64,000 nt of DNA from positions 85,701 to 149,700 of the forward strand of contig JAJFVA010000020.1 of NCBI GenBank assembly GCA_021371995.1. The letters are read 5' to 3'. Under the pieces are notes generated by a model. The model saw only the letters and a list, made by a program, of their open reading frames with translations, had not been told where the DNA came from and made no database searches. This document shows, piece after piece, positions 1-64,000 of this stretch (position 1 is the first letter of the stretch; every line of letters starts with the position of its first letter). This DNA comes from Methanoregulaceae archaeon (GTDB lineage Archaea > Halobacteriota > Methanomicrobia > Methanomicrobiales > Methanospirillaceae). A program made the position numbers and the translations under genes.

Positions 1-228
1 GACCTGGCACGGGTGCTCTCCCTGCTATCAGAAAAGAAGGTCCGTTCAGTTGTTGTGAACGCGGTTCTTCTATCGACCCTGCATGAAGCAGTTACTACGA
101 TGCAGAAGTTGTCGATATTTAAGGAGGTCATCCATGTTTCGGTTTCACGCTCAACGCCTCTTGGAGGGGGGCTGATGTTCCGGCCGCTTGACCCGGTGTA
201 TATCATTGTAGGGGGATGCCTGTGCTGA
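1..228 (+). CDS. cbiT: Cobalt-precorrin-6B (C15)-methyltransferase/decarboxylase, C-terminal fragment
   Basis: This is the last 75 codons of a gene that begins before the window. The frame is open from base 1 and ends at TGA 226-228. The visible part (VVVNAVLLSTLHEA, then a strand ending in FRPLDPVYIIVGG) matches the C-terminal strands of the Rossmann-type SAM methyltransferase CbiT, which methylates C15 and decarboxylates the C12 acetate in anaerobic cobalamin synthesis. Being first in a run of seven further cbi genes, and overlapping cbiL by 13 bases, supports the call. The SAM-binding N-terminal half is outside the window, so the catalytic residues cannot be judged. Confidence 0.8.
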   Translation, partial: DLARVLSLLSEKKVRSVVVNAVLLSTLHEAVTTMQKLSIFKEVIHVSVSRSTPLGGGLMFRPLDPVYIIVGGCLC

Positions 229-830
229 TCGGGCTTGGGCTAGGTCCCGGGGAACCGGAATACCTGACTCTTCGGGCAGTGCGGATTCTCCGGGAGGCCG
301 ATGCGGTATTTGTCCCAGGAAAAATCGCACAGGATCTTGTTTCTCCCTACCGGCATGCCGAGATCCTTGATTTTCCGATGACCGGTGATGAAGTAAGAGT
401 CCTTGCCTGCATGGAGCAGAATGCAGACCGTATCGCAACCGTTGCACGTTCCGGGATGGCAGTGCTCGGAATACTTGGTGACCCGAATTTCTTTTCCACC
501 TATACCCGGCTCAATGCAATCATGAAGACCCTTTACCCTGATATCAGGTGCAGGACCGAGCCTGGAATCAGTGCGATCACCGCTTTTGCCTCAGTTGCGG
601 GCCTCTCGCTATCCGGAGGGTTTCTTGTCACCGACGGCCCGGCCGAAGCTCAGTCCCGGATTATGCTCAAAGTCCGGCATCCTCGCCAGGTTGCAGACAC
701 TCTGAGAAAAGAGGGCTACCGGTCCTTTGTGCTCGTTGAACGGATGTGCATGGAGGAGACCCACGTGTACCGGGATGACGAGCTTCCCGATGAGAGCGAT
801 TATATGAGCGTGCTGTACGCGGAGCGGTGA
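216..830 (+). CDS. cbiL: Cobalt-precorrin-2 C20-methyltransferase
   Basis: The 204-residue protein belongs to the tetrapyrrole (corrin/porphyrin) methylase family. GLGLGPGEPEYLT at residues 6-18 is the N-terminal SAM-binding loop, GDPNFFSTY near residue 89 is the CbiL-type second motif and PGISAITAFAS near residue 115 is the third. It transfers a methyl from SAM to C20 of cobalt-precorrin-2. The ATG at 216 overlaps the end of cbiT, and the TGA is directly followed by the cbiF ATG, so translation is probably coupled. It is slightly shorter than bacterial CbiL (about 230 residues), but all core motifs are present. Confidence 0.9.
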   Translation: MPVLIGLGLGPGEPEYLTLRAVRILREADAVFVPGKIAQDLVSPYRHAEILDFPMTGDEVRVLACMEQNADRIATVARSGMAVLGILGDPNFFSTYTRLNAIMKTLYPDIRCRTEPGISAITAFASVAGLSLSGGFLVTDGPAEAQSRIMLKVRHPRQVADTLRKEGYRSFVLVERMCMEETHVYRDDELPDESDYMSVLYAER

Positions 831-1547
831 ATGTCAAAGATCTATTTTGTAGGTGCAGGTCCCGGTGATCCCGGCCTGATCACGGTCCGTGGTATGGATC
901 TCTTGTCCCGGGCCGATGTCCTGATCTACGCAGGCTCTCTCGTCAATCCCGATCTGGTGGCCCGCTCTAAGGCACGAATCAAACTTGACAGCTGGGGAAA
1001 GACGCTCGAGGAGATTGTTCCCCTCATGGTTCGCGAGGCCCGGGAGGGGGCGCTTGTCGTGAGGCTCCATTCAGGGGACCCGGCACTTTTCGGGGCTGTA
1101 GTCGAACAGATGCAGCTTCTTGAAGAAGCTAAAATCTCCTATGAAGTTATCCCGGGTGTCTCCTCGCTCTTTGCCGCTGCGGCAGCGCTCGGGACCCAGC
1201 TCACCCTTGGAGGGGTTTCAGATACCCTTATCGTCACCCGCCCGGCAGGAAAAACCCTCGAGCGGGATGATATCCATGACCTCTCTGCCCATCGTGCCAC
1301 CATGGTCTTCTTTCTCGGGGCTGACCAAATAGAAGAGATCATTGCAAAACTGCAGTATCCACCCTCCACACCGGCAGCAGTGATCTACCATGCGAGCTGG
1401 CCGGACCAGAAGATAATCCGGGGAACCCTTGCTGACATCGCCGGAAAGGCATCAGAGGCAGGGATCCGGAAATCAGCACTGCTCCTGATTGGTGGTGTAC
1501 TCAAACCCTCAGGATCTGGCCACAGGAGGTCGGTGCTCTACTCATGA
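831..1547 (+). CDS. cbiF: Cobalt-precorrin-4 C11-methyltransferase
   Basis: The 238-residue tetrapyrrole methylase has GAGPGDPGLIT at residues 8-18, HSGDPALFG near residue 82 and IPGVSSLFAAAAALG near residue 105. This combination, with the N-terminal YAGSLVNPDL segment, is typical of CbiF/CobM. It adds the C11 methyl to cobalt-precorrin-4, before CbiG opens the ring lactone. Its ATG abuts the cbiL stop and its own TGA overlaps the cbiG ATG (ATGA). Nothing looks truncated. Confidence 0.92.
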   Translation: MSKIYFVGAGPGDPGLITVRGMDLLSRADVLIYAGSLVNPDLVARSKARIKLDSWGKTLEEIVPLMVREAREGALVVRLHSGDPALFGAVVEQMQLLEEAKISYEVIPGVSSLFAAAAALGTQLTLGGVSDTLIVTRPAGKTLERDDIHDLSAHRATMVFFLGADQIEEIIAKLQYPPSTPAAVIYHASWPDQKIIRGTLADIAGKASEAGIRKSALLLIGGVLKPSGSGHRRSVLYS

Positions 1548-2413
1548 ACCGGGCTGTCATCTACCTGCCGAGATTTTCCGAGGCAGCCGCCAGGGTTGCC
1601 TCGGTGCTTGGTGCCGGGATGGTAGAATATTCTTCCACGGCATTTTCAGATACTATTGCCAGCTGCAGGGAGATCGCTGCAGTGATGTCCGTCGGGATCG
1701 CAGTGAGGGGAATTGCCCCCCACCTTCAGGACAAGTGGACGGATCCGGCGGTCGTGGTTGTTACACCCGACCTCCGTCTCGCCATTCCAATAACCGGGGG
1801 TCACCATGGGGCAAATGCAATGGCACGGGAGCTTGCCCCCCTTGGAACTATCCCGGTAATTACCACCGCAACTGAAAGGGCAGGTGTTCCATCGGTGGAG
1901 GGTATTGCAGCAGCCGGAGAGTATGTCCTCGTAAATCACGATGCATCAAAATACGTGAATGCCGCCTTCCTTGATGGAACAGCAGGGGTTTATACGGTGA
2001 AAGGCCCGGCGATTGTTATCGGTAGCACTGATACTGCATTTCTTATTGCAGACGGTGAATACAGTGTTGGAATTGGTTGCAGGAAGGATACCACGGCAGA
2101 GGAGATTGAGACCGCCGTCCGGACCGTGCTCAGCCATTCAGGAATCCGCCCTGACCAGATTCTCGTCTATGCCACCACCGCGAAAAAATCACATGAAAGC
2201 GGGATTCTTGATGCTATCCGTGCGCTCGGGCGTCCGGTACTTTACCTTGACGACCGCAGCATCAGTGCTTATCCCCCGCATTCCCGGTCAGGGGCATCAC
2301 GTATCGGTCTTTCCGGGGTTGCCGAACCATGCGCTCTTGCCACATCAAAAAATAAGGAGCTGGTCCTTGAAAAAACTGTCATCGGGGGGGTCACGGTTGC
2401 CATCGCCCGATAA
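1544..2413 (+). CDS. cbiG: Cobalt-precorrin-5A hydrolase
   Basis: The 289-residue CbiG homologue opens the delta-lactone of cobalt-precorrin-5A and releases the C20 carbon as acetaldehyde. The N-terminal part carries VGIAVRGIAPHLQDKW, followed by the central GGHHGANAMA and TTATERAGVPS motifs, then a linker and the C-terminal CbiG domain with VGIGCRKDTTAEEIE near residue 175. Start and stop are fixed by the four-base overlap with cbiF and the 10-base gap to cbiH. The length is in the usual range for CbiG. No fusion to CbiH, known in other organisms, is present here. Confidence 0.9.
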   Translation: MNRAVIYLPRFSEAAARVASVLGAGMVEYSSTAFSDTIASCREIAAVMSVGIAVRGIAPHLQDKWTDPAVVVVTPDLRLAIPITGGHHGANAMARELAPLGTIPVITTATERAGVPSVEGIAAAGEYVLVNHDASKYVNAAFLDGTAGVYTVKGPAIVIGSTDTAFLIADGEYSVGIGCRKDTTAEEIETAVRTVLSHSGIRPDQILVYATTAKKSHESGILDAIRALGRPVLYLDDRSISAYPPHSRSGASRIGLSGVAEPCALATSKNKELVLEKTVIGGVTVAIAR

Positions 2414-2423
2414 TTGCAGGGGA

Positions 2424-3179
2424 ATGCTCTATGTTGTCGGGATAGGGCCGGGGAGCCCTGAGCAGCTGACCAGGCGGGCACGGGAGGCTCTCTTACAGTC
2501 TGACGTGATCATTGGTAACGATTCATACCTTGCACAACTAGGGCCGCTCATCGAAGGAAAAGAGGTGATCCGGAGCTCCATGGGACAGGAAGTAAAACGA
2601 GCAAAGCGATCCATTGAACTTTCAAAAACACGTGTTGTATCAATGGTAAGCGGCGGCGATGCCGGGGTCTACGGCATGGCAAGTATTGTCCTTGAAGTCC
2701 TTGAGCACGAAGGTACCGGCATCCCTGTCGAGGTAATCCCGGGTGTCACTGCCGCAAACGCTGCTGCTTCACTTCTCGGTTCTCCCCTTTCCGGTGATTT
2801 TGCCGCGATCAGCCTCTCCGATCTCCTCACCCCGATCGAGGTGATCGAAAGGAGGCTCCATGCCGCTTTTTCGATGGGTATCCCTATCGTTCTCTACAAT
2901 CCAAAAAGCAGGGGGAGACCTCATAATTTTGCCCTGGCCATGGAGATTGCCGGGAAATACAGGGGTTCAGGAACCCCGGTTGGGATTGTAAAGAACGCTT
3001 ACCGGGAAGGCGAGGAGGTCATGGTCGTCACCCTTGGTGAGATCGCACTCGCTGACAGGATGGTGGATATGCACACAACCGTGATTGTAGGTGGCGAAGA
3101 GAGCAGGATATGGAGGAACGGACAGCATGCCAAAGGAATCATCACCCCGCGTGGTTACCACAGGAAATACCTATACTGA
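2424..3179 (+). CDS. cbiH: Cobalt-precorrin-3B C17-methyltransferase
   Basis: The 251-residue tetrapyrrole methylase performs the ring-contracting C17 methylation. VGIGPGSPEQLT lies at residues 5-16, SGGDAGVYGMASI near residue 76 and IPGVTAANAAASLLG near residue 105; SDLLTP further on is characteristic of CbiH/CobJ. The frame is open far upstream into cbiG, but similarity to the family begins only at MLYVVGIGPG, so I chose the ATG at 2424, with AGGGGA six bases upstream region (2418-2423) as a plausible ribosome site. The 3' end overlaps cbiC by 53 bases. Confidence 0.9.
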   Translation: MLYVVGIGPGSPEQLTRRAREALLQSDVIIGNDSYLAQLGPLIEGKEVIRSSMGQEVKRAKRSIELSKTRVVSMVSGGDAGVYGMASIVLEVLEHEGTGIPVEVIPGVTAANAAASLLGSPLSGDFAAISLSDLLTPIEVIERRLHAAFSMGIPIVLYNPKSRGRPHNFALAMEIAGKYRGSGTPVGIVKNAYREGEEVMVVTLGEIALADRMVDMHTTVIVGGEESRIWRNGQHAKGIITPRGYHRKYLY

Positions 3180-3795
3180 CCTTGGGGCATCGACCGCCGA
3201 GGCGTTTGAGATCTCCCGGACGAGCAGGGCAATTGCGCGGGAGAAGATTGGAGATGCAGACTATGAAGACCGGATCCGTCAGCGATGCTCAATTGCAGTT
3301 GGGGATTTTGCCATGGCAGGACTCCTTCGGTTTCATAAAAAGCCGGTAGAAGCGGGCCTTACCTCACTCTCTGTTTCTGCCCCAGTCATCACAGATATCA
3401 GGATGGTTCAGGTCGGTATCCAGAAGAGGGGGCATTCAAGCCCGGTTATCTGTGCCCTTGACTACGGGGCAGAGGTAGCTTCAGCCAAGGGGATCACCCG
3501 AAGCAGAGCAGGAATCCTGGCCCTCAGGGACCAGCTGGACGGTTCAGTTATCGTGATAGGAAATGCTCCCTCTGCACTCCTCTCTGTCTGTGACCTGATC
3601 AGGGAAGGGTGCCATCCGGCGCTTGTTATCGGTACACCCGTTGGATTTGTGAAAGCAGCAGAATCAAAGGAGGAACTGCGGACCCTCGATATCCCCTCAA
3701 TCTCAAACGAAGGTACAAGAGGCGGGACACCAGTCGCGGTTGCAGCAATAAACGAGATCATTACCATCTATGCCGAGATCCAACGAGATTCCTGA
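3127..3795 (+). CDS. cbiC: Cobalt-precorrin-8 methylmutase
   Basis: The 222-residue CbiC moves the methyl group from C11 to C12 to give cobyrinic acid. Family hallmarks are ISRTSRAIAREKIGD near the N-terminus, QKRGHSSPVICALDYG with the likely catalytic His, IGNAPSALL and GTPVGFVKAAESKEEL. The ATG at 3127 is preceded by GGAGG (3112-3116) at normal spacing. It lies inside the 3' end of cbiH; the other upstream in-frame codon would give a tail unlike the family. The stop overlaps the start of cbiD by 26 bases. Confidence 0.92.
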   Translation: MPKESSPRVVTTGNTYTDLGASTAEAFEISRTSRAIAREKIGDADYEDRIRQRCSIAVGDFAMAGLLRFHKKPVEAGLTSLSVSAPVITDIRMVQVGIQKRGHSSPVICALDYGAEVASAKGITRSRAGILALRDQLDGSVIVIGNAPSALLSVCDLIREGCHPALVIGTPVGFVKAAESKEELRTLDIPSISNEGTRGGTPVAVAAINEIITIYAEIQRDS

Positions 3796-4804
3796 AGAGG
3801 TTACCGACCCGGTGACAGGTTTTACCTATCCGGGTCCATGGGTCGCTGCCTGCAATGACGAGTCCAGGCTTGCCCTTGTCAGGGCAGGACTTGCCGTCCT
3901 TACCTCGTCAGGTACTGTCCTTAAACGTGGATATACGACCGGTATCACGGCTGCTGCCTGCTGCAAAGCAGCCATCCTCTCCCTTTACGAAATTACCCGG
4001 GAGGTTGAAGTGGCTACCCCTTCCGGTATCAGGGTCATTCTTCCGGTCCGGGCTTTCCGCGGTGTGGCTTCGTGCCGGAAATATTCCGGAGATTACCCTG
4101 GCGATGTTACGGCCGGGATTCTCTTCATTGCCGAATGTACTCCGGCTCAAGAAGAGATATCACTCTACCCTGGCGAAGGAATCGGCCGCTTCTCCAGAGA
4201 CACGCCACGGCACCGGAAGGGGGAGCCGGCTATCAGCACCCCGGCCCTGGGTTCAATCCTTATCGCCATTCACGAGGGGTTGAGGATGACCGGGCTTTCA
4301 GGAATCACCATTCATCTCAGTGTGCCGGACGGAGGGGTTGTTGCAGAAAAAACTCTCAACCCACAAATCGGTATAAAAGGAGGTATCTCTGTTCTCGGAA
4401 CAACCGGTCTCGTCGAGCCATGGGACGACCATCTCACTGAATCGGTGATGGAACGGGTCAGGAACTCCGAGAGGGTTGTGCTCACCACCGGGCGGACTGG
4501 TCTCCGGTACGCCCGCCTCCTCTTTCCGGATCATGAAGTGGTACTTGCAGGGTCACATCTGAAAGCGGCGATTGCAGAAGCACGAGGACCCGTTGTCCTG
4601 TGCGGACTTCCCGCGCTCATCCTGAAATTCCTTGATCCGGATCTGTCCGGTTCAAGTGGCTATGCAACGATTGAAGAATTCTCCACCCGTCCGGAATTCA
4701 ATGAAAGGATGCTCGCCGCATTCAGGAAGGGAAAGGAGAGATACCCGGGGTTACGGGTCGTTATTGTTGACCGTAACGGTTCCATCATGGGAGATTCAGG
4801 ATGA
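3770..4804 (+). CDS. cbiD: Cobalt-precorrin-5B C1-methyltransferase
   Basis: The 344-residue CbiD is the SAM-dependent methylase that installs the C1 methyl and is unrelated in fold to the tetrapyrrole methylases around it. The signature KRGYTTGITAAACCKAA begins near residue 52, with SPETRH-type glycine-rich loops replaced here by DVTAGILF near residue 115; the C-terminal part has the VLCGLPALILKF strand. About 50 residues precede the signature (TDPVTGFTYPGPWV), more than in many bacterial CbiD proteins. The TGA overlaps the cbiE ATG. Confidence 0.9.
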   Translation: MPRSNEIPEEVTDPVTGFTYPGPWVAACNDESRLALVRAGLAVLTSSGTVLKRGYTTGITAAACCKAAILSLYEITREVEVATPSGIRVILPVRAFRGVASCRKYSGDYPGDVTAGILFIAECTPAQEEISLYPGEGIGRFSRDTPRHRKGEPAISTPALGSILIAIHEGLRMTGLSGITIHLSVPDGGVVAEKTLNPQIGIKGGISVLGTTGLVEPWDDHLTESVMERVRNSERVVLTTGRTGLRYARLLFPDHEVVLAGSHLKAAIAEARGPVVLCGLPALILKFLDPDLSGSSGYATIEEFSTRPEFNERMLAAFRKGKERYPGLRVVIVDRNGSIMGDSG

Positions 4805-5412
4805 AAGTTGTTGGAGTTGGCTGCGGACCCGGACTGCTCACCGAGCAGGCCATCTCGGCCATTTCAGGTGCAACGATAATATATGGCTCAAAGAGGGCGA
4901 TTGCGCTTGCTGCTGCATATATTCCGAAAGGGTGTGAAGTGCGGGAGATTACCACGTTCCGGCCGGAAATGCAGATCCCTGAATATGCTGTCGTTCTCTC
5001 AACCGGTGATCCCCAGCTTGCCGGCCTTGGATACCTTGGAGGGGATGTCGTTCCCGGTATTTCATCACTCCAGATTGCTGCTGCGAGGCTCGGTATTCCG
5101 CTTGAACAGGTATCAGTGGTCGTGGCCCATGGCAAAGAACATGAAGGGGCTCTTGCTGAGGTGGCAGCAGAAGTGGAGCGCGGAAAGATCGTCTTTCTCG
5201 TTGCTGATCCGAAATTATCCACGGCGGCGCTTGGCAGGGCCCTTGCAAGGTCCGGAAAAGGGATATCGGTTGCCCTCTGCGAAGACCTGGGATATCCCGG
5301 CGAGAGAATACGAATTGGTACCGTTTCCGAGCCCCCGGTGCCGGTCTCCCGGCTTTTCTCGGTCATGGTCGGCAGGATAGTCCTGTCCCCTGAAAAAAAA
5401 CAGATCCAGTGA
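4801..5412 (+). CDS. cbiE: Cobalt-precorrin-7 C5-methyltransferase
   Basis: The 203-residue tetrapyrrole methylase has VGVGCGPGLLTEQA at residues 3-16, LSTGDPQLAGLG near residue 66 and VPGISSLQIAAARLG near residue 83. It corresponds to the CbiE half of CobL; the CbiT half is the separate gene at the left edge of the window. It completes an eight-gene overlapping run. cbiJ (precorrin-6A reductase), the cobaltochelatase and sirohydrochlorin genes are not seen in this window and must lie elsewhere. Confidence 0.9.
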   Translation: MKVVGVGCGPGLLTEQAISAISGATIIYGSKRAIALAAAYIPKGCEVREITTFRPEMQIPEYAVVLSTGDPQLAGLGYLGGDVVPGISSLQIAAARLGIPLEQVSVVVAHGKEHEGALAEVAAEVERGKIVFLVADPKLSTAALGRALARSGKGISVALCEDLGYPGERIRIGTVSEPPVPVSRLFSVMVGRIVLSPEKKQIQ

Positions 5413-5469
5413 AGGGCATATAAGGGAGCACCGCCTATCTCTTCTGAAAAGAATAAGGGAGAGTGAACC

Positions 5470-5649
5470 ATGGAGAAAGCAACAAAGAAACAGTTGAGCC
5501 TGCTCTGTTTTCTGGCCGGTTTTATTCTTGTACTCATCCAGGACCTCAAGGGATTTTCCACAATTGATATGGGGTTCTCATGGCCATGGGCAGTCATGTT
5601 CTATACCGGGCTCCTGCTCATGATGATTGGGTATTATCTCAGGGGATAA
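5470..5649 (+). CDS. Small two-helix membrane protein, unknown
   Basis: An open frame of 59 residues starts at ATG 5470 and ends at TAA 5647-5649. A short basic N-terminus (MEKATKKQ) precedes two hydrophobic stretches, residues 9-25 (LSLLCFLAGFILVLIQ) and 38-57 (WPWAVMFYTGLLLMMIGYYL), separated by a loop; an inside-in hairpin topology is likely. AAGGGAGAG lies just upstream of the ATG. It sits 57 bases after cbiE and may be the last gene of that transcript. I do not recognise the family. Codon choice looks like the neighbours, which argues for a real gene. Confidence 0.6.
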   Translation: MEKATKKQLSLLCFLAGFILVLIQDLKGFSTIDMGFSWPWAVMFYTGLLLMMIGYYLRG

Positions 5650-5718
5650 ACACGGCCCAGAAATTCCGGATACCCCGGTTCAAAACGGCCGGCCGAAATC
5701 ACGCAGTCCCGGTCAGGA

Positions 5719-6558
5719 TCAGGGAATTTTCACAAAATCCCGGTCCCGGACAATGAATCCTTCGGTAATCAGGGTAGCCAGGACAGGATCGATCCGTTCC
5801 GCGGGCAGGTCAAGCTCCTGGTAGAGATCCGAAGTAAGCGTACATCCGTTCCTGACCAGGAATGAAAGGATCCTCCCCCTCACCTGACGGACCGAGCCTT
5901 CGAACGGAGATTGTTTTTTGTATTGCACGCTCCGGCGATTGGGATTCTCACGGGTCTTTCCAAGGTATGAGCCATAGTCCATCAGGGCATAATACCAGTC
6001 CCGCGGATTGGCATGATCAAGGGTTTCTGCAACCAGGGGGAGGATTTCGCTGTCTGAGACAACAGGGCGGTCGCCGAAATAGCAGTGGATGAATACCCTC
6101 CTGATATTTGTCTCGATGAGCAGGGAAGGTTTTCCGAATGCAAACGCCTGAAGTGCTGCTGCAGTGGCCTTGCCGATACCCGACAGGGAGCAGAGTGACT
6201 TCTCATCTTCCGGAAGGATTCCGTTCCATTCATTCATGACCCGGGAAGCGGTCCTTTTAAGCGCCAGTGCACGCCTGTTATACCCAAGACCCTGCCATTC
6301 ACGGAGCACCTCTTCAACAGGAGCGGCATCAAGGGCAGCAAAATCCGGGAATCTCGTGATGAACCCGTCATACATCTCCTCCACCCGTTTTACCTGTGTC
6401 TGCTGGAGCATTATTTCAGAGACAAGGATCCGGTAAGGGTCACGGGTATTCCTCCATGGCAAATCCCTGCAGTGATGCCTGTAAAAATGATAGATCTTCT
6501 TCCGGAATTCCAAGGGAGTTAAACTCGGGGGCTTTCCCGGAATATCAGGCCCGTTCAT
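5719..6558 (-). CDS. MutY-like DNA glycosylase lacking the iron-sulfur cluster
   Basis: This 279-residue HhH-GPD protein resembles adenine glycosylase MutY, which removes A opposite 8-oxoG. LPWRNTRDPYRILVSEIMLQ near residue 33 is the MutY N-terminal signature, and LSGIGKATAAALQAFAFG near residue 125 is the helix-hairpin-helix. The endonuclease III catalytic Lys is Ala here, so a monofunctional enzyme is expected. The catalytic-loop position reads LLIETNIRRVF, with Glu where MutY has Asp. The C-terminal C-x6-C-x2-C-x5-C cluster motif is absent: after MDYGSYL there are no cysteines of that pattern. The last 60 residues look like a winged helix. It overlaps the photolyase stop by four bases. Confidence 0.78.
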   Translation of the reverse strand: MNGPDIPGKPPSLTPLEFRKKIYHFYRHHCRDLPWRNTRDPYRILVSEIMLQQTQVKRVEEMYDGFITRFPDFAALDAAPVEEVLREWQGLGYNRRALALKRTASRVMNEWNGILPEDEKSLCSLSGIGKATAAALQAFAFGKPSLLIETNIRRVFIHCYFGDRPVVSDSEILPLVAETLDHANPRDWYYALMDYGSYLGKTRENPNRRSVQYKKQSPFEGSVRQVRGRILSFLVRNGCTLTSDLYQELDLPAERIDPVLATLITEGFIVRDRDFVKIP

Positions 6559-7928
6559 GAATGACCTAGCGCTTCGATACGGGCAACATACCGGCCTGCA
6601 TCAAATTTCCGGTTCAGCCCGGCAGCGTTCATGTAGCGGATCTTTCCGAATACCGGGCGTTCCTGCCATGCCCGGTCGTGCTTGCCGAAACACCAGGCAA
6701 TTCCCGCATACCCATTCGGGTCCCGACCATCAAGCTCGTACCGGTTATTGAGGGCAAGCGCAGTCCGGTATGCCTCTTCCGGGGTCTCTGACCATTCAAG
6801 TATCTTCTTTCCCCAGTACATCCGCATGTACCCATGCATCTTGCCCGTGAGTACCATCTCCCGTTGTGCTGCATTCCAGTACGGGTCGTGGGTCACGGCA
6901 GATTCAAACTCGGAGAATCGGTACGTATACTCACGCTGGTCACCCGAATGATCTGAAAGGGTCTTTTTTGCCCAGTCCGGAAGGCCGGAGAATTCGTCAT
7001 AGAAGGGATTGTAGTGCACGAAGTTTATCGAGAGCTCTCTCCGGACAATCAGCTCTTCCAGGTAGGTTCCTGCAGAGGGGCTTTTTGTTTCGAGAATTTT
7101 CTGTGCGATAAAAAGAGGGGATATCTGCCCGAAATGGAGATACGGGCTCATGCAGGAGAGAACGCCCGTCTCGGGGTCATTCCGGTATGTTGGATAGCGA
7201 TCAAGATTCTCCCGGATAAACCGGTTGAGAATATCCTGTGCCGAATTCTCACCGCCACTCCATGGAAGCGGGTCAGGCTGCCCGGAGCGGTTTTTTCCGG
7301 GATTGTCACCAGATACCTTATTCACCAAGGTTTCAATGGTCTCTTCCTTCACGGAACCGGCATCCATATCAAGGGATGACCGGGCAGGTTTTTTCTGTTC
7401 CAACGGCATTAGAAACCGATCAAGCCTGGATGTGATCTTCTTCCTGAATGTTGCTGCAGACCATTCTTCCTTTGGGGAAGCGATGGTAACAGGTACAATC
7501 ACATCGGTCTCCACTTGTACCAATGGGCATTCAAGCTCGTGTGCCACCTGCTCCCGCCATCTTTTCTGGAATCTAAGGTATCCCCTGTCGGTCACAACCA
7601 GTGCAGCATCATCTCCCAGAGCAAGGAGGGCCGCACCTGGTGATCCTGTTATGATAACAAACCGGACCCCCTGATCGTTCAGTGTCTTTGAAAGGGCCAA
7701 AAGACCCTCTGTCATGAACCTGTAATGAGGACGTGCTGCTTCCAGGTACCCGGGAATCAGGTTAAAACAGGCGATGAGTGGAAGGGAGAGGTGGTCTGCC
7801 ATTCTGACCGCATACTGGTAGGCATGGTTGCAGGTTACCCGTGGTGCAGCCTGCATCCAGTAGAGGACATACCGGCCTTTCTTCAAGGGTTTTTGCGAGA
7901 GATCTTTTATCCTCTCCTCCTGGATCAT
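6555..7928 (-). CDS. Class II CPD photolyase
   Basis: The 457-residue protein is a class II cyclobutane pyrimidine dimer photolyase, which uses FADH- and blue light to split dimers. The N-terminal Rossmann-like domain has YWMQAAPRVTCNHA near residue 23. The C-terminal FAD domain contains SYLEE/TYLEELIVRRELS, HDPYWNAAQREMV, MHGYMRMYWGKKILEW and DGRDPNGYAGIAWCFG, all diagnostic of class II. It is the first gene of a two-gene unit, its stop overlapping the ATG of the MutY-like gene (ATGA), which suggests coupled translation. A photolyase in a strict anaerobe implies exposure to light at least occasionally. Confidence 0.93.
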   Translation of the reverse strand: MIQEERIKDLSQKPLKKGRYVLYWMQAAPRVTCNHAYQYAVRMADHLSLPLIACFNLIPGYLEAARPHYRFMTEGLLALSKTLNDQGVRFVIITGSPGAALLALGDDAALVVTDRGYLRFQKRWREQVAHELECPLVQVETDVIVPVTIASPKEEWSAATFRKKITSRLDRFLMPLEQKKPARSSLDMDAGSVKEETIETLVNKVSGDNPGKNRSGQPDPLPWSGGENSAQDILNRFIRENLDRYPTYRNDPETGVLSCMSPYLHFGQISPLFIAQKILETKSPSAGTYLEELIVRRELSINFVHYNPFYDEFSGLPDWAKKTLSDHSGDQREYTYRFSEFESAVTHDPYWNAAQREMVLTGKMHGYMRMYWGKKILEWSETPEEAYRTALALNNRYELDGRDPNGYAGIAWCFGKHDRAWQERPVFGKIRYMNAAGLNRKFDAGRYVARIEALGHS

Positions 7929-8010
7929 GAAAGAGGATGGTCTCTTCCCCTACATTACCATTCTCTGCTCCCGTCCCTGTGGGTATTTGGAAAGACGATG
8001 AGACAAAAAA

Positions 8011-8358
8011 TTATCTGCCTGGTATCCTATGCGACGAGATCAGGGGCAGTCCAGCGGTCCTGAAATAATTCACCCAAACTGTCCCGTTTGCTGTACCGAG
8101 TGTCAGGGATGAATCCCAGGTCAGGCCGGCAGGATTTACACTTTTGTAGGAGGTAATCCATTCTGTTTTGTCGATCCCGGCGCCAATAGTACTCCGGGTT
8201 ACTGATACTGTCTCATTTACCGATCCCTTCACTGACACACTTGTGGCGGTTGAGATGTAACTCCCGGTAGAGAGAATTCCTGCAGCTGCAACAGTCCCCG
8301 TAAGAAAACTGATCATAATAAACAGCATGATTAGTGTGGTGCCAATTCCTGTCTTCAT
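8011..8358 (-). CDS. Small secreted protein, unknown
   Basis: The 115-residue protein starts at ATG 8358, preceded by GGGAGGA at good spacing; the longer open frame to 8412 has no comparable site. Residues 1-27 (MKTGIGTTLIMLF..., ending TVAAAG) are a signal peptide. The mature part is rich in Ser, Thr and Val with alternating beta-strand character (ILSTGSYISTATSVSV, GSVNETVSVTRST) and one N-glycosylation sequon in NET. It has no cysteine. I do not recognise a family. The gene stands between the photolyase and mutL on the same strand. Confidence 0.55.
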   Translation of the reverse strand: MKTGIGTTLIMLFIMISFLTGTVAAAGILSTGSYISTATSVSVKGSVNETVSVTRSTIGAGIDKTEWITSYKSVNPAGLTWDSSLTLGTANGTVWVNYFRTAGLPLISSHRIPGR

Positions 8359-8455
8359 TGTGTCCTCCCAAAGTCCCTGCAGGGAATCATGTTCGTACAG
8401 GAAATAGGCCATAGGGTATAAAAGGTTACTGAACCTGGCGGTTCAACAAACTACA

Positions 8456-10231
8456 TCAGACCCTTTTGAAGAGTTCATCCAGCTTCCGTTTCCCGAATAG
8501 CACCATTGTCGGTCTTCCATGGGGGCAGGTATAAGGATTTTTTGTCCTTGCAAGTTGCTCCAGGAGCTGTCTGCACTGGTCGGTGGTGCACTCCGCCCCT
8601 GCCTTGATCGCTCCCCTGCAGGCAACCATACGCCTCAATTGCTCCCGCGTGTCAACCCCCCGGACCGTCCCAGGGGCAATTATCCCGGCAATAATCTCCC
8701 GGATCTCTCGGGGTTCGATATTTTGTCCGAGCAGCACTGGCACTGTCCGGACAAGAAATGTTCCAGGACCAAACCCCTCAATCAGAAAACCTTCCTCAGC
8801 AAGAAGCGGAAGAGAACCCGCAAGGGTCTCGCTCTCACCAGGAGAGAGCGAGAGAACAACAGGGTCTATCAGTTCCTGTATCTCGCGATTGCGTTCAGAA
8901 CGTTCCTGAACCTGTTCATATAATACCCGTTCATGGGCTGCATGCTGGTCGATGACAAGGAGATCATCACCGGGGGTGGTTGCGAGGATGTACAGGCTCC
9001 CGAGCTGCCCGATAATCTCATATTCAGGAAGTTTTGATTCCACCTGCGCATCAGTCTGTCTTCCGGTCAGGCTGAGCTGGCGCCCGGTGGTAATCCGTTC
9101 CCTGAGGAGTGGTTCCTTCACTCCGGATCCTTTCTCTTCGGGTATGCTGTACTGGACCCCTGCTGCATTTTCCACTCGGGGAAAAGCAGCCGGTCCGGCA
9201 CCAGCTTCAGGGATAAGGCACTCCCGGGCCAGGCTCTCTCTAATGACTGATACTATCTCTTTTCTGATCTCGTCCTCCCGGCTCAGCCGGACTTCCCTCT
9301 TTGTCGGATGCACATTGACATCAACTTCTGAGGGGGCAAGGGTAAAGTCAAGGAATACAACAGGATAACGGTCGGCAGGCATCAGGGTGTCATAAGCTTC
9401 CCTGATTGCACCGGCAATGGCCCGGGAGGCGACACTCCGCTTGTTTACCGAAATATACATCTGGTACTGGTTTTTCCGTGTCAGGGATGGATATGAGATA
9501 TACCCCTCCACTAGTACTCCCCGGCCACCCCGCTGCACCCTGATAAGCTGCCGGGCGAGGGGAAGGCCATAAAGATGGATAATCGCATCCATAAGCCCCC
9601 CGCCCGGGACGGAAAGAATCTGGCGATCGTTATGGCTGAGCTCAAATGCAATCTCCGGGTGGGTGATGACCAGTCGCTCGATAATGCCGGTGATGAGTGC
9701 AATCTCGGTCGCTGTTGATTTCTGGAACTTCCCGCGGGCTGGAGTGTTAAAAAAGAGTTCCTCGATGGTAATCACCGTTCCGGACGGGCATCCGGTTTCG
9801 GACTCCCCCTGAATCTCCCCGCCCCTGTTTACAATTTTTGTCCCCGAAATCCCGGTCCCTTCACGGCTTTTTGTTACAAGAGTGACATGAGCCACCGATG
9901 CAATGCTTGCAAGCGCTTCGCCGCGAAAGCCAAGGGTTTTGCAGGTGAAAAGATCATCGATTCCCGATATCTTGCTCGTTGCATACCGTGAAAATGCCAA
10001 TAGGGCATCATCAGGGTTCATACCGCATCCATCGTCACTCACCTGGATGGAAGTCATCCGGTCCTTCTGCGATATGATCGACACCCTGATTCTTCCGGCC
10101 CCGGCATCGATTGAATTTTCACAAAGTTCTTTTACCACCGATGCAGCCCGCTCCACCACCTCCCCGGCAGATATGCGGATCACCGTGCTTTCATCAAGCA
10201 CCCTGATCCGGGAACCATGGCTGCCTGTCAT
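8456..10231 (-). CDS. mutL: DNA mismatch repair protein MutL
   Basis: The 591-residue MutL carries the N-terminal GHKL ATPase with ENSIDAGA, VSDDGCGM and GFRGEALASIASVA, the transducer domain with DVNVHPTKREVR, and a C-terminal dimerisation domain. The latter has DQHAAHERVLYEQ, the metal-binding endonuclease motif, plus ACRGAIKAG, CPHGRP and a terminal GKRKLDELFKRV. It should therefore be a nicking MutL, as in organisms without MutH. It lies seven bases downstream of mutS. MutS-MutL is patchy in archaea and is generally taken as acquired from bacteria. Confidence 0.95.
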   Translation of the reverse strand: MTGSHGSRIRVLDESTVIRISAGEVVERAASVVKELCENSIDAGAGRIRVSIISQKDRMTSIQVSDDGCGMNPDDALLAFSRYATSKISGIDDLFTCKTLGFRGEALASIASVAHVTLVTKSREGTGISGTKIVNRGGEIQGESETGCPSGTVITIEELFFNTPARGKFQKSTATEIALITGIIERLVITHPEIAFELSHNDRQILSVPGGGLMDAIIHLYGLPLARQLIRVQRGGRGVLVEGYISYPSLTRKNQYQMYISVNKRSVASRAIAGAIREAYDTLMPADRYPVVFLDFTLAPSEVDVNVHPTKREVRLSREDEIRKEIVSVIRESLARECLIPEAGAGPAAFPRVENAAGVQYSIPEEKGSGVKEPLLRERITTGRQLSLTGRQTDAQVESKLPEYEIIGQLGSLYILATTPGDDLLVIDQHAAHERVLYEQVQERSERNREIQELIDPVVLSLSPGESETLAGSLPLLAEEGFLIEGFGPGTFLVRTVPVLLGQNIEPREIREIIAGIIAPGTVRGVDTREQLRRMVACRGAIKAGAECTTDQCRQLLEQLARTKNPYTCPHGRPTMVLFGKRKLDELFKRV

Positions 10232-10238
10232 CTCTCAG

Positions 10239-12884
10239 TCACCCCTGCTTCCCCCCTGCCCGCTTTTTCAGTTCGTAGAGCTTCCCGAGTGCCTCACGAG
10301 GAGAGAGGGAATCCGGGTCAAGTTTCTTCAGGTCACTTACGACAGGATGTTCCATAAGGGGTGGTACATCGACAAGCAACATCTGGGTATACCGCTGTAG
10401 CCTCGATCCCCCCGTTCTTTCACCACGGATGATCTCCTCCATAACTCCATTCGCCCTTGCAGTTACCTTCCCCGGCAACCCTGCAAGGGAGGCAACATGG
10501 ATCCCATAACTCCGGTCAGTGGCGCCCGGTATCAGCTTCCGGAGGAATACCACGTCGGTGCCTGTATCCTTAACAGCAAAATGGTAGGTCCGGACCCTTT
10601 TCAGGTCCTGTTCAGCGGAGGCGATTTCATGGAAATGAGTGGCAAAGAGGGTTTTTGGCCCAAAAGCCGCTTTTCCGTGAAGGAATTCAAGTACCGCCCG
10701 GGCTATGCAGTACCCATCAAGCGTGCTTGTTCCCCTTCCGATCTCATCAAGTATGACAAGGCTCCTGGCGGTCATGTTATTCAGGATGTTAGCAAGCTCG
10801 ATCATCTCAACCATAAAAGTGCTCTGGCCTGAAGCGAGATCGTCAAACGCCCCGACCCTGGTAAAGATCCGGTCCACCACTCCAATCCGTGCATGGGCTG
10901 CTGGGACAAATGAGCCGGCCTGGGCCATTACTGCGGTAAGGGCAACCGCCCGCATATACGTGGATTTCCCTGCCATGTTTGCCCCGGTAATGATCAGAAT
11001 CTGGGAATCGTTTCCTGAAAGGACCGTGTCGTTTGGGACAAAACCCCCTTTCATCCCCTGCTCCACAACCGGATGCCTCCCTTCCCGGATCAGGATATCC
11101 AGGGACTCATCCAGCACCGGTCGTGTATAATTGTTGATGGCGGCGGTCTCGGCAAGTGCCGCTGCGGTATCGATTCCAGCTATCCCCCGGGCGACTGACT
11201 GAAGAGACGGGATTCCTTCTGTAAGCCTTTCGATCAGGGATGCAAAAAGTACCTGCTCAAGTGAGGCCAGCCTGTCCTCTGCTTCCGCAATGAGCGCTTC
11301 CTGCTCCTTTAATTCAGGGATCGTAAACCGTTCTCCTGATGCGGTCGTCTGTTTTCTCTGGTAGTAAGGGGGGACAAGCGCAAGGTTTGGCTTCGTAACC
11401 TCGATATAATAACCAAAAACCGAGTTATAACCGACTTTGAGTGATTTTATCCCTGTATTTTCCCTTTCCCTCTGCTGGAGTGCGATGATCCAATCCTTTC
11501 CCGACATTGTCCGGAAACGGAGTTCATCGAGCATGGGATCATATCCCTGCCGTATCACCCCGCCATGGCGGATCATGGCAGGAGGATCGTCCGTAATCGC
11601 TGAGGCAATCAGGGGAGCAATCCATTCTTCGTCCACCAGGTCGCCGCATGAACCGGCAAGTTCAACAGGGAGGTCAGGATCATCGAGCTCTGACCGGAGG
11701 GATGGAAGGAGATTAAGGGTGTGGGCCAGTGCGATAAGATCCCTTGGTCCGGCATTTTTACACGCAATCCGCCCTGCAATCCTCCCGATATCCGCAACCT
11801 CTCCAAGGATCTCCCTGACCCCGGCCCTCACCCCGGCCCTCGTGGAAAAGTACTCCACCATATCAAGTCGCCGGTTAATTGCAGATACCGATAATAATGG
11901 TGCAGCAAGCATGCTCCGCAGAAGACGGTTTCCCATCGGTGTCTTTGTCAGGTTGAGGATGGAGAGAAGGGTCGCATCCCCGGGTCGTCCCCTGATACTT
12001 TCCAGGATTTCAAGATTCCGGAGAGTTATTCCATCGATCAGGCATGACTCCCCGGCCTGGCGGAATGAGATCTGCTGTACATGCGACAGGTCAAGCCGCT
12101 GGGTTTCCTTGGCATAGCAGAGAACCATGGCCGCTGCCAAAATAACCGGAGGATTCGATTCAATACCAAATCCCGCAAGAACCTGTACTTTGAAATGTTC
12201 CACGAGGACTCTTTTTGCAGAGTAAAGGTCTGGCTCACTTTCTCCTGTAGAAGTGACCACAACACCACATCGCTTCACCGCGTCACCAATCTCTCTCATC
12301 ATGCTTTCCGGCATGAGGCATTCATAGGGACGATACCTTGCTATTTCAGAGATAAGGGAGCCTTTTTCCAATTCACCCGGACATGTGGTTACGATGAATT
12401 CTCCTGTTGTAATATCGAGAAATGCCAGCCCCCACTGGGCTGACCCTGGATCGGCAGCCACTGCCATAAGATAGCGGGCCTGGGAGGATTCGATCATCTC
12501 CTCATCGATCACGGTTCCCGGGGTGATAATACGCACAACTTCACGCCGGACAATTCCTTTCGCGTTCCGGGCATCTTCCACCTGGTCACAGAGAGCGACT
12601 TTGTATCCTTTGGCAATCAGCCGGGCGATGTATCCTTCAACGGCATGGCAGGGCACTCCTGCGAGCGGGATCTTCTGTCCCCCGGAATCTTTGGAGCGGG
12701 AGGTGAGGGTTATCTCGAGCTCCCGTGAGACCGTTTCCGCATCACCGCCAAATGTCTCATAGAAATCACCGATATGGAAGAGGAGGATTGCATCCCTGTG
12801 CTGCTCTTTTATCGACCAGTACTGTGCCATGGCAGGGGTCATCCTGCCGGGCTTAGCTGCCGGCCCTTCCTCTCCTTTTGCCAT
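10239..12884 (-). CDS. mutS: DNA mismatch repair protein MutS
   Basis: The 881-residue protein is a full-length MutS1. The mismatch-recognition domain has GDFYETFG with the Phe-x-Glu pair at residues 41-43; connector, lever and clamp domains follow. The ATPase has Walker A GANMAGKST near residue 630, then GRGTSTLDG preceded by the Walker B strand VILDEI, and THFHEI. It recognises mispairs and recruits MutL, encoded immediately downstream. The C-terminus (KKRAGGKQG) is basic. The start ATG at 12884 faces the divergent lipoprotein gene. Confidence 0.95.
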   Translation of the reverse strand: MAKGEEGPAAKPGRMTPAMAQYWSIKEQHRDAILLFHIGDFYETFGGDAETVSRELEITLTSRSKDSGGQKIPLAGVPCHAVEGYIARLIAKGYKVALCDQVEDARNAKGIVRREVVRIITPGTVIDEEMIESSQARYLMAVAADPGSAQWGLAFLDITTGEFIVTTCPGELEKGSLISEIARYRPYECLMPESMMREIGDAVKRCGVVVTSTGESEPDLYSAKRVLVEHFKVQVLAGFGIESNPPVILAAAMVLCYAKETQRLDLSHVQQISFRQAGESCLIDGITLRNLEILESIRGRPGDATLLSILNLTKTPMGNRLLRSMLAAPLLSVSAINRRLDMVEYFSTRAGVRAGVREILGEVADIGRIAGRIACKNAGPRDLIALAHTLNLLPSLRSELDDPDLPVELAGSCGDLVDEEWIAPLIASAITDDPPAMIRHGGVIRQGYDPMLDELRFRTMSGKDWIIALQQRERENTGIKSLKVGYNSVFGYYIEVTKPNLALVPPYYQRKQTTASGERFTIPELKEQEALIAEAEDRLASLEQVLFASLIERLTEGIPSLQSVARGIAGIDTAAALAETAAINNYTRPVLDESLDILIREGRHPVVEQGMKGGFVPNDTVLSGNDSQILIITGANMAGKSTYMRAVALTAVMAQAGSFVPAAHARIGVVDRIFTRVGAFDDLASGQSTFMVEMIELANILNNMTARSLVILDEIGRGTSTLDGYCIARAVLEFLHGKAAFGPKTLFATHFHEIASAEQDLKRVRTYHFAVKDTGTDVVFLRKLIPGATDRSYGIHVASLAGLPGKVTARANGVMEEIIRGERTGGSRLQRYTQMLLVDVPPLMEHPVVSDLKKLDPDSLSPREALGKLYELKKRAGGKQG

Positions 12885-12977
12885 TGTACAGATGATCGCA
12901 ATACGATGAGAAATGCATACCGATCCAGCCTGCCAGGCACGTTATATTCATGGGACAAGGGGACCAGGTATCTGTTC

Positions 12978-13241
12978 ATGAGCCTCCAGGAGTACCCCTT
13001 TCCGGTCACAATTTCCCTCGCCCTGGTAGCGTTTTTCCTGCTGTCCGGGTGCAGTGACCTTGCTTCCAAGGACACTCCGCAGCTTACATTGGCCCCGTTC
13101 CCTATGCAGCCGCCAACACCCCCGGTTCCTGAATCGGTTACACTTTCTGTTCCACCTTCGCATCCCGTGTTGGGAGGGCCTATGACTCCTGGAAAAGGGG
13201 TCCCGTCCAACAGTCTAAATAGTCTGCCCTTCACACCATGA
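12978..13241 (+). CDS. Small putative lipoprotein, unknown
   Basis: From ATG 12978 an 87-residue protein begins [17 protein letters not shown] and reaches the lipobox LLSGC near residue 25, so it is probably lipid-modified and membrane-anchored. The mature part is very short and Pro-rich ([13 protein letters not shown]), suggesting an unstructured surface peptide. The frame is open further upstream, but the signal peptide places the start here. It lies 13 bases before the DUF255 gene. No family recognised; the Pro-rich composition leaves room for doubt that it is expressed. Confidence 0.45.
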
Positions 13242-13254
13242 GCATTGGATACTG

Positions 13255-15390
13255 ATGACGGGACTGGAAGAGGGGAACAGGGACGCAGAACCGGATAGCG
13301 GGCGTGTACCCAACAGGCTTATCAGCGAGGTGAGCCCTTACCTCCTCCAGCATGCCTGGAACCCTGTGGGGTGGTATGCATGGGGCAACGAGGCATTTGC
13401 CAGGGCAGAAGAGGAAGACAAGCCGGTGTTTCTTTCGATCGGTTATGCCACATGCCACTGGTGTCACGTGATGGAACGAGAGTCGTTTGAAGACCCAAAG
13501 GTTGCCCGCATAATCAATTCCCTTTTTGTACCGGTGAAGGTGGACCGGGAGGAGCGGCCCGACCTTGACTCGCTCTACATGATGGCAAGCCAGGTACTCT
13601 CCGCCGGAGGGGGATGGCCGCTGAATGTTATAATTACCCCGGATAAAAAACCATTCTTTGCCATGACCTACATCCCCCGGGAAAGAAGGTTTGGAACTCC
13701 TGGTATTATCGAAATTCTCACAGAGATCGGGAGGATGTGGAGAGAGTCCCGCCCTGAACTTCTTGAAACTGCGGGTAGTGTTGCGGAATCTCTTTCAAAA
13801 ATACAAAAGAGGGGGGGGATGCTTCGGCGAAATATACCCGATGCAGGTTTCGAGGAACTTTTTCTCCGTTTTGACAAGATAAACGGCGGCTTTGGAAATG
13901 CCCCGAAATTTCCTCTCCCTCAAAACCTGCTTTTCCTTCTCCGCTATTCACACCTTAAAAGGGAGGGGCGGGCGGTCCGGATGACGGAAAAGACACTCCG
14001 CTCCATGGCGATGGGGGGCATATATGACCAACTGGGTTCAGGTTTCCACCGTTACTCGACAGATTCGCGCTGGCTTGTACCTCACTTTGAAAAGATGCTC
14101 TATGATCAGGCGTCCCTTGTCATGCTGTATGCCGAGGCATACCAGGCCACGGGGAATGAATTGTTCGGAAAGATTGCGACAGAGTGCCTGGAGTATGTGC
14201 TCCGTGAGATGACTGCACCGGAAGGAGGATTTTTTTCAGCCCAGGATGCGGACACGGAAGGAGAAGAAGGAGGGTATTATCTCTGGACAAAAAAGGAAGT
14301 CGAAAATCTCCTTGAAAAGGAGACGGCAGGAATCGTAACCGGGGTCTGGCACCTGACAACCGCTGGAAATTATATTGACCCGGTGACCGGAGAGAGGACG
14401 GGAAAAAATATCCTCCATTTTCCAAGGGAACCCGAAGATTTCGCGTCCCGGATGGGTATAACGGTTGAGAGACTCTCCACGATCCTTTCAAATGCCCGAA
14501 GTGTCCTTCTTACAGCGCGACAGGATCGTCATCCCCCCCTTACCGATGACAAGATCCTGGCGGACTGGAACGGGCTCATGATTGCAGCCTTTGCAGGGGC
14601 ATCCCGGGTCTTTGATGAACCGCGTTACCGGGATGCAGCCGGCCGGGCAGCCGGCTTCATCCTGGCCACAATGCGGGACTCTGACGGCCAGATCCTACAC
14701 CGGTACAGAAACGGCCAGGCCGGCATCACCGGGCAGGCAGCAGATTATGCTTTTCTCATCTTCGGTCTGACCGAACTGTACATGGCAACGTTCGATCCCG
14801 CATATCTTTCTTCCGCAGTGGAACTGGAAGGGCATTTTTATTCACAGTTCTGGGACCCTGTACACGGAGGATACTTTACTGCACCGGGAACACAGGACGA
14901 TCTAATTGCCCGACAAAAGGAGTTCTATGACGGGGCGCTCCCCTCCCCCAATTCCGTTGCTTTCACAAATCTCCTCAGGCTTACCATGCTTACCGGGAAT
15001 ACTTCCTTTGAGAAACGTGCTTCTGACCTTGCCCGCCTTTATACAGGCCTCCTTGAACAATCACCGGCAGGATACACGTTCTTCCTCTCCGGGCTCTGCC
15101 TTCTATTCGGGCCATCCTCCGAGATTGTCATCAGTGAAGGTCCTGAAGGTGATCCGGCAAAGAACATTGCCGATGCCCTGAACACCCGGTATCTGCCTTT
15201 CACAGTGGTCCTGCTGAAAAATTCAGGAAACGAGAATGCTCTTGCAACGATTGCCCCGTTTACCAGGGAAATGAGCCCGATTGACCGGAAGACTGCCGCA
15301 TATGTCTGCTCCCGTCATGCATGTTCCGTACCTGTGACGGGAGTAAAAGAACTGCTCGAATCAATAGAGATGAGGACAGTGCAGGAGTAA
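13255..15390 (+). CDS. Thioredoxin-domain DUF255 protein (YyaL/SPATA20 family)
   Basis: The 711-residue protein combines an N-terminal thioredoxin-like DUF255 domain with a long (alpha/alpha)6-barrel region. [18 protein letters not shown] at residues 27-44 and [12 protein letters not shown] from residue 67 are family signatures; the two cysteines of CHWC form a redox-active pair. The barrel carries [23 protein letters not shown] and [10 protein letters not shown]. The family is widespread, and its biochemical role is not settled; the barrel resembles sugar epimerases and glucosidases. No signal peptide is evident, so it should be cytoplasmic. Confidence 0.9.
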
Positions 15391-15402
15391 TCTTAAAAAA
15401 TA

Positions 15403-15879
15403 TCAGATATTTCTCAACGCAACCATGTCCTTTACCCCTGTCAGTCTCCAGACAAGGGAGCGTTCCTCGAGAGCGATCGCCTCAGGGGGATCCTGCGGCG
15501 AGTGCCCGAGCGCTGCAAGGATGTTGGTTGAGAGCTTGCGCCCTTTGATCAGGCTGACAAATTCCTCACGGATGATCTTCTTGTCAATGGAATCGGTCAC
15601 TTCCTCAAGGTAACCCTGAAGGGTGATGAATGTGTAGCAGGAAAGGTCCCTGGTATATTTTTCTACTTCAACCGCAACGTAAGGGCTCTTCCTGAAATAC
15701 TCGATCTTTTTGCCGTACTTTGTCGAGAGAAAGTGGAGGAATTTGCCGTCAAAAACATACAGGAAGGGGGCAATATACGGGTATTTTTCTCCCTGGAACG
15801 CGATGCGGCAGACATATCCTTCCTCGATAAGATGGTCATAGTCCTGCTTCTCCATGCGGGGAATTTTTACGATATCCAT
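15403..15879 (-). CDS. Pyridoxamine 5'-phosphate oxidase-like FMN-binding protein
   Basis: The 158-residue split-barrel protein matches small archaeal flavin-binding members of the PNPOx-like family. MEKQDYDHLIEEGYVCRIAF is typical of the N-terminal helix and first strand; YPYIAPFLYVFDGKFLHFLS and KIEYFRKSPYVAVEVE are the core strands where FMN binds in relatives. The substrate cannot be predicted; family members include flavin reductases and heme or nitroimidazole-reducing proteins. The gene is convergent with the DUF255 gene, 12 bases away. Confidence 0.75.
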   Translation of the reverse strand: MDIVKIPRMEKQDYDHLIEEGYVCRIAFQGEKYPYIAPFLYVFDGKFLHFLSTKYGKKIEYFRKSPYVAVEVEKYTRDLSCYTFITLQGYLEEVTDSIDKKIIREEFVSLIKGRKLSTNILAALGHSPQDPPEAIALEERSLVWRLTGVKDMVALRNI

Positions 15880-16016
15880 GGGGGACTCCTTCTCTCCTCA
15901 ATAGCAGCGGGGGTCACATAAATTTTTGTAATTCGCATTCATGAAAAAAATACCTGTGCCAGGTAATCTCTTACCCGGCCTACGGATGGAAACGCTCTTG
16001 GACCTTGCGGATCTGG

Positions 16017-17453
16017 TCATTTTTGCACCTTCTCCACTGGATATCCTGAATTGATATATCCGGTCATTCCACCGAGAATATTTGCCAGGCGCGGGTATCC
16101 TTCCTTCGCAAGAATGCTTGCTGCGAGGGAGCCTTTGTACCCGGCATCACAGTAAGCTGCAACCAGCCGATCACGGGGCACCTCATGGAGCCTTCCGGGG
16201 AGCTCTCCTATGTAGATATGGTGCGCACCCGGAATCCTGCCGACCCTTGCGACATTTCCGATATCCCGCACGTCAAGAAGGAAGATATCTTCCCTCTTCA
16301 ATTTCCCTGCAAGATCATGGACACTCCATGCCTCAATCCGGCCGATAGAGCTTCCGGACTTGAAATAGGCGGGGAAACCACCTGCAAGGTATCCCTTCAG
16401 GTTATCGTATCCCAGCCGGACAAAATGCCTGCTTACCTCAACAAGGCCGCAGTTGAAGTCATCCACGATGATGATGGGAGTATCATAGGTGAGGAACCAT
16501 CCGGCAAAAGCAGGAATGCCCTCTTTCCAGATCGAGAGGCTTGCCGGGATGTGCCCGCCGGCAAATGAGGTCGGTGAGCGGATATCAAGGATCTGGACTT
16601 TTCCCTGCAGTTCCTTAATCTCTTTCACTGGATAAGCCAGTAAATCCGGAAGGCGATGAAGGACAGGGGCGCCCTCTTTGTTCAGCATCTCCATCTTACT
16701 AAAATAAGGAGGCAGATAATGGTGCTCGGTCACCTTTTTTTGTATGAACTCCTCTTTTGAGAGGACCAGGAGAGGATTTGTCTTCTTTTCATACCCGACC
16801 GTAGTAAACTCATGATCGCTGATCTCAGACCCGCATACTGATCCGGCTCCGTGTGCAGGAAAGACGATGGTCCCGTCGCCAAGCAAAAGGATCTTTTCCT
16901 TGATGCTTCTGTAGAGCATTTCTGATACCTCCGGTCTTTTCTCAGGACCGAAGAAATCGGTACGGCCCACCTCGCCTGCAAAAAGTGCATCTCCAGTACA
17001 GACTGCAAAGGGGATACCGCCTACTTCCGTATCAGTCACCACCACTGATATGCTCTCAAGCGTGTGGCCAGGGGTCTCGATGATCCGAAGTTCAACCGGG
17101 CCAAGTCTGAAACTGTCCCCTTCTTTCACCTTATTCCCATAGGCAAAGTCCATCTGGCGGCCATGGTAAATTGCCGCACCTGTATGCCCGGCGAGTTCAA
17201 GCGACCCAATAACATAATCCTCATTCCGGTGAGTCTCGATTATGTGCGTGATCCTTACACCAAGCTCCCTCGCAAGGTCAAGGTAAACCTCACAGTCCCT
17301 CCTTGGGTCAATAACGGCAGCCGTTCCCCCTGCACTGATGAAATAGGAGTTGTGAGAGATGCCTTCCGATGATATTTTCCGGATAATCATGGATATGCCC
17401 AATCCGGGAAATTGCGTCTCCCTTTCAATATAGTTTTCGAACGTATTTTCCAC
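16017..17453 (-). CDS. Metallo-beta-lactamase fold / double rhodanese protein
   Basis: The 478-residue protein has an N-terminal MBL domain related to persulfide dioxygenases, followed by two rhodanese domains. The metal site is partly altered: the usual T-H-x-H-x-D-H reads THRNEDYV, so the second His is Asn and the last is Tyr, while GHTLES, TGDALFAGEVGRTD and FPAHGAG keep the other ligands. Rhodanese 1 has no Cys at the active loop (VDDFNCGLVEV has one nearby); rhodanese 2 has AAYCDAGYKGSLAAS, a good active Cys loop. A sulfur-transfer role is likely, but the reaction is not predictable. Confidence 0.8.
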   Translation of the reverse strand: MENTFENYIERETQFPGLGISMIIRKISSEGISHNSYFISAGGTAAVIDPRRDCEVYLDLARELGVRITHIIETHRNEDYVIGSLELAGHTGAAIYHGRQMDFAYGNKVKEGDSFRLGPVELRIIETPGHTLESISVVVTDTEVGGIPFAVCTGDALFAGEVGRTDFFGPEKRPEVSEMLYRSIKEKILLLGDGTIVFPAHGAGSVCGSEISDHEFTTVGYEKKTNPLLVLSKEEFIQKKVTEHHYLPPYFSKMEMLNKEGAPVLHRLPDLLAYPVKEIKELQGKVQILDIRSPTSFAGGHIPASLSIWKEGIPAFAGWFLTYDTPIIIVDDFNCGLVEVSRHFVRLGYDNLKGYLAGGFPAYFKSGSSIGRIEAWSVHDLAGKLKREDIFLLDVRDIGNVARVGRIPGAHHIYIGELPGRLHEVPRDRLVAAYCDAGYKGSLAASILAKEGYPRLANILGGMTGYINSGYPVEKVQK

Positions 17454-17496
17454 ATGGGTTAGTCTAAAGTCCTCCCCGGCCCCAGACTTTTATCAG

Positions 17497-18183
17497 ATGA
17501 CCGGCCCCTTCACGTCCCTGCTCTTTGACATGGACAATACCCTCTTTGACCTGGTTTCTGCAAAGATGCGGGCATGCGGGGAGGTAACAAGGAGGATAGG
17601 GGCCGGGACTGCAGAGGATCTCTTCTCATATTTTCTCCGTAAGCAGGGTGGCTTTGAAGATCCCGGGAATATCCGGGATTTCATGATGGACCATTCCTGC
17701 TATGATGATGACCTCTACATGGAATGCGTATCGCTGTATCGCGAAGAAAAACTCCGGTATCTCGCCCCGTATCCTGGCGTGAAGGATACCCTGTTACTCC
17801 TGAAAGCATCCGGTTTTCGCATGGGTATTGTAACAGATGCCCACCTGCCTGATACCAGCCTGCGCCTCGGCAGGACAGGGCTTGCCCGGTTCTTCGATCA
17901 TATCATTACTCATGAAATCACCGGGGCACACAAGCCAAGCACCCTCCCTTTCCTCTGTGCTCTGGTCCGGCTGAACGCAACTGCAAAAGAGACGGTGCTT
18001 GTCGGGGACAGCCCGCGAAGGGACATCGCGCCGGGGGTTGTCCTTGGCATGCGAACGGTATATGCCCGGTATGGTGACCGGTTCTCCCGCCCTACCCGCG
18101 ATGGGGGGGCAGACCACGCAATCGATTCTTTTGCCGAGCTTCTGGGCATCCTGGGGCTTGATGGTGACCGTTACTGTCTGTGA
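17497..18183 (+). CDS. HAD-superfamily phosphatase
   Basis: The 228-residue HAD hydrolase has motif I FDMDNTLFD at residues 10-18, a helical cap inserted after it (residues 20-90), motif II GIVTDAH near residue 110, a Lys in HKPS and motif III VGDSPRRDIAPG near residue 168. The order fits subfamily I with a C1 alpha-helical cap, like phosphoglycolate phosphatase or pyrimidine nucleotidase. The substrate cannot be told. It is divergent from the MBL-rhodanese gene across 43 bases. Confidence 0.85.
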   Translation: MTGPFTSLLFDMDNTLFDLVSAKMRACGEVTRRIGAGTAEDLFSYFLRKQGGFEDPGNIRDFMMDHSCYDDDLYMECVSLYREEKLRYLAPYPGVKDTLLLLKASGFRMGIVTDAHLPDTSLRLGRTGLARFFDHIITHEITGAHKPSTLPFLCALVRLNATAKETVLVGDSPRRDIAPGVVLGMRTVYARYGDRFSRPTRDGGADHAIDSFAELLGILGLDGDRYCL

Positions 18184-18418
18184 CAATGCAAAATCGGCAC
18201 CCGTTCTTTCCCCACGCAAAGGATCTTTCCCCATGAGTAATCCGGATCCTGATGTTTTTTCCACAATTTATGAGGGGGTCTTTCCAGGATTCCGAATGGT
18301 CCGGGATACTAACACGGTGAATTGACAGATTTGCTACAGGGGAAATCCCTGATATGAGAGACTTCCGGCGGTTGATTCCCAGGATATTTCTTTAAACTGG
18401 AAGAATGCAGTTACATCC

Positions 18419-19105
18419 ATGTGCGGGAGATTCACCATCACCGTTACTATCGGACTCCCGGAACGCTTCGGTGTGGCGCACTGCAAAGTTCCCCTTTTAC
18501 CGCGTTATAATATCGCTCCATCGCAACCCGTTCCGGTAATCACGCATCCTTTCGGATCCATACGGGAATGCCAGGAAATGACCTGGGGCCTTATCCCATC
18601 CACTTCAAAGGACCCGACACATAGCCCCCGGCCCATCAATGCACGAGCTGAGACCCTGCATGAACGATCCACCTTCCGGCCATTGCTCAGTTCCCGCCGG
18701 TGCCTCATCCCTGCAACCGGATTTTACGAATGGGTGAGATCCGGAAAGTCATCCATCCCTTACTATATTCACTGTAAGAACGGTGACTTCTTTGCCTTAG
18801 CAGGCCTCTGGGATGCATGGAAAGCCCCTGACGGACTATTCCGAAAGACGTTTACGATCATCACAACCCGGCCAAACCCACTGGTCGCCAGGTATCATGA
18901 CCGGATGCCTGCGATACTCCTGCCAGAGAACGAAGCCCGCTGGCTCGATTTCATGACACCGTCCAACAAAGAACTAAAGGAGTTGCTCTCACCGTATCCT
19001 GAAGAATATCTCACCGCACATCGGGTATCACTGGCGGTCAACGACCCTATGCATGAAGATGCCTCACTCATTAAAAGAGATGAGGGAGGTGTACTGCCGG
19101 TCTGA
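18419..19105 (+). CDS. SRAP (YedK/HMCES) abasic-site protein
   Basis: The 228-residue SOS-response-associated peptidase-fold protein begins MCGRFT; after Met removal Cys2 becomes N-terminal and forms a thiazolidine crosslink with abasic sites in single-stranded DNA in characterised family members. INARAET supplies the conserved Asn, GFYEW the Glu, and YHDRMPAILL the His of the active site. A TTTAAA box at 18390-18395 sits about 26 bases before the ATG at 18419, so the mRNA may be nearly leaderless. Together with the photolyase and mismatch genes it adds to the repair content of this part of the window. Confidence 0.92.
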   Translation: MCGRFTITVTIGLPERFGVAHCKVPLLPRYNIAPSQPVPVITHPFGSIRECQEMTWGLIPSTSKDPTHSPRPINARAETLHERSTFRPLLSSRRCLIPATGFYEWVRSGKSSIPYYIHCKNGDFFALAGLWDAWKAPDGLFRKTFTIITTRPNPLVARYHDRMPAILLPENEARWLDFMTPSNKELKELLSPYPEEYLTAHRVSLAVNDPMHEDASLIKRDEGGVLPV

Positions 19106-19111
19106 TACTCC

Positions 19112-19594
19112 TTACCCCTTGAGCTCGCGCAGTTTATTCCTGACTTCTTCAACGTGATTATGCACGTTTACTTTCCGCCATACTGCAGCAATGGTGCCCT
19201 TGGGATCGATAAGGAATGTGCTTCGCTCAATGTTCAGGAATCCCTTGAGCAACACTCGGTCTTTCCAGACATTGTAGGCAATAAGGACACTGTGTTCCTC
19301 GTCAGAAAGGAGGCGAAACCGCAGCCCCTGCTTTGTGGTGAATTTCTGGTGGCTGTCCGGTGAATCGGCACTTATCCCAACGATTTCTGCGCCGAGTGCC
19401 GCGAACTCCTCAAGCGCATCAGAGAATCCTTTCGCTTCGATCGTGCACCCGGGAGTGTTATCTTTCGGGTAAAAGTAGAGCACGAGCCATTTTCCTGCAT
19501 AATCCTTCAAACAGTATTCTTCTCCTTCTGCATCGGGCAGGCAGAACGAGGGTGCAGGCCTTCCTGTCATTTGATCACTGGTAAAATCCGGCAT
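19112..19594 (-). CDS. bcp: Peroxiredoxin (Bcp/PrxQ family)
   Basis: The 160-residue thiol peroxidase has FYPKDNTPGCTIEAKGF, with peroxidatic Cys50. Many PrxQ proteins have a resolving Cys five residues later; here that position is Lys, so it should act by a 1-Cys mechanism or with a distant resolving thiol. GISADSPDSHQKF and RSTFLIDPKG complete the family pattern. It reduces hydrogen peroxide and organic hydroperoxides with an external thiol. It is convergent with the SRAP gene, six bases apart. Confidence 0.9.
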   Translation of the reverse strand: MPDFTSDQMTGRPAPSFCLPDAEGEEYCLKDYAGKWLVLYFYPKDNTPGCTIEAKGFSDALEEFAALGAEIVGISADSPDSHQKFTTKQGLRFRLLSDEEHSVLIAYNVWKDRVLLKGFLNIERSTFLIDPKGTIAAVWRKVNVHNHVEEVRNKLRELKG

Positions 19595-19835
19595 GTCATA
19601 GACCCCTGAACCAGATAGGTCAGGAATGGTTAAAAATAACGCGGGGCAGGCGCCGGTCGTGCCGGGAACTAGGAGTACTCCCCGGCCGGATGGATTTGAG
19701 GGCGTGCCTGTATAATTAAGTAAGAGATAAAGGGCTGACCGGGATTCCGTCTAATTATCAAAAACCTGCTGCAAACTGAAAAAGTATGACGTGCAGAACA
19801 AGAGATCCGTGAGATCCCGGCCTCTTCTCGGATTT

Positions 19836-20156
19836 TTAACGGTTGAGCGATGCGCCCCAGATCGTATGCTCATAGCGCTGGGCCATCTCTGACCCGCGGA
19901 GACAGAACTTCTGGTATTTCAGGCCTGCCTCTTTCCCAATCGGGCACTGGGGGCAGGCGCATCCCTTGTCCTCGCTGATACACATGAAGCTCTTACCAAG
20001 CACGCAGAAGAGTTTCTCTCCGGCTTTCGATGCACAGGTGTTGTAAGTCGGGCAGGCCGGGCAGGGACATTTCGATTTGAGATCGGCAACGGTATCTGCC
20101 TGTTCTTTCGGAGTCTTTTTACGGATACCATCCATTGTCTGTTCAAACTTGTCCAT
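19836..20156 (-). CDS. Cysteine-rich DUF2769 protein
   Basis: The 106-residue protein has ten cysteines in a two-part pattern: CPCPACPTYNTCA near residue 30, LFC and MC in the middle, GCACPQCP near residue 70 and a final FC. This matches the methanogen family DUF2769, likely binding zinc or iron-sulfur clusters; the function is unknown. There is no signal peptide. A TATA-like block lies upstream at 20187-20201, and GGTGGAG precedes the ATG. Confidence 0.8.
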   Translation of the reverse strand: MDKFEQTMDGIRKKTPKEQADTVADLKSKCPCPACPTYNTCASKAGEKLFCVLGKSFMCISEDKGCACPQCPIGKEAGLKYQKFCLRGSEMAQRYEHTIWGASLNR

Positions 20157-20186
20157 TGCTCCACCACAAGTGAAAGAGTAAAAGTG

Positions 20187-20201
20187 TATTTATATATTTT
20201 A
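20187..20201 (-). promoter_or_regulatory. TATA-like promoter element of the DUF2769 gene
   Basis: An AT-only block TATTTATATATTTTA lies about 35 bases upstream of the ATG at 20156. The predicted transcript would begin near 20168, leaving room for the GGTGGAG ribosome site. Confidence 0.55.
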
Positions 20202-20251
20202 CGCAGAATACGAATTCGCCAATGGGTTTAGTAGAGAACGAAAAGGGGTAT

Positions 20252-20854
20252 TTATTTTCCCTTCCTGAAAAACCCAAACGGGTCGCGGTGATTGAAGATG
20301 AGCACAGACCTCTTCTTTTCGGGGAATACTCCCTCTGCCACCGATTTGATCTCCTCGACCGAGTAAAAAGCCCCTGGCAGGTACCGCTGTATCCCTCCGA
20401 TGACCTCATCAAGATCCTGCCGCTTGATTACCGAGAGGATGATCTTCACTTTTCCTTTTGACCCTTCCCCGTCAGCGATGGTGACCCCGAAACTGCGCTC
20501 TCTGAGAAAAGCAACAAGCCCGGTGACATCTTCGTTTGAGATCACCCGGACGACCACGGTCCCGAGAGAGAGTCGCTCTTCGACGGTCATCCCAAGCAGC
20601 GTACCGGCTGCAAATCCCCCGCCATACGCGATATACGAAGCGACATTCGTCACGTTATTCATCACCTGCCCGATGGCAAGCAGCCAGATGATCACCTCGA
20701 AAAAACCGATGACCGGAGCGATATACTTCAGTCCTTTTGCAATGAAAATGACCCTGATCGTTCCAAGGCTGACATCGCAGATACGGCAGAAAAATATCAG
20801 GAGAGGGAGTATCACCCATGCAAAGAAATCGGAAGATGCAACGGGATCAGCCAT
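20252..20854 (-). CDS. UPF0316 membrane protein (DUF2179)
   Basis: The 200-residue protein has three predicted membrane helices in its first 90 residues (WVILPLLIFFCRICDVSLGT, YIAPVIGFFEVIIWLLAIG, ASYIAYGGGFAAGTLLG), followed by a soluble DUF2179-like domain with VVVRVISNEDVTGLVAFL and KIILSVIKRQDLDEVI. The arrangement is that of the UPF0316/YebE-like family of unknown function. It lies 27 bases after gdh on the same strand and may be co-transcribed. The terminal DPFGFFRKGK is basic. Confidence 0.8.
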   Translation of the reverse strand: MADPVASSDFFAWVILPLLIFFCRICDVSLGTIRVIFIAKGLKYIAPVIGFFEVIIWLLAIGQVMNNVTNVASYIAYGGGFAAGTLLGMTVEERLSLGTVVVRVISNEDVTGLVAFLRERSFGVTIADGEGSKGKVKIILSVIKRQDLDEVIGGIQRYLPGAFYSVEEIKSVAEGVFPEKKRSVLIFNHRDPFGFFRKGK

Positions 20855-20881
20855 TTATCCTGTCACCTCATTTCCGGGGAT

Positions 20882-22129
20882 TTATACCCACCCCCTGGAT
20901 TTCATCGCTTTTACAACTCTCCCGACGGCAATGGTATACCCGGCCTGACGCATCGGTACGTTATTCTTAAAAGAGAGATCATGAACCGCTTTGTACGCAA
21001 CCACCATCTTTTTTTCGAGCCTCTGGTTTACCTCCTCTGCATCCCAATGGTCGAGATTGAAGTTCTGGACCATCTCGAAATAAGAGACGATCACTCCTCC
21101 GCCGTTACAGAGAATGTCGGGCAGGATAGGCATTCCCCTTGAATGGAGGAGGGCATCCGCATCACTGCTGACAGGACCGTTTGCAAACTCTGCAATAAGC
21201 CTCGCTTTAATACGACTGGCATTATCGAGGGTGATGACGTTCTCAAGCGCAGCCGGGATGAGGATATCCACTTCAAGTTCGAGGAGCTCATCATTGGTGA
21301 TGTTTTCTGCACCAGGAAAGTCCGTAACGCTCCCGGTCTTTTCCTTGTAGGCCAGCAGGGCACGGATATCGAGACCGATCCTAGAATATATCCCGCCGCG
21401 GCTGTCACTAACCGCCACCACAGTACAGGAAAATAGTTCCTGGCCGATGAGTGCGGCATTCGCACCGACATTACCGAATCCCTGGATCGCCACCCGTGCT
21501 CCTTCAAGAAAGATACCGGTGTCCTTTGCAGCTTCCCTGATAATAAACCACCCTCCCCGTGCGGTTGCATCCTCTCTCCCCTCAGACCCTCCGAGACTGA
21601 CAGGTTTTCCGGTTATCACCCCGAACGTTGTCTTCTGGACGATCTTTGAGTACTCATCCATCATCCAGGCCATCATAGAAGCATCGGTGTACACATCCGG
21701 TGCCGGGATGTCACGGTCGGGGCCGATAAAGTGACAGACTGCCTGGATATACGCACGCGCGAGGCGCTCAATCTCCCCCCTTGACATCTTTTTCGGATTG
21801 CAGATTACCCCTCCCTTCGCACCGCCAAGAGGCAGGTTATGGAGGGCGCACTTCCATGTCATGATGGCAGCCAGTCCCCGGATGGTATCAATTGTCTCGT
21901 CCGGGTGGAACCGGATCCCCCCCTTTGTCGGTCCAAGAGCATCGTTATACTGGACCCGGAACCCTGCAAAAGCCCGGATGGAGCCGTCATCCATCCGTAC
22001 CGGGATCGAGACATGAAGCTCACGCATGGGCATCTTCATGATCGCTTCAAGATTGGGGGTTACCTGGAGGTCTGCAGAGCAGCTGCAAAGGTGCTTCTTG
22101 ACATCCTCAAAGAGATTCTGTTCACTCAT
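20882..22129 (-). CDS. gdhA: Glutamate dehydrogenase
   Basis: The 415-residue hexameric-type Glu/Leu/Phe/Val dehydrogenase catalyses 2-oxoglutarate + NH3 to glutamate. GPTKGGIRFHP and LPLGGAKGGV (catalytic Lys) sit in the N-terminal half, DIPAPDVYTD follows, and GFGNVGANAALIG is the dinucleotide-binding loop. The C-terminus with NGGGVIVSYFE is intact. It lies 54 bases downstream of the 2-oxoacid oxidoreductase genes on the same strand, which suggests substrate supply by KorAB. Cofactor preference cannot be safely read from the sequence. Confidence 0.93.
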   Translation of the reverse strand: MSEQNLFEDVKKHLCSCSADLQVTPNLEAIMKMPMRELHVSIPVRMDDGSIRAFAGFRVQYNDALGPTKGGIRFHPDETIDTIRGLAAIMTWKCALHNLPLGGAKGGVICNPKKMSRGEIERLARAYIQAVCHFIGPDRDIPAPDVYTDASMMAWMMDEYSKIVQKTTFGVITGKPVSLGGSEGREDATARGGWFIIREAAKDTGIFLEGARVAIQGFGNVGANAALIGQELFSCTVVAVSDSRGGIYSRIGLDIRALLAYKEKTGSVTDFPGAENITNDELLELEVDILIPAALENVITLDNASRIKARLIAEFANGPVSSDADALLHSRGMPILPDILCNGGGVIVSYFEMVQNFNLDHWDAEEVNQRLEKKMVVAYKAVHDLSFKNNVPMRQAGYTIAVGRVVKAMKSRGWV

Positions 22130-22183
22130 CTTCCCTTTTTCTCCATTCCTGTTGTCAGACCGGATAATTCGTTGTTCGTTTCT

Positions 22184-23035
22184 TCAGCGTTTCCTCTCAA
22201 GAAAAGCCCGTATCTGTTCTTCCCGCCCACCCGGGGATGGCTGATGCCTTCTGAACCGCTCCTCAAAACAGGTCTTCTCTTGCTTGTAGAATACCCCGAA
22301 TGCAATGGGGGAATTGCGGTTATAATCCCATTCTTCCACCTTCCGGCATGCAGCCTGGAAATCGGCTGTGTCGTGCCCTGACAATTCGTATCCCTGCCTG
22401 TCATAAAGTTCAGTCATATTGAAGTAGGTTGCACAGATCTGGAGCACGTCAATAAACGAGAATCCCTTGTGACGGAGTGCTTGTCCGATTATCCCTGCAA
22501 GGTGTGGCATTTTCCGCGAGGTGCTCCGGGCGACGAAGCCTGCCCCGCTCGCGAGCATGAGACTGAGAGGATTGAACGGTTCCTCAGGTGTTCCTTCCGG
22601 TGTCGATTTCCCCCTGAATCCAAGCGGGGATGTAGGAGTATACTGGCCGGTGGTGAGGCCATAGACCCGGTTGTTGTGGATGATAACCGTGATATCGGTG
22701 TTTCGTTTCGCGGCAAAGATGAGATGGTCAAGCCCCTCGGCATACGCGTCACCATCACCCGCACAGCAGATGACGGTCAGGTCAGGATTTGCGAGTTTGA
22801 TCCCTGTTGCGACCGGGATGGTCCGGCCGTGAATCGAGTAGAAGCTGTTGATATCAAGGTAATCACCCATCTTTGCATGGCACCCTATCCCGGTTACAAG
22901 CACAATGTTTTCCAGCGGAATGCCATCTGTAACAAGGCCCTGGATTGCATTTCTCAGTGCGAACTGGATAGTGAAGTTCCCGCAGCCCGGGCACCATGTA
23001 TTCTGTGCACCGGTGATAAGGTTCTGTGAGGGCAT
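22184..23035 (-). CDS. korB: 2-oxoacid:ferredoxin oxidoreductase, beta subunit (probably 2-oxoglutarate)
   Basis: The 283-residue beta subunit binds thiamine pyrophosphate and a [4Fe-4S] cluster. WCPGCGN near residue 14 and GIGCHAK near residue 50 supply cluster and TPP contacts; GDGDAYAEG followed by IHNNRVYGLTTGQ is the TPP-Mg motif. The start overlaps the alpha-subunit stop by one base. The two-subunit form and the neighbouring glutamate dehydrogenase favour 2-oxoglutarate as substrate, made reductively from succinyl-CoA in the incomplete TCA path. Pyruvate or a branched 2-oxoacid cannot be excluded by sequence alone. Confidence 0.88.
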   Translation of the reverse strand: MPSQNLITGAQNTWCPGCGNFTIQFALRNAIQGLVTDGIPLENIVLVTGIGCHAKMGDYLDINSFYSIHGRTIPVATGIKLANPDLTVICCAGDGDAYAEGLDHLIFAAKRNTDITVIIHNNRVYGLTTGQYTPTSPLGFRGKSTPEGTPEEPFNPLSLMLASGAGFVARSTSRKMPHLAGIIGQALRHKGFSFIDVLQICATYFNMTELYDRQGYELSGHDTADFQAACRKVEEWDYNRNSPIAFGVFYKQEKTCFEERFRRHQPSPGGREEQIRAFLERKR

Positions 23036-24693
23036 CAGATCGCCTCCTTCAAACGTGCTTCCAGTTCTTCAACGGAAAAAGGACGCCCGTCCAACTTTGC
23101 TATATGGTGATTTACGGCAATTCCATGCTGGCTGCATAGGGTGCGAAGTTGTCCGTCTGCGTTCTCTTCAACCGAAATCAGGTCCATTATGCCTGAAAGC
23201 GCTACCTTAAGAGACGCTTCGGGAAAGGGTGAGAGCACAACCGGCTGGATGACGCGGATCCCCCTGCTCTCTGCCACTTCGCGGCAGACCAGAAGCGTTG
23301 AGCCCCAGCAGAGGATCGCAGTTGAAGCGTCTTTGTTTCCGTATGTTTTCACGCATTCAAGCAAGTCAGTTTCACCCTTGAGAGCCCGGGCTTTGTTCTG
23401 CCTCTTTTCAGTCATAATCACCACCATATCGGCGCGTTCTGTGGTAATCCCGGCCTCATCATGGGCATAGCTGTTCACTTTGATCACGGCATCCCGGGAA
23501 GGCGGATGTCGATTTGGAGAGATGCCGTTTCCGGTTATCTCGTATCGCCTGTATGGTCCGGAATCGACAGCTGGTTCAGGTTCACCTGTATCAGGGACTA
23601 CAATGGCCTTTTCATCAAGGCTGTATGTGCCTTCACAGAGTGTCTTGTCTACAAGGATGACTGCCGGGACCTGACACTTCCATGCAAGGGAGAGGGCAAT
23701 CGATGACCAGACATAGGCCTGCTCGGGATCCCCGGGGGCCACTACCAGCCGCGGGAATTCCCCCTGCCCTGCATGGAGGATGAACTGGAGGTCCGCCTGC
23801 CCTGTATAGGTGGGCAGGCCGGTCGAGGGTCCGGTTCTCTGTCCCATCACAACAACAACCGGAACCTCTGATGCCCCGGAGAAGGAGAACCCTTCGGTCA
23901 TCAGACAGAAACCACCCCCTGATGTGCCGACCGCTGTCTTCTTTCCGGCATAGGAGAAACCGAGTGCCATCAGCATTACGGCAATCTCGTTTTCAGGATG
24001 GACCACGGTAATGGGGAAGTCCCGGGCAGTCCCGGCCAGGAAATGGAGGAGGTTTGAGGTGGGGGTCATTGGGTAGGCCACATAGGCATCAAGACCGCCA
24101 TGCAGGAGCCCCAGGCCAATCACCTCGTTCCCGGTAAGGAGCGGGCAGCAGGTATCACCAGCTCGGGGGATGACCCTCTTCTCGCCGACTGCATCATACC
24201 CCCTTCTTGCAATAATCAGGTTTTTTTCAGGATCTTTTGGAATCTGCCTCCAGATGACGGTCTCAACAACTTTGAATGGAATTCCTGCAGCCTTTGCAAA
24301 GGCCCCGATAATACACGAGTTCCCCATCACGGAAGGGGCTTTCTCTGCATTCAGTATCTCTTCCACCGGAATTCCCTGTCCGTCACCCTGGACCCGGCCA
24401 CTGTCAAAAAGCACGACCGTAGAGTCGTGGATGAGTTCCCGGTGCAGATCGATTGAGTCCTGGGAGAGAGCAAGCAGGTAATCACACCGATCCCTGTGAG
24501 CCCCGATCTTCTGGTCCGCAGCACGGGTGATGGTGAAGTTATGCCCCCCCTTGATGAGCGATGGATAATCAAAGTACATATACGTCTGGTAACCCATATG
24601 GTTGAAGAGGTGGGCGACCAGCAGCCCGGCACTATTGATGCCGTCGCCAGCCCTGCCCCCGGTAAGGACCGAAATATCATTCATCTGCTCCAC
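23035..24693 (-). CDS. korA: 2-oxoacid:ferredoxin oxidoreductase, fused gamma-alpha subunit
   Basis: The 552-residue protein joins the gamma domain (residues 1-185, starting SVLTGGRAGDGINSAG) to the alpha pyrimidine-binding domain (from about residue 190, GLLHGGLDAYVAYPMTPTS, with GTSGGGFCLMTEGFSFSG). This fusion is usual for the KorA type. No delta ferredoxin subunit is encoded next to it, so an external ferredoxin should be the electron partner. GGTGGAG precedes the ATG at 24693, and a TATA box (24719-24728) marks it as the first gene of the korA-korB-gdh unit. Confidence 0.88.
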   Translation of the reverse strand: MEQMNDISVLTGGRAGDGINSAGLLVAHLFNHMGYQTYMYFDYPSLIKGGHNFTITRAADQKIGAHRDRCDYLLALSQDSIDLHRELIHDSTVVLFDSGRVQGDGQGIPVEEILNAEKAPSVMGNSCIIGAFAKAAGIPFKVVETVIWRQIPKDPEKNLIIARRGYDAVGEKRVIPRAGDTCCPLLTGNEVIGLGLLHGGLDAYVAYPMTPTSNLLHFLAGTARDFPITVVHPENEIAVMLMALGFSYAGKKTAVGTSGGGFCLMTEGFSFSGASEVPVVVVMGQRTGPSTGLPTYTGQADLQFILHAGQGEFPRLVVAPGDPEQAYVWSSIALSLAWKCQVPAVILVDKTLCEGTYSLDEKAIVVPDTGEPEPAVDSGPYRRYEITGNGISPNRHPPSRDAVIKVNSYAHDEAGITTERADMVVIMTEKRQNKARALKGETDLLECVKTYGNKDASTAILCWGSTLLVCREVAESRGIRVIQPVVLSPFPEASLKVALSGIMDLISVEENADGQLRTLCSQHGIAVNHHIAKLDGRPFSVEELEARLKEAI

Positions 24694-24718
24694 CTACCAG
24701 TCTGGTTCACATAAAAGA

Positions 24719-24728
24719 TGATATATAT
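24719..24728 (-). promoter_or_regulatory. TATA-like promoter element of korA-korB-gdh
   Basis: The sequence ATATATAT lies about 30 bases before ATG 24693, inside an AT-rich gap. It is placed correctly for transcription of the minus-strand oxidoreductase unit. Confidence 0.55.
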
Positions 24729-24774
24729 TCCGGAGAGCAATCGATTTTTTTCAAAAAATAATTAATATTTAAAG

Positions 24775-25044
24775 TTATTTTGTATTTTTAACGGCAAAAC
24801 GCCTGATCCGTTCAGCTTCATCACGGTCTTCGATCTTCATCAGGAATGTACCGTAACAGGGTTTTGTAAAGGGGAAGATAATCACGTCGCCCTCAAAACC
24901 TATGGATATGGGGGGAACCCCGATGATGTGCTTCTCAAATATCTTGAATCCGGGATCGACATCGATATATTCCCTGCAGTTGGTCCGGATGTATTCCCTG
25001 CATTCCCTGAAACTGGCATCACGGAGGATGATCTCGTATTTCAT
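24775..25044 (-). CDS. Methanogen protein of the DUF1894 family
   Basis: The 89-residue protein starts at ATG 25044, which overlaps the stop of the upstream DUF1890 gene (ATGA); the longer frame from 25062 would begin inside that gene. MKYEIILRDASFRECREYI and the later PPISIGFEGDVIIFPFTKPC fit DUF1894, known only from methanogens. The family's role is unknown. A conserved Cys pair (FRECREYIRTNC) is present. Co-transcription with DUF1890 suggests a shared function. Confidence 0.75.
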   Translation of the reverse strand: MKYEIILRDASFRECREYIRTNCREYIDVDPGFKIFEKHIIGVPPISIGFEGDVIIFPFTKPCYGTFLMKIEDRDEAERIRRFAVKNTK

Positions 25045-25532
25045 AGATTCGATACAACCCATGGGAGCACCTCGTCAAGCTTGTTCTTGAGCGGCATCGG
25101 GTTGTGGACCGCCTTTGCCGCGATCTTTTCGCAGGGAAACTCGATCATATCTGCCATCTCCTGGAAATGTTCACCGTAGATGATGGCGATGACCGTTGTG
25201 CCGGTGAGCGCCTGGACGGTGGCTGCATAGCTGACCCCGGCATCGTTGTGGATAAAAACAAAATGATAATCGAAATGCCGGTTTTTCTCAGCAATATCAC
25301 CGATGTACCTGTCGATATCCATTACCTCGCCGACATAATGCCGCTCCGGATCGGAGACCTCGACAAGGAGACGGGCTGCCCTGTTCCCTGCCACGACCGC
25401 CTTCACTCCTTTTTTTTTGAGAAGGCTGATCAGATAAAGCGCTATACCGGTCTGCACCGGAACCTGTGGGCAGCCAAGCACCAGAACAGCACTTTTCCCT
25501 TCATTTCTGTTTTCACTGGTCATCTTCTGCAC
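25041..25532 (-). CDS. Methanogen protein of the DUF1890 family
   Basis: The 163-residue protein begins at GTG 25532 (GGGAG ten bases upstream); ATG 25523 is an alternative start. AVLVLGCPQVPVQTGIALYL is the conserved N-terminal strand-loop with a Cys, and NRHFDYHFVFIHNDAGVSYAATV lies in the middle. The fold looks Rossmann-like, with alternating strands and helices. Members are restricted to methanogens and usually precede DUF1894, as here. No catalytic role is known. Confidence 0.75.
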   Translation of the reverse strand: MQKMTSENRNEGKSAVLVLGCPQVPVQTGIALYLISLLKKKGVKAVVAGNRAARLLVEVSDPERHYVGEVMDIDRYIGDIAEKNRHFDYHFVFIHNDAGVSYAATVQALTGTTVIAIIYGEHFQEMADMIEFPCEKIAAKAVHNPMPLKNKLDEVLPWVVSNL

Positions 25533-25598
25533 ACATCCTTTTCTCCCTGTTCCTCATAGGGTTTTCCTGACACTCACCTGTTGGAATTGATGAACTCG

Positions 25599-26330
25599 TT
25601 ATCCGAATAGATCCCGGATACGGTCCTGATGGGTGTAAACCGTGAACCGATCCTGCCGGGAGAAACAGATGAGGGTGATGCCGAATTCATCAGCGGCAGC
25701 AATTCCCCGGTCAGTCGTTGCAGCACGGGAGATGATCACTGGTATCCCGGCATGGGCATACTTTATCACCATGTCTCTTGGCTGCCTGCCGGTACACCCT
25801 ATGACGCATTCTCCGAGGGGTATCCGGTTCAGGACGGCGTACCCGATCACCTTGTCGACCGTGTTATGCCTCCCTACATCGGAACTTCTCATAACAATCC
25901 TCCCGTTATGGTAGAGGACAGAGCAGTGGACACCACCAGTCTGACGCCAGAGGTCGGTTACAATCTCGTCAGTGATAGCATATACTTCGGCAATAGTAAT
26001 GGAGTGGTCCGAGTTCACCCGCCCGGGGAGATGCCGGATAACCCCGACAGATCCCGTGGTCACGATCTCTTTTTTGATACTCCCGGCTATCGGGGCAGTG
26101 ACCATGATCTCATGGCCTGAAACAGTCACCCTTTCCACGCTTTTCGAGAGCCCCTGGCAGACGATAAAGCCGGCACCAAGCTCCATGGTCTGGTTTGCAC
26201 TGGCCACAATATCGGTAAAATGGCTGCCGTTCAGGTATAGCGAAAATCGTTCCTCTTTTATTATGGTATCCTCGATCGAAACGGCTTTCCCCCCTCTTAC
26301 CTGTATCCCGGTGAAGCGGATGGTACTCAT
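25599..26330 (-). CDS. fdhD: FdhD-family sulfurtransferase lacking the CxxC motif
   Basis: The 243-residue protein starts at ATG 26330, in a four-base overlap with the CutA stop. It matches FdhD, which in E. coli passes sulfur from IscS to the molybdenum cofactor of formate dehydrogenase. RQTGGVHCSVL, SSDVGRHNTVDKVIG, CTGRQPRDMV and SRAATTDRGIAAADE are family motifs. Where typical members have T-G-C-G-V-C-G, this one reads TTGSVGVIRH, with Val95 and Ile98 in the place of the two sulfur-carrying cysteines. It may therefore only bind cofactor, or work differently. Confidence 0.85.
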   Translation of the reverse strand: MSTIRFTGIQVRGGKAVSIEDTIIKEERFSLYLNGSHFTDIVASANQTMELGAGFIVCQGLSKSVERVTVSGHEIMVTAPIAGSIKKEIVTTGSVGVIRHLPGRVNSDHSITIAEVYAITDEIVTDLWRQTGGVHCSVLYHNGRIVMRSSDVGRHNTVDKVIGYAVLNRIPLGECVIGCTGRQPRDMVIKYAHAGIPVIISRAATTDRGIAAADEFGITLICFSRQDRFTVYTHQDRIRDLFG

Positions 26331-26644
26331 GATTTTGTCTCTTCTGCCAGCCATTGCAGGTATGGGGGATATCCGCCGGCCAGGGGCAGCACGATCATCT
26401 CCGGCAGTTCGTAGGAGTGAAGTTTCCTGATCTCCCTCATCACCGCATCCACCTGTCTTTTTACCGTCTTGATGATCAGAAGCTGCTCCCGGTCCTCGCA
26501 CAGGTCTCCCTTCCACCGGTATATGGAAGCGACCCCGTTGATATTCACACAGGCTGCAAGGTGCTGCATCACGAGCGCCTGTGCAATCCCTTTTGCCTCG
26601 CCTTCTCCTGCAGTTGAGAGGATAATCACTGGTTCATCGTCCAT
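26327..26644 (-). CDS. cutA: CutA1 divalent-cation tolerance protein
   Basis: The 105-residue CutA1 is a small trimeric ferredoxin-like protein. VIILSTAGEGEAKGIAQALV, LAACVNINGVASIYRWKGD and the terminal YPPYLQWLAEET are characteristic. I chose ATG 26644, preceded by AGGTGATCC at normal spacing; an in-frame ATG at 26662 is possible. It was linked to copper tolerance in E. coli, but its biochemical function is not established. It is translationally coupled to fdhD. Confidence 0.88.
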   Translation of the reverse strand: MDDEPVIILSTAGEGEAKGIAQALVMQHLAACVNINGVASIYRWKGDLCEDREQLLIIKTVKRQVDAVMREIRKLHSYELPEMIVLPLAGGYPPYLQWLAEETKS

Positions 26645-26762
26645 TTGGATCACCTGCCACATCCCACCTTTTGCACATCGGGATAAGAGATCTTCGGTCT
26701 GTGCTTCAGGCAGTTCCCGGTGAGGTCACCTTAATGAGCCTACTGAGAGAATATATCCCAGC

Positions 26763-27911
26763 ATGTACGCGGAACGTATGGGGCAGCTCCCCCCGTATCT
26801 CTTTGCGCGGATTGATGAGATGAAAGCCGCAAAAATCCGGAGCGGCGCAGATGTCATCGACCTTGGCGTGGGAGACCCGGATCTCCCCACCCCGGACCAT
26901 ATCGTCAATGCCCTCTGTGAAGCGGCACGAGACCCCCGGAATCACCATTACCCGTCGTATGCCGGCATGGAGTCCTACAGGACGGCGGTCGCCGGCTGGT
27001 ATAAAATGCGGTTCTCGGTCACACTTGATGCCGGAAAAGAGGTGCTTGCGCTGATGGGCTCAAAAGACGGTATTGCCCATATACCGGAGGCTTTTATAAA
27101 CCCGGGTGATTACGTCCTGGCTCCCAGCCCCGGCTATCCGGTCTACAGGACATCGACTCTTTTTGCCGAAGGAAAGGTCTTCGAGATGCCGCTCCTGTCA
27201 GAGAACCAGTTTCTTCCCGATCTTTCCGCAGTACCAAAAAAAGTGGCAAAGGCGGCAGGATTGATGTTCCTCAATTATCCAAACAACCCGACCTCAGCGG
27301 TGACCCTTCCTGGATTTTTCGACGAAGCCGTGGACTTTGCACGGGATCATGAGATCCTCATTGTCCATGACAATGCATATTCAGAGATCGCGTTTGACGG
27401 GTATGAGGCTCCTTCGTTCCTCTCAACAGAGGGGGCCATGGAGACAGCCATCGAGGTGCACTCCCTCTCAAAGACCTATAACATGACGGGGTGGCGTATC
27501 GGGATGGCCTGCGGGAATGCAGAGATCATTGCAGGGCTTTCGCGGGTAAAGACCAATGTGGATTCTGGGGTTTTTGATGCAGTCCAGAAGGCGGCTGTCG
27601 CTGCACTTACCGGCCCGCAGGATTGTGTCAGGGATGCCTGCCATATCTACCAGGAGCGCCGGGATGTGCTTATAAAAGGACTCCGTGCCCTGGGATTTTG
27701 CGTGGAGGCCCCGAAAGCCACCTTCTATGTGTGGATGGCGGTGGACGATTGCATGAAATTTGCCACCCGGCTCCTTGATGAGGCCGGGATTGTTGTCACG
27801 CCGGGGATCGGGTTCGGGTCCGGTGGCAACGGATACGTTCGGTTTGCCCTCACACGGTCATCAGACCGGATACAGGAAGCAGTCGACCGGATCGGGGGTC
27901 TTCTTTCATGA
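26763..27911 (+). CDS. dapL: LL-diaminopimelate aminotransferase
   Basis: The 382-residue class I/II PLP aminotransferase makes LL-diaminopimelate directly from tetrahydrodipicolinate. IDLGVGDPDLPTPDHIV near residue 32, LNYPNNPTSAV near residue 178, DNAYSEI and SLSKTYNMTGWRIGMA near residue 236, with the PLP-binding Lys, fit the DapL2-type methanogen enzyme. The next gene, lysA, overlaps its stop by four bases, which supports this substrate over other aminotransferase activities. Confidence 0.88.
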   Translation: MYAERMGQLPPYLFARIDEMKAAKIRSGADVIDLGVGDPDLPTPDHIVNALCEAARDPRNHHYPSYAGMESYRTAVAGWYKMRFSVTLDAGKEVLALMGSKDGIAHIPEAFINPGDYVLAPSPGYPVYRTSTLFAEGKVFEMPLLSENQFLPDLSAVPKKVAKAAGLMFLNYPNNPTSAVTLPGFFDEAVDFARDHEILIVHDNAYSEIAFDGYEAPSFLSTEGAMETAIEVHSLSKTYNMTGWRIGMACGNAEIIAGLSRVKTNVDSGVFDAVQKAAVAALTGPQDCVRDACHIYQERRDVLIKGLRALGFCVEAPKATFYVWMAVDDCMKFATRLLDEAGIVVTPGIGFGSGGNGYVRFALTRSSDRIQEAVDRIGGLLS

Positions 27912-29206
27912 TCCTCCCGGCACACCTGAACATCAGGAGCAGTCACCTCTGCATCAGAGAGCATGATATGGTGGCACTTACTGAACAGTACGGCACCCCG
28001 CTTTATGTGACCGATGAAGATCGTATCATCTGGAACTATCGCCAGTACCATGAAGCACTCTCGTCACGCTACCCTGATGTCCATATCCTTTATGCAGCCA
28101 AGGCTAACGGGAACCTTGCCGTTCTCCGGGCATTGGCCAGCCTCGGTGCGGGAGCTGATGTATTCTCTTCGGGTGAACTCCACCTTGCGCTTGCCGCCGG
28201 CATGAAACCCGCCTCCCTCCTCTTCAACGGGAGTTCAAAAAGTCCCGGGGACCTGGCACTTGCCGTAGAAAAAGGAGTCGCTGTCTCGGTCGATAACCTC
28301 GACGAACTCCACCAGCTTGATACAGCAGCAGGAAACGCAGGGAGGATAGCAGATATTGCGTTCCGTGTCAACCCTGCCCTCAATGTGCCTACCCACCCGA
28401 AGATAGCAACAGGCCTTGCGACAAGCAAGTTTGGTATCGCCCATGACATGATCCCTGCCGCCTACCTTGAGGCACTTGCATGCGACCACATCAACCCGGC
28501 CGGTATCCACTGTCATATCGGTTCCCAGATCCTCTCCGTCGAGCCATTTGCACGTGCCTGTGAGGTAATGGTCCGGATCGCTGCAGTGATCACAGATATG
28601 GGTGTGCACCTGAAATTCATTGACCTTGGCGGGGGGCTCGGAATCCCATACCACAGGTCCGAAGACCGTGCACCCTCACCGTCAGAGTATGCAGAAGCTG
28701 TCGTCCCGGTATTCAGGAAAGGGATCGCCTCGGCAGGGATCACTCCCTCGCTCTGGGTGGAGCCGGGCAGGTCCCTTGTAGCTGATTCCACCGTACTTCT
28801 CACACGGGTGAACTCGGTGAAGGGGGCTCACCGGACTTTCGTCAATGTCGATGCCGGTTTCAACCTGCTGATCCGCCCGGCTATGTATGATTCATACCAC
28901 GAGGTAATCGCAGCAAACAAAGCGGATCGGAATGGCACAACACTCTGCACGGTTGCAGGGCCCATCTGTGAAACGGGGGATATCCTTGCTTCAGACAGGC
29001 TCCTTCCGGACCCCGTGGCAGGGGACATTCTCGCCCTGCTCGATTGCGGAGCCTACGGGTTTGCTATGTCGTCCCAATACAACAGCAGACCACGGTGCCC
29101 CGAGGTGATGCTCAAAGGCGGTAACGCAGCTCTCATGCGAAGGGGAGAGACGATCAGCGACCTGACCAGCACAATGCAGCACCTCCCCTGGCAGGAGCGG
29201 TGCTGA
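27908..29206 (+). CDS. lysA: Diaminopimelate decarboxylase
   Basis: The 432-residue fold-III PLP decarboxylase converts meso-diaminopimelate to lysine. YAAKANGN near residue 61 holds the PLP Lys; SGELHLALAAG, CHIGSQI and the phosphate-binding GGGLGIPY follow in the barrel, and CETGDILA with CGAYGFAMSSQYN sits in the C-terminal beta domain. The stop lies 22 bases before the RPA gene. An epimerase (DapF) is still needed and is not in this window. Confidence 0.94.
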   Translation: MILPAHLNIRSSHLCIREHDMVALTEQYGTPLYVTDEDRIIWNYRQYHEALSSRYPDVHILYAAKANGNLAVLRALASLGAGADVFSSGELHLALAAGMKPASLLFNGSSKSPGDLALAVEKGVAVSVDNLDELHQLDTAAGNAGRIADIAFRVNPALNVPTHPKIATGLATSKFGIAHDMIPAAYLEALACDHINPAGIHCHIGSQILSVEPFARACEVMVRIAAVITDMGVHLKFIDLGGGLGIPYHRSEDRAPSPSEYAEAVVPVFRKGIASAGITPSLWVEPGRSLVADSTVLLTRVNSVKGAHRTFVNVDAGFNLLIRPAMYDSYHEVIAANKADRNGTTLCTVAGPICETGDILASDRLLPDPVAGDILALLDCGAYGFAMSSQYNSRPRCPEVMLKGGNAALMRRGETISDLTSTMQHLPWQERC

Positions 29207-29228
29207 AAACACTGGGGGTATTCCTGCC

Positions 29229-30515
29229 GTGCAGTTCCACTACGCCCTGGTCGACGACCTGGTGAGCAGGGATGAGTTCGAACGCCGCATCGAGGCAAAG
29301 ATGCAGGAATGCGGGGATCTTATTGACGATGTCACCGCCGCGATGCTTGTCGTGGGCGAACTCGGCCGTCAACACGTAAAGATCAGCGGACTTTCCGGGC
29401 CGTCCACTCTTTTCTCGTTCTTCGGCAAGGTAATTTCTGTTGCTGCTCCAAAGGAGTTTACAAGGCAGGACGGTGAGAAGGGGTGGGTCGCCCACCTGAT
29501 CCTTGCTGATGAGACAGGGCAGGTCCGGGCGGTGCTCTGGGATGAGAAGGCTGCAGCAGCAACAGAGATCGAGACTGGCGATGTTCTGGAAGTGATTGGA
29601 AAACATGCGGGAAAGCAGAAGTCTGATATCGCTGTTCTTGCCCTCCGCAAGTCACCCTGCGAGATTGAATGTGGCACGTCTGTCCAGCCGCGGCTCGCTC
29701 CCCCTGAGCGAAAAGATATCCGGATGAGGGTCCTGTACCTTGAGGAACCGCGGACGATTACCAGGAGGGATGGCAGCACTTCCGAACTCATCGAAGGATG
29801 TGTTACAGACGGAGCCAGGGTAACCCGGGTGGCGACCTGGCTCCCTGAGCTCTTTGACGATATCCTGCCGGGAATGACGCTCATCGTCAGGGGGGCACTG
29901 GTGAAAGCCAGGAGCTGGGGGACAGAGTATGTCATTGATGAGAAGAGTGAAATGACACCCGATGACATGGATATCCCGTTTTCGTTCAGCAGGCTTGCTA
30001 TGGTGAACAGCGAAGGTGACTGGTCAGTCGAGGGGACCATCTCTTCCCTCCAGCCAGTCCGGGCGTTCTCATCCAGGGATGGCAGGCCCGGCCACGTCCG
30101 GAACCTCGTCCTCTCTGACGGGGAGACTAGTCTCAGAGCAGTCCTGTGGGGAAATCGGGCACTGCTGCCTCTCGTCAAGGGCGACCGTGTGTCCCTGTAC
30201 AATGCCCGGTTAAAGCAGGGACGGGCAGGGGATCCTGAACTGCACCTAGGGACCGGGGGGTTTGTTGTGGTCGCACCTCCCGGACACCAGGAGGAGATGT
30301 GGATGGAGGGGACCGTGATTGTAACGAGGGAAGGAACTTTTATTGACAACGGGACGGTGAGGTTCCTTGTCGGCCGCAGTCTGCCGCATGGCCATGAGGT
30401 CAGTGTAAAGGGGGGCCGATCCGGTGAGCGGATTACGGTCGGTTCTGTTGAAGACCTGGAAAAGGATGCCGGGAAGGTGCGTTCGCTGCTCGAAAAGCTT
30501 GCCGGCGCCCCGTGA
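29229..30515 (+). CDS. Replication protein A-like single-stranded DNA-binding protein
   Basis: The 428-residue protein begins with GTG at 29229 and contains an N-terminal helical segment followed by tandem OB folds, roughly residues 60-140, 155-255 and 265-340. VKISGLSGPSTLFSFFGKVI, WVAHLILADETGQVRAVLW and RNLVLSDGETSLRAVLWG are typical OB strands of euryarchaeal RPA. No zinc finger is present. It lies 85 bases before radA, giving a recombination and replication cluster with FEN-1 nearby. Confidence 0.85.
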   Translation: MQFHYALVDDLVSRDEFERRIEAKMQECGDLIDDVTAAMLVVGELGRQHVKISGLSGPSTLFSFFGKVISVAAPKEFTRQDGEKGWVAHLILADETGQVRAVLWDEKAAAATEIETGDVLEVIGKHAGKQKSDIAVLALRKSPCEIECGTSVQPRLAPPERKDIRMRVLYLEEPRTITRRDGSTSELIEGCVTDGARVTRVATWLPELFDDILPGMTLIVRGALVKARSWGTEYVIDEKSEMTPDDMDIPFSFSRLAMVNSEGDWSVEGTISSLQPVRAFSSRDGRPGHVRNLVLSDGETSLRAVLWGNRALLPLVKGDRVSLYNARLKQGRAGDPELHLGTGGFVVVAPPGHQEEMWMEGTVIVTREGTFIDNGTVRFLVGRSLPHGHEVSVKGGRSGERITVGSVEDLEKDAGKVRSLLEKLAGAP

Positions 30516-30549
30516 TCCCACCAATACTTTCACGCTGCATGGCCGCGTA

Positions 30550-30557
30550 GATATATG
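30550..30557 (+). promoter_or_regulatory. TATA-like promoter element of radA
   Basis: GATATATG lies about 47 bases before the radA ATG, in a gap of 85 bases after the RPA gene. With AGGTGA at 30585-30590 this gives radA its own transcript with a short leader. Confidence 0.5.
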
Positions 30558-30600
30558 CGAGGATGAGGTACGCTCTCTCTGACAAAGGTGAACCTGAACA

Positions 30601-31572
30601 ATGACAAACGGACCCCTGGAACTTGAAGATCTCCCCGGAGTAGGCCCCACCACTGCAGAGAAGCTTCGTGAGGCCGGTTTTGTTACCGTGGAGAGTATTG
30701 CTACCGCATCTCCTGCCGAACTGGCAGAAACGGCAGAAATTGGAGAATCCACGGCAAAGAAGATGATCAAATCGGCGCGGGAACTGGCTGACATCGGAGG
30801 GTTCCGTACCGGAAAGGATGTTTTTGAGCAGCGCAAGGGAGTGAGGAAACTCAGAACCCGCGTGCCGGAGCTTGACGATCTCCTCGGAGGCGGGTTCGAG
30901 ACGCAGGCCATCACCGAGATGTACGGCGAGTTCGGTTCGGGAAAGAGCCAGATCGTACACCAGATGGCAGTCAATGTCCAGCTCCCCGAGGAGGAGGGCG
31001 GGCTTGGCGGGAGCGCCATCTACATCGACACTGAAAACACCTTCCGCCCGGAGCGAATCGAGCAGATGGTCATCGGCCTTGGTATCGATGCCGATCCTGC
31101 AGACTTCCTGGAAAACATCCATGTGGCACGGGCCCATACTTCGGACCACCAGATTCTGATGCTGGACACGGCACGGGAGCGGGCTGCCGAACTGAGGGAA
31201 TCCGACAAGCCGGTCAGGCTCTTTATCATCGATTCACTCACCTCTCACTTCAGGGCCGAGTACGCCGGCCGCGGAACGCTTGCTGCACGGCAGCAGAAGC
31301 TGAACCGTCATCTCCATGACCTCTTCAAGCTGGCTGACGAGAACAATTCGGTCGGGCTTGTCACGAACCAGGTGCTCTCAAACCCGGCTGTCTTTTTCGG
31401 GGACCCGACCAAACCAATCGGAGGAAACATCGTTGGGCATACGGCAACGTTCCGCATCTACCTGCGGAAGAGCAAGGGAGGCAAGCGTATTGCACGGCTG
31501 GTAGACAGCCCGAACCTGCCGGAAGGCGAGGCGCCCTTCATGGTGGAGGAGGCGGGACTGAGGCAGTGCTGA
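30601..31572 (+). CDS. radA: DNA repair and recombination protein RadA
   Basis: The 323-residue archaeal recombinase has an N-terminal helix-hairpin-helix domain ([19 protein letters not shown]), the polymerisation linker and a RecA core. Walker A is GEFGSGKS near residue 110, [14 protein letters not shown] follows, and Walker B is [15 protein letters not shown] near residue 207. Loop L2 and LVTNQV are intact. It forms filaments on single-stranded DNA and promotes strand exchange. AGGTGA precedes the ATG, and a TATA box lies at 30550-30557. No intein is present. Confidence 0.97.
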
Positions 31573-32264
31573 AAGGGCTCGTCACTGATATCGATGGGAC
31601 GCTTACCGACCGGCACCGGAGGATCCATACCGGTGCTATCGAACGTATCCGCGATCTCTGCGATCATGATATCCTGGTCGTGCTGGCGAGCGGAAACACC
31701 TCCTGTTTTATGGATGCCCTGTCGAAGATGATTGGCACCCAGGGAGCATTTATTGCTGAAAACGGAGGGGTGTATCGGACCGGATACACCGAACCCCTCC
31801 GAATCCTCGGCAACCAGACCCTCTGTCGCGAGGCACTTGATGCAGTGACGGAATTTTACCGCAGGTCAGGAATTACCCTTGATTTATACAGCCCGACTTA
31901 CCGTTTTGCCGATCTCGCTTTCGCCCGGACTGTCCCCGTCGATGAGGTGAGGGAGATCGTAAAGAAGATTCCGGTTGATGTGCTGGATACAGGGTTTGCC
32001 ATCCATATCCAGGCAAGGGGAGTGACAAAGGGACTCGCTTTTCTGAACCTTGTTTCAGAGCTTGGTCTCGATCCTTCCGATTTCCTTGCAGCAGGCGACG
32101 CCGAGAATGATATTGAACTCCTCAGATATGCCGGGATCGGAATAGCGGTCCAGAATGCTCCCCCGGCTGCAGCTGCAGCAGCGACCTATATTTCCGAAAA
32201 AAAATTTGGCGACGGCTTTGTGGAGGCAATCGACCAATATATGCCCTACTTCCTGGAAAGGTAA
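31566..32264 (+). CDS. Phosphoglycolate phosphatase, archaeal HAD type
   Basis: The 232-residue HAD phosphatase starts with GTG 31566, overlapping radA by seven bases. [13 protein letters not shown] near residue 6 is motif I, ASGN is motif II, a C2-type cap lies between residues 80 and 155, KG supplies the Lys and [12 protein letters not shown] is motif III. This is the archaeal phosphoglycolate phosphatase/sucrose-phosphatase-like group, which detoxifies 2-phosphoglycolate, for instance from DNA repair. The 3' end overlaps the convergent PRC-barrel gene by 19 bases. Confidence 0.88.
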
Positions 32265-32497
32265 CGGTCAACGATGATATAGTCTTTGATATCCTTGACC
32301 GATTCAAATGGAACAAACATGCGTTCCCCTTCCACCCGGTATCCCGAAGCATCAAACGAGGGATCGGGCTGCACAATCATATCGACGACCTGCCCTGTCT
32401 CAAAATCCACAACGAGGTTCTTGAGGGTGCCGATCACCTTTCCTTCATTGGTGACTATCTTCTTTTTGGATAGGCTGCGGGCTAACACTCTCGCCAT
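32246..32497 (-). CDS. PRC-barrel domain protein
   Basis: The 83-residue protein is a single PRC barrel: KKIVTNEGKVIGTLKNLVVDFETG and RMFVPFESVKDIKDYIIVD are its two halves. Such small archaeal proteins are thought to bind RNA, ribosome-associated factors or cell-division components, but this one has no assigned role. No ribosome site is seen before ATG 32497, while a TATA box lies about 27 bases upstream, so the message is probably leaderless. Confidence 0.85.
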   Translation of the reverse strand: MARVLARSLSKKKIVTNEGKVIGTLKNLVVDFETGQVVDMIVQPDPSFDASGYRVEGERMFVPFESVKDIKDYIIVDRYLSRK

Positions 32498-32516
32498 AAC
32501 AGAACTGTTGAGCTTT

Positions 32517-32528
32517 TAATATTTAAAT
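32517..32528 (-). promoter_or_regulatory. TATA box of the PRC-barrel gene
   Basis: The minus strand reads ATTTAAATATTA here, centred about 27 bases before ATG 32497. That spacing puts the transcription start at the start codon itself, and no Shine-Dalgarno sequence is present. Confidence 0.6.
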
Positions 32529-32630
32529 ATGTTCAAAATTCGTCCAGAGGGATTGCAGTTTTAAAAAATAACGGCCGTATTTCGTGAAAAATACTGCTTC
32601 CAGGCATGCCATGACAAAAGCCATTCAGGA

Positions 32631-33509
32631 TCAGAGCGTAGGAAACTGGCGTATGATATCAGACTGGGTAAGGATACCGACCGGGCGGTCCTCTTCCATC
32701 ACCACGAGCCTCCCGATCTCCCTTTCCTTGAAACGCCGTATTACTTCAAAGAGCTGGACGGTAGAAGGTGCCCTGACAACATCGGTTGTCATGACCGCTG
32801 AGACCTTCTCATCGAGTGTCTTGTGATTGCCAATCGCCTTGGCGATATCACTCATGGTCACAATCCCGGCAAGCGTATCATTCTCCATCACGGGAGCACC
32901 ATGAATATGGTGCGTGGTAAAAACACGTATGGCATCGGCAATGGAATCTGTTCCCCTGAGGGTGATGAGGGGACTACTCATATAATGCCGGATAGATTTC
33001 TTCGGAAGAGAGATCATCTCATAGGTGGATATGAGGAGGGTCTGGGATATTTCGTCCTTCCCATAGACCTCTCCCCTGATCAGGAGCTTGTTGACAGGGG
33101 TCGGACCAATCGTAATATTGTCCCCGATCTCGAAAACCCGGATACTGCCAAGGACCCGTACGCTGGCCTGACATATATCCGGATGGCAGAGTGTGGTGAA
33201 TGCTATCTCCACCACTTTTACCCCCTTGACTTCCTCCCCGTCACGGAATATCAGCACATCATATTCGCCTTCGGAGATCCCCAGGTTCAGTTCCTTGTAG
33301 GCACGTGTGGTAGGGTTATATCCTCCTTTCGGGCCGGGAATTCCATCCACAAGACCGATAGCCTTCAATGCCTGCATCTGGTTCCGGACCGTTCCCGGGT
33401 TCCTCTTGATGACCTCAGCGATCTCTTCCCCCTTGATCGGATGCGAGTGCTGGTGGTAGAGGCTGATGAGCGTGATAAGGATATCCTTCTGGATGAGGGA
33501 TAAATCCAT
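32631..33509 (-). CDS. Winged-helix and CBS-domain regulator
   Basis: The 292-residue protein has an N-terminal winged helix (residues 1-70, with EEIAEVIKRNPGTVRNQMQ), a central domain of about 90 residues (SEGEYDVLIFRDGEEVKGVK, then a beta-rich part) and two CBS domains (residues 170-290, MSSPLITLRGTDSIADAIRV and MTTDVVRAPSTVQLFEVIRR). CBS pairs bind adenosine nucleotides, so it may be an energy-sensing transcription regulator; its targets are unknown. A TATA box at 33532-33540 places the start of transcription at or next to the ATG. Confidence 0.85.
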   Translation of the reverse strand: MDLSLIQKDILITLISLYHQHSHPIKGEEIAEVIKRNPGTVRNQMQALKAIGLVDGIPGPKGGYNPTTRAYKELNLGISEGEYDVLIFRDGEEVKGVKVVEIAFTTLCHPDICQASVRVLGSIRVFEIGDNITIGPTPVNKLLIRGEVYGKDEISQTLLISTYEMISLPKKSIRHYMSSPLITLRGTDSIADAIRVFTTHHIHGAPVMENDTLAGIVTMSDIAKAIGNHKTLDEKVSAVMTTDVVRAPSTVQLFEVIRRFKEREIGRLVVMEEDRPVGILTQSDIIRQFPTL

Positions 33510-33531
33510 AATGGTTTATCATCTGATTTCG

Positions 33532-33540
33532 CATATATAG
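33532..33540. promoter_or_regulatory. TATA element between divergent CBS and NOG1-type genes
   Basis: CATATATAG is the only TATA-like sequence in the 48 bases between the divergent starts at 33509 and 33558. It is nearly symmetrical and lies 27 bases from one start and 22 from the other, so it could serve both. Confidence 0.5.
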
Positions 33541-33557
33541 ATTGGGTTGAAAATCAG

Positions 33558-34514
33558 GTGGAATTCGAAAAAATACCGACAGTGCCGACCGCTGATGAGA
33601 TCCTTGACCGGAGTTTCCGGAGGGCTGCATCAAAGATGCGGCTCAAGCGGAATAAAGACAGGGCAAATGAAGAGTTCGTCCGGGCGGTGAGCCATGGAAT
33701 CCATGACCGGCTTGTCCAGATCATACAGTCATTTCCTGACCTCAATGAAATCCCCCCCTTTTACCGCGATATTGTGGACATTATATGGGGTATGGACAGG
33801 GTCAAAAAGGCGCTTGGTGCAGTAGGCTGGGCAGCCCGGTGGGCACGAAACCATGGACCTGGCCTTGCATACCAGACACGGAAGGCAGAAACCCCTTCAA
33901 TCATCCGCAAGAGGACTGTTGCACGGCTCTCCTCAGTTGTTCACCAAATCGACGATGAACTCCGTTTTCTCAACGACATGAGAAACGTGCTGCGGAAACT
34001 CCCCCACGTTGGCGACGAATTTACCGTTGTGGTGGCCGGATACCCGAATGTCGGAAAGTCTTCGTTTATCCGTATGGTTTCATCTGCAACTCCCGAAATA
34101 GCGTCCTACCCGTTCACAACGAAGGGGATTATCGTGGGACACCGGTATGCAGGATCAGAGCGGATGCAGTTCATCGATACCCCGGGACTTCTCGATCGCC
34201 CGGCCCTGGAGCGGAACAAGATCGAGCGACAGGCGCTTACCGCTATCATAAACCTTGCCGACGTCGTACTCTGCATTCTTGACGCAAGTGAGCATTGCGG
34301 TTACCCGATCGAGGAACAGGTCCGGCTCCTTCACGAGATTGAACTGATAGTGAGTATTCCTATCGTTACCGTTGTAAACAAGTCAGACCTGGTCTATTTT
34401 GACGGGTACCTTAACATGTCCACTGAGACAGGGGAAGGTATCGATGAGGTGCTCGATACCCTCATCAGTTTCAGGGAACGTTCAGAGCAGCAGGACGAGG
34501 CCGTATCCTGCTAA
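33558..34514 (+). CDS. NOG1-type GTP-binding protein
   Basis: The 318-residue protein starts with GTG 33558. A helical N-terminal domain (residues 1-150) precedes an Obg-like G domain: G1 AGYPNVGKSSF near residue 160, G3 DTPG near residue 198 and G4 NKSD near residue 274. The layout is that of archaeal Nog1, linked in eukaryotes to 60S ribosome assembly; the eukaryotic C-terminal extension is absent as expected. It is divergent from the CBS regulator across 48 bases and overlaps the end of the presenilin gene by 33 bases. Confidence 0.9.
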   Translation: MEFEKIPTVPTADEILDRSFRRAASKMRLKRNKDRANEEFVRAVSHGIHDRLVQIIQSFPDLNEIPPFYRDIVDIIWGMDRVKKALGAVGWAARWARNHGPGLAYQTRKAETPSIIRKRTVARLSSVVHQIDDELRFLNDMRNVLRKLPHVGDEFTVVVAGYPNVGKSSFIRMVSSATPEIASYPFTTKGIIVGHRYAGSERMQFIDTPGLLDRPALERNKIERQALTAIINLADVVLCILDASEHCGYPIEEQVRLLHEIELIVSIPIVTVVNKSDLVYFDGYLNMSTETGEGIDEVLDTLISFRERSEQQDEAVSC

Positions 34515-35369
34515 GAATCCAAGGATAGCTCCCCCGTTGATCGGGGGAAGACCGGCCTGGGGCTTTCCTTTCCGGACTACCGTGAGCAGGAGGGATAGTC
34601 CGATCACCGAGCCGATCATCGCTCCAAGAGCAGGGATTGTGATAAACCCGATTTTTGCGGTGTCCAGAAAGACATTTGCGGATACCACGAGTATGGAGGG
34701 CATGATCAGGTCCCCCATGCCGATGATGTACGCGGCACGTTCCCCCCCATCGATGTCCCCGATCCCCTCATTCCGGTAACTGTATCCCTTCTTTTTCGGG
34801 ACGATGAAGAGGATCGGAGACTTCATATCAACGACCCCCTCGGCAAGTGTTATCATATGCCGGGTCTTGTAGACCGATATGGCATCGTAGACCATGAGGA
34901 TGACGAGGAGAATGAGTACCGGGACGATTGTGAGGGAGATGCCAAATATTGAGGCCGCACCGGCAGCAATCAGGATCCCGAGGGCATCAATCACGTACCA
35001 TTCCGGGTAGAGATACAGTACCATTGTTGCAGCAGCTGATAGGAGCAGGGTAATGAGGAGGGTGGTTGCAGTGAGCCCCAGGAAATATCCCGTGATCCCG
35101 GCAAATATGTAGATAAACGTGAAGAAGATGGAGAGACCGATGATAATTCCGATCAGCTTCTTCCACCGGTAGCGCAGCAGGAGGAGGAGAAAACCTGTAA
35201 AAATGAGGAGAATGATGATAAAGATAAACGGATTTGCCACCGATTCCGGATCCTCAAATGCCGTGATTCCTGCACTCTGCATCGGGAGCGACAGGAGGAG
35301 AGCAGCAAACTCGACGATAACAAGCATCGCCGGAATTGTGAGGAGGGGAAGGAGCCGGGATTGTTCCAT
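34482..35369 (-). CDS. Presenilin/signal-peptide-peptidase-type intramembrane aspartyl protease
   Basis: The 295-residue protein has about nine membrane helices. The catalytic aspartates are in LVILMVYDAISVYKT (YD, near residue 162) and IIGMGDLIMPS (GxGD, near residue 220). The third motif reads AGLPPINGG rather than PAL. From memory the sequence closely resembles the crystallised presenilin homologue of Methanoculleus marisnigri, which has the same ending. It should cleave membrane-embedded peptides, such as signal-peptide remnants. The gene is convergent with the NOG1-type gene and divergent from the next small membrane protein. Confidence 0.92.
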   Translation of the reverse strand: MEQSRLLPLLTIPAMLVIVEFAALLLSLPMQSAGITAFEDPESVANPFIFIIILLIFTGFLLLLLRYRWKKLIGIIIGLSIFFTFIYIFAGITGYFLGLTATTLLITLLLSAAATMVLYLYPEWYVIDALGILIAAGAASIFGISLTIVPVLILLVILMVYDAISVYKTRHMITLAEGVVDMKSPILFIVPKKKGYSYRNEGIGDIDGGERAAYIIGMGDLIMPSILVVSANVFLDTAKIGFITIPALGAMIGSVIGLSLLLTVVRKGKPQAGLPPINGGAILGFLAGYGLVLLL

Positions 35370-35426
35370 TATAAGACCCCGGTGTCCTCAGGTAACTTAA
35401 TTACCCGGTCTTCATCAAGTAAAAGC

Positions 35427-35741
35427 ATGGATATACGTGAGTATCTGGGGGATATAATACTCATTATCATACTTTGTGCATCGACGTATCTGTTCCTCGC
35501 CACCCTCCGGGCGTCACCGGCACTCCTGGCATACGGCCTGCTGATCGTCCTCTCGATTGCAGGGCTTTTCCTGATCATCCATCACAAAATCCGAACTATC
35601 GAGCTGAACATAACGAACCGCGAGCGCATGATACGGGTTAGTCTCGAGGAAATCTCGGCAAAGATGGCACAGCGGTACGAGAGCAGCATCGAGCGGATCG
35701 AGGGGATCGTGACAGAGGTAGCAAAACGGGTCTACCGTTAA
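35427..35741 (+). CDS. Small membrane protein with cytoplasmic coiled coil, unknown
   Basis: The 104-residue protein starts at ATG 35427 (MDIREYLGD); the frame is open upstream, but those codons lie beyond a likely promoter for the divergent presenilin gene. Two hydrophobic helices occupy residues 10-28 and 33-52. They are followed by a charged helical tail (EEISAKMAQRYESSIERIEG) predicted to form a coiled coil. I know no function. It precedes FEN-1 by 28 bases and may be co-transcribed with it. Confidence 0.6.
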   Translation: MDIREYLGDIILIIILCASTYLFLATLRASPALLAYGLLIVLSIAGLFLIIHHKIRTIELNITNRERMIRVSLEEISAKMAQRYESSIERIEGIVTEVAKRVYR

Positions 35742-35769
35742 GGGAAAACCTTGGGGGCTTGAATATCGC

Positions 35770-36771
35770 ATGGGAGTTGCATTACGGGACATCATTGCTG
35801 ATTATAAGACCCCGGTTGCCTGGGAAGCACTTGCAGGGATTGCTGCGGTCGATGCCCATAATGCCCTGTACCAGTTTTTAAGCATCATACGTCAACCAGA
35901 CGGCACCCCTCTCATGGACCAGCGGGGACGGGTCACCTCTCACCTATCCGGGATCCTCTTCCGGACTACCAACTTCATAGAGAAAGGAATCCGTCCGGTA
36001 TTTGTTTTTGACGGAACTCCTCCGGAGTTCAAGCAGGCAACCATCAAACAGCGTCGTCAGATCAGGGCAGAGGCTCATGCACGATGGGAAGAGGCACTCG
36101 GACGGGGTGAGGTTGCCGAGGCATACAAACAGGCCCGTTCGTCATCAAAAGTTGACGATGAGGTGATCTCAACTTCAAAGACCCTGATCCGCCTTCTCGG
36201 CCTGCCTGTTGTGGATGCCCCGAGCGAAGGGGAGGCTCAGGCAGCCGCGATGGTCTGCCAGGGCGATGCACGTTACGTCGTTTCGCAGGATTATGACACC
36301 CTTCTCTTTGGTGCCCCGCTTCTTGTCCGGAACCTCACGGTAAGTGGAAAACGAAAACTGCATGGCAGGGCAATTTCAGTATCTCCTGAACGTATCATCC
36401 TCTCCGAAATTCTTAAAGGTCTTATGCTCTCAAGAGACGACCTCATCCGCATTGCGATACTTATCGGCACCGATTTTAATGCCGGAGTCCGTGGAATCGG
36501 CGCAAAGACCGCCCTGAAGATCATCAGGAAGGGGGATTTCGAGACCACGGTCAGGGAAAAAATCCCCGACATTGACACTGAGGCGGTCATGGATTTCTTC
36601 AGGCATCCGCCCGTCACCAGTGAATATTCCCTCTCATGGACTGAGCCGGACATCGATGGTGTCATCAGGATGCTCTGCGAAGGGTATGATTTTGCTCCTG
36701 ACAGGGTCGAGAAGGCTCTCGGGGGAATGCATGTAAAAAAAGGTCAGAAGACGCTCGATTCATGGTTTTAA
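35770..36771 (+). CDS. fen: Flap endonuclease 1
   Basis: The 333-residue FEN-1 removes 5' flaps during Okazaki fragment maturation and repair. MGVALRDI gives the N-terminal Gly that enters the active site, followed by AAVDAHNALYQFL, FVFDGTPPEFK, APSEGEAQAAAM and SQDYDTLLFG with metal-binding acidic residues, then the helix-hairpin-helix GIGAKTALKIIRKG. The last residues QKTLDSWF form a PCNA-interacting PIP box. The gene is intact and convergent with the phospholipid synthase gene. Confidence 0.96.
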   Translation: MGVALRDIIADYKTPVAWEALAGIAAVDAHNALYQFLSIIRQPDGTPLMDQRGRVTSHLSGILFRTTNFIEKGIRPVFVFDGTPPEFKQATIKQRRQIRAEAHARWEEALGRGEVAEAYKQARSSSKVDDEVISTSKTLIRLLGLPVVDAPSEGEAQAAAMVCQGDARYVVSQDYDTLLFGAPLLVRNLTVSGKRKLHGRAISVSPERIILSEILKGLMLSRDDLIRIAILIGTDFNAGVRGIGAKTALKIIRKGDFETTVREKIPDIDTEAVMDFFRHPPVTSEYSLSWTEPDIDGVIRMLCEGYDFAPDRVEKALGGMHVKKGQKTLDSWF

Positions 36772-36897
36772 GGAAGGATATTGGTCCATCTGCAACTACC
36801 TTAATTGCATTTTTCCAGCGAGTGTCGCGGGATCTGGGCAGTACCTTTCAAAGGGGGGCAAATTCTTCCATTGTATTACGAAGATGACCTTCACCGG

Positions 36898-37494
36898 TCA
36901 TCTGAGCTCTTTCCAGACAAAGAGGAACCGCTGGATCGCAGTAATGTTACCAATCAGGCCGAATATGACAAGAAGCCACCCCAAAAATGGGAGGCCGTAG
37001 ACCCCGGCCGGGAATACGATGTTCAGAAGACCGGCGATGATGAGCAGCAGGAGGCGGTCAGCCCGTCCCAGCATCCCTCCGTAATACCGTCCGACCCCCA
37101 CTGCCTGTGCCTGGGTGCCGAGATATGAGACCATGAACACCCCGGTCAGGGCAAAAACACCGATTGGCCAGGGAGCAAACCCTCCGGCAAAAATCCCGGT
37201 TATAATAAAAATATCCGCATACCGATCGACAACATGGTCAAGGAAATCCCCCTTCTTGCTCTGACTATTCAGCGCCCGTGCTACCGCCCCGTCCATTGAG
37301 TCAAAGGCAGCATTGCACATGATAAAAAATGTACCAAGCACCACTTCACCGAAATAAAATGCGATACCGGCAAAAAGTGCAACAAAGAATGCCGCTATGG
37401 TAAAGTGGTCGGGATTTATCCCGATTTTTATTGAGATATCGACAAAAGGTTTGTAAATCCATTTCAGATGCGGCCTGAAGGTATCGAGGGTCAT
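36898..37494 (-). CDS. CDP-alcohol phosphatidyltransferase, probably archaetidylinositol phosphate synthase
   Basis: The 198-residue membrane enzyme carries the complete CDP-alcohol motif: D-S-M-D-G at residue 66 onward, AR four residues later, then G-DFL-D-HVV-D. About six helices follow (for instance IFIITGIFAGGFAPWP and WLLVIFGLIGNITAI). It joins CDP-archaeol to an alcohol; the size and the YGGMLGRADR segment resemble archaeal archaetidylinositol-phosphate synthases, but another headgroup is possible. It overlaps the AK6 gene by four bases. Confidence 0.85.
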   Translation of the reverse strand: MTLDTFRPHLKWIYKPFVDISIKIGINPDHFTIAAFFVALFAGIAFYFGEVVLGTFFIMCNAAFDSMDGAVARALNSQSKKGDFLDHVVDRYADIFIITGIFAGGFAPWPIGVFALTGVFMVSYLGTQAQAVGVGRYYGGMLGRADRLLLLIIAGLLNIVFPAGVYGLPFLGWLLVIFGLIGNITAIQRFLFVWKELR

Positions 37495-38003
37495 TCTATC
37501 AGTCCGATATACGATGACCAGTCAATGGTGCCGAACGATGCAGGGATCTGCCCTTTTGCGAACTGGTCAGTAGTCATTGAGCATTCAATGGTACTCTTAT
37601 CTGTTGTATCCAGTTCATAAACCTGTTCTGGAGAGAAAGAATCCACAGTCTCGATAAGAATGACATCAAGGGCCTCGGCGAGGGCGTTCTCCCTGATTTT
37701 TTCCTCCCCGTACCCTCTCTTTTTCAGGCGCTCGATCAGGACATCCGGCCTGCACCGTAACACCACGATCCGATCGCAGGAGAGGAGATGGGCAAGATGC
37801 CCCTCAACGAAACCTTCGAACGGGAGGAAACCCGCGGCCCATCGCTCCTCATCGATGATCAGGGTATCGCGTTCCTGGTCTTTTTCAATGACATACCCGG
37901 ATATTGTATCAGAGAGGTGCAGGACAGGAAATCCCTGTCGTTCCAGCTCATCAGCCACTGAAGTCTTGCCGGTACCAGGTGTCCCTGTAATTCCGCACAT
38001 CAT
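37491..38003 (-). CDS. AK6/Fap7-type adenylate kinase
   Basis: The 170-residue P-loop kinase has GTPGTGKTSVADEL near residue 7 and the LIDEERWAAGFLPFEGFVEGHL region, with VVLRCRPDVLIERLKKRGY as the lid. This is the archaeal homologue of eukaryotic AK6 (hCINAP/Fap7), which takes part in small-subunit ribosome maturation and has adenylate kinase activity. Either of two adjacent ATGs (38003 or 38000) may be used; the first overlaps the hisC stop. Confidence 0.88.
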   Translation of the reverse strand: MMCGITGTPGTGKTSVADELERQGFPVLHLSDTISGYVIEKDQERDTLIIDEERWAAGFLPFEGFVEGHLAHLLSCDRIVVLRCRPDVLIERLKKRGYGEEKIRENALAEALDVILIETVDSFSPEQVYELDTTDKSTIECSMTTDQFAKGQIPASFGTIDWSSYIGLIE

Positions 38004-39133
38004 GGGGCGCCCTGTTTTCTGGCAGTAAGGCCGGATCCCGCTTCCCGGATGCTCCGGATCTCTTTTAAGAAGAGCTCATTCTCCCAGTCTGCCCCTACGC
38101 TTACCCTGATGAAATGATCGGGAAGCCCGGGGAAACTGGCACAGGATCTGACGATAACCCCTCGGACGGCAAGTTCCCTGACCATCGCATCCCCGGTCCA
38201 CGGGGATACATCAGCCATGATAAAGTTTGCACCCGAAGGAGCGACAGGAAAGCTGCATTCCATAACATACCTTTCCCTCCAGAGCCTGACGTGCCTGACA
38301 TACGCCTCCATACTCCCCCTGTCCTCAAGAGCGCCAATTGCTGCCCGGGCTGATACGGAGTTGAGGGTGAACGGGGTTGAAGCACGCCGGAAATATGGCA
38401 GAAGCCAGGCAGGTGCAAAGGCATACCCGACACGTGCCCCTGCAAGTGCATACGCTTTTGACATCGTCCGGCCAATGACGAGGTTTTCATAATCCTTCAT
38501 CAGCGGCAGGTAATCGACATCGCAAAATTCGACATAGGCATTGTCAAGAAAAAGAACCCCATCAATCCCGGAGAGGATCTCTGTTACATCCTTGAAAGGA
38601 GTAATAGTCCCTGTCGGGTTGTTGGGCGAACAGAGGAATGAGATCTTAGCGTTCCCGGCTGCATCGATAAAGAGCCCGGGATCGACAGAATAATCTTTAT
38701 TTCTTCCCACCGGGACAACCTCGGCTGACTGAGCCATTCCCGCAAGCCCGTAAAACGAGAAGGTGGGCGTGGCAACAGCCACCCTGTCTCCCGGGCTGAC
38801 AAGGGTCCTGATCAGGGTCTCAATCACGCCATCCATTCCGACCCCAGTAATGAAATCATACGGGCCGTAAGTACGTGAAAGACACTGAACCAGCAGGTCC
38901 AAGGTCTCGTCAGGATACCGGTTCGCTTCATTCAGAGCAGTACTACCGAGACGGATTGCCCCGGGAGAGGGGGGATTCGGGTTCTCATTGCTCCCAAGCC
39001 TTGCTACACGGGTGATTCCCTCTTTGCGGGCGATGTCCCCGGCTTTCCCGGCAAAGACATAGCCCCCGGAGCGGAAGCAGTCCCGCACCAGGTGATCATA
39101 CCTTTTGCCACTGCCATCTTTCCCGATCACCAT
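38000..39133 (-). CDS. hisC: Histidinol-phosphate aminotransferase
   Basis: The 377-residue class II aminotransferase has LGSNENPNPPSP near residue 47, SPNNPTGTITP near residue 168, FLDNAYVEF and the PLP Lys in GRTMSKAYALAGARVGYA near residue 224. FIRVSVG supplies the substrate phosphate-binding Arg. It acts in histidine synthesis. The closely related threonine-phosphate decarboxylase (CobD) is an alternative in a cobalamin-making organism, but the gene is far from the cbi operon. It begins a hisC-AK6-lipid synthase unit with overlapping ends. Confidence 0.85.
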   Translation of the reverse strand: MVIGKDGSGKRYDHLVRDCFRSGGYVFAGKAGDIARKEGITRVARLGSNENPNPPSPGAIRLGSTALNEANRYPDETLDLLVQCLSRTYGPYDFITGVGMDGVIETLIRTLVSPGDRVAVATPTFSFYGLAGMAQSAEVVPVGRNKDYSVDPGLFIDAAGNAKISFLCSPNNPTGTITPFKDVTEILSGIDGVLFLDNAYVEFCDVDYLPLMKDYENLVIGRTMSKAYALAGARVGYAFAPAWLLPYFRRASTPFTLNSVSARAAIGALEDRGSMEAYVRHVRLWRERYVMECSFPVAPSGANFIMADVSPWTGDAMVRELAVRGVIVRSCASFPGLPDHFIRVSVGADWENELFLKEIRSIREAGSGLTARKQGAP

Positions 39134-39275
39134 TCCTGACTCTCCAGCGGGTTACTGTATGCTCCTGAAAGAAGATAAACTGCGGTGCCGGTTAAGTCGC
39201 AGGGACCAGGTTTTCCCCGGTAACAAGAGAATATCTTTTACCCCATGCACGATAAATCAGAAATTGGTGAATACT

Positions 39276-40175
39276 ATGGGAATCAATGAAACACAAACAA
39301 TCCGGATAATTCTCGTCCTCTTTGCCGGCCTGTTTTTGATGACCGGGATTGCGGTGGCAGAAACAGTCAGATTTGTTCCTCAGGAAATCAGCGTGAAACC
39401 TGGGGAGACTGCTACGGTGGACCTTGTCCTTTCAGACGCTCCGGAAGGTCTGTCCGGCTACCGGACACTGGTCATTATCGATACTTCAGGTATCGCCGAG
39501 ATTACAGCCGTTACCTTCCCGGAATGGGCTGAATTCACCGGAGCGGAAGGAATCCCGGGAGTGAAGGTAAAGGTAACCGGGGTTGACCTGAATGGAATGG
39601 TGGAGAGAAATGCAAAGAATGTTGTCCTAGCAACACTCACCATCAGGGGCATCTCAGAGGGAAATGGAATAATCGGCTTTGAGGATGCATTTTTTGATGA
39701 TAACAGGGAGACCCGGATCGTCCCCGATACAGAGAACGGCACGGTCGTGGTTTCTGCCACTCCCGCGGTGACTGCAACAACTTCACCTAATGCGACCGCA
39801 ACTGCTTCAACAAATGCAACGGGGACTGTGTCAACCAGCACGACTACAATTGTTGCGAGCGGCATTGCTGCATCCGGCGGATCGGGTTCCTCATCAGGTT
39901 CATCGGGTACGGTGATGACTACCGGACCAACGCTATCAGTTTCTGGAACCACGGGAACGATTGGACAGGTCACAACCCTACCCGCACAACAAACCCAGGA
40001 AGCAGGTGGGATGCAGGTATCTGAAATAACCACCACGGGTACCACAATTCCTTCTGGCGCTGAAAGCCCTGCAGGCCCGGGAATTCCCTTCCTGTCAATC
40101 CCGGGGATGGCGGTATTCTTTGCCACGCTGGTAATTATGGCTGTCTGGTTCAGAAAAAGAGAGGACGGGAATTAA
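39276..40175 (+). CDS. Membrane-anchored cohesin-domain surface protein
   Basis: The 299-residue protein starts at ATG 39276 after GGTGA. Residues 1-28 are a signal peptide ending GIAVA. Residues 30-150 form a cohesin-like beta sandwich (VKPGETATVDLVLSDAPEGL at the first strands, GIAEITAVTFPEWA, ATLTIRGISEGNGIIGF). A Ser/Thr/Gly-rich linker of about 115 residues with several N-glycosylation sequons follows, then one membrane helix (IPFLSIPGMAVFFATLVIMA) and a basic tail RKRE. It should display the cohesin outside the cell. A dockerin partner is encoded at 58457-64000. Confidence 0.8.
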   Translation: MGINETQTIRIILVLFAGLFLMTGIAVAETVRFVPQEISVKPGETATVDLVLSDAPEGLSGYRTLVIIDTSGIAEITAVTFPEWAEFTGAEGIPGVKVKVTGVDLNGMVERNAKNVVLATLTIRGISEGNGIIGFEDAFFDDNRETRIVPDTENGTVVVSATPAVTATTSPNATATASTNATGTVSTSTTTIVASGIAASGGSGSSSGSSGTVMTTGPTLSVSGTTGTIGQVTTLPAQQTQEAGGMQVSEITTTGTTIPSGAESPAGPGIPFLSIPGMAVFFATLVIMAVWFRKREDGN

Positions 40176-40187
40176 TCCCATGTTTTT

Positions 40188-41327
40188 TTAGCGCCTGATT
40201 CCAGCCATTGCCGCATTGATAACCGAAGCTGCCAGGTCAATCTCGTCATTTGTGATAACAAGAGGGGGCACGAGCCGGAGATTGCCATCCGCAGCACAGT
40301 TGACGAGTACCCCGTCTTCAGCGCACTTCTTCTGCACGGCAGGGCATGTATCCCCGACCGTAATACCCATCATCAGCCCCTTTGCCCGGGGATTATGGGC
40401 CGATAACTGGTCTGAAAACCGCTTCCCCTTTTTCGGGACATCCGGAAGTATCTTCTCGATTACCCTGATCGTTGACCGTGCTGCGGCACATGCCAGCGGA
40501 CCGCCAGCGAATGTGCTCCCGTGCTCCCCTTTCCTGAATTCAAGCCCCTCCCGAGCAAGAAGCGCTCCCATGGGAAATCCGCTTGCGATCCCCTTTGCGA
40601 GCGTCACGATATCAGGCAGGACACCGGTATGCTGGATGGCAAGCCATTTCCCGGTTCTCCCCATCCCGGTCTGGACTTCGTCAGCGATCATCAGCGCTCC
40701 GTGCCGGTCGCAGGCCTCCCTGATACCTGAAATGAAGTCATCCGGGGGAATAATTACCCCGGCTTCACCCTGGATTGGTTCCACGAAGACCCCTGCAACC
40801 GTCTTATCCACTGCTTTTTTGAGACTTTCAAGGTCTCCATATTCCACGAAGGTGCAGGAGGGCTCCAGAGGGAGGAATGGCTCACGGATGGCTGGTTTAT
40901 GGGTTACCGAGAGTGAGCCGAGAGTGCGGCCATGAAACCCGTGGGTAAAAGCCACGAATTTTTTTCTCCCGGTGGCAAGGCGTGCAAGCTTGATTGCACC
41001 ATCGTTTGCCTCCGCTCCGGAGTTTGCAAAGAACGCCTTGTACATCCCGCAGACTTCCACGAGTTTCCGGGCGAGATCAGCCTGCCCGGGAACATAATAG
41101 AGGTTGGAGCAATGGATCAGCTTTCCGGCCTGTTCGCAGATAGCCCTGGTGACTTCCGGATGACAGTGCCCGGTGCTGCAGACCGCGATACCTGCCACGC
41201 AATCGATATACTCTTTCCCTTCAGCATCCCATACCTTCGATAAGAGACCACGCTCGATCATGATCTCCCGTGAGAATGCAGGCATATAGTACCGCGCATC
41301 TCCGGCACGATAATCCATATCGTTCAT
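40188..41327 (-). CDS. argD: Acetylornithine aminotransferase
   Basis: The 379-residue class III PLP aminotransferase of arginine synthesis has FANSGAEANDGAIKLAR near residue 97, FHGRTLGSLSVTHKP, DEVQTGMGRTGKW and the PLP Lys in VTLAKGIASGFPMGA near residue 242. AAGGTCAC precedes the ATG at 41327. It lies 33 bases after guaAb on the same strand. N-succinyl or LysW-type substrates are possible in relatives, but nothing here points to them. Confidence 0.9.
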   Translation of the reverse strand: MNDMDYRAGDARYYMPAFSREIMIERGLLSKVWDAEGKEYIDCVAGIAVCSTGHCHPEVTRAICEQAGKLIHCSNLYYVPGQADLARKLVEVCGMYKAFFANSGAEANDGAIKLARLATGRKKFVAFTHGFHGRTLGSLSVTHKPAIREPFLPLEPSCTFVEYGDLESLKKAVDKTVAGVFVEPIQGEAGVIIPPDDFISGIREACDRHGALMIADEVQTGMGRTGKWLAIQHTGVLPDIVTLAKGIASGFPMGALLAREGLEFRKGEHGSTFAGGPLACAAARSTIRVIEKILPDVPKKGKRFSDQLSAHNPRAKGLMMGITVGDTCPAVQKKCAEDGVLVNCAADGNLRLVPPLVITNDEIDLAASVINAAMAGIRR

Positions 41328-41360
41328 GTGACCTTCTGCCTTAATATCTGGATGTTTTCG

Positions 41361-42278
41361 CTATTCATACTCTATGGTTGCAGGTGGTTTTGGCGTGACA
41401 TCATACACCACCCGGGCAACGCTCGGGATCTCCGAGGTGATACGGGATGCAACAGTACCCAGCACATCATACGGGATCACGACAGGGTCAGCAGTCATCC
41501 CATCCCTCGAATTCACTGCCCGGACCGCAATGATCCACCCGTGGACGCGGTTATCCCCTTTCACCCCGGTGCCAAGTCCGAGGACTGCGGCGAAACACTG
41601 CCAGGGGAGGTACCGGTCCACCAGTTCTTCTTCAACGATCCAGTTTGCTTCCCGGACGACATCGATCTTTTCTCTCGTTACTTCCCCTATAACGCGGACC
41701 GCGAGCCCGGGACCCGGGAAAGGCATCCTGTGCTGGATCTCGGGGGGGAGGCCGAGTGCTCCTGCAACCTCCCTCACCTCGTCCTTGTACAGGTCGCGGA
41801 TAGGTTCGATCACCTTCTCAAACTCCATCTGGAGCGGCATCCCGCCGACATTGTGATGACTTTTTATTCCCCCCTCGCTCTCGATCCTGTCAGGATAAAT
41901 CGTTCCCTGCAGGAGGTAGAGCGCCCCCGTCTTCCTCGCCTCCCGTTCAAAAACCCGGATGAATCGTTCGCCAATAACTTTCCGCTTGATCTCAGGGTCA
42001 CTGATCCCTGCAAGGGCCGAGATGAACTCTTCCTCAGCATGAACCACGTGGAGATTCAGATGCCCGAACATATGGGCGATCCGATCGGTCTCACCTTTCC
42101 GCATTAGCCCGGTATCAACATAAATCGCGATCAACCGGTCCCCGATCGCACGGGAGGCCAGGGCGGCACAGACTGAACTGTCGACACCTCCTGAAAGTGC
42201 GATCACGACCCTGTGATCCCCTGTTTCATTCGCGATCTCGTCAATCGCTTCTTTTATGAACCGCTCCGCATTCACCAC
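41361..42278 (-). CDS. guaAb: GMP synthase, ATP pyrophosphatase subunit
   Basis: The 305-residue protein is the archaeal stand-alone synthetase subunit of GMP synthase, which aminates XMP with ammonia from a separate glutaminase subunit. The PP-motif [12 protein letters not shown] is at residues 28-39, [15 protein letters not shown] and HHNVGGMP follow, and the C-terminal dimerisation domain ends PPATIEYE. Translation starts at GTG 42276-42278, seven bases after pyrG. The glutaminase partner is not in this window. Confidence 0.93.
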
Positions 42279-42285
42279 CGGCCAT

Positions 42286-43866
42286 TCACCTCCCTGCCCT
42301 GCCGGCGCCGCAGGCTTTCACAAACCAGACAAAAGGAGGTGAAGGCCGTGTCGGCCGTGACCTGAACTCCGGGTGGAACTGCGTCGCCAGGAAGAACGGG
42401 TGATCGGCAACCTCGCAGATCTCCATGCGGTTCTTCCACGAACCGGAGAATATCAGCCCGGCCTTTTCAAGTTCGGGGAGGTACACGGGGTTCACCTCGT
42501 ACCGGTGGCGATGCCGCTCCGTGATCTCAGTCTGCCCGTAAATCTGCATCGCAAGGGTGTTTTCCCTGATGGTGATTGGGTAGTTACCAAGCCTCATGGT
42601 TCCGCCTAAATCGGTTACTCCCTGCTGTTCGGGCAGAATTGCGATTACATGCCTCCCCTCCCCAAGTTCGGCACTTGTGGCATTCTCCCACCCGAGCACA
42701 TCCCGGGCATATTCCACCACCGAGAGCTGGAAACCCAGGCAGAGACCAAGCAGCGGTATTTTTCCGATACGGGCAAACCTGATGGCATCAATCTTCCCTT
42801 CGATGCCCCGTTTCCCGAATCCGCCCGGGATAAGGATGCCGTCAAATTCCGCGAGATGCCGCTCCTCATACCGTTCGGCATCGAGCCACGTGATCTTCAC
42901 TTCGGTGGAGCACGCACGTCCAGCATGCTTGAGTGCTTCCTTGATGCTCATGTAGACATCCTCGATCCCATATTTGCTGACGATTCCAACCTCGATCCGG
43001 CTCGTGTATTCACGGGAGACGAGCGAATACCAGTCGGTATTCACCTCGCGTGATTCAAGCTTCATGTGGCGGGACAAAACATCTGCGGCACCCTCTTTTT
43101 CCATCTCCATCGGGACCTGGTAGATATCAGGTACCGTAGCTGCGCTTATCACTCCCTGCTGGGGAAGATCGCAGAAAGCCGATATTTTTCTCTTGGTATT
43201 GGATCCGATGGGGCGGTGACCCCTTCCCACAATGATATCGGCATAGACCCCGAGCTCACGGAGTGCTTTTACCGAGTGCTGGGTCGGTTTTGTCTTGAGA
43301 TCCCCCATACTATCTTCAGGGATGAGCGTGACGTGGATGAGGACGGTGTCCTCTTCAGGGAGCTCCCCACGCATCTGGCGAACCGCCTCAAGAAAAGGCA
43401 TACTCTCGATATCCCCGACTGTACCCCCAACTTCCACCAGGCATATGTCCGCTTTACCTGCCCCGGGAATCTCTTCGGATGCAGCGGCTCGTATGCAGCT
43501 CTTGATCTCATCGGTGATATGCGGGATGATCTGGACGGTTTCTCCAAGATAGTCGCCTCTCCGTTCTTTTTCGATAACGCTCCGGTAGATCTTTCCCGTC
43601 GTGATATTGTGCATGGAGGAGAGGTCGATATCAAGGAAACGCTCATAATTCCCGAGGTCAAGATCAACTTCCCCACCATCGGAAAGGACAAAGACCTCCC
43701 CGTGCTGCCCCGGGTTCATGGTACCGGCATCGATATTGAGATACGGATCGATCTTCACCGCAGTGACCGCGTAACCCCGGTTCTTGAGTATCCTTCCGAT
43801 GGATGCAGCGGTAATCCCCTTGCCGAGGCCGCTCATCACCCCCCCTGTAACAAAAATATACTTCAA
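42286..43866 (-). CDS. pyrG: CTP synthase
   Basis: The 526-residue enzyme makes CTP from UTP with glutamine or ammonia. The synthetase domain starts with [16 protein letters not shown], and [12 protein letters not shown] and GGTVGDIES are intact. The class I glutaminase domain has the nucleophile in GLCLGFQ near residue 374 and the His-x-Glu in QFHPEF. The start is a TTG at 43866, because the conserved N-terminal residues begin there. It is the first gene of a pyrG-guaAb-argD unit. Confidence 0.95.
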
Positions 43867-43992
43867 CGAAAACTACCCCGCCAGGTGCACTCTATTTTAT
43901 TGCTACATATACTCCCCATCGGGAAATAGTTTTATTCCCCGCCACTGCCGGCTCCCCGGCTTGCCAGTAGAAGGGCAGTTGAAAAGCGCATT

Positions 43993-44403
43993 TCAGATTC
44001 TTGTCACCATGAAGGTTGCCGTGCTGCGGGAAAGGATACGGTCAGAACCCTCCATGGTGACGTCCCCCTCGGCGAAAATGACCCGCCGGCCTTTTTTGAG
44101 TACCCTGCCCGTGCCGATAAGAACTCCTTTCTGTGCCCCGCTCATGAACGTCGTGCTCTCCGATATTGTGGCAATCCGTTCTTCGGGATCAAGGAGGGGA
44201 TAGATGGCAAGGACCATCGCTTCATCGGCAAGAGCGGTGAAAAGTCCTCCCTGCAAAAAATCCTCCCCGTTTAACATGTCCGGTCGTACCGGCATGCGGA
44301 GCGTCGCACAACCCCTGCCGATATCACCGATCTCGATTCCCATCAGGGTGAAGAAAGGGTTGGTATCCCTCCCTCCGGTCCGTATCCTTTCGATATAATT
44401 CAT
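43993..44403 (-). CDS. PaaI-family hotdog thioesterase
   Basis: The 136-residue single hotdog domain has NPFFTLMGIEIGDIGRGCA, then the active-site region NGEDFLQGGLFTALADEAM, where the usual His-Gly is Gln-Gly, with ADEA after it, and VLKKGRRVIFAEGDV near the end. Family members hydrolyse acyl-CoA thioesters. The substrate is unknown. It is divergent from the small protein at 44494. Confidence 0.82.
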   Translation of the reverse strand: MNYIERIRTGGRDTNPFFTLMGIEIGDIGRGCATLRMPVRPDMLNGEDFLQGGLFTALADEAMVLAIYPLLDPEERIATISESTTFMSGAQKGVLIGTGRVLKKGRRVIFAEGDVTMEGSDRILSRSTATFMVTRI

Positions 44404-44493
44404 GAATGCGGAGGTTTTTCTCCTGGAAAACGATAATAGTTGCCCGCACAGGCGCCGCCATCATTTAACCCTATGGCATCCCATCTATATCTC

Positions 44494-44724
44494 ATGGATA
44501 ATGAGGAGACAAAAGCAATGCTCGCGGATCTGATCTGGCTCAATGCTGTGATCGCAACCGAACTTATCCAGATTACCGAGAATGTCTCAGCGATACTGCG
44601 CCAGTCCCCGCCCCCGGAATCCTGTATCCGTGATCACAACCGGCTGCGTGAACAGGCACTCATGATAGCAGAGAAGTACAGCAGCGGGGCTGCACTTCGT
44701 GAACACCTTTCAGGACACCAGTAG
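44494..44724 (+). CDS. Small helical protein, unknown
   Basis: The 76-residue protein starts at ATG 44494 (MDNEETKAMLADLIW) and looks almost wholly alpha-helical and acidic, with one break at QSPPPESC. There is no signal peptide or membrane helix. The end overlaps the glycosyltransferase start by 26 bases, so they are probably coupled. I recognise no family. Similar lengths and codon use to the neighbours support a real gene. Confidence 0.55.
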   Translation: MDNEETKAMLADLIWLNAVIATELIQITENVSAILRQSPPPESCIRDHNRLREQALMIAEKYSSGAALREHLSGHQ

Positions 44725-45442
44725 ATGGCGGCGACTCCGCTTGACGACGGAATTCAGCATTATTATTCCTGCGTATAACGAAGAGAAGAGAATCGGGCTG
44801 GTCCTCTCGCAGATGCCCGGTAGCGGAGGCCACTACCTGGTAATCTGTGACGGCTCTGATTCTACTCCGACGATTGTCAGCGATTTTAGTGCTGTCCATC
44901 CTGAACTGGACCTGCGATGCCTGACGTACTCCCGCCGACTTGGAAAAGGGGGGGCGGTGATTGAGGGGTTTATCAATACCACTACGCCATCGGTGGGATT
45001 CATGGACGCCGATGCTTCCACTTCGGTCACACAGATGGTCTCCCTTTTCAATGCCTTGGATGGTGCCGATTGCGTGATTGGTTCACGATGGCTCCCCGAA
45101 TCCATAGTACCTGGGCGGCAGGGGATTGCCCGGAGGCTTCAGAGCCGTGGATTTAATATCCTTATCCGTACCCTGTTCGGCCTGTCACTGACAGATACGC
45201 AGTGCGGGGCGAAAGTATTTAAAAAATCAGCCATCGATGCTGTGATAGGGGAAATGGTATCTTCCGGATTTGAATTCGACGTTGAGCTGTTATGGCGCCT
45301 TTCATTGAAGGGGTATGTGATTAAGGAATACCCCATTACCTGGCAGAACCAGGGAGGATCACGAGTGAGGGGTATGGATATTTTCCGGATGCTCCGGAGC
45401 CTTGTTTCTTTGAGATTTTCGGGGGGTCCGGGAAGTGGATAA
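44699..45442 (+). CDS. Family 2 glycosyltransferase (dolichyl-phosphate sugar synthase-like)
   Basis: The 247-residue GT-A enzyme begins in earnest at FSIIIPAYNEEKRIGLVL near residue 19. GFMDADAS near residue 98 holds the metal-binding DAD, IGSRWLPES and LFGLSLTDTQCGAKVFKK are acceptor-side motifs of the DPM1/dolichyl-phosphate glucose group, and GFEFDVELLWRLSLKGY follows. It likely charges a polyprenyl phosphate carrier for N-glycosylation of surface proteins. No membrane helix is present. The stop overlaps the GTG of the TPR gene by eight bases. Confidence 0.87.
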   Translation: MNTFQDTSRWRRLRLTTEFSIIIPAYNEEKRIGLVLSQMPGSGGHYLVICDGSDSTPTIVSDFSAVHPELDLRCLTYSRRLGKGGAVIEGFINTTTPSVGFMDADASTSVTQMVSLFNALDGADCVIGSRWLPESIVPGRQGIARRLQSRGFNILIRTLFGLSLTDTQCGAKVFKKSAIDAVIGEMVSSGFEFDVELLWRLSLKGYVIKEYPITWQNQGGSRVRGMDIFRMLRSLVSLRFSGGPGSG

Positions 45443-47252
45443 CGGAGAACATGAAGATTCGGTCCGGCGAGCATTCCGCCTCTTTGAAGAAGGGCACTAC
45501 TGCGAATCACTTGAAATCTGCCGTGCAGACGGGCAGCAGTCAACCGATTCCCAGATTGCCATTCTCGCGGCAAGGAACCTCTATTATCTGGACAGGCTCG
45601 ATGAGGCCGAAGCGTATGTCCGCGACCTCCTTTGCAGTATGCCGGAATCGTCCTACCTGCACAGTTTTCTTGGAAAAATCCTTGAGAAGAAACTTGAAGA
45701 TGCAGCGGTGGCCGAATACGTCCATGCAGTAACCCTCGATCCCGGCAATCAGGAAGCTCTTAGGAGTTATGCAGCCTGCCTTATTACACAAAAAGACTTC
45801 CGCAGGGCAATCCCGGTCCAGAAAAAACTTACAATGCTCTCCGGAAAGGAAGAGGACTTCCGCGTGCTGATGCGGACACTCACCTCTGCAGGGCAGGCCC
45901 GTGAGGCGCTTTCGGTATACCGGGCATCTGTCCGGAGGAAAGATGCGGACATGGACCATATCAGTGCACTCATGGGAGCGGGTATTTATCCTGATGCCGC
46001 AAAAGAGGCCCTTGCAGCACACCGGAATACAGGATCCATCGATTTTGCGCGGACCTATCTCCAGGCAATTGCACTGAAAAACCCGGAGTCTGCCTTGCAG
46101 GAATACCATGATTTTTTTTCCGCTCTTGGAGACCCGGGAATCGGATATGATTACGCCCATCTGCTCCTCTCTCTGGGCAGGCCTGCAGAAGCCCTCGGTG
46201 TGTGCCGGGATTTGCTGGCCGGTGACAGGGCAGGTTCCCATCCACGTATCCGCCTCCTCCTGTGCAAGCTGAATGCCATGGCCGGCGAGAGAGAGAAAGC
46301 CATGGGGTGTTTTGAGTACCTGATCAGAGAAGCACTCGCAAGACTTGACGACCCCTCTTTTCTCTCCGATGTTCTTGCCGGGTACCGGGAATATCTCCTC
46401 ACCTATTATCCTGTAAAAGACGCACTTGCACGGTTCCTTTTGCTGGTCTCGGGAACACCCCACGTTGTCTGCCTCCTCTCCACTGCGCGATTATTCGAAG
46501 AGATAGGGGATCTCTCCGAGGCACAGTCCTATTATTACCGGGCGTACCGGAGCGATTACCTTTCCGGAGGGGTAGCCTATGCCCGGTTCCTCGCACACCA
46601 GAATGAGCGGAGGGAATGTGAGAAGGTGCTCCTGTATGTCCTGAACAATGTGAAAAAGACCAGGGACCTGGAATCGGTTGCCGGGTTCATCCTGGACGAG
46701 GAATTGCGGTTATTTTCACAGCAAAGGCTTCTCGACCGCCTGGTCAGGGTTCTTGAGGGGCATATTCCCACCCTTGGTTCTGACGGGTTCGAATACCTCT
46801 CGGTTGCCTACCTCCTTTCTGCCAGTGAGGCACTGAAGGAACGGGATTACCGGGGCTGCAAGGAGTACTGCCTCCGGGGTCTTGATATCGTGCCGTCCCT
46901 CTCTTCCCATATCCGCCCTGAGGACTTTGTTGAGATGATCAGGACATGCAAGGGGCAGATCCTGTCTGATATTCCCGTCATGGAACAGAGAAAGGTGGAC
47001 ACCGGGAAGGATGAACGGGAGGAAGCTCTCCAAAAATTCATCGATTCATGTGATGAACAGGAGAGGATGATCATTGATTTTCTCAGGACGCACCGCGAAG
47101 CGAGCGAGATGGATCTCCGGCAGCTCCTTAATACCCGGAGAGTGGTCGGAATCATGAACAGGATCATGCAGAAAAGTGCTTCATCCGGATTTGCGATAAT
47201 TGTGAAGAAAGGATCAGGGCAGGGGGGCGAGATTTATTCCTATACGGGCTGA
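45435..47252 (+). CDS. TPR-repeat protein with C-terminal winged-helix-like domain
   Basis: The 605-residue cytoplasmic protein starts at GTG 45435. Residues 1-520 are helical repeats of TPR type (FEEGHYCESLEICRADGQQ, YLDRLDEAEAYVRDLL, LEEIGDLSEAQSYYYRAYRS in the middle). The last 80 residues (DEQERMIIDFLRTHREASEM, DLRQLLNTRRVVGIMNRIMQ) resemble a winged helix, ending with a basic wing. It overlaps the glycosyltransferase gene and is followed closely by the BrxD-like ATPase, with which it may work. No family-level function is recognised. Confidence 0.75.
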   Translation: MDNGEHEDSVRRAFRLFEEGHYCESLEICRADGQQSTDSQIAILAARNLYYLDRLDEAEAYVRDLLCSMPESSYLHSFLGKILEKKLEDAAVAEYVHAVTLDPGNQEALRSYAACLITQKDFRRAIPVQKKLTMLSGKEEDFRVLMRTLTSAGQAREALSVYRASVRRKDADMDHISALMGAGIYPDAAKEALAAHRNTGSIDFARTYLQAIALKNPESALQEYHDFFSALGDPGIGYDYAHLLLSLGRPAEALGVCRDLLAGDRAGSHPRIRLLLCKLNAMAGEREKAMGCFEYLIREALARLDDPSFLSDVLAGYREYLLTYYPVKDALARFLLLVSGTPHVVCLLSTARLFEEIGDLSEAQSYYYRAYRSDYLSGGVAYARFLAHQNERRECEKVLLYVLNNVKKTRDLESVAGFILDEELRLFSQQRLLDRLVRVLEGHIPTLGSDGFEYLSVAYLLSASEALKERDYRGCKEYCLRGLDIVPSLSSHIRPEDFVEMIRTCKGQILSDIPVMEQRKVDTGKDEREEALQKFIDSCDEQERMIIDFLRTHREASEMDLRQLLNTRRVVGIMNRIMQKSASSGFAIIVKKGSGQGGEIYSYTG

Positions 47253-47313
47253 ACACGGCGATAAGGGGAAAACTGGTAGTATCAACATCATCAATGCTCT
47301 CAGGCGTGGCACT

Positions 47314-48534
47314 GTGCCGGCAGGAGGGCTGGAGCGGATCGCGGTCGGTATCGAAGTCGAGGAGGGAGTGATCGCTTCCCAGCTTGATTATGTTGCAAAT
47401 GGCGGGGGTGACCTCAAGTTCATCCGGGGGGATTACGGGAGCGGGAAGACATTTCTGGTCGCACGAGCCCTGGAGATTGCACGGGAAAAGAACTTTGTCA
47501 CCGCACACGTGGTGATCTCACCCTCCGCCCCCCTCTACAAGCTGAAGGGTATCTACCAGCAGATCTGCGCAACCCTCCGGACCCGCGAGGAAGAACATGC
47601 GGTGAAAGCAGTGATCGATACCTGGCTTTTCTCGATCGAGGAACGCCTGATCAAAGTGAGTGATCACCCGCTGCCTGAAGAGAGCCTTGAGATCGCGACG
47701 CTCAAGGAGATCGAGACGGCCCTTGCTGGTATTTCCGAGATGAACTCATCGCTTGCCGCAGTGCTCCGCACCTACTACCGTGCAAACAACGCCGGGGACT
47801 TCCAGACTGCCCAGTCTGCAATCGGCTGGATCTCTGCAGAACCTAACATCGGCAGGGATTTTAAGGCAAAAGCGGGGATACGGGGCGATGTGGACGAGAC
47901 CTTCGCCCTCATCTTCCTCAGGGGGCTCGTCAGAATAATCGTAAACGCCGGTTATGCCGGCCTTGCCGTTGCAATTGATGAGCTCGAGACCACTCAGGTC
48001 CTGCCGAGGAACCAGCGCGAGAAGGGGTATAATGCACTCCGGCTGCTCATCGATTCACTCGACCGGGGTGAAATGCCCTACTGTTACTTCTTCTTCACTG
48101 GCACTCCCGCGTTCTTCGAAGGGCCGAGGGGGATACGATCGATACCTCCACTCGCTGACCGAATCGGTGTAACCGAAAGCGGTGAATTCAGAAATCCTCG
48201 ACAGCCCCAGATCTTTCTTTCCCGTTTTGATGCAAAGAAACTCGAGCAGGTGGCTGAGAAGGTTATCACCATCTATTCGGAAGCGTACGCAGAAGTTGAC
48301 CGGAACAGAATCTCCCACCGGTTCATCCGGGCCATGATCAGCAAGGTGACAGGAAAGTTTGGAGGCCGGATCGATGTTATTCCCCGTATATTCCTCAAAG
48401 AATTTGTCGATGTGCTGGATAAGTGCGAACTCTATGAGGAGTACGATCCCTGGGAGAGCTACCAGTTTGATGCACGCCATCTGAAGGGGGAGCTTCGCGA
48501 GGAGGAAGAGGCGGTGATGGTGGTTGAGTTCTGA
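47314..48534 (+). CDS. BrxD-like ATPase (DUF2791 P-loop protein)
   Basis: At least 406 residues, from GTG 47314. The P-loop GDYGSGKTFLVARAL is near residue 39, the Walker B strand VAIDELET near residue 222, and FFFTGTPAFFEGPRGIRS follows as the sensor region. This matches DUF2791, the ATP-binding protein BrxD of some BREX phage-defence systems. The family N-terminus normally contains an I-I-x-A-L-R-x-G-T-V-P helix; the same frame upstream of the GTG encodes INIINALRRGT (from 47281), yet no ATG, GTG or TTG precedes it after the stop at 47203. No other BREX gene is nearby. Confidence 0.8.
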   Translation: MPAGGLERIAVGIEVEEGVIASQLDYVANGGGDLKFIRGDYGSGKTFLVARALEIAREKNFVTAHVVISPSAPLYKLKGIYQQICATLRTREEEHAVKAVIDTWLFSIEERLIKVSDHPLPEESLEIATLKEIETALAGISEMNSSLAAVLRTYYRANNAGDFQTAQSAIGWISAEPNIGRDFKAKAGIRGDVDETFALIFLRGLVRIIVNAGYAGLAVAIDELETTQVLPRNQREKGYNALRLLIDSLDRGEMPYCYFFFTGTPAFFEGPRGIRSIPPLADRIGVTESGEFRNPRQPQIFLSRFDAKKLEQVAEKVITIYSEAYAEVDRNRISHRFIRAMISKVTGKFGGRIDVIPRIFLKEFVDVLDKCELYEEYDPWESYQFDARHLKGELREEEEAVMVVEF

Positions 48535-48661
48535 CAATTCACCCAATTCCTCAATGTGAACCAGAGATCTGGAATGAGACTGGCGAAGGCATTACCATAG
48601 TAACACCATATTGAACAATGGTTCCTTTTTCCTTGCATACTTCCTGAAAATTGTGAGACGA

Positions 48662-48669
48662 TTTTTTTT
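48662..48669 (+). terminator. T-run terminator after the BrxD-like gene
   Basis: Eight consecutive T follow GACGA about 125 bases after the ATPase stop. Archaeal polymerase stops at such runs without a hairpin. The rest of the 293-base gap to 48828 holds a TATA-like element but no gene that I can see. Confidence 0.4.
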
Positions 48670-48827
48670 GGTTGAAACAGTGAAAACGGTGTATACGAAA
48701 AAATCCCTGCCATACACCTTCCGGATGCGGGTTCTCGTTGTGCTCACTGGATAACAGAGGGCAGAACTACATTATTAAAAATAGTTCAATCGAAAGGTTG
48801 AACCCGGAACGCCATACACACTTATCT

Positions 48828-49346
48828 GTGCAGGGACTCCGGTATCTGTTTCCCCTGGCCCTGGTGCTGTCTGCACTCTTTATCCAGGCAGGCAGCGCCG
48901 ATCACCTGACAATCGGGGCACTCCCCAATTTTTCATCGATAGGGGACCGGATAGTAATTTCCGGGACGACCGATGCAAAGGACATTATCGCAGTGTACCT
49001 CTTTGTAGCTGGACCAGGGCTTGACGGTCGGGGAGTCTGCCTCGAGAACCTGAATCTTCCTGCCGGCCACGGGTATTTTACCTCGGCCCACGTAAACCCG
49101 GACGGGACCTGGAGATACGAATGGAATACAGGTTTTCTTGCCGGCAGACTCATACCAGGCACATATACCGTCTATGTGGTAAACCTTCCTCTTGGTCTGC
49201 CCCATTCCAGAACTGCCTCTTTTGCAAAGACCAATATAACATTCACAAGAATGCAGAATCCGGGACTCGGGTTTGACGTTCTTCCTCTCTGCATCGCAGG
49301 AATTTCCGGGGCTGCAATCATGATGCATCGCAGGAAAAAGCGATAA
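48828..49346 (+). CDS. Secreted, membrane-anchored surface protein, unknown
   Basis: From GTG 48828 the protein has 172 residues; TTG 48798 and TTG 48738 are possible but give poor N-termini. A signal peptide (LRYLFPLALVLSALFIQAGSA) is followed by a beta-rich domain of about 105 residues, with IGALPNFSSIGDRIVISGTT and GTWRYEWNTGFLAGRLIPGTY. This recalls repeat domains of Methanomicrobiales surface proteins. A C-terminal membrane helix (LPLCIAGISGAAIMM) and a tail HRRKKR anchor it. A TATA-like ATTAAAAAT at 48773-48781 lies upstream. Confidence 0.65.
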   Translation: MQGLRYLFPLALVLSALFIQAGSADHLTIGALPNFSSIGDRIVISGTTDAKDIIAVYLFVAGPGLDGRGVCLENLNLPAGHGYFTSAHVNPDGTWRYEWNTGFLAGRLIPGTYTVYVVNLPLGLPHSRTASFAKTNITFTRMQNPGLGFDVLPLCIAGISGAAIMMHRRKKR

Positions 49347-49477
49347 ATTTTCCATTTTTTCTTGTATTTCTCATTCGAAATAAAATAAAAAGGCAAATGC
49401 CGATTAAAATCTCTGACCCCTATCCCCAAGTCATATCATTCTTCTGTAAAAAAAGATCACGACCGGATCAGATGAAA

Positions 49478-49510
49478 TGTTACCTGCTGGTATAATCAAT
49501 TGGTAATACA
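49478..49510 (+). promoter_or_regulatory. Candidate operator upstream of the TupA-WtpA gene
   Basis: TGTTACCTGC is followed by TGGTATAATC, then TTGGTAATACAG. Both right-hand segments resemble TGGTATAACAG, which recurs at 54440-54450 and, reversed, at 55268-55278. It lies about 70-100 bases before the ATG, near the expected promoter. The match is partial. Confidence 0.4.
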
Positions 49511-49578
49511 GTTGATTTAACATTAGTAAAAAATAACAATATTCATTTATTCTGAACAGAAATGTAAACCGAACGCCT

Positions 49579-51522
49579 ATGGCTTTGAAGAAACAAATGT
49601 GCATTTTCATTATCCTGTCTCTCCTGATCGTTGGTTTTGCATCTTTTGCAGGATGTACTACCACCGGACCAGGCAGTGGCACTCCCACTGCGACACCGAC
49701 TGCTGCGGAAACAGGCGGCGTGACCACTGTACCGACAACAATTCCGCCCACTCAGGTCGGGCCGAAGACAAAAGTGCTCCTAGCCACCACAACGAGTCTC
49801 TACGATACCGGGCTCCTCGATTATCTGAAGCCGAAGTTTGAGCAAAAGTACAACGCCGAACTCCTGATTACATCGCAGGGTACCGGTAAGGCGCTAGAGG
49901 TTGCCAAGCGTGGTGACTGCGATGTCCTTGCCGTCCACTCACCAAGCCAGGAAACAACGTACATGGAGGACGGTTACGGGTTAAACCGCCGGTGCTTTGC
50001 CTACAATTACTTCGTGATAGTCGGGCCGGCCAATGATCCCGCCGGGGTAAAAGGGATGACCCCGGAAAAGGCATTCACCACCATCCTTACGAAAGGGAAA
50101 GCGAACACCCCGGGAGTCATGTTTGTCTCGCGTGGTGACGCCTCAGGCACCCACTCCGCCGAACAGAATGTCTGGAAATCTGCCGGGTACAACTATACCA
50201 AGGATGTCCAGAAATCGGGCAACTGGTACATCGAAGCGGGTCGTGGCATGGGCGAGACCCTTCAGCTTGCATCCGAAAAAGGTGCCTACACCCTGACCGA
50301 TGAAGGAACGTATCTTGCATACAAGGGCAATCTCGATCTCGAACCTGTCGTCACGGAAGGTGCCATCCTGCTGAATGTGTACTCGGTCATTACGGTCTAC
50401 AATCCAACATTCACACCACAGGAAATCGAGATGGCGAATAACTTCGTCGACTTCATGATCTCACCGGAGACCCAGGCTGATATCGACAATTACGGGAAAG
50501 ATAAGTACGGCAAGAACCTTTTCACCGCGATGAACGGCCAGTGCAGCAAGTGGAACTGTGTCTGTACTGGCGATGCAAACGGTCTCAGACCGATGACTGT
50601 CTTTAATGCCGGAAGCCTCAATTCACCCTTTGCGAAGATCGAGACGGTGTATGAGACCCAGTTCCCGCTTATCGATGCACAGCTTTTCGGAGGAGGAAGT
50701 GTCACCATGATCGAGAAGATCACCAAGCAGGGCAAGAAAGCCGATGTACTTGCTTCTGCCGATGCCTACCTCATCCCGACACTGATGTATCCGACCTATG
50801 CTGACTATTACGTCACGTTTGCAAAGAACCACATGGTGGTGGTGTATACAAACCAGAGCAAGTATAACGACAAGATCAGCTCTGGTAACTGGTATGAGAT
50901 CCTGAACACTCCCGATGTAAAATACGTCATCAGCGATCCCAACACCGATCCTGCAGGGTACCGTGCGGTAATGTCGGTCCAGCTTGCAGAACGGGTGTAT
51001 GGTGTCGATACCATCTTCTCGAGCCTCCTTGGTTCCCACAGCACGATGACAAAGACATTCTCTGATGGAAAATACACCATCGATGTTACCAAGCCTTCAC
51101 CCGACGGGAAGCTCGTCATTGGCAAATCAGGACCGGATGTTGTTACCATCCTAAAAGAGGGGAAAGCTGACTATGCGATCGAGTATAGCAGTGTGGCCAT
51201 TCAGAACGGTCTGCCCTATGTCGAACTCCCGGTAGGGATGGACCTCTCGGCCCAGGAATATGCTGATACGTATGCTACCGTCAAAGTGAAGCGGATCAGC
51301 GGTACCTCCACAGCAACTGAGACTGCTACGCCGATCATCTATGCCGTCACCGTCCCGAAGAACGCACGGAGCCCTGACCTGGGGCTTGAGTTCATAAAGA
51401 TCCTTATCAGCAAGACCGGCCAGGATATCCTCACTGCTGACGGGCAGGAGACCATTGTCCCGGCACTCGGCTATGGCAATGTCCCGGAAGCATTAAAAGC
51501 GAGTGGCCTGGTGATGGCCTGA
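49579..51522 (+). CDS. Tungstate/molybdate-binding lipoprotein, TupA-WtpA fusion
   Basis: The 647-residue protein has a lipoprotein signal (SFAGC, Cys26) and a Thr-rich linker, then two different periplasmic-binding-type domains. Residues 65-318 match TupA: KVLLATTTSLYDTGLLD, SQGTGKALEVAKRGDCD, VSRGDASGTHSAEQNVW. Residues 335-647 match WtpA/ModA: TVFNAGSLNSPFAKIE, GGGSVTMIEKI, SDPNTDPAGYRAVM, AIEYSSVAIQNGLPY. Both bind tungstate or molybdate in relatives. No permease of the Wtp type is next to it, so it probably serves TupBC at 55476-57252. The frame is continuous, so this is a true fusion. Confidence 0.88.
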   Translation: MALKKQMCIFIILSLLIVGFASFAGCTTTGPGSGTPTATPTAAETGGVTTVPTTIPPTQVGPKTKVLLATTTSLYDTGLLDYLKPKFEQKYNAELLITSQGTGKALEVAKRGDCDVLAVHSPSQETTYMEDGYGLNRRCFAYNYFVIVGPANDPAGVKGMTPEKAFTTILTKGKANTPGVMFVSRGDASGTHSAEQNVWKSAGYNYTKDVQKSGNWYIEAGRGMGETLQLASEKGAYTLTDEGTYLAYKGNLDLEPVVTEGAILLNVYSVITVYNPTFTPQEIEMANNFVDFMISPETQADIDNYGKDKYGKNLFTAMNGQCSKWNCVCTGDANGLRPMTVFNAGSLNSPFAKIETVYETQFPLIDAQLFGGGSVTMIEKITKQGKKADVLASADAYLIPTLMYPTYADYYVTFAKNHMVVVYTNQSKYNDKISSGNWYEILNTPDVKYVISDPNTDPAGYRAVMSVQLAERVYGVDTIFSSLLGSHSTMTKTFSDGKYTIDVTKPSPDGKLVIGKSGPDVVTILKEGKADYAIEYSSVAIQNGLPYVELPVGMDLSAQEYADTYATVKVKRISGTSTATETATPIIYAVTVPKNARSPDLGLEFIKILISKTGQDILTADGQETIVPALGYGNVPEALKASGLVMA

Positions 51523-51528
51523 ACACTC

Positions 51529-51538
51529 TTTTTTTTTT
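51529..51538 (+). terminator. T-run terminator after the TupA-WtpA gene
   Basis: Ten consecutive T begin seven bases after the stop codon. This suggests that the binding protein has its own transcript and that the TrmO-like gene uses the separate promoter near 51557-51567. Confidence 0.6.
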
Positions 51539-51556
51539 ATTCGTCGATATGTTAAC

Positions 51557-51567
51557 TTTATATAATT
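51557..51567 (+). promoter_or_regulatory. TATA-like promoter element of the TrmO-like gene
   Basis: CTTTATATAAT-like sequence (TTTATATAATT) lies about 180 bases before the ATG at 51745. Transcription would start near 51590, at the perfect inverted repeat described next, leaving a leader of about 155 bases. Confidence 0.45.
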
Positions 51568-51584
51568 GATTTTATTAAAATAGG

Positions 51585-51605
51585 GATTTCGCAGACAGCG
51601 AAATC
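51585..51605 (+). promoter_or_regulatory. Perfect inverted repeat at the predicted transcription start of the TrmO-like gene
   Basis: GATTTCGC and GCGAAATC are separated by AGACA. The 8-base perfect stem lies just after the TATA element, where a repressor would block transcription; it could also form the first hairpin of a structured leader. A second, weaker pair TCCCA/TGGGA follows at 51633-51649. Confidence 0.5.
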
Positions 51606-51744
51606 AACCGGAGGAGAATAAACAGAACGGGATTCCCAGTCTGCATGGGAGATCGTGTTTGTCTTCAAATCAGACATGGCAGATCATAAGGAAGAGTATG
51701 CAATTTCCAACTATACCACTACTGGGTTTACAGGGAGAGATCCC

Positions 51745-52245
51745 ATGAATAAGAAGATCTGTTACCAGTCCATCGGAGTCATCCACACCCCCTTTCATGA
51801 TCCCGTGGGAATGCCAATTCAGCCGGTTGGTGGAAAAGAGATAACTGGTACCGTTGAGGTCTATCCCGAATTTACTGATGGCCTTATGGATATCGAAGGC
51901 TTCTCACGAATTATTCTCATCTACGATTTTCACCTTTCCGGCGATTGCAGACTTCAGCTGGTTCCTTTTCTCGATACCCTCCCGCATGGAGTCTTTTCCA
52001 CCAGGGCGCCAAATCGTCCGAATTCCATCGGGATATCGGTCGTATATCTCATCAAGAGGGAGGGTAACTGCCTGTACATCAGCGGGGTGGACATTCTTGA
52101 CGGGACTCCCCTCCTTGATATCAAGCCTTATCTCCCGGAGTGCGATGCATTTTTCTGCGAGCGGACTGGCTGGTTTCCCGGGAGCGATTCCTGCTTCATA
52201 ACAATTAGATCGGACGATCGATTTTCAGGAAATGATACTAGTTAA
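51745..52245 (+). CDS. TrmO/TsaA-family SAM-dependent methyltransferase-like protein
   Basis: The 166-residue protein starts at ATG 51745, after GGGAGAG; the frame is open to 51655, but those residues are not family-like. SIGVIHTPFHDPVGMPIQP is the N-terminal beta-barrel signature, and HGVFSTRAPNRPNSIGISVV is the family's central motif. In bacteria TrmO methylates t6A37 of tRNA-Thr. The archaeal form often stands near molybdenum or tungsten genes, as here, for reasons unknown. An inverted repeat lies in its leader. Confidence 0.82.
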   Translation: MNKKICYQSIGVIHTPFHDPVGMPIQPVGGKEITGTVEVYPEFTDGLMDIEGFSRIILIYDFHLSGDCRLQLVPFLDTLPHGVFSTRAPNRPNSIGISVVYLIKREGNCLYISGVDILDGTPLLDIKPYLPECDAFFCERTGWFPGSDSCFITIRSDDRFSGNDTS

Positions 52246-52423
52246 TATAATTTGGTTAATTAATCGTTATAATAAAATAATTTTATATATTTCCTCTTCG
52301 TATCCTGTACTGGTCATGCATCTTGGATGTGTGTGACCCTGTACATCGCTCTATGAAAATACCAGGAGTCTTGCCGGAAACCCTTGTCCATGGTCAATCA
52401 GAACGGGATTCTTCCGGCACCTA

Positions 52424-53545
52424 TCACCCGCTTTTTTGCCTGATTTGTTTCATGATATAGGGTATCCCGTAGGCGAGACACATCCCTGCAACAAATGCAA
52501 CAGTCATTGATACCAGCAATGAGAGAATCGCAGTTGCGATGGTAACCGTAAAGGAAGCAGTCTTTAAGCCATGCCTCCCCAGTTCGATCGCAACAAAGAG
52601 AAGAAGAGCTGCATAGAATCCCGGAGAGATGAGTCCGATCCATGCCGTGCTCGCAAAGAGCAGCGCTGCGCCGATCAGGATAATCCCGGCATAGATATTA
52701 GCACCGCCTGTTCTCGCCCCGAACCTGTACTGCCCGGCCATCCCCCCGGCCCCGTGACACATGGGCATCCCCCCGAACGGTATCGAAGTGAGGTTCATGA
52801 GCCCTATGGTGCGGGAGAGTTTTTTTGGCCTGATATCCGCTGCGAACAGGTCTTTTGCCAACAGGGACGTTGCCAGGATAGCATTGGTTATCGTCAGGAT
52901 TGCCTGGGGAACGACAAGGACCTGGAGCGCGATGATCACATCGGATGCCGAAGGGATCTCAAAAAGAGAGAACGAGAGCATGGTTATCGGGGGAAACCCC
53001 TGAATGAGGATGCCGGCAGCGAGTGCAACGATGATAACGACAATCGATGAGAGATCGGGGATGCGGAATCGGTATGCGACCAGAAATCCTGCGATGATGA
53101 TGATGGCCCCAAGAAGGAAAAATCCAGGATCGGGAAGGATATATCCCGCAGCAGTCCTGAGGAGGATCAGGGCTAATCCAAGCTGGATACCCCTTACCAC
53201 AGATTGCGGGATATACTGTTCAATATATTCGAGAATATTAGTGAAACCGAACAGGAAGAAGATAACCCCGAGGATGAGTCCGGCAGCAGCAATCTCCCCT
53301 CCAGACATCCCTGCTGATACCGCAATGACGGCAATGACCTTCATTGGTTCGACCGGCACAGGGTACCGGTAGTAATACCCGGTTATGATAAACCAGATGC
53401 CAAGGAAGAGGAGAACCGGCCCTATCCCGAGGGCCCCGGTAGCAGCAAGCGCGAGGGAGAGGGGAAGGATGGTCCCGAAATCCCCGAGGCTGCCGGCAAG
53501 TTCATCGATACCAAACCTGAGTGGCGGTCTGGTGTTTGTGGGCAT
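52424..53545 (-). CDS. MOT1-type molybdate/sulfate transporter
   Basis: The 373-residue membrane protein has about ten helices and the two MOT1 signatures: FGIDELAGSLGDFGTILPLS at residues 11-30 and PMCHGAGGMAGQYRFGARTG near residue 256. MOT1 proteins of plants and algae import molybdate with high affinity; prokaryotic relatives are placed near molybdenum genes. Its gene lies 25 bases after the storage-protein gene on the same strand, so the two form an operon. It may load or unload the store or add to TupBC uptake. Confidence 0.85.
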   Translation of the reverse strand: MPTNTRPPLRFGIDELAGSLGDFGTILPLSLALAATGALGIGPVLLFLGIWFIITGYYYRYPVPVEPMKVIAVIAVSAGMSGGEIAAAGLILGVIFFLFGFTNILEYIEQYIPQSVVRGIQLGLALILLRTAAGYILPDPGFFLLGAIIIIAGFLVAYRFRIPDLSSIVVIIVALAAGILIQGFPPITMLSFSLFEIPSASDVIIALQVLVVPQAILTITNAILATSLLAKDLFAADIRPKKLSRTIGLMNLTSIPFGGMPMCHGAGGMAGQYRFGARTGGANIYAGIILIGAALLFASTAWIGLISPGFYAALLLFVAIELGRHGLKTASFTVTIATAILSLLVSMTVAFVAGMCLAYGIPYIMKQIRQKSG

Positions 53546-53570
53546 GCTCTCGATAAGGTTCCGCTATCGC

Positions 53571-54383
53571 TCATTTGGCCCGGATCACGGTACCAATCCG
53601 TTCTCCCGCGAGAACACGCCGGATATTGCCGGAATCGTGGCCGTTTATGATGTTCACTTCATGCACATGCTTTGCATCCAGCATGAGCTCGACCACCTTG
53701 GGTTCAAGGACCATGTCCTCCATTTCCATTGCAAGAAGTTCAGTTGCTGTAATATCCGGGATGCAGACAGCATCTTTATCAGTAAATGGATTCCCTGTGA
53801 AGAGACCATCCACATTCTTCACAAGAATCAGGTTCTTTGCGCCGAGAACCTCCGCAGCAAGAAACGCTCCTGTATCAGTGCGATGCGGGGGGATCGAGCC
53901 GATATGTGCCGGCTGCTCATAAAGCCCGTACGGGGGTGTGCCATGAATAACCGGAAGGACACCGAGGTTCATCAGCATGGGGAGTTCGAGAAGGTCAGCA
54001 GTATGGATCCGTGTACCATGGTACGGGGAAAGAAGGATCGATACCATGATTGCGTTCTGTTCGCTGATTTTCCCAGCGAGTTCGGCGAGAACACCGGTCG
54101 GCATCCCGAGATCAAGTCCCACATCGAGGATATGGCGCACCCTGACACCTCCCCCGGTCACCACGAGGATCTGGTTCTCCCGGGAAAGTTCTCCAATCTC
54201 GGTCAGGAGAGGGAGCAGCACTTCCTTTCCATAATCGATAATCCCGTGACCTCCGATCTTCACCACGTTCAGATCAGGCATCATGCGTAGCTGGGTTCGA
54301 CCTTCATAAGCCCTGAGTAACCCCTTCCTTACGAGAGACTCTCCCTGGAGTTTGTTGGCAACTTCAAACCGGTCCCGTTTCAT
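53571..54383 (-). CDS. Molybdenum/tungsten storage protein (MoSto-like)
   Basis: The 270-residue amino-acid-kinase-fold protein resembles MosA/MosB of Azotobacter, which pack polyoxomolybdate or tungstate clusters using ATP. NVVKIGGHGIIDYGKEVLLP, VVTGGGVRVRHI, GMPTGVLAELAGKISEQNA, PPYGLYEQPAHIGSIPPHRT and HVHEVNIINGHDSGNIRRVL follow the MoSto pattern along the whole length. Only one subunit gene is present, against two in Azotobacter, so a homo-oligomer is expected. ATG 54383 has GGGAG at good spacing. UMP kinase is the alternative, but the PPYGL...IPP(H/Y)RTD stretch and neighbours favour storage. Confidence 0.85.
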   Translation of the reverse strand: MKRDRFEVANKLQGESLVRKGLLRAYEGRTQLRMMPDLNVVKIGGHGIIDYGKEVLLPLLTEIGELSRENQILVVTGGGVRVRHILDVGLDLGMPTGVLAELAGKISEQNAIMVSILLSPYHGTRIHTADLLELPMLMNLGVLPVIHGTPPYGLYEQPAHIGSIPPHRTDTGAFLAAEVLGAKNLILVKNVDGLFTGNPFTDKDAVCIPDITATELLAMEMEDMVLEPKVVELMLDAKHVHEVNIINGHDSGNIRRVLAGERIGTVIRAK

Positions 54384-54427
54384 GCAGTCTCCCATAGGTT
54401 TATATCGTTAATGGTTAATACAATATA

Positions 54428-54450
54428 CTGTAAACCAGTTGGTATAACAG
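54428..54450. promoter_or_regulatory. Imperfect palindrome in the divergent MoSto / small-protein promoter
   Basis: CTGTAAACCA and TGGTATAACAG face each other across GT. The half-site TGGTATAACAG is found again, inverted, at 55268-55278 and in part at 49487-49510. The palindrome overlaps the likely core promoters of both the MoSto-MOT1 operon and the gene at 54488, the place for a shared repressor or activator. Confidence 0.55.
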
Positions 54451-54487
54451 ATGTTTTGTTTTACCAATCCTGGGGAGGGGAACAACC

Positions 54488-54703
54488 ATGAAGATGAAGA
54501 TCTATGTCAGAGAGCGGATGAAGGTCCGCGAAGGGGTCAAACAGCCGATGTTCCGGATCGTCGCGGTCACTGGCGGAAACGTCCAGATCGAGCTGACCCA
54601 TTTCAGGAAGTTTGAGATTGAGCAGATCGCGAAGGATGTCGGGGCTGAAGTCGTTTACTTCGAAGAGATCCCTGACGAAGAGAAAGAAAAACAGAAACAC
54701 TAA
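54488..54703 (+). CDS. Small protein of the Mo/W island, unknown
   Basis: The 71-residue protein starts at ATG 54488 with GGGGAGGGG just before it. It is predicted as a small alpha/beta fold: a basic strand MKMKIYVRERMKV, then FRIVAVTGGNVQIELTHFRK, a helix (KFEIEQIAKDVGAEVVYFEE) and a highly charged tail. It has no cysteine, no membrane helix and no signal peptide. It is transcribed divergently from the MoSto-MOT1 operon, and the shared palindrome lies between them. I recognise no family; a metal-handling or regulatory role is only a guess from position. Confidence 0.7.
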   Translation: MKMKIYVRERMKVREGVKQPMFRIVAVTGGNVQIELTHFRKFEIEQIAKDVGAEVVYFEEIPDEEKEKQKH

Positions 54704-54749
54704 TTTCTCTTTTACAACGATAATCATTCACGAAATTCACAATCGATCC

Positions 54750-54771
54750 ATCCCATTCCATAAAATGGGAT
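54750..54771 (+). terminator. Inverted repeat after the small gene at 54488
   Basis: ATCCCATT and AATGGGAT are separated by six bases, forming an eight-base-pair stem 46 bases after the stop. It may be a 3' hairpin or a binding site for the gene at 54915. No T-run follows directly, so a simple terminator is uncertain. Confidence 0.35.
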
Positions 54772-54914
54772 TGGTGAGAGCTCCGTAAGATTCCCAATAG
54801 ATTTTCTATTCTTAGGCGAATTGTTTTTAATAATGTTTTTTCCAAAGGACCTTAAGGAAAGATCACCCTATTCTTTTTCTCTCTCAATGACGATAGTTAC
54901 ATGACAGGTACCAG

Positions 54915-55262
54915 ATGACAACGCTCTCGATCGATATCATCTACGATTCAGTCCTCCGCATCCAGCTCTTCGAAGAGCATGAAATATCGGTGATTTTTTC
55001 GGAGAGAGGGATCCGCATCAGGCTGCCCACCACCCGAAGGCTTGCAGAGTTCCTCGATGTCCCCCATTACTATGTCCTTCCGTATTTTGCGATGATGGAG
55101 CAGGAGGCACTCGTCACCCGTGCGGAACGTGTCGGGATCATGACCACCCCCGCAGGGACCGCGCGATTCCTCGCAATGATGAAAGAGCGCTATGCAGCAG
55201 AAGGGGAGGCAATCCTTGGGCCGAATATCTATGCAGACCTCATGGTGAGGGCAGGGCTCTGA
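54915..55262 (+). CDS. Possible winged-helix-like protein of the Mo/W island, unknown
   Basis: The 115-residue cytoplasmic protein has an N-terminal beta-rich part (TLSIDIIYDSVLRIQLFEEH) and a helical stretch TTRRLAEFLDVPHYYVLPYF followed by MMEQEALVTRAERVG and IMTTPAGTARFLAMM. The order helix, turn, helix, then strand pair could be a winged helix, as in transcription regulators. It lies between the small protein and tupB on the same strand, so a role in metal-responsive control is plausible. No known family is recognised, and DNA binding is not shown. Confidence 0.65.
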   Translation: MTTLSIDIIYDSVLRIQLFEEHEISVIFSERGIRIRLPTTRRLAEFLDVPHYYVLPYFAMMEQEALVTRAERVGIMTTPAGTARFLAMMKERYAAEGEAILGPNIYADLMVRAGL

Positions 55263-55267
55263 TCTTT

Positions 55268-55278
55268 CTGTTATACCA
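55268..55278. promoter_or_regulatory. Inverted copy of the island motif upstream of tupB
   Basis: CTGTTATACCA is the exact complement of the half-site TGGTATAACAG at 54440-54450. It lies about 35 bases before a TATA-like ATTAATATT (55308-55316), which would drive tupBC. In this orientation it cannot itself be the tupB TATA box, so its conservation suggests a regulator site. Confidence 0.5.
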
Positions 55279-55475
55279 GTTGATGAACCAACAGGTAAGC
55301 AGATATCATTAATATTCCTCCATAATCCAATTAGTTACTATTGAATCGCCTGTCATTTGGAGAGTCCTGCCTGGAGACCATTACGAACGCAAGGCAGAGA
55401 GCAGGGTCACCAAACATATTGTTTGCCCACCGGAAGGAAGCGGCCTCGTAATTGAACGGCAGGAGTATCCATGAT

Positions 55476-56162
55476 ATGAGCGAAGTCGTTGAAGGAATCA
55501 TCCAGGCTATCCAGCTGATTGTCTCTCTCGATGAAGAAGTCCTGGAGATCACCGCAAGGTCCCTCCTGATTTCACTTACGGCCACTCTGATAGGTTCACT
55601 GATTGCCATACCCATCGGGGGATTTATTCACTTCAAAGAGTTTGGAGGGAAGAGGGGACTTGTCACTATCATCCAGACACTCTATGCACTCCCGACGGTA
55701 CTCGCCGGCCTCCTTGTCTTCCTTCTCCTCTCCCGCTCGGGCCCGTTCGGCTTCTTTGGCCTGATGTTCACCCCAGCCGGCATGATCATCGGCCAGATCG
55801 TGCTCATCATTCCCCTCATGATCGGCATGACCCTTATCGCACTCTCCGGAGTAAGCCGTACAAAACAGGATACCGTGATATCGCTTGGCGCCACCGAGAC
55901 GCAGACCGTGATCACTATTGTCAAGGAGGCCCGGTTTGCCATCCTTGGCGGGGTCATACTCGGCTTTGGCCGGGCGATCTCAGAAGTCGGGGCAGCGATG
56001 ATGATTGGTGGCAATATCCGGGGCTACACCCGGGTGCTTACCACCGCCATTGCCCTGGAGACCTCGATGGGCAACCTCTCCTTCTCGATTGCGCTTGGGA
56101 TCATCCTCCTTGCCATTGCCATGTTGGTAACGGGAATACTCTTCCTTGTCCAGGAGCGGTGA
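55476..56162 (+). CDS. tupB: Tungstate ABC transporter permease TupB
   Basis: The 228-residue permease starts at ATG 55476, after AGGAG. It has five membrane helices (SLLISLTATLIGSLIAIPIG, VLAGLLVFLLLS, GQIVLIIPLMIGMTLIALSG, FAILGGVILGFGRA, ALGIILLAIAMLVTGILFLV) and the cytoplasmic EAA loop with SLGATETQ and GRAISEVGAAMMIGG. This matches TupB of tungstate importers rather than ModB. Together with TupC and the fused binding lipoprotein it makes a complete importer. The stop is four bases from the tupC start. Confidence 0.9.
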   Translation: MSEVVEGIIQAIQLIVSLDEEVLEITARSLLISLTATLIGSLIAIPIGGFIHFKEFGGKRGLVTIIQTLYALPTVLAGLLVFLLLSRSGPFGFFGLMFTPAGMIIGQIVLIIPLMIGMTLIALSGVSRTKQDTVISLGATETQTVITIVKEARFAILGGVILGFGRAISEVGAAMMIGGNIRGYTRVLTTAIALETSMGNLSFSIALGIILLAIAMLVTGILFLVQER

Positions 56163-56166
56163 GATT

Positions 56167-57252
56167 GTGATCGATTTTGACCAGGTGGTGATGAACTTCG
56201 GCGAAAAAGAGGTATTAAAGGATATCTCGTTCTCGATAAAGAGCGGCGAGATCTTCACCTTCATCGGGCCGAGCGGGTCAGGAAAGACCACCATCCTCCG
56301 CCTCATTGATATGCTGGAACGACCCACCAGCGGGAACATATCCATCGAGGGCACCGATGTCTCTTCGCTGAAGGACCGGGACAGGATTCCTATTAGGAGG
56401 AAGATGAGCATGGTCTTCCAGAAGCCGTCACCACTCAGGGGAACGGTATTTGACAATGTGGCAATCGGGCTCTGGTTCCGGAAAGTCAGCAACGAGGAAA
56501 TAAAGGCGAGGGTGCCCGAAGCACTAGATCTTGTCGGGCTCAAGGGATACGAGAATCGGAAGGCCGGCACCCTTTCTGGCGGAGAGATGCAGAGGGTGGC
56601 TATTGCCCGGGCAGTCTCTACCAAACCGGATATCCTTCTTCTCGATGAGCCTACCGCCAACCTCGACCCCGCCTCTACTGAAAAGATCGAGAGCCTGATC
56701 TCTGCACTCAAGGAACGGTTCGGAATCACCGTTGTCCTCTCCACTCATGACATGGTACAGGGGCAGAGGCTGGCTGACCGGATTGCTGTGGTGATCGATG
56801 GCAGGATCGGCCAGATCGGGACTTCGAAAGAGATCTTCTACCACCCTATGAACAAGGCTGTGGCGAACATGGTAGGGGTCGAGAATATTTTTGAAGGAGT
56901 TGTTGCCACAAACGAGGGGGGGCTGGCTTCAATCGATGTGAATGGTGCTTCAATTATTGCCACGACCCCGCTTCCCACAGGAACCCCGGTAATACTCTAC
57001 ATGCGCCCGGAGGATATAACATTCCATCTGATCGACGGAGTGAAGAGCAGTGCCCGGAATGAATTCACCGGCCGGATCACAAAGGTCCTCCCAATGGGGC
57101 CAAATGCCCGGCTGAAGATCGATGCCGGGGTGAAGCTGACGGCGGTGATCACCCAGCGGTCGTACGAGGAACTTGATCTTGCGCTTGGCAAGGAGATCGG
57201 GCTTGCCTTCAAGGCCAGCGCGATTCACGTGGTGGAACAGCGATCGTCCTGA
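56167..57252 (+). CDS. tupC: Tungstate ABC transporter ATP-binding protein TupC
   Basis: The 361-residue ATPase starts at GTG 56167, preceded by AGGAG; an upstream in-frame TTG at 56146 lies inside tupB. Walker A GPSGSGKT, the Q-loop in MVFQKPS, signature LSGGEMQR, Walker B ILLLDEPTANLD and STHD are intact. After residue 230 a TOBE-type oxyanion-binding region follows (VENIFEGVVATNEGG, MRPEDITFHL, MGPNARLKIDAG), which in relatives may inhibit transport when metal is plentiful. It ends the importer operon, before a T-run. Confidence 0.92.
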   Translation: MIDFDQVVMNFGEKEVLKDISFSIKSGEIFTFIGPSGSGKTTILRLIDMLERPTSGNISIEGTDVSSLKDRDRIPIRRKMSMVFQKPSPLRGTVFDNVAIGLWFRKVSNEEIKARVPEALDLVGLKGYENRKAGTLSGGEMQRVAIARAVSTKPDILLLDEPTANLDPASTEKIESLISALKERFGITVVLSTHDMVQGQRLADRIAVVIDGRIGQIGTSKEIFYHPMNKAVANMVGVENIFEGVVATNEGGLASIDVNGASIIATTPLPTGTPVILYMRPEDITFHLIDGVKSSARNEFTGRITKVLPMGPNARLKIDAGVKLTAVITQRSYEELDLALGKEIGLAFKASAIHVVEQRSS

Positions 57253-57269
57253 TGAGTTGGTGGATTGCG

Positions 57270-57277
57270 TTTTTTTT
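57270..57277 (+). terminator. T-run terminator after tupC
   Basis: Eight T lie 17 bases after the tupC stop. The rest of the 230-base convergent gap to 57483 shows no gene. Confidence 0.5.
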
Positions 57278-57473
57278 AATCATTAACAGGTCTTTTCAGG
57301 CAATGATGATTCCCATGAGCCAGAATTCTCAAGGCTCCTCACCCTCCAAACACAACCAAGCTGAACCGGGATCTTCATACCGGCCTTGCTAACTTCAATC
57401 ACGGTAGAAGATCAGCTTGTTCGTAGAATAGATGTAAGAACCGCTCTATGAGAAGGAAAATAATTGCGGAATA

Positions 57474-57479
57474 AAAAAG
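57474..57479 (-). terminator. T-run terminator after the cohesin gene
   Basis: On the minus strand six T follow the cohesin stop within ten bases. It separates this transcript from the convergent tup operon. Confidence 0.4.
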
Positions 57480-57482
57480 ATG

Positions 57483-58289
57483 TTACCCCTGTTCCTGTTC
57501 TTTCCGCCATGCAATGAATGCACCAACAATCATGGCCCCGATGACGATGACACCTCCAAGGATCCATAACCAGGGAATACTTCCCATATTTTCAGGAGGC
57601 TCAACGGTCGTGGAGAGCCCGGCTTCGTCCGGGGTCATTGTCGCTGTTGTCAACGGTACCTGGACAGTTTCCTGGTCTGCCGCAGGTAATACCTCCCGGG
57701 TTGTGGTGACTACCGGCGATGGCGTGGAAGTTGGTGAAGTCTGGGATTGCGTCACGGAAGATACAGAGGTGCTGCTACCTCCACCTCCTCCGCCTCCTCC
57801 CGAGGGAGTGGTCCCACCAGGCACTGTAACCTGTCCGACAGGCAGAGTGGGCGTTATGAGCCCCCCTCCGTCAGCATCCATATTCACAGACTCGAGCATA
57901 ATCGAAGACGACCCTCCTGAAAGTCCACGAATTTTCAACGCAGCAAGGGGGACCTCAGTCATCCCCGGGTTCACCTGCCGGGAGAGATCCACCCCGCTTA
58001 TCCTCACTGAGCCATCAGTATTCCACGTGGTATTATACAGGGCAGCCCACGAAGGATAGCTGACATCAGAAATTTCCGCCACTGCGGGATTCGAAAACCG
58101 GATAACCAGATCATATCCGGCTAGGCCTGATACTGCATCGTCAAGCACGAGGCTGATTTCAGCGGTCCCACCCTTCTGGACGGTGACCGATGACGGGGTC
58201 ATCCCGATGCTGGCAGCTCCAACCGGAATTAAGAGGAGCAGAGTACAGGCAACCAAGATTAATGCCAAACGAATTGTCTTGTAGTTCAT
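57483..58289 (-). CDS. Membrane-anchored cohesin-domain surface protein
   Basis: The 268-residue protein starts at ATG 58289 after AAGGA. A signal peptide (ALILVACTLLLLIPVGAA) precedes a cohesin-like domain of about 130 residues: VQKGGTAEISLVLDDAVSGL, LAGYDLVIRFSNPAVAEISD, LAALKIRGLSGG and VNMDADGGGLITP. A Gly tract and a Ser/Thr/Pro-rich linker lead to a membrane helix (IPWLWILGGVIVIGAMIVG) and the tail WRKEQ. The VNMDADGG strand is nearly identical to one in the giant neighbour's cohesin domain, so the two are paralogous. It may anchor dockerin proteins. Confidence 0.82.
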   Translation of the reverse strand: MNYKTIRLALILVACTLLLLIPVGAASIGMTPSSVTVQKGGTAEISLVLDDAVSGLAGYDLVIRFSNPAVAEISDVSYPSWAALYNTTWNTDGSVRISGVDLSRQVNPGMTEVPLAALKIRGLSGGSSSIMLESVNMDADGGGLITPTLPVGQVTVPGGTTPSGGGGGGGGSSTSVSSVTQSQTSPTSTPSPVVTTTREVLPAADQETVQVPLTTATMTPDEAGLSTTVEPPENMGSIPWLWILGGVIVIGAMIVGAFIAWRKEQEQG

Positions 58290-58456
58290 GGATCTTTCCT
58301 TAGGTATGGATATGCTTACAATGAGGGGATTTTGGAGGGGAAATGACCGGCCCTCCCGGGGGAAGGTTGTGCCCCGTCCCACTCTGTCTCCAAATGCCTG
58401 TTCTTCGTCGGATGTTTCGGTGATGCACGGTATTCCTCATTGGTTCTTGCATGTTC

Positions 58457-61400
58457 CTAGGGCCGGCTATTCAGAACTTCTTCATACAGGAGAACGACAT
58501 CGTCATAGTCAATCCGCCCGTTACCGTTATAGTCATACGGTTCGATGCCGACATCGAGCTGGTCACGAATCCACTGCATGTTCTCGTAGTAGATGACCAC
58601 ATCATCGTAGTCCAGTCGTCCATTCCCATTGATATCCTCATACCGGGAATCGCCATCAGGATCGGACGGTTCATTGGTCTGGCCGGGGAACGGTTTGACC
58701 AGCGATGTGACCTGGATGTAATCGGCCTTGATTTCGGTATCGGAACTGTAGCTGTTTTGGACGGTGAGTTTTACGGTATAATTGCCGGACTTGTCAAACG
58801 AGGTCTTCGGGTTCTGGAGGGTGCTGTCCACCACTCCATTGTTGTCAAAGTCCCATGCCCAGGACGACCCTGGGGGCACCCCGGTCGAGAGATCTGTGAA
58901 TTCGACGAAGAGCGGCTTGGCCAGGGAAGCTTTCCCGGACGTGACATTTGCAGTGAAGTCAGCCTCTATGGGGACGTAGACAACGATTTCACCCGAGGTA
59001 ATTGCAGCCGGGGTAATGAGGGCTCCTCCGTCTGCATCCATATTGACGTTGGACAGCCTGACGGCACTTGAACCTGTGCTGTCAGCTCGTACCGTGATTG
59101 TGGCAAGGAGCGTACTTCCAGCCCCCGGTTCGACCTGGCTACCAAGATCAACTGCACTGAGCTTGAGTGAATCGCTGGGGACTGAGGGGGTCGTGTTATT
59201 CATGCTGCCCCAACCGGGATACTGGACATCGACTATCTCTGCAACAGACACAGTATCGAGCGTCACCCGAAGGTCATATCCGGAAAGACCTTCAGGGAGA
59301 GAGGTGACCCACACTTCATAGGCCGACGTAGAGCCATTGGCCACTGGTTGTGTGGCAGGAGTGAGATACACAATCCTGTCGCCGACAGGCTGAGAGAATG
59401 GCACCAGCTTGATCGAAGCGATCTTTTTCACAGCCTTTGTACCGGAGACATTCTGGCCTGCCAGACGGAGCGGCCAGTTATTATTGGTATCAGGAATCAG
59501 CGTTCCGTTCAGGGTATTTGCAACGATGTAGTTGTTGCTCCGTACGGTATCCCTGCTGTCGAATGTGTAATTGACACCATCCGTACCCGTAATGGTGATG
59601 TTGTATCCTGTTAGTGCCTTCGTTTCATTATATGCATTGCTCGAATGCTGATCGGCGTCATCCACAAATCCGCAGAGGAACCAGAGCGGCATGCCACCCC
59701 ATAACCGTCCACTGCCATCGGTATAGGTTGCAGCGTGATCTGCACCGAACTGGCAGGCGAGTGCCTGCTCGAAGTACGTCTTGCTGATGGTAGCCTGAAG
59801 TCCACCGACAGCACTGCCATCCAGGTCAAGGGTCCAGTCGCTGGAAGGTTCCGAGTAGATCTTGATTGTGGTGATATACTTGGAGGATAATCCGGCGCAG
59901 GATGGATAGAAAATGCTGTCCTGGTAGTAGAAGTGGTGGTAGTTGGGCGGCAAAGTCTGATTCATGTCCCACTGACCGTAGACATGGTCATCGGGAGTGA
60001 AAAAGAGCCGCATGCCGTCGGTATAATAGGGCACGTACTGGCCGTCACCCCACCATGCCAGGATCGCATCGCCCTGCCGGGCCTGGACCGAGGGATCGGT
60101 ATATACCGACGAATAGGGGAGCGTTGTCTCATAGCCATCGCTTGCGATGAGCTTTATCTCGGTTCCGGAACCCATCCCGCCAACCAGGCTACAGAGATCA
60201 CTGATGCGGGAACCTTTCACTGCATTTGCAATCTTGAATCCGCCAGGATAGGTCTCTTCCGGGTCCCAGATATTGGAGGGGTTACCGGTAATGGCCTCGA
60301 ACCGGTATACCGTTGCGCCATCACCGATGACCGGGAGGTGTGCCTCCATCCACTGGTATGTCACATTGGTCTCGTTGATAATCGTGACCCCGTCAGATCC
60401 ATACTTGATGATGTGAAGCGGTGCGGCGGTCTGGACAGAGGCAAAATCGGTAAGTTCGATTTCAGCAATATTCCCTATGCTGTTACTCCCTGTTGCTCCA
60501 GCCCCAACGAGGCGAAGCGGCCATGGCGGGTGGCTCCCTTCGGTTGGCAGGGCAGTGCCGTTCAGGGTATTCGCGATAATATAATCATTGCTTCCTGCAA
60601 TCGGTCCGCTCTGGAACTCCTTGGAATATCCATCGCCGGCCTTTATGATGACCTTGTAACCAGCCGCAGCAGCATCGTCATCGAATGCATTCACTCCAGC
60701 CGGAATCCGGTCATCCACCCATGCAATGACCCGCCAGAGCGGGATACCGGAATAGGCATTTCCGCTGCCATCGGTGTAGGTTGCCGTATTGGCGGCAATC
60801 CATTCCTCAAGCTCGGACTGGGGAACGACATCACTGATCTTACCCTTCAGGCTGAGGCTGTATGCTCCCGGGGGGTATGCCGGGAGCCCTTCAAGGCGGA
60901 TCGTTGTGATGTTCGACACCCGCTGACCGGTGGATGTGGTTGCCGGTCCGACAAGTTTGAGCTGTCCGTTACTACCGGAAAGGGGTGTTCCGTTCAGGGT
61001 GTTGGCGACAATATACCCATTGTTATGGCTCACATTCAGGCTCGCAAACGTTCTGTTATAGCCGTCTCCGGCAATAACCCGGACCGTGTACCCGGTTACA
61101 TTGGCCCGGGTATCATTGAAAGTCCAGTGGCTGGAAGTCTCGATGTCATCGACTGCACCCACGAGATCCCAGAGCGGGACACCGGTCCAGACGCTGCCAC
61201 TTCCGTCAGTATAGGTTACGCTATGGTGACAGACAATCGCTTGTTCGAAGTACTCCTGGGTGATGACATCGATAACATCTCCTTCCATCGTAAGGGTCCA
61301 TCCCTCGGAGGGCTGGGGCATCCCGGTGAGCTCTATCGAGGTGATGTTCCCGACCTGTTGCCCGCCGAACACCGATGATCCCTTCAGGTGGAGCGGCCAG

Positions 61401-64000
61401 CTGAGCTTACCTCCGGGGGTGAGAAGCGGGAGGTCGGTACCGTTCAGCTTGTTTGCCACGATATACCCGTTATTCCGGGCGATATCGGCACTTGCAAGCG
61501 TGGTATTATACCCGTCTCCGGCGGTTACTTTGACCGAATATCCCTGTGCAGCGAGGGTATCGTTAAAGTTGAAGTGATCAGACCCGACATCAGGATTGTC
61601 GTCAACCATCGCTACCAGGAGCCAGAGCGGGACACCGCTCCATTCGGCTCCATCGGTATCGGTCCAGCTTACCATGTGGCCTGACGAGGGGCAGGCAAGT
61701 CCCTGTTCGAAGTAAGTCCTGGTAACAGACTGAGAACGAGCACCGGAGAGCGCGAGCGTCCAGTCTGGTTCCGTGGGTGTCGACCCGCCGATATCGATTG
61801 CGATCTTCACCGCGGTGCTAGCTGCTGACTTTACTGCGGAATAGTCGGTTGGATCGGTTACAGTGCCGTTCACGAAATAGAACTCGACTGTATCGCCATC
61901 ATTCAGGCCTATCAGGTTCAGGGCGCTGGCCGGGTTGTTGTATCCATCCTTGTATACATCATTGACATAGGGATACCAGGCTTTTCTGGGTGTCTTCTGG
62001 TAAAGATACGTACCAATATTATCCAGGAGCAGTGCTCCTGATGCCGCGAAGTTCTTATCGGTCACATCGTAGGTGAACCCTGCTCCAATCTTGGATGCCG
62101 CATCGAGGGCGCCGAGTGGCGTAGTATAGTCCACCGTGTAGGTCCCGCTTGCATTGTTGTACGCGGTGACGGTAAAGGTCTCGCCCTCGGTGAGGGTGAC
62201 GGTGCCGTTGAAGAGCTCATCGACGGATGGTGGAGAGGTGACCGTGATGTAATCTGTCTTGATCTCCTCATCGCTGCCTGCCTCGTTCGTGACGGTCAGG
62301 TTCACGGTATAAGTACCGGCAGTCGTGAAGATGTGTGTCGCGTTCTTCGTGGTGTACTCAACCGTGCCGTCGTTGTTGATATCCCATGCCCATGAGGTGG
62401 GGGTGCCGGTCGATGCTTCAGTGAAGTTGACGGTCAATGGGGCGGTGCCGGTCTGGACATCGGAGATGAATGCGGCAACCGGAGCAATGACGGCGGGAGG
62501 CGTGTAGGTAATGACGCCGTTGTCCCATGCACCCATCAGCGGGTAGTTGTCGAATTCATCAGGAGTAGCACGGATCTGATTTGGTGTATCCCCAATGCCG
62601 TTTCCATCAGTATCAACACCGGAGTAGCCGCTCCAGTAATTACCCATGTAGCCGTTGTATGGAGCACTGTTGTATGAGTAGGCCATCGGCGATTGGGAAT
62701 TCCAGATATTACCGGTGTTGCCGGTGGCATCATAGAAACCGATATGGGAAGTAGTGCTGTTGATGAAGTTATTCTGATAGATCTCGTTCAGTGTGGCCAA
62801 TTGGATTGTCGAAGTGCCCGACGATCTCAACCGAATACCATACTGGTTGTTTGAGAAGGTATTTCCAGTAATGGTGTTGCTTTGCGTCCTGTAAACAAGA
62901 ATACCTGCAAGGAGATTTCCTGATAAGGTGTTACTTGAAATGATATTTTCCCTGCTCTTACCTGCCCAGCTTCCTCCGCTTGCTGTTAAATAGATGCCAT
63001 ATTGGGAATTATCTGAACATATGTTGTTATCAACGGTACATTGTGCACCTTCAATCATAATGCCATACATATCACTGTTACATATGTTGCCGGTTATGGT
63101 ACTGCTGTTGACATGCAGAATACGCATACCTGCACCGGAAGCCCCGAAACCAGATAAATTATTATCTGTTATGGTGCTGTTCGTAACAGAGCCTGTTCCA
63201 CTAGATCCATCAGAAAAGATTCCCATTGATGTTCCGGTAATGGTGAACCCATGGATTGTTACATGGGATGCTGTTATCGTGAAACCAGCCGAGCTGCCAG
63301 CCTGGACTGTAGTGGCATCTCGTCCGTTTTCCGATTGGATGGTCAGGCTCTTTCCCACAACCACGTTCTCCACGTAGGTGCCATCCCTGACTATGATTGT
63401 ATCACCATCAGATGCTGCGTCGACCGCAGCCTGGATTGTGGTAAAGTCCGCTCCACCTGAGTCATCGACATACCACGTCTTCGGGCCTGCCGCTGTCACC
63501 AAGATATAATCCGTCTTGACCTCGCTATCACTGCCACCCGCATTCGTCACCGTAAGGTTCACGGTGTAAGTGCCGGCAGTGTCATAGATGTGGCTCGGGC
63601 TTGGCTCGATGGAATCGACGGTGCCGTCATTCGTGAAGTCCCATGCCCATGAGGTGGGGGTGCCGGTCGATGCATCAGTGAAGTGGACCGTGAGTGGTGC
63701 ATCGCCCGACTGGACGTCGGAGGTAAATGCCGCCTCCGGCACAGTGGGTACAGGATCATCACTGTAGATATAGACCCGGTTCACGTATTTGGCCGACAGG
63801 CCGGTCGTGGTCGGGTAGTTCTCCCCGCCCTGGATATAGTAATACCAGTAGTCCTCATTAGCGGACAGGTACCAATCATAGTTCCCGAAGGCATGGTATC
63901 CCCACGGGTTTATTGAGGTATCGGCAAACCAGACGAGCCGCATACCGTCGGAATACCCTGAGTCCGGGTAATTGCCATTCATGTACCAGGTAAGACCAAT
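58457..64000 (-). CDS. Giant secreted multi-domain protein with cohesin and C-terminal dockerin (N-terminus outside window)
   Basis: The frame is open from the window edge, giving at least 1,847 residues; the signal peptide is not visible. From the N-terminus: end of a repeat module; PKD 1 (about 63740-63500); right-handed beta-helix of NosD-type repeats (63495-62540); PKD 2 (62490-62230); DUF4430-like domain (62225-61850); five modules related to the sulfite-oxidase molybdopterin domain fold (61770-59395, with V-P-L-W and NGYIVAN-LNGT motifs); cohesin-like domain (59375-58975); PKD 3 (58970-58700); dockerin (58670-58460) with two calcium loops, DINGNGRLDYDD and DYNGNGRIDYDD. Sequons are frequent. 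It is a probable surface or scaffold protein. Confidence 0.85.
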   Translation of the reverse strand: MGLTWYMNGNYPDSGYSDGMRLVWFADTSINPWGYHAFGNYDWYLSANEDYWYYYIQGGENYPTTTGLSAKYVNRVYIYSDDPVPTVPEAAFTSDVQSGDAPLTVHFTDASTGTPTSWAWDFTNDGTVDSIEPSPSHIYDTAGTYTVNLTVTNAGGSDSEVKTDYILVTAAGPKTWYVDDSGGADFTTIQAAVDAASDGDTIIVRDGTYVENVVVGKSLTIQSENGRDATTVQAGSSAGFTITASHVTIHGFTITGTSMGIFSDGSSGTGSVTNSTITDNNLSGFGASGAGMRILHVNSSTITGNICNSDMYGIMIEGAQCTVDNNICSDNSQYGIYLTASGGSWAGKSRENIISSNTLSGNLLAGILVYRTQSNTITGNTFSNNQYGIRLRSSGTSTIQLATLNEIYQNNFINSTTSHIGFYDATGNTGNIWNSQSPMAYSYNSAPYNGYMGNYWSGYSGVDTDGNGIGDTPNQIRATPDEFDNYPLMGAWDNGVITYTPPAVIAPVAAFISDVQTGTAPLTVNFTEASTGTPTSWAWDINNDGTVEYTTKNATHIFTTAGTYTVNLTVTNEAGSDEEIKTDYITVTSPPSVDELFNGTVTLTEGETFTVTAYNNASGTYTVDYTTPLGALDAASKIGAGFTYDVTDKNFAASGALLLDNIGTYLYQKTPRKAWYPYVNDVYKDGYNNPASALNLIGLNDGDTVEFYFVNGTVTDPTDYSAVKSAASTAVKIAIDIGGSTPTEPDWTLALSGARSQSVTRTYFEQGLACPSSGHMVSWTDTDGAEWSGVPLWLLVAMVDDNPDVGSDHFNFNDTLAAQGYSVKVTAGDGYNTTLASADIARNNGYIVANKLNGTDLPLLTPGGKLSWPLHLKGSSVFGGQQVGNITSIELTGMPQPSEGWTLTMEGDVIDVITQEYFEQAIVCHHSVTYTDGSGSVWTGVPLWDLVGAVDDIETSSHWTFNDTRANVTGYTVRVIAGDGYNRTFASLNVSHNNGYIVANTLNGTPLSGSNGQLKLVGPATTSTGQRVSNITTIRLEGLPAYPPGAYSLSLKGKISDVVPQSELEEWIAANTATYTDGSGNAYSGIPLWRVIAWVDDRIPAGVNAFDDDAAAAGYKVIIKAGDGYSKEFQSGPIAGSNDYIIANTLNGTALPTEGSHPPWPLRLVGAGATGSNSIGNIAEIELTDFASVQTAAPLHIIKYGSDGVTIINETNVTYQWMEAHLPVIGDGATVYRFEAITGNPSNIWDPEETYPGGFKIANAVKGSRISDLCSLVGGMGSGTEIKLIASDGYETTLPYSSVYTDPSVQARQGDAILAWWGDGQYVPYYTDGMRLFFTPDDHVYGQWDMNQTLPPNYHHFYYQDSIFYPSCAGLSSKYITTIKIYSEPSSDWTLDLDGSAVGGLQATISKTYFEQALACQFGADHAATYTDGSGRLWGGMPLWFLCGFVDDADQHSSNAYNETKALTGYNITITGTDGVNYTFDSRDTVRSNNYIVANTLNGTLIPDTNNNWPLRLAGQNVSGTKAVKKIASIKLVPFSQPVGDRIVYLTPATQPVANGSTSAYEVWVTSLPEGLSGYDLRVTLDTVSVAEIVDVQYPGWGSMNNTTPSVPSDSLKLSAVDLGSQVEPGAGSTLLATITVRADSTGSSAVRLSNVNMDADGGALITPAAITSGEIVVYVPIEADFTANVTSGKASLAKPLFVEFTDLSTGVPPGSSWAWDFDNNGVVDSTLQNPKTSFDKSGNYTVKLTVQNSYSSDTEIKADYIQVTSLVKPFPGQTNEPSDPDGDSRYEDINGNGRLDYDDVVIYYENMQWIRDQLDVGIEPYDYNGNGRIDYDDVVLLYEEVLNSRP
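58460..58670 (-). other. Type I dockerin domain of the giant protein
   Basis: Two 12-residue EF-hand-like calcium loops, DINGNGRLDYDD and DYNGNGRIDYDD, each followed by a helix (VVIYYENM and VVLLYEEV), are spaced by about 30 residues at the extreme C-terminus. This is the standard F-hand pair of type I dockerins, which bind cohesins in a calcium-dependent way. The asparagine-glycine positions are all intact. Confidence 0.9.
62382..62427 (-). repeat. Direct repeat, copy 1 (PKD coding segment)
   Basis: This segment is identical, apart from one base, to 63639-63684. It encodes the TSWAWD region of PKD 2, which matches the same region in PKD 1. Near-identity of the DNA and not only of the protein suggests recent duplication or gene conversion between the domains. 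Confidence 0.8.
63639..63684 (-). repeat. Direct repeat, copy 2 (PKD coding segment)
   Basis: Partner of 62382-62427, in the first PKD domain of the giant protein, about 1.26 kb away. The intervening DNA encodes the beta-helix and could be deleted by recombination between the copies. Confidence 0.8.

What the first reader, a model, noticed from the sequence alone, without database searches (positions are those of the whole stretch)
53571..54383. MoSto-like molybdenum/tungsten storage protein in a methanogen, in an operon with a MOT1 transporter
The protein follows the Azotobacter MosA/MosB pattern over its full length, including PPYGL...IPP(H/Y)RTD and the C-terminal VNG/ING...AGE-IGT segment. 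Metal storage is well described only in diazotrophic bacteria with two subunits. Here there is one subunit, paired with a MOT1 transporter 25 bases downstream and next to a tungstate importer. A methanogen using tungsten or molybdenum formylmethanofuran and formate dehydrogenases would gain from such a store.
Basis: partly seen in the sequence, partly recalled or inferred. Interest (0 to 1): 0.75.

Follow-up and report, generated by a model that had tools for sequence, protein, structure and literature searches.

The report
Archaeal molybdenum/tungsten store with new partners

Summary
The gene is real (minus strand, 53571-54383) and matches MosB and MosA far better than any UMP kinase (209 and 164 versus 41 bits). 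The genome has a separate PyrH. MOT1 lies 25 bp downstream; tungstate-importer genes lie on both sides.

It is no plain MosA/MosB: one copy, and the bacterial cluster ligands Glu129 and His156 are replaced by other residues.

A 71-aa protein (54488-54703) is in 67 of 67 MoSto-bearing genomes and 3 of 325 others. A 115-aa predicted winged-helix protein (54915-55262) is in 61 of 67. A palindrome, TATACCA-NN-TGGTATA, precedes the 71-aa gene in 60 of 62 genomes with the winged-helix gene and 0 of 8 without. It recurs, less often, upstream of importer genes. MoSto does not track nitrogenase.

Verdict: a new archaeal variant of MoSto in a likely tungsten/molybdenum storage module with two undescribed partners. 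Metal binding, DNA binding and the small protein's role are untested.

The parts
53571..54383 (-). archaeal MoSto homologue, 270 aa (an upstream in-frame ATG at 54395 gives 274 aa)
54488..54703 (+). 71-aa protein (sm71), divergent from MoSto; no Pfam or NCBIfam match for the window's protein; constant partner of archaeal MoSto
54915..55262 (+). 115-aa predicted winged-helix protein (sm115), candidate regulator
54431..54446 (.). palindrome TAAACCAGTTGGTATA between MoSto and sm71, candidate operator
55272..55287 (.). weaker copy of the palindrome upstream of the importer permease gene (matrix score 12.8; the main site scores 26.0)
49479..49494 (.). weak copy of the palindrome about 85 bp upstream of the substrate-binding protein gene (matrix score 10.6)
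52424..53545 (-). MOT1-family molybdate transporter, 25 bp downstream of MoSto
49579..51522 (+). fused substrate-binding protein: TupA-like half plus WtpA half
55452..56162 (+). importer permease (TupB-like, below that model's cut-off)
56146..57252 (+). importer ATPase with TOBE domain (WtpC/TupC-like, below the WtpC cut-off)

Best explanation
This is a single-subunit archaeal branch of the MoSto family that likely stores tungstate or molybdate in an ATP-loaded protein cage, encoded with a small protein found in all 67 sampled genomes that carry it, which is likely a working partner of the cage, and with a predicted winged-helix regulator that likely binds a palindrome in the shared promoter region. 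Shown: MoSto kinship apart from PyrH; retention of the kinase-fold Lys46, Asp174 and Lys193 in every archaeal member aligned; loss of the bacterial cluster ligands; strict co-occurrence and co-duplication of sm71 with MoSto; presence of the palindrome tied to presence of sm115; linkage to tungstate and molybdate transporters. Inferred: oxyanion imported by the ABC system or MOT1 is loaded into a homo-oligomeric cage with ATP, as in Azotobacter; the archaeal residues Arg129, His131, Asp134, Glu160 and His253 (and perhaps sm71's invariant Arg, Lys and His) replace the missing ligands; sm115 senses metal status and sets expression of sm71-sm115, MoSto and, in part, the importer; the stored metal serves molybdopterin enzymes rather than nitrogenase.
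For: MosB 209 bits, MosA 164, best UMP kinase 41; P0001 below the pyrH_arch cut-off (63.8 against 158 bits) while the genome has another PyrH at 248.5 bits; PyrH split off at 100/100. Residues. Co-occurrence in the same 392 genomes: sm71 67/67 with MoSto and 3/325 without; sm115 61/67 and 2/325. Seven of 7 genomes of genus code g16 with tandem MoSto have 2 MoSto, 2 sm71, 1 sm115. Palindrome with at most 3 mismatches of 14 in 91 of 93 MoSto-sm71 gaps against 1.5% of shuffles. In the 80 loci, a matrix score of 12 or more within 250 bp upstream: MoSto 71 of 79, TupA 7 of 21, TupB 9 of 47; shuffled 0 of 395, 1 of 105, 0 of 235. Before sm71: 60/62 genomes with sm115, 0/8 without. Transporter genes within 5 kb in 37/42 loci. 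nifD over cut-off in 5/44 MoSto-bearing and 7/16 MoSto-lacking genomes, none in this one. sm115 model pLDDT 93.7 with helix, two strands, two helices and a two-strand wing.
Against: No measurement of metal, ATP hydrolysis, oligomer or DNA binding exists here. Loss of Glu129, His140 and His156 could mean that no polyoxometalate forms. Lys193 is kinase-like (as in MosB), so a small-molecule kinase is not excluded. The palindrome with 2 mismatches is not commoner than its reversed control in 46 of 60 genomes, so there is no large regulon; at score 12 it is upstream of MOT1 in 0 of 42, of TupC in 0 of 66 and of WtpA in 1 of 15 loci. TupA-like genes are also in 12 of 16 MoSto-lacking genomes against 41 of 44 (Fisher p 0.07), and none of the 60 passes that model's cut-off. 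MOT1 is widespread (164 of 392 genomes, 146 over cut-off). Two genomes with sm115 lack the palindrome (G021, G367). The Fisher test behind the sm115-palindrome link does not correct for relatedness. Three of 109 loci (L034, L067, L075) have room but no sm71 in the locus.
Confidence: 0.62

Rival explanations
1. The protein is a small-molecule kinase of the amino-acid-kinase fold with an unknown substrate, co-regulated with Mo/W uptake but not storing metal.
For: Lys46, Asp174 and Lys193 are 100% conserved in the 109 archaeal rows, the set that I recall as catalytic in acetylglutamate kinase; the metal ligands of MosA are missing.
Against: MosB, a proven part of the cage, has the same three residues; similarity to MoSto far exceeds that to any kinase of known structure; linkage to tungstate/molybdate transport.
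Confidence: 0.15
2. It is a cytosolic tungstate/molybdate sensor or buffer with few binding sites, working through sm71 or sm115, rather than a high-capacity store.
For: Tight linkage with a predicted regulator and a candidate operator; cluster ligands of the bacterial store are absent.
Against: Six genomes keep MoSto and sm71 without sm115 or the palindrome, so regulation is not its only role; tandem duplication of MoSto with sm71 but not of sm115 suits a dosage-dependent store.
Confidence: 0.14
3. sm71, not sm115, is the operator-binding protein.
For: The palindrome lies within 150 bp upstream of 100 of 102 sm71 genes, also where MoSto has moved away; sm71 has several invariant Arg and Lys residues.
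Against: All 8 genomes with sm71 but no sm115 lack the palindrome; G261 keeps the palindrome at sm71-MoSto although its sm115 lies elsewhere in the genome; sm115 has the winged-helix model (sm71 was not modelled).
Confidence: 0.12
4. It is an ordinary UMP kinase, as NCBI names it.
For: Same fold family (PF00696); NCBI label.
Against: Fails the pyrH cut-off; a true PyrH is present in the same genome and, over cut-off, in 39 of 41 genomes of the order; tree.
Confidence: 0.02

Closest known systems
Azotobacter vinelandii MoSto (MosA/MosB; PDB 2OGX, 4F6T)
   Same: Homology over residues 12-273, 43% to MosB and 37% to MosA; kinase-fold Lys and Asp kept; Gln113-Asn114, the PPY segment and Arg172/Asp174 shared.
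   Different: One subunit; Glu129, His140 and His156-158 of MosA absent; own invariants; linked to sm71, sm115 and tungstate importers; not tied to nitrogenase. The one Azospirillum mos locus that I opened has a mosB-like gene followed by mosA and no sm71.
Tub/Mop molbindins (e.g. Eubacterium limosum Tub, PMC11980592)
   Same: Proposed role: tungstate or molybdate store.
   Different: 70-aa TOBE-domain hexamers binding eight oxyanions (abstract and passages); a different domain family.
Archaeal UMP kinase PyrH (TIGR02076)
   Same: Amino-acid-kinase fold.
   Different: 63.8 bits against a 158-bit cut-off; separate PyrH in the genome; separate clade.
ModE and TunR-type Mo/W regulators (recalled, not compared here)
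   Same: Proposed role of sm115.
   Different: Two members of sm115 match no NCBIfam model above cut-off; the window's sm115 matches no Pfam model at E 1 and no TOBE domain shows among hits of 45 members.

Membership tests
MoSto (MosA/MosB) | full-length similarity to MosA/MosB well above that to UMP kinases | tested here: met
   209 and 164 against 41 bits
MoSto (MosA/MosB) | falls with MosA and MosB apart from PyrH in a tree | tested here: met
   100/100 split from PyrH; the order of archaeal, alpha and beta branches is unresolved
MoSto (MosA/MosB) | two different subunits, alpha and beta | tested here: not met
   one copy in the genome; archaeal rows form their own group, neither alpha nor beta (support 82/73, not starred)
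MoSto (MosA/MosB) | cluster ligands Glu129 and His156, and His140 (recalled), of the alpha subunit | tested here: not met
   positions are His (95%), Gly (98%) and Leu (90%) in 109 archaeal rows; Glu 93%, His 100%, His 100% in 31 alpha rows
MoSto (MosA/MosB) | kinase-fold nucleotide-site Lys and Asp | tested here: met
   Lys46 and Asp174 100%; nucleotide binding itself not tested
MoSto (MosA/MosB) | hexameric cage holding many Mo or W atoms, loaded with ATP | not testable with these tools
   needs purified protein
UMP kinase PyrH | score above the TIGR02076 cut-off | tested here: not met
   63.8 against 158.05 bits
winged-helix transcription regulators (sm115) | three helices with a two-strand wing after the third | tested here: met
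   model pLDDT 93.7: H6-21, E26-29, E32-37, H40-47, H55-63, wing E67-70 and E74-77; only weak HTH hits by sequence; the fold library could not be searched
winged-helix transcription regulators (sm115) | binds DNA | not testable with these tools
   inferred from the co-presence of sm115 and the palindrome
ModE-type regulators (sm115) | TOBE/molybdate-binding domain | tested here: not met
   no such domain among Pfam hits up to E 1 for 45 members

The most novel reading that the evidence does not exclude
Archaea run their own tungsten/molybdenum store: a one-subunit MoSto cage whose missing metal ligands or loading gate are supplied by a dedicated 71-aa partner protein, switched by a new family of winged-helix regulators at a TATACCA-NN-TGGTATA operator that also governs tungstate import. 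It serves methanogenesis enzymes rather than nitrogenase.
Probability: 0.4. Interest if true: 0.8.

Novelty: new variant of a known kind. Interest (0 to 1): 0.64.

Why it matters
Metal storage by MoSto is described for nitrogen-fixing bacteria. My paper searches (open-licence PubMed Central only) listed no paper on it in archaea; of the seven papers holding both 'molybdenum storage protein' and 'archaea' I saw passages of all seven, and none of those passages reports it in an archaeon. A tungsten or molybdenum store in methanogens would bear on how they cope with scarce metals needed for formylmethanofuran and formate dehydrogenases. The finding turns a gene filed as 'uridylate kinase' into a testable three-part system with a defined DNA site, and the strict pairing with sm71 suggests that the archaeal cage needs a second component, for which I found no family description.

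Tried and rejected
UMP kinase: rejected. Membership in the beta subunit group: the single-sequence score suggests beta, but the tree makes a separate archaeal group, and tests do not resolve whether it joins alpha or beta (p-AU 0.71 and 0.64; both held trees even had slightly higher likelihood). A nitrogenase link: rejected for this genome and not seen in the sample. A large genome-wide regulon: not seen. At 2 mismatches the palindrome is no commoner than its reversed control in 46 of 60 genomes, and of the 6 other core matches in this genome only one scores above 8, and it lies inside open frames. A TATA-like box between the palindrome and MoSto was found in 43 of 91 regions against 19% of shuffles; promoter geometry is left open, so activation or repression is not claimed. 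sm71: no Pfam or NCBIfam match for the window's protein, no solved-structure match at E 10, a weak PHROGs hit at E 0.046, and none in 72,556 plasmid records at E 0.01. MOT1 as the key partner: it lies same-strand within 350 bp in 21 of 80 loci only, is common beyond MoSto genomes and has the palindrome upstream in 0 of 42 loci at score 12.

Full report
The gene. Window 53571-54383, minus strand, encodes a 270-aa protein (274 aa from an upstream in-frame ATG at 54395). Against all solved structures it scores 209 bits with MosB, 164 with MosA and 41 with the best UMP kinase. Pfam sees only the broad amino-acid-kinase family, and the archaeal UMP kinase model scores 63.8 bits against a cut-off of 158. 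The same genome has a true PyrH at 248.5 bits and no second MoSto.

Tree. It has 71 rows: the query, 34 of 108 archaeal homologues, 11 alpha, 11 beta and 14 of 16 PyrH loci (two PyrH loci missed the BLAST limit and fell out). PyrH separates at 100/100. The archaeal rows form one group (82/73), alpha and beta theirs (100/99, 99/97). Whether the archaeal group branched before the alpha/beta split is not resolved: trees joining it to beta or to alpha are not rejected (p-AU 0.64 and 0.71) and were even slightly more likely than the free tree.

Residues. One search aligned 108 archaeal rows plus the query, 30 of 120 beta rows plus MosB, and 30 of 119 alpha rows plus MosA (one 414-aa alpha row was dropped). 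PMC4504029 (passages) reports octamolybdate bound covalently to His156 and Glu129; these numbers fit MosA, not MosB. Both are near-invariant in alpha (100% and 93%) and absent in archaea (Gly 98%, His 95%). His140, which I recall as the tungsten-cluster ligand, is Leu in 90%. Archaea have their own fixed set in the same stretch: Arg129 100%, His131 95%, Asp134 100%, Glu160 100%, and His253 98% further on. Lys46, Asp174 and Lys193, as in MosB, are 100%. So the fold and the nucleotide site are kept while the metal pocket is remade. The proteins count as homologues, not as proven MosA/MosB members.

Spread and names. A scan of species genomes gave 80 loci (the best 80 of 93), mostly Methanomicrobiales, with Methanocellales, Asgard (Borrarchaeum, Sifarchaeum) and one Thermoplasmata record. 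In an even sample of 392 genomes of the phylum, 67 have it. JGI calls close homologues 'molybdenum storage protein', NCBI 'uridylate kinase', so the likeness itself is known to annotation pipelines.

Neighbours. The 80 loci and 29 (109 in all; some species occur in both sets) were compared with the window. In the 42 loci with at least 5 kb on both sides, 37 have a tungstate/molybdate transporter gene within 5 kb. Same-strand transporter genes within 350 bp occur in 26 of 80, of them MOT1 in 21.

sm71. Between MoSto and sm115 lies a 71-aa frame on the strand opposite to MoSto (54488-54703). A relative is in 103 of 109 loci and stands divergent and adjacent in 93; some misses are contig ends or genomes that keep it elsewhere (G023, G192). 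In the 392 genomes, sm71 is in 67 of 67 with MoSto and 3 of 325 without, all three incomplete genomes (70-85%) of one genus. In seven of seven genus-g16 genomes with two MoSto genes there are two sm71 and one sm115. Twelve of its columns are invariant in 28 rows, among them Arg8, Arg10, Lys12, His38, Arg40, Glu43 and Glu45. It has no Pfam or NCBIfam family above cut-off in five members and no structure match. Its role is inferred to be a partner of the cage.

sm115. The next gene (54915-55262) encodes 115 aa. It is in 91 of 109 loci, 61 of 67 MoSto genomes and 2 of 325 others. The model is confident (pLDDT 93.7): helix, two strands, two helices, then a two-strand wing, the element order of a winged helix. 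Sequence hits are weak HTH families and DtxR-type repressors at E 0.02. No fold search could be run.

Palindrome. Hexamer counts in 80 intergenic stretches pointed to GGTATA in 76. With at most 3 mismatches of 14, TATACCA-NN-TGGTATA is in 91 of 93 MoSto-sm71 gaps against 1.5% of dinucleotide shuffles. In the window it is TAAACCAGTTGGTATA at 54431-54446. A matrix made from these sites, at score 12 or more within 250 bp upstream in the 80 loci, finds it before MoSto in 71 of 79, TupA in 7 of 21, TupB in 9 of 47, WtpA in 1 of 15, sm115 in 1 of 68, MOT1 in 0 of 42 and TupC in 0 of 66; shuffled copies give 0 of 395, 1 of 105, 0 of 235, 0 of 75, 0 of 340, 0 of 210 and 1 of 330. It follows sm71 even where MoSto has moved (100 of 102 sm71 genes). 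Over all 70 sm71 genomes it is present in 60 of 62 with sm115 and 0 of 8 without, the eight lying in four families. The two exceptions are G021, whose sm115 is broken by a stop, and G367. The matrix was trained on MoSto-adjacent sites from overlapping species, and the Fisher value (5e-9) ignores relatedness. The link suggests, but does not show, that sm115 binds the site. Genome-wide, the loose pattern is not enriched over its reversed control, so any regulon is small.

Which metal, what for. The genome has five places of the molybdopterin-oxidoreductase family over cut-off, two of them strong, and no nifD at E 1e-60; nifD over cut-off is in 5 of 44 MoSto-bearing and 7 of 16 MoSto-lacking genomes of a set of 60 that I chose. 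One half of the fused binding protein meets a tungstate WtpA cut-off. Tungsten is therefore, in my judgement, at least as likely as molybdenum.

Literature. Passages seen: PMC4504029, PMC6448029, PMC11980592, PMC6294228, PMC9769095, PMC5599499, PMC7240030, PMC10581106, PMC10949490, PMC8406325. Search listings only. Nothing seen there described MoSto in archaea; most subscription papers are not held.

Noticed in passing
49579-51522 (+): One 647-aa protein joins a TupA-like and a WtpA-like substrate-binding protein; open frames of 637-741 aa at TupA-like matches in G049, G145, G197, G285 and G016 suggest that the fusion recurs, against mostly 290-420 aa elsewhere.
   Followed up: partly
51655-52245 (+): A TrmO-family (PF01980) gene sits in the cluster and recurs near archaeal MoSto in 20 of 109 loci.
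   Followed up: no
47314-48534 (+): BrxC/BrxD-family ATPase (PF10923, 402 bits); it recurs in nine of the 109 related loci. Other BREX genes were not looked for.
   Followed up: no
58457-63982 (-): 1841-aa surface protein with PKD repeats, beta-helix and a molybdopterin-binding-like stretch and, by eye, a dockerin-like C-terminus.
   Followed up: no
G328:C1:953997-954353: In one related genome the MoSto match is short and carries an in-frame TGA, while sm71 and sm115 remain in the genome.
   Followed up: no
L158 (G281): A genome without MoSto or sm71 keeps sm115 beside TupA, MOT1 and TupB genes.
   Followed up: partly
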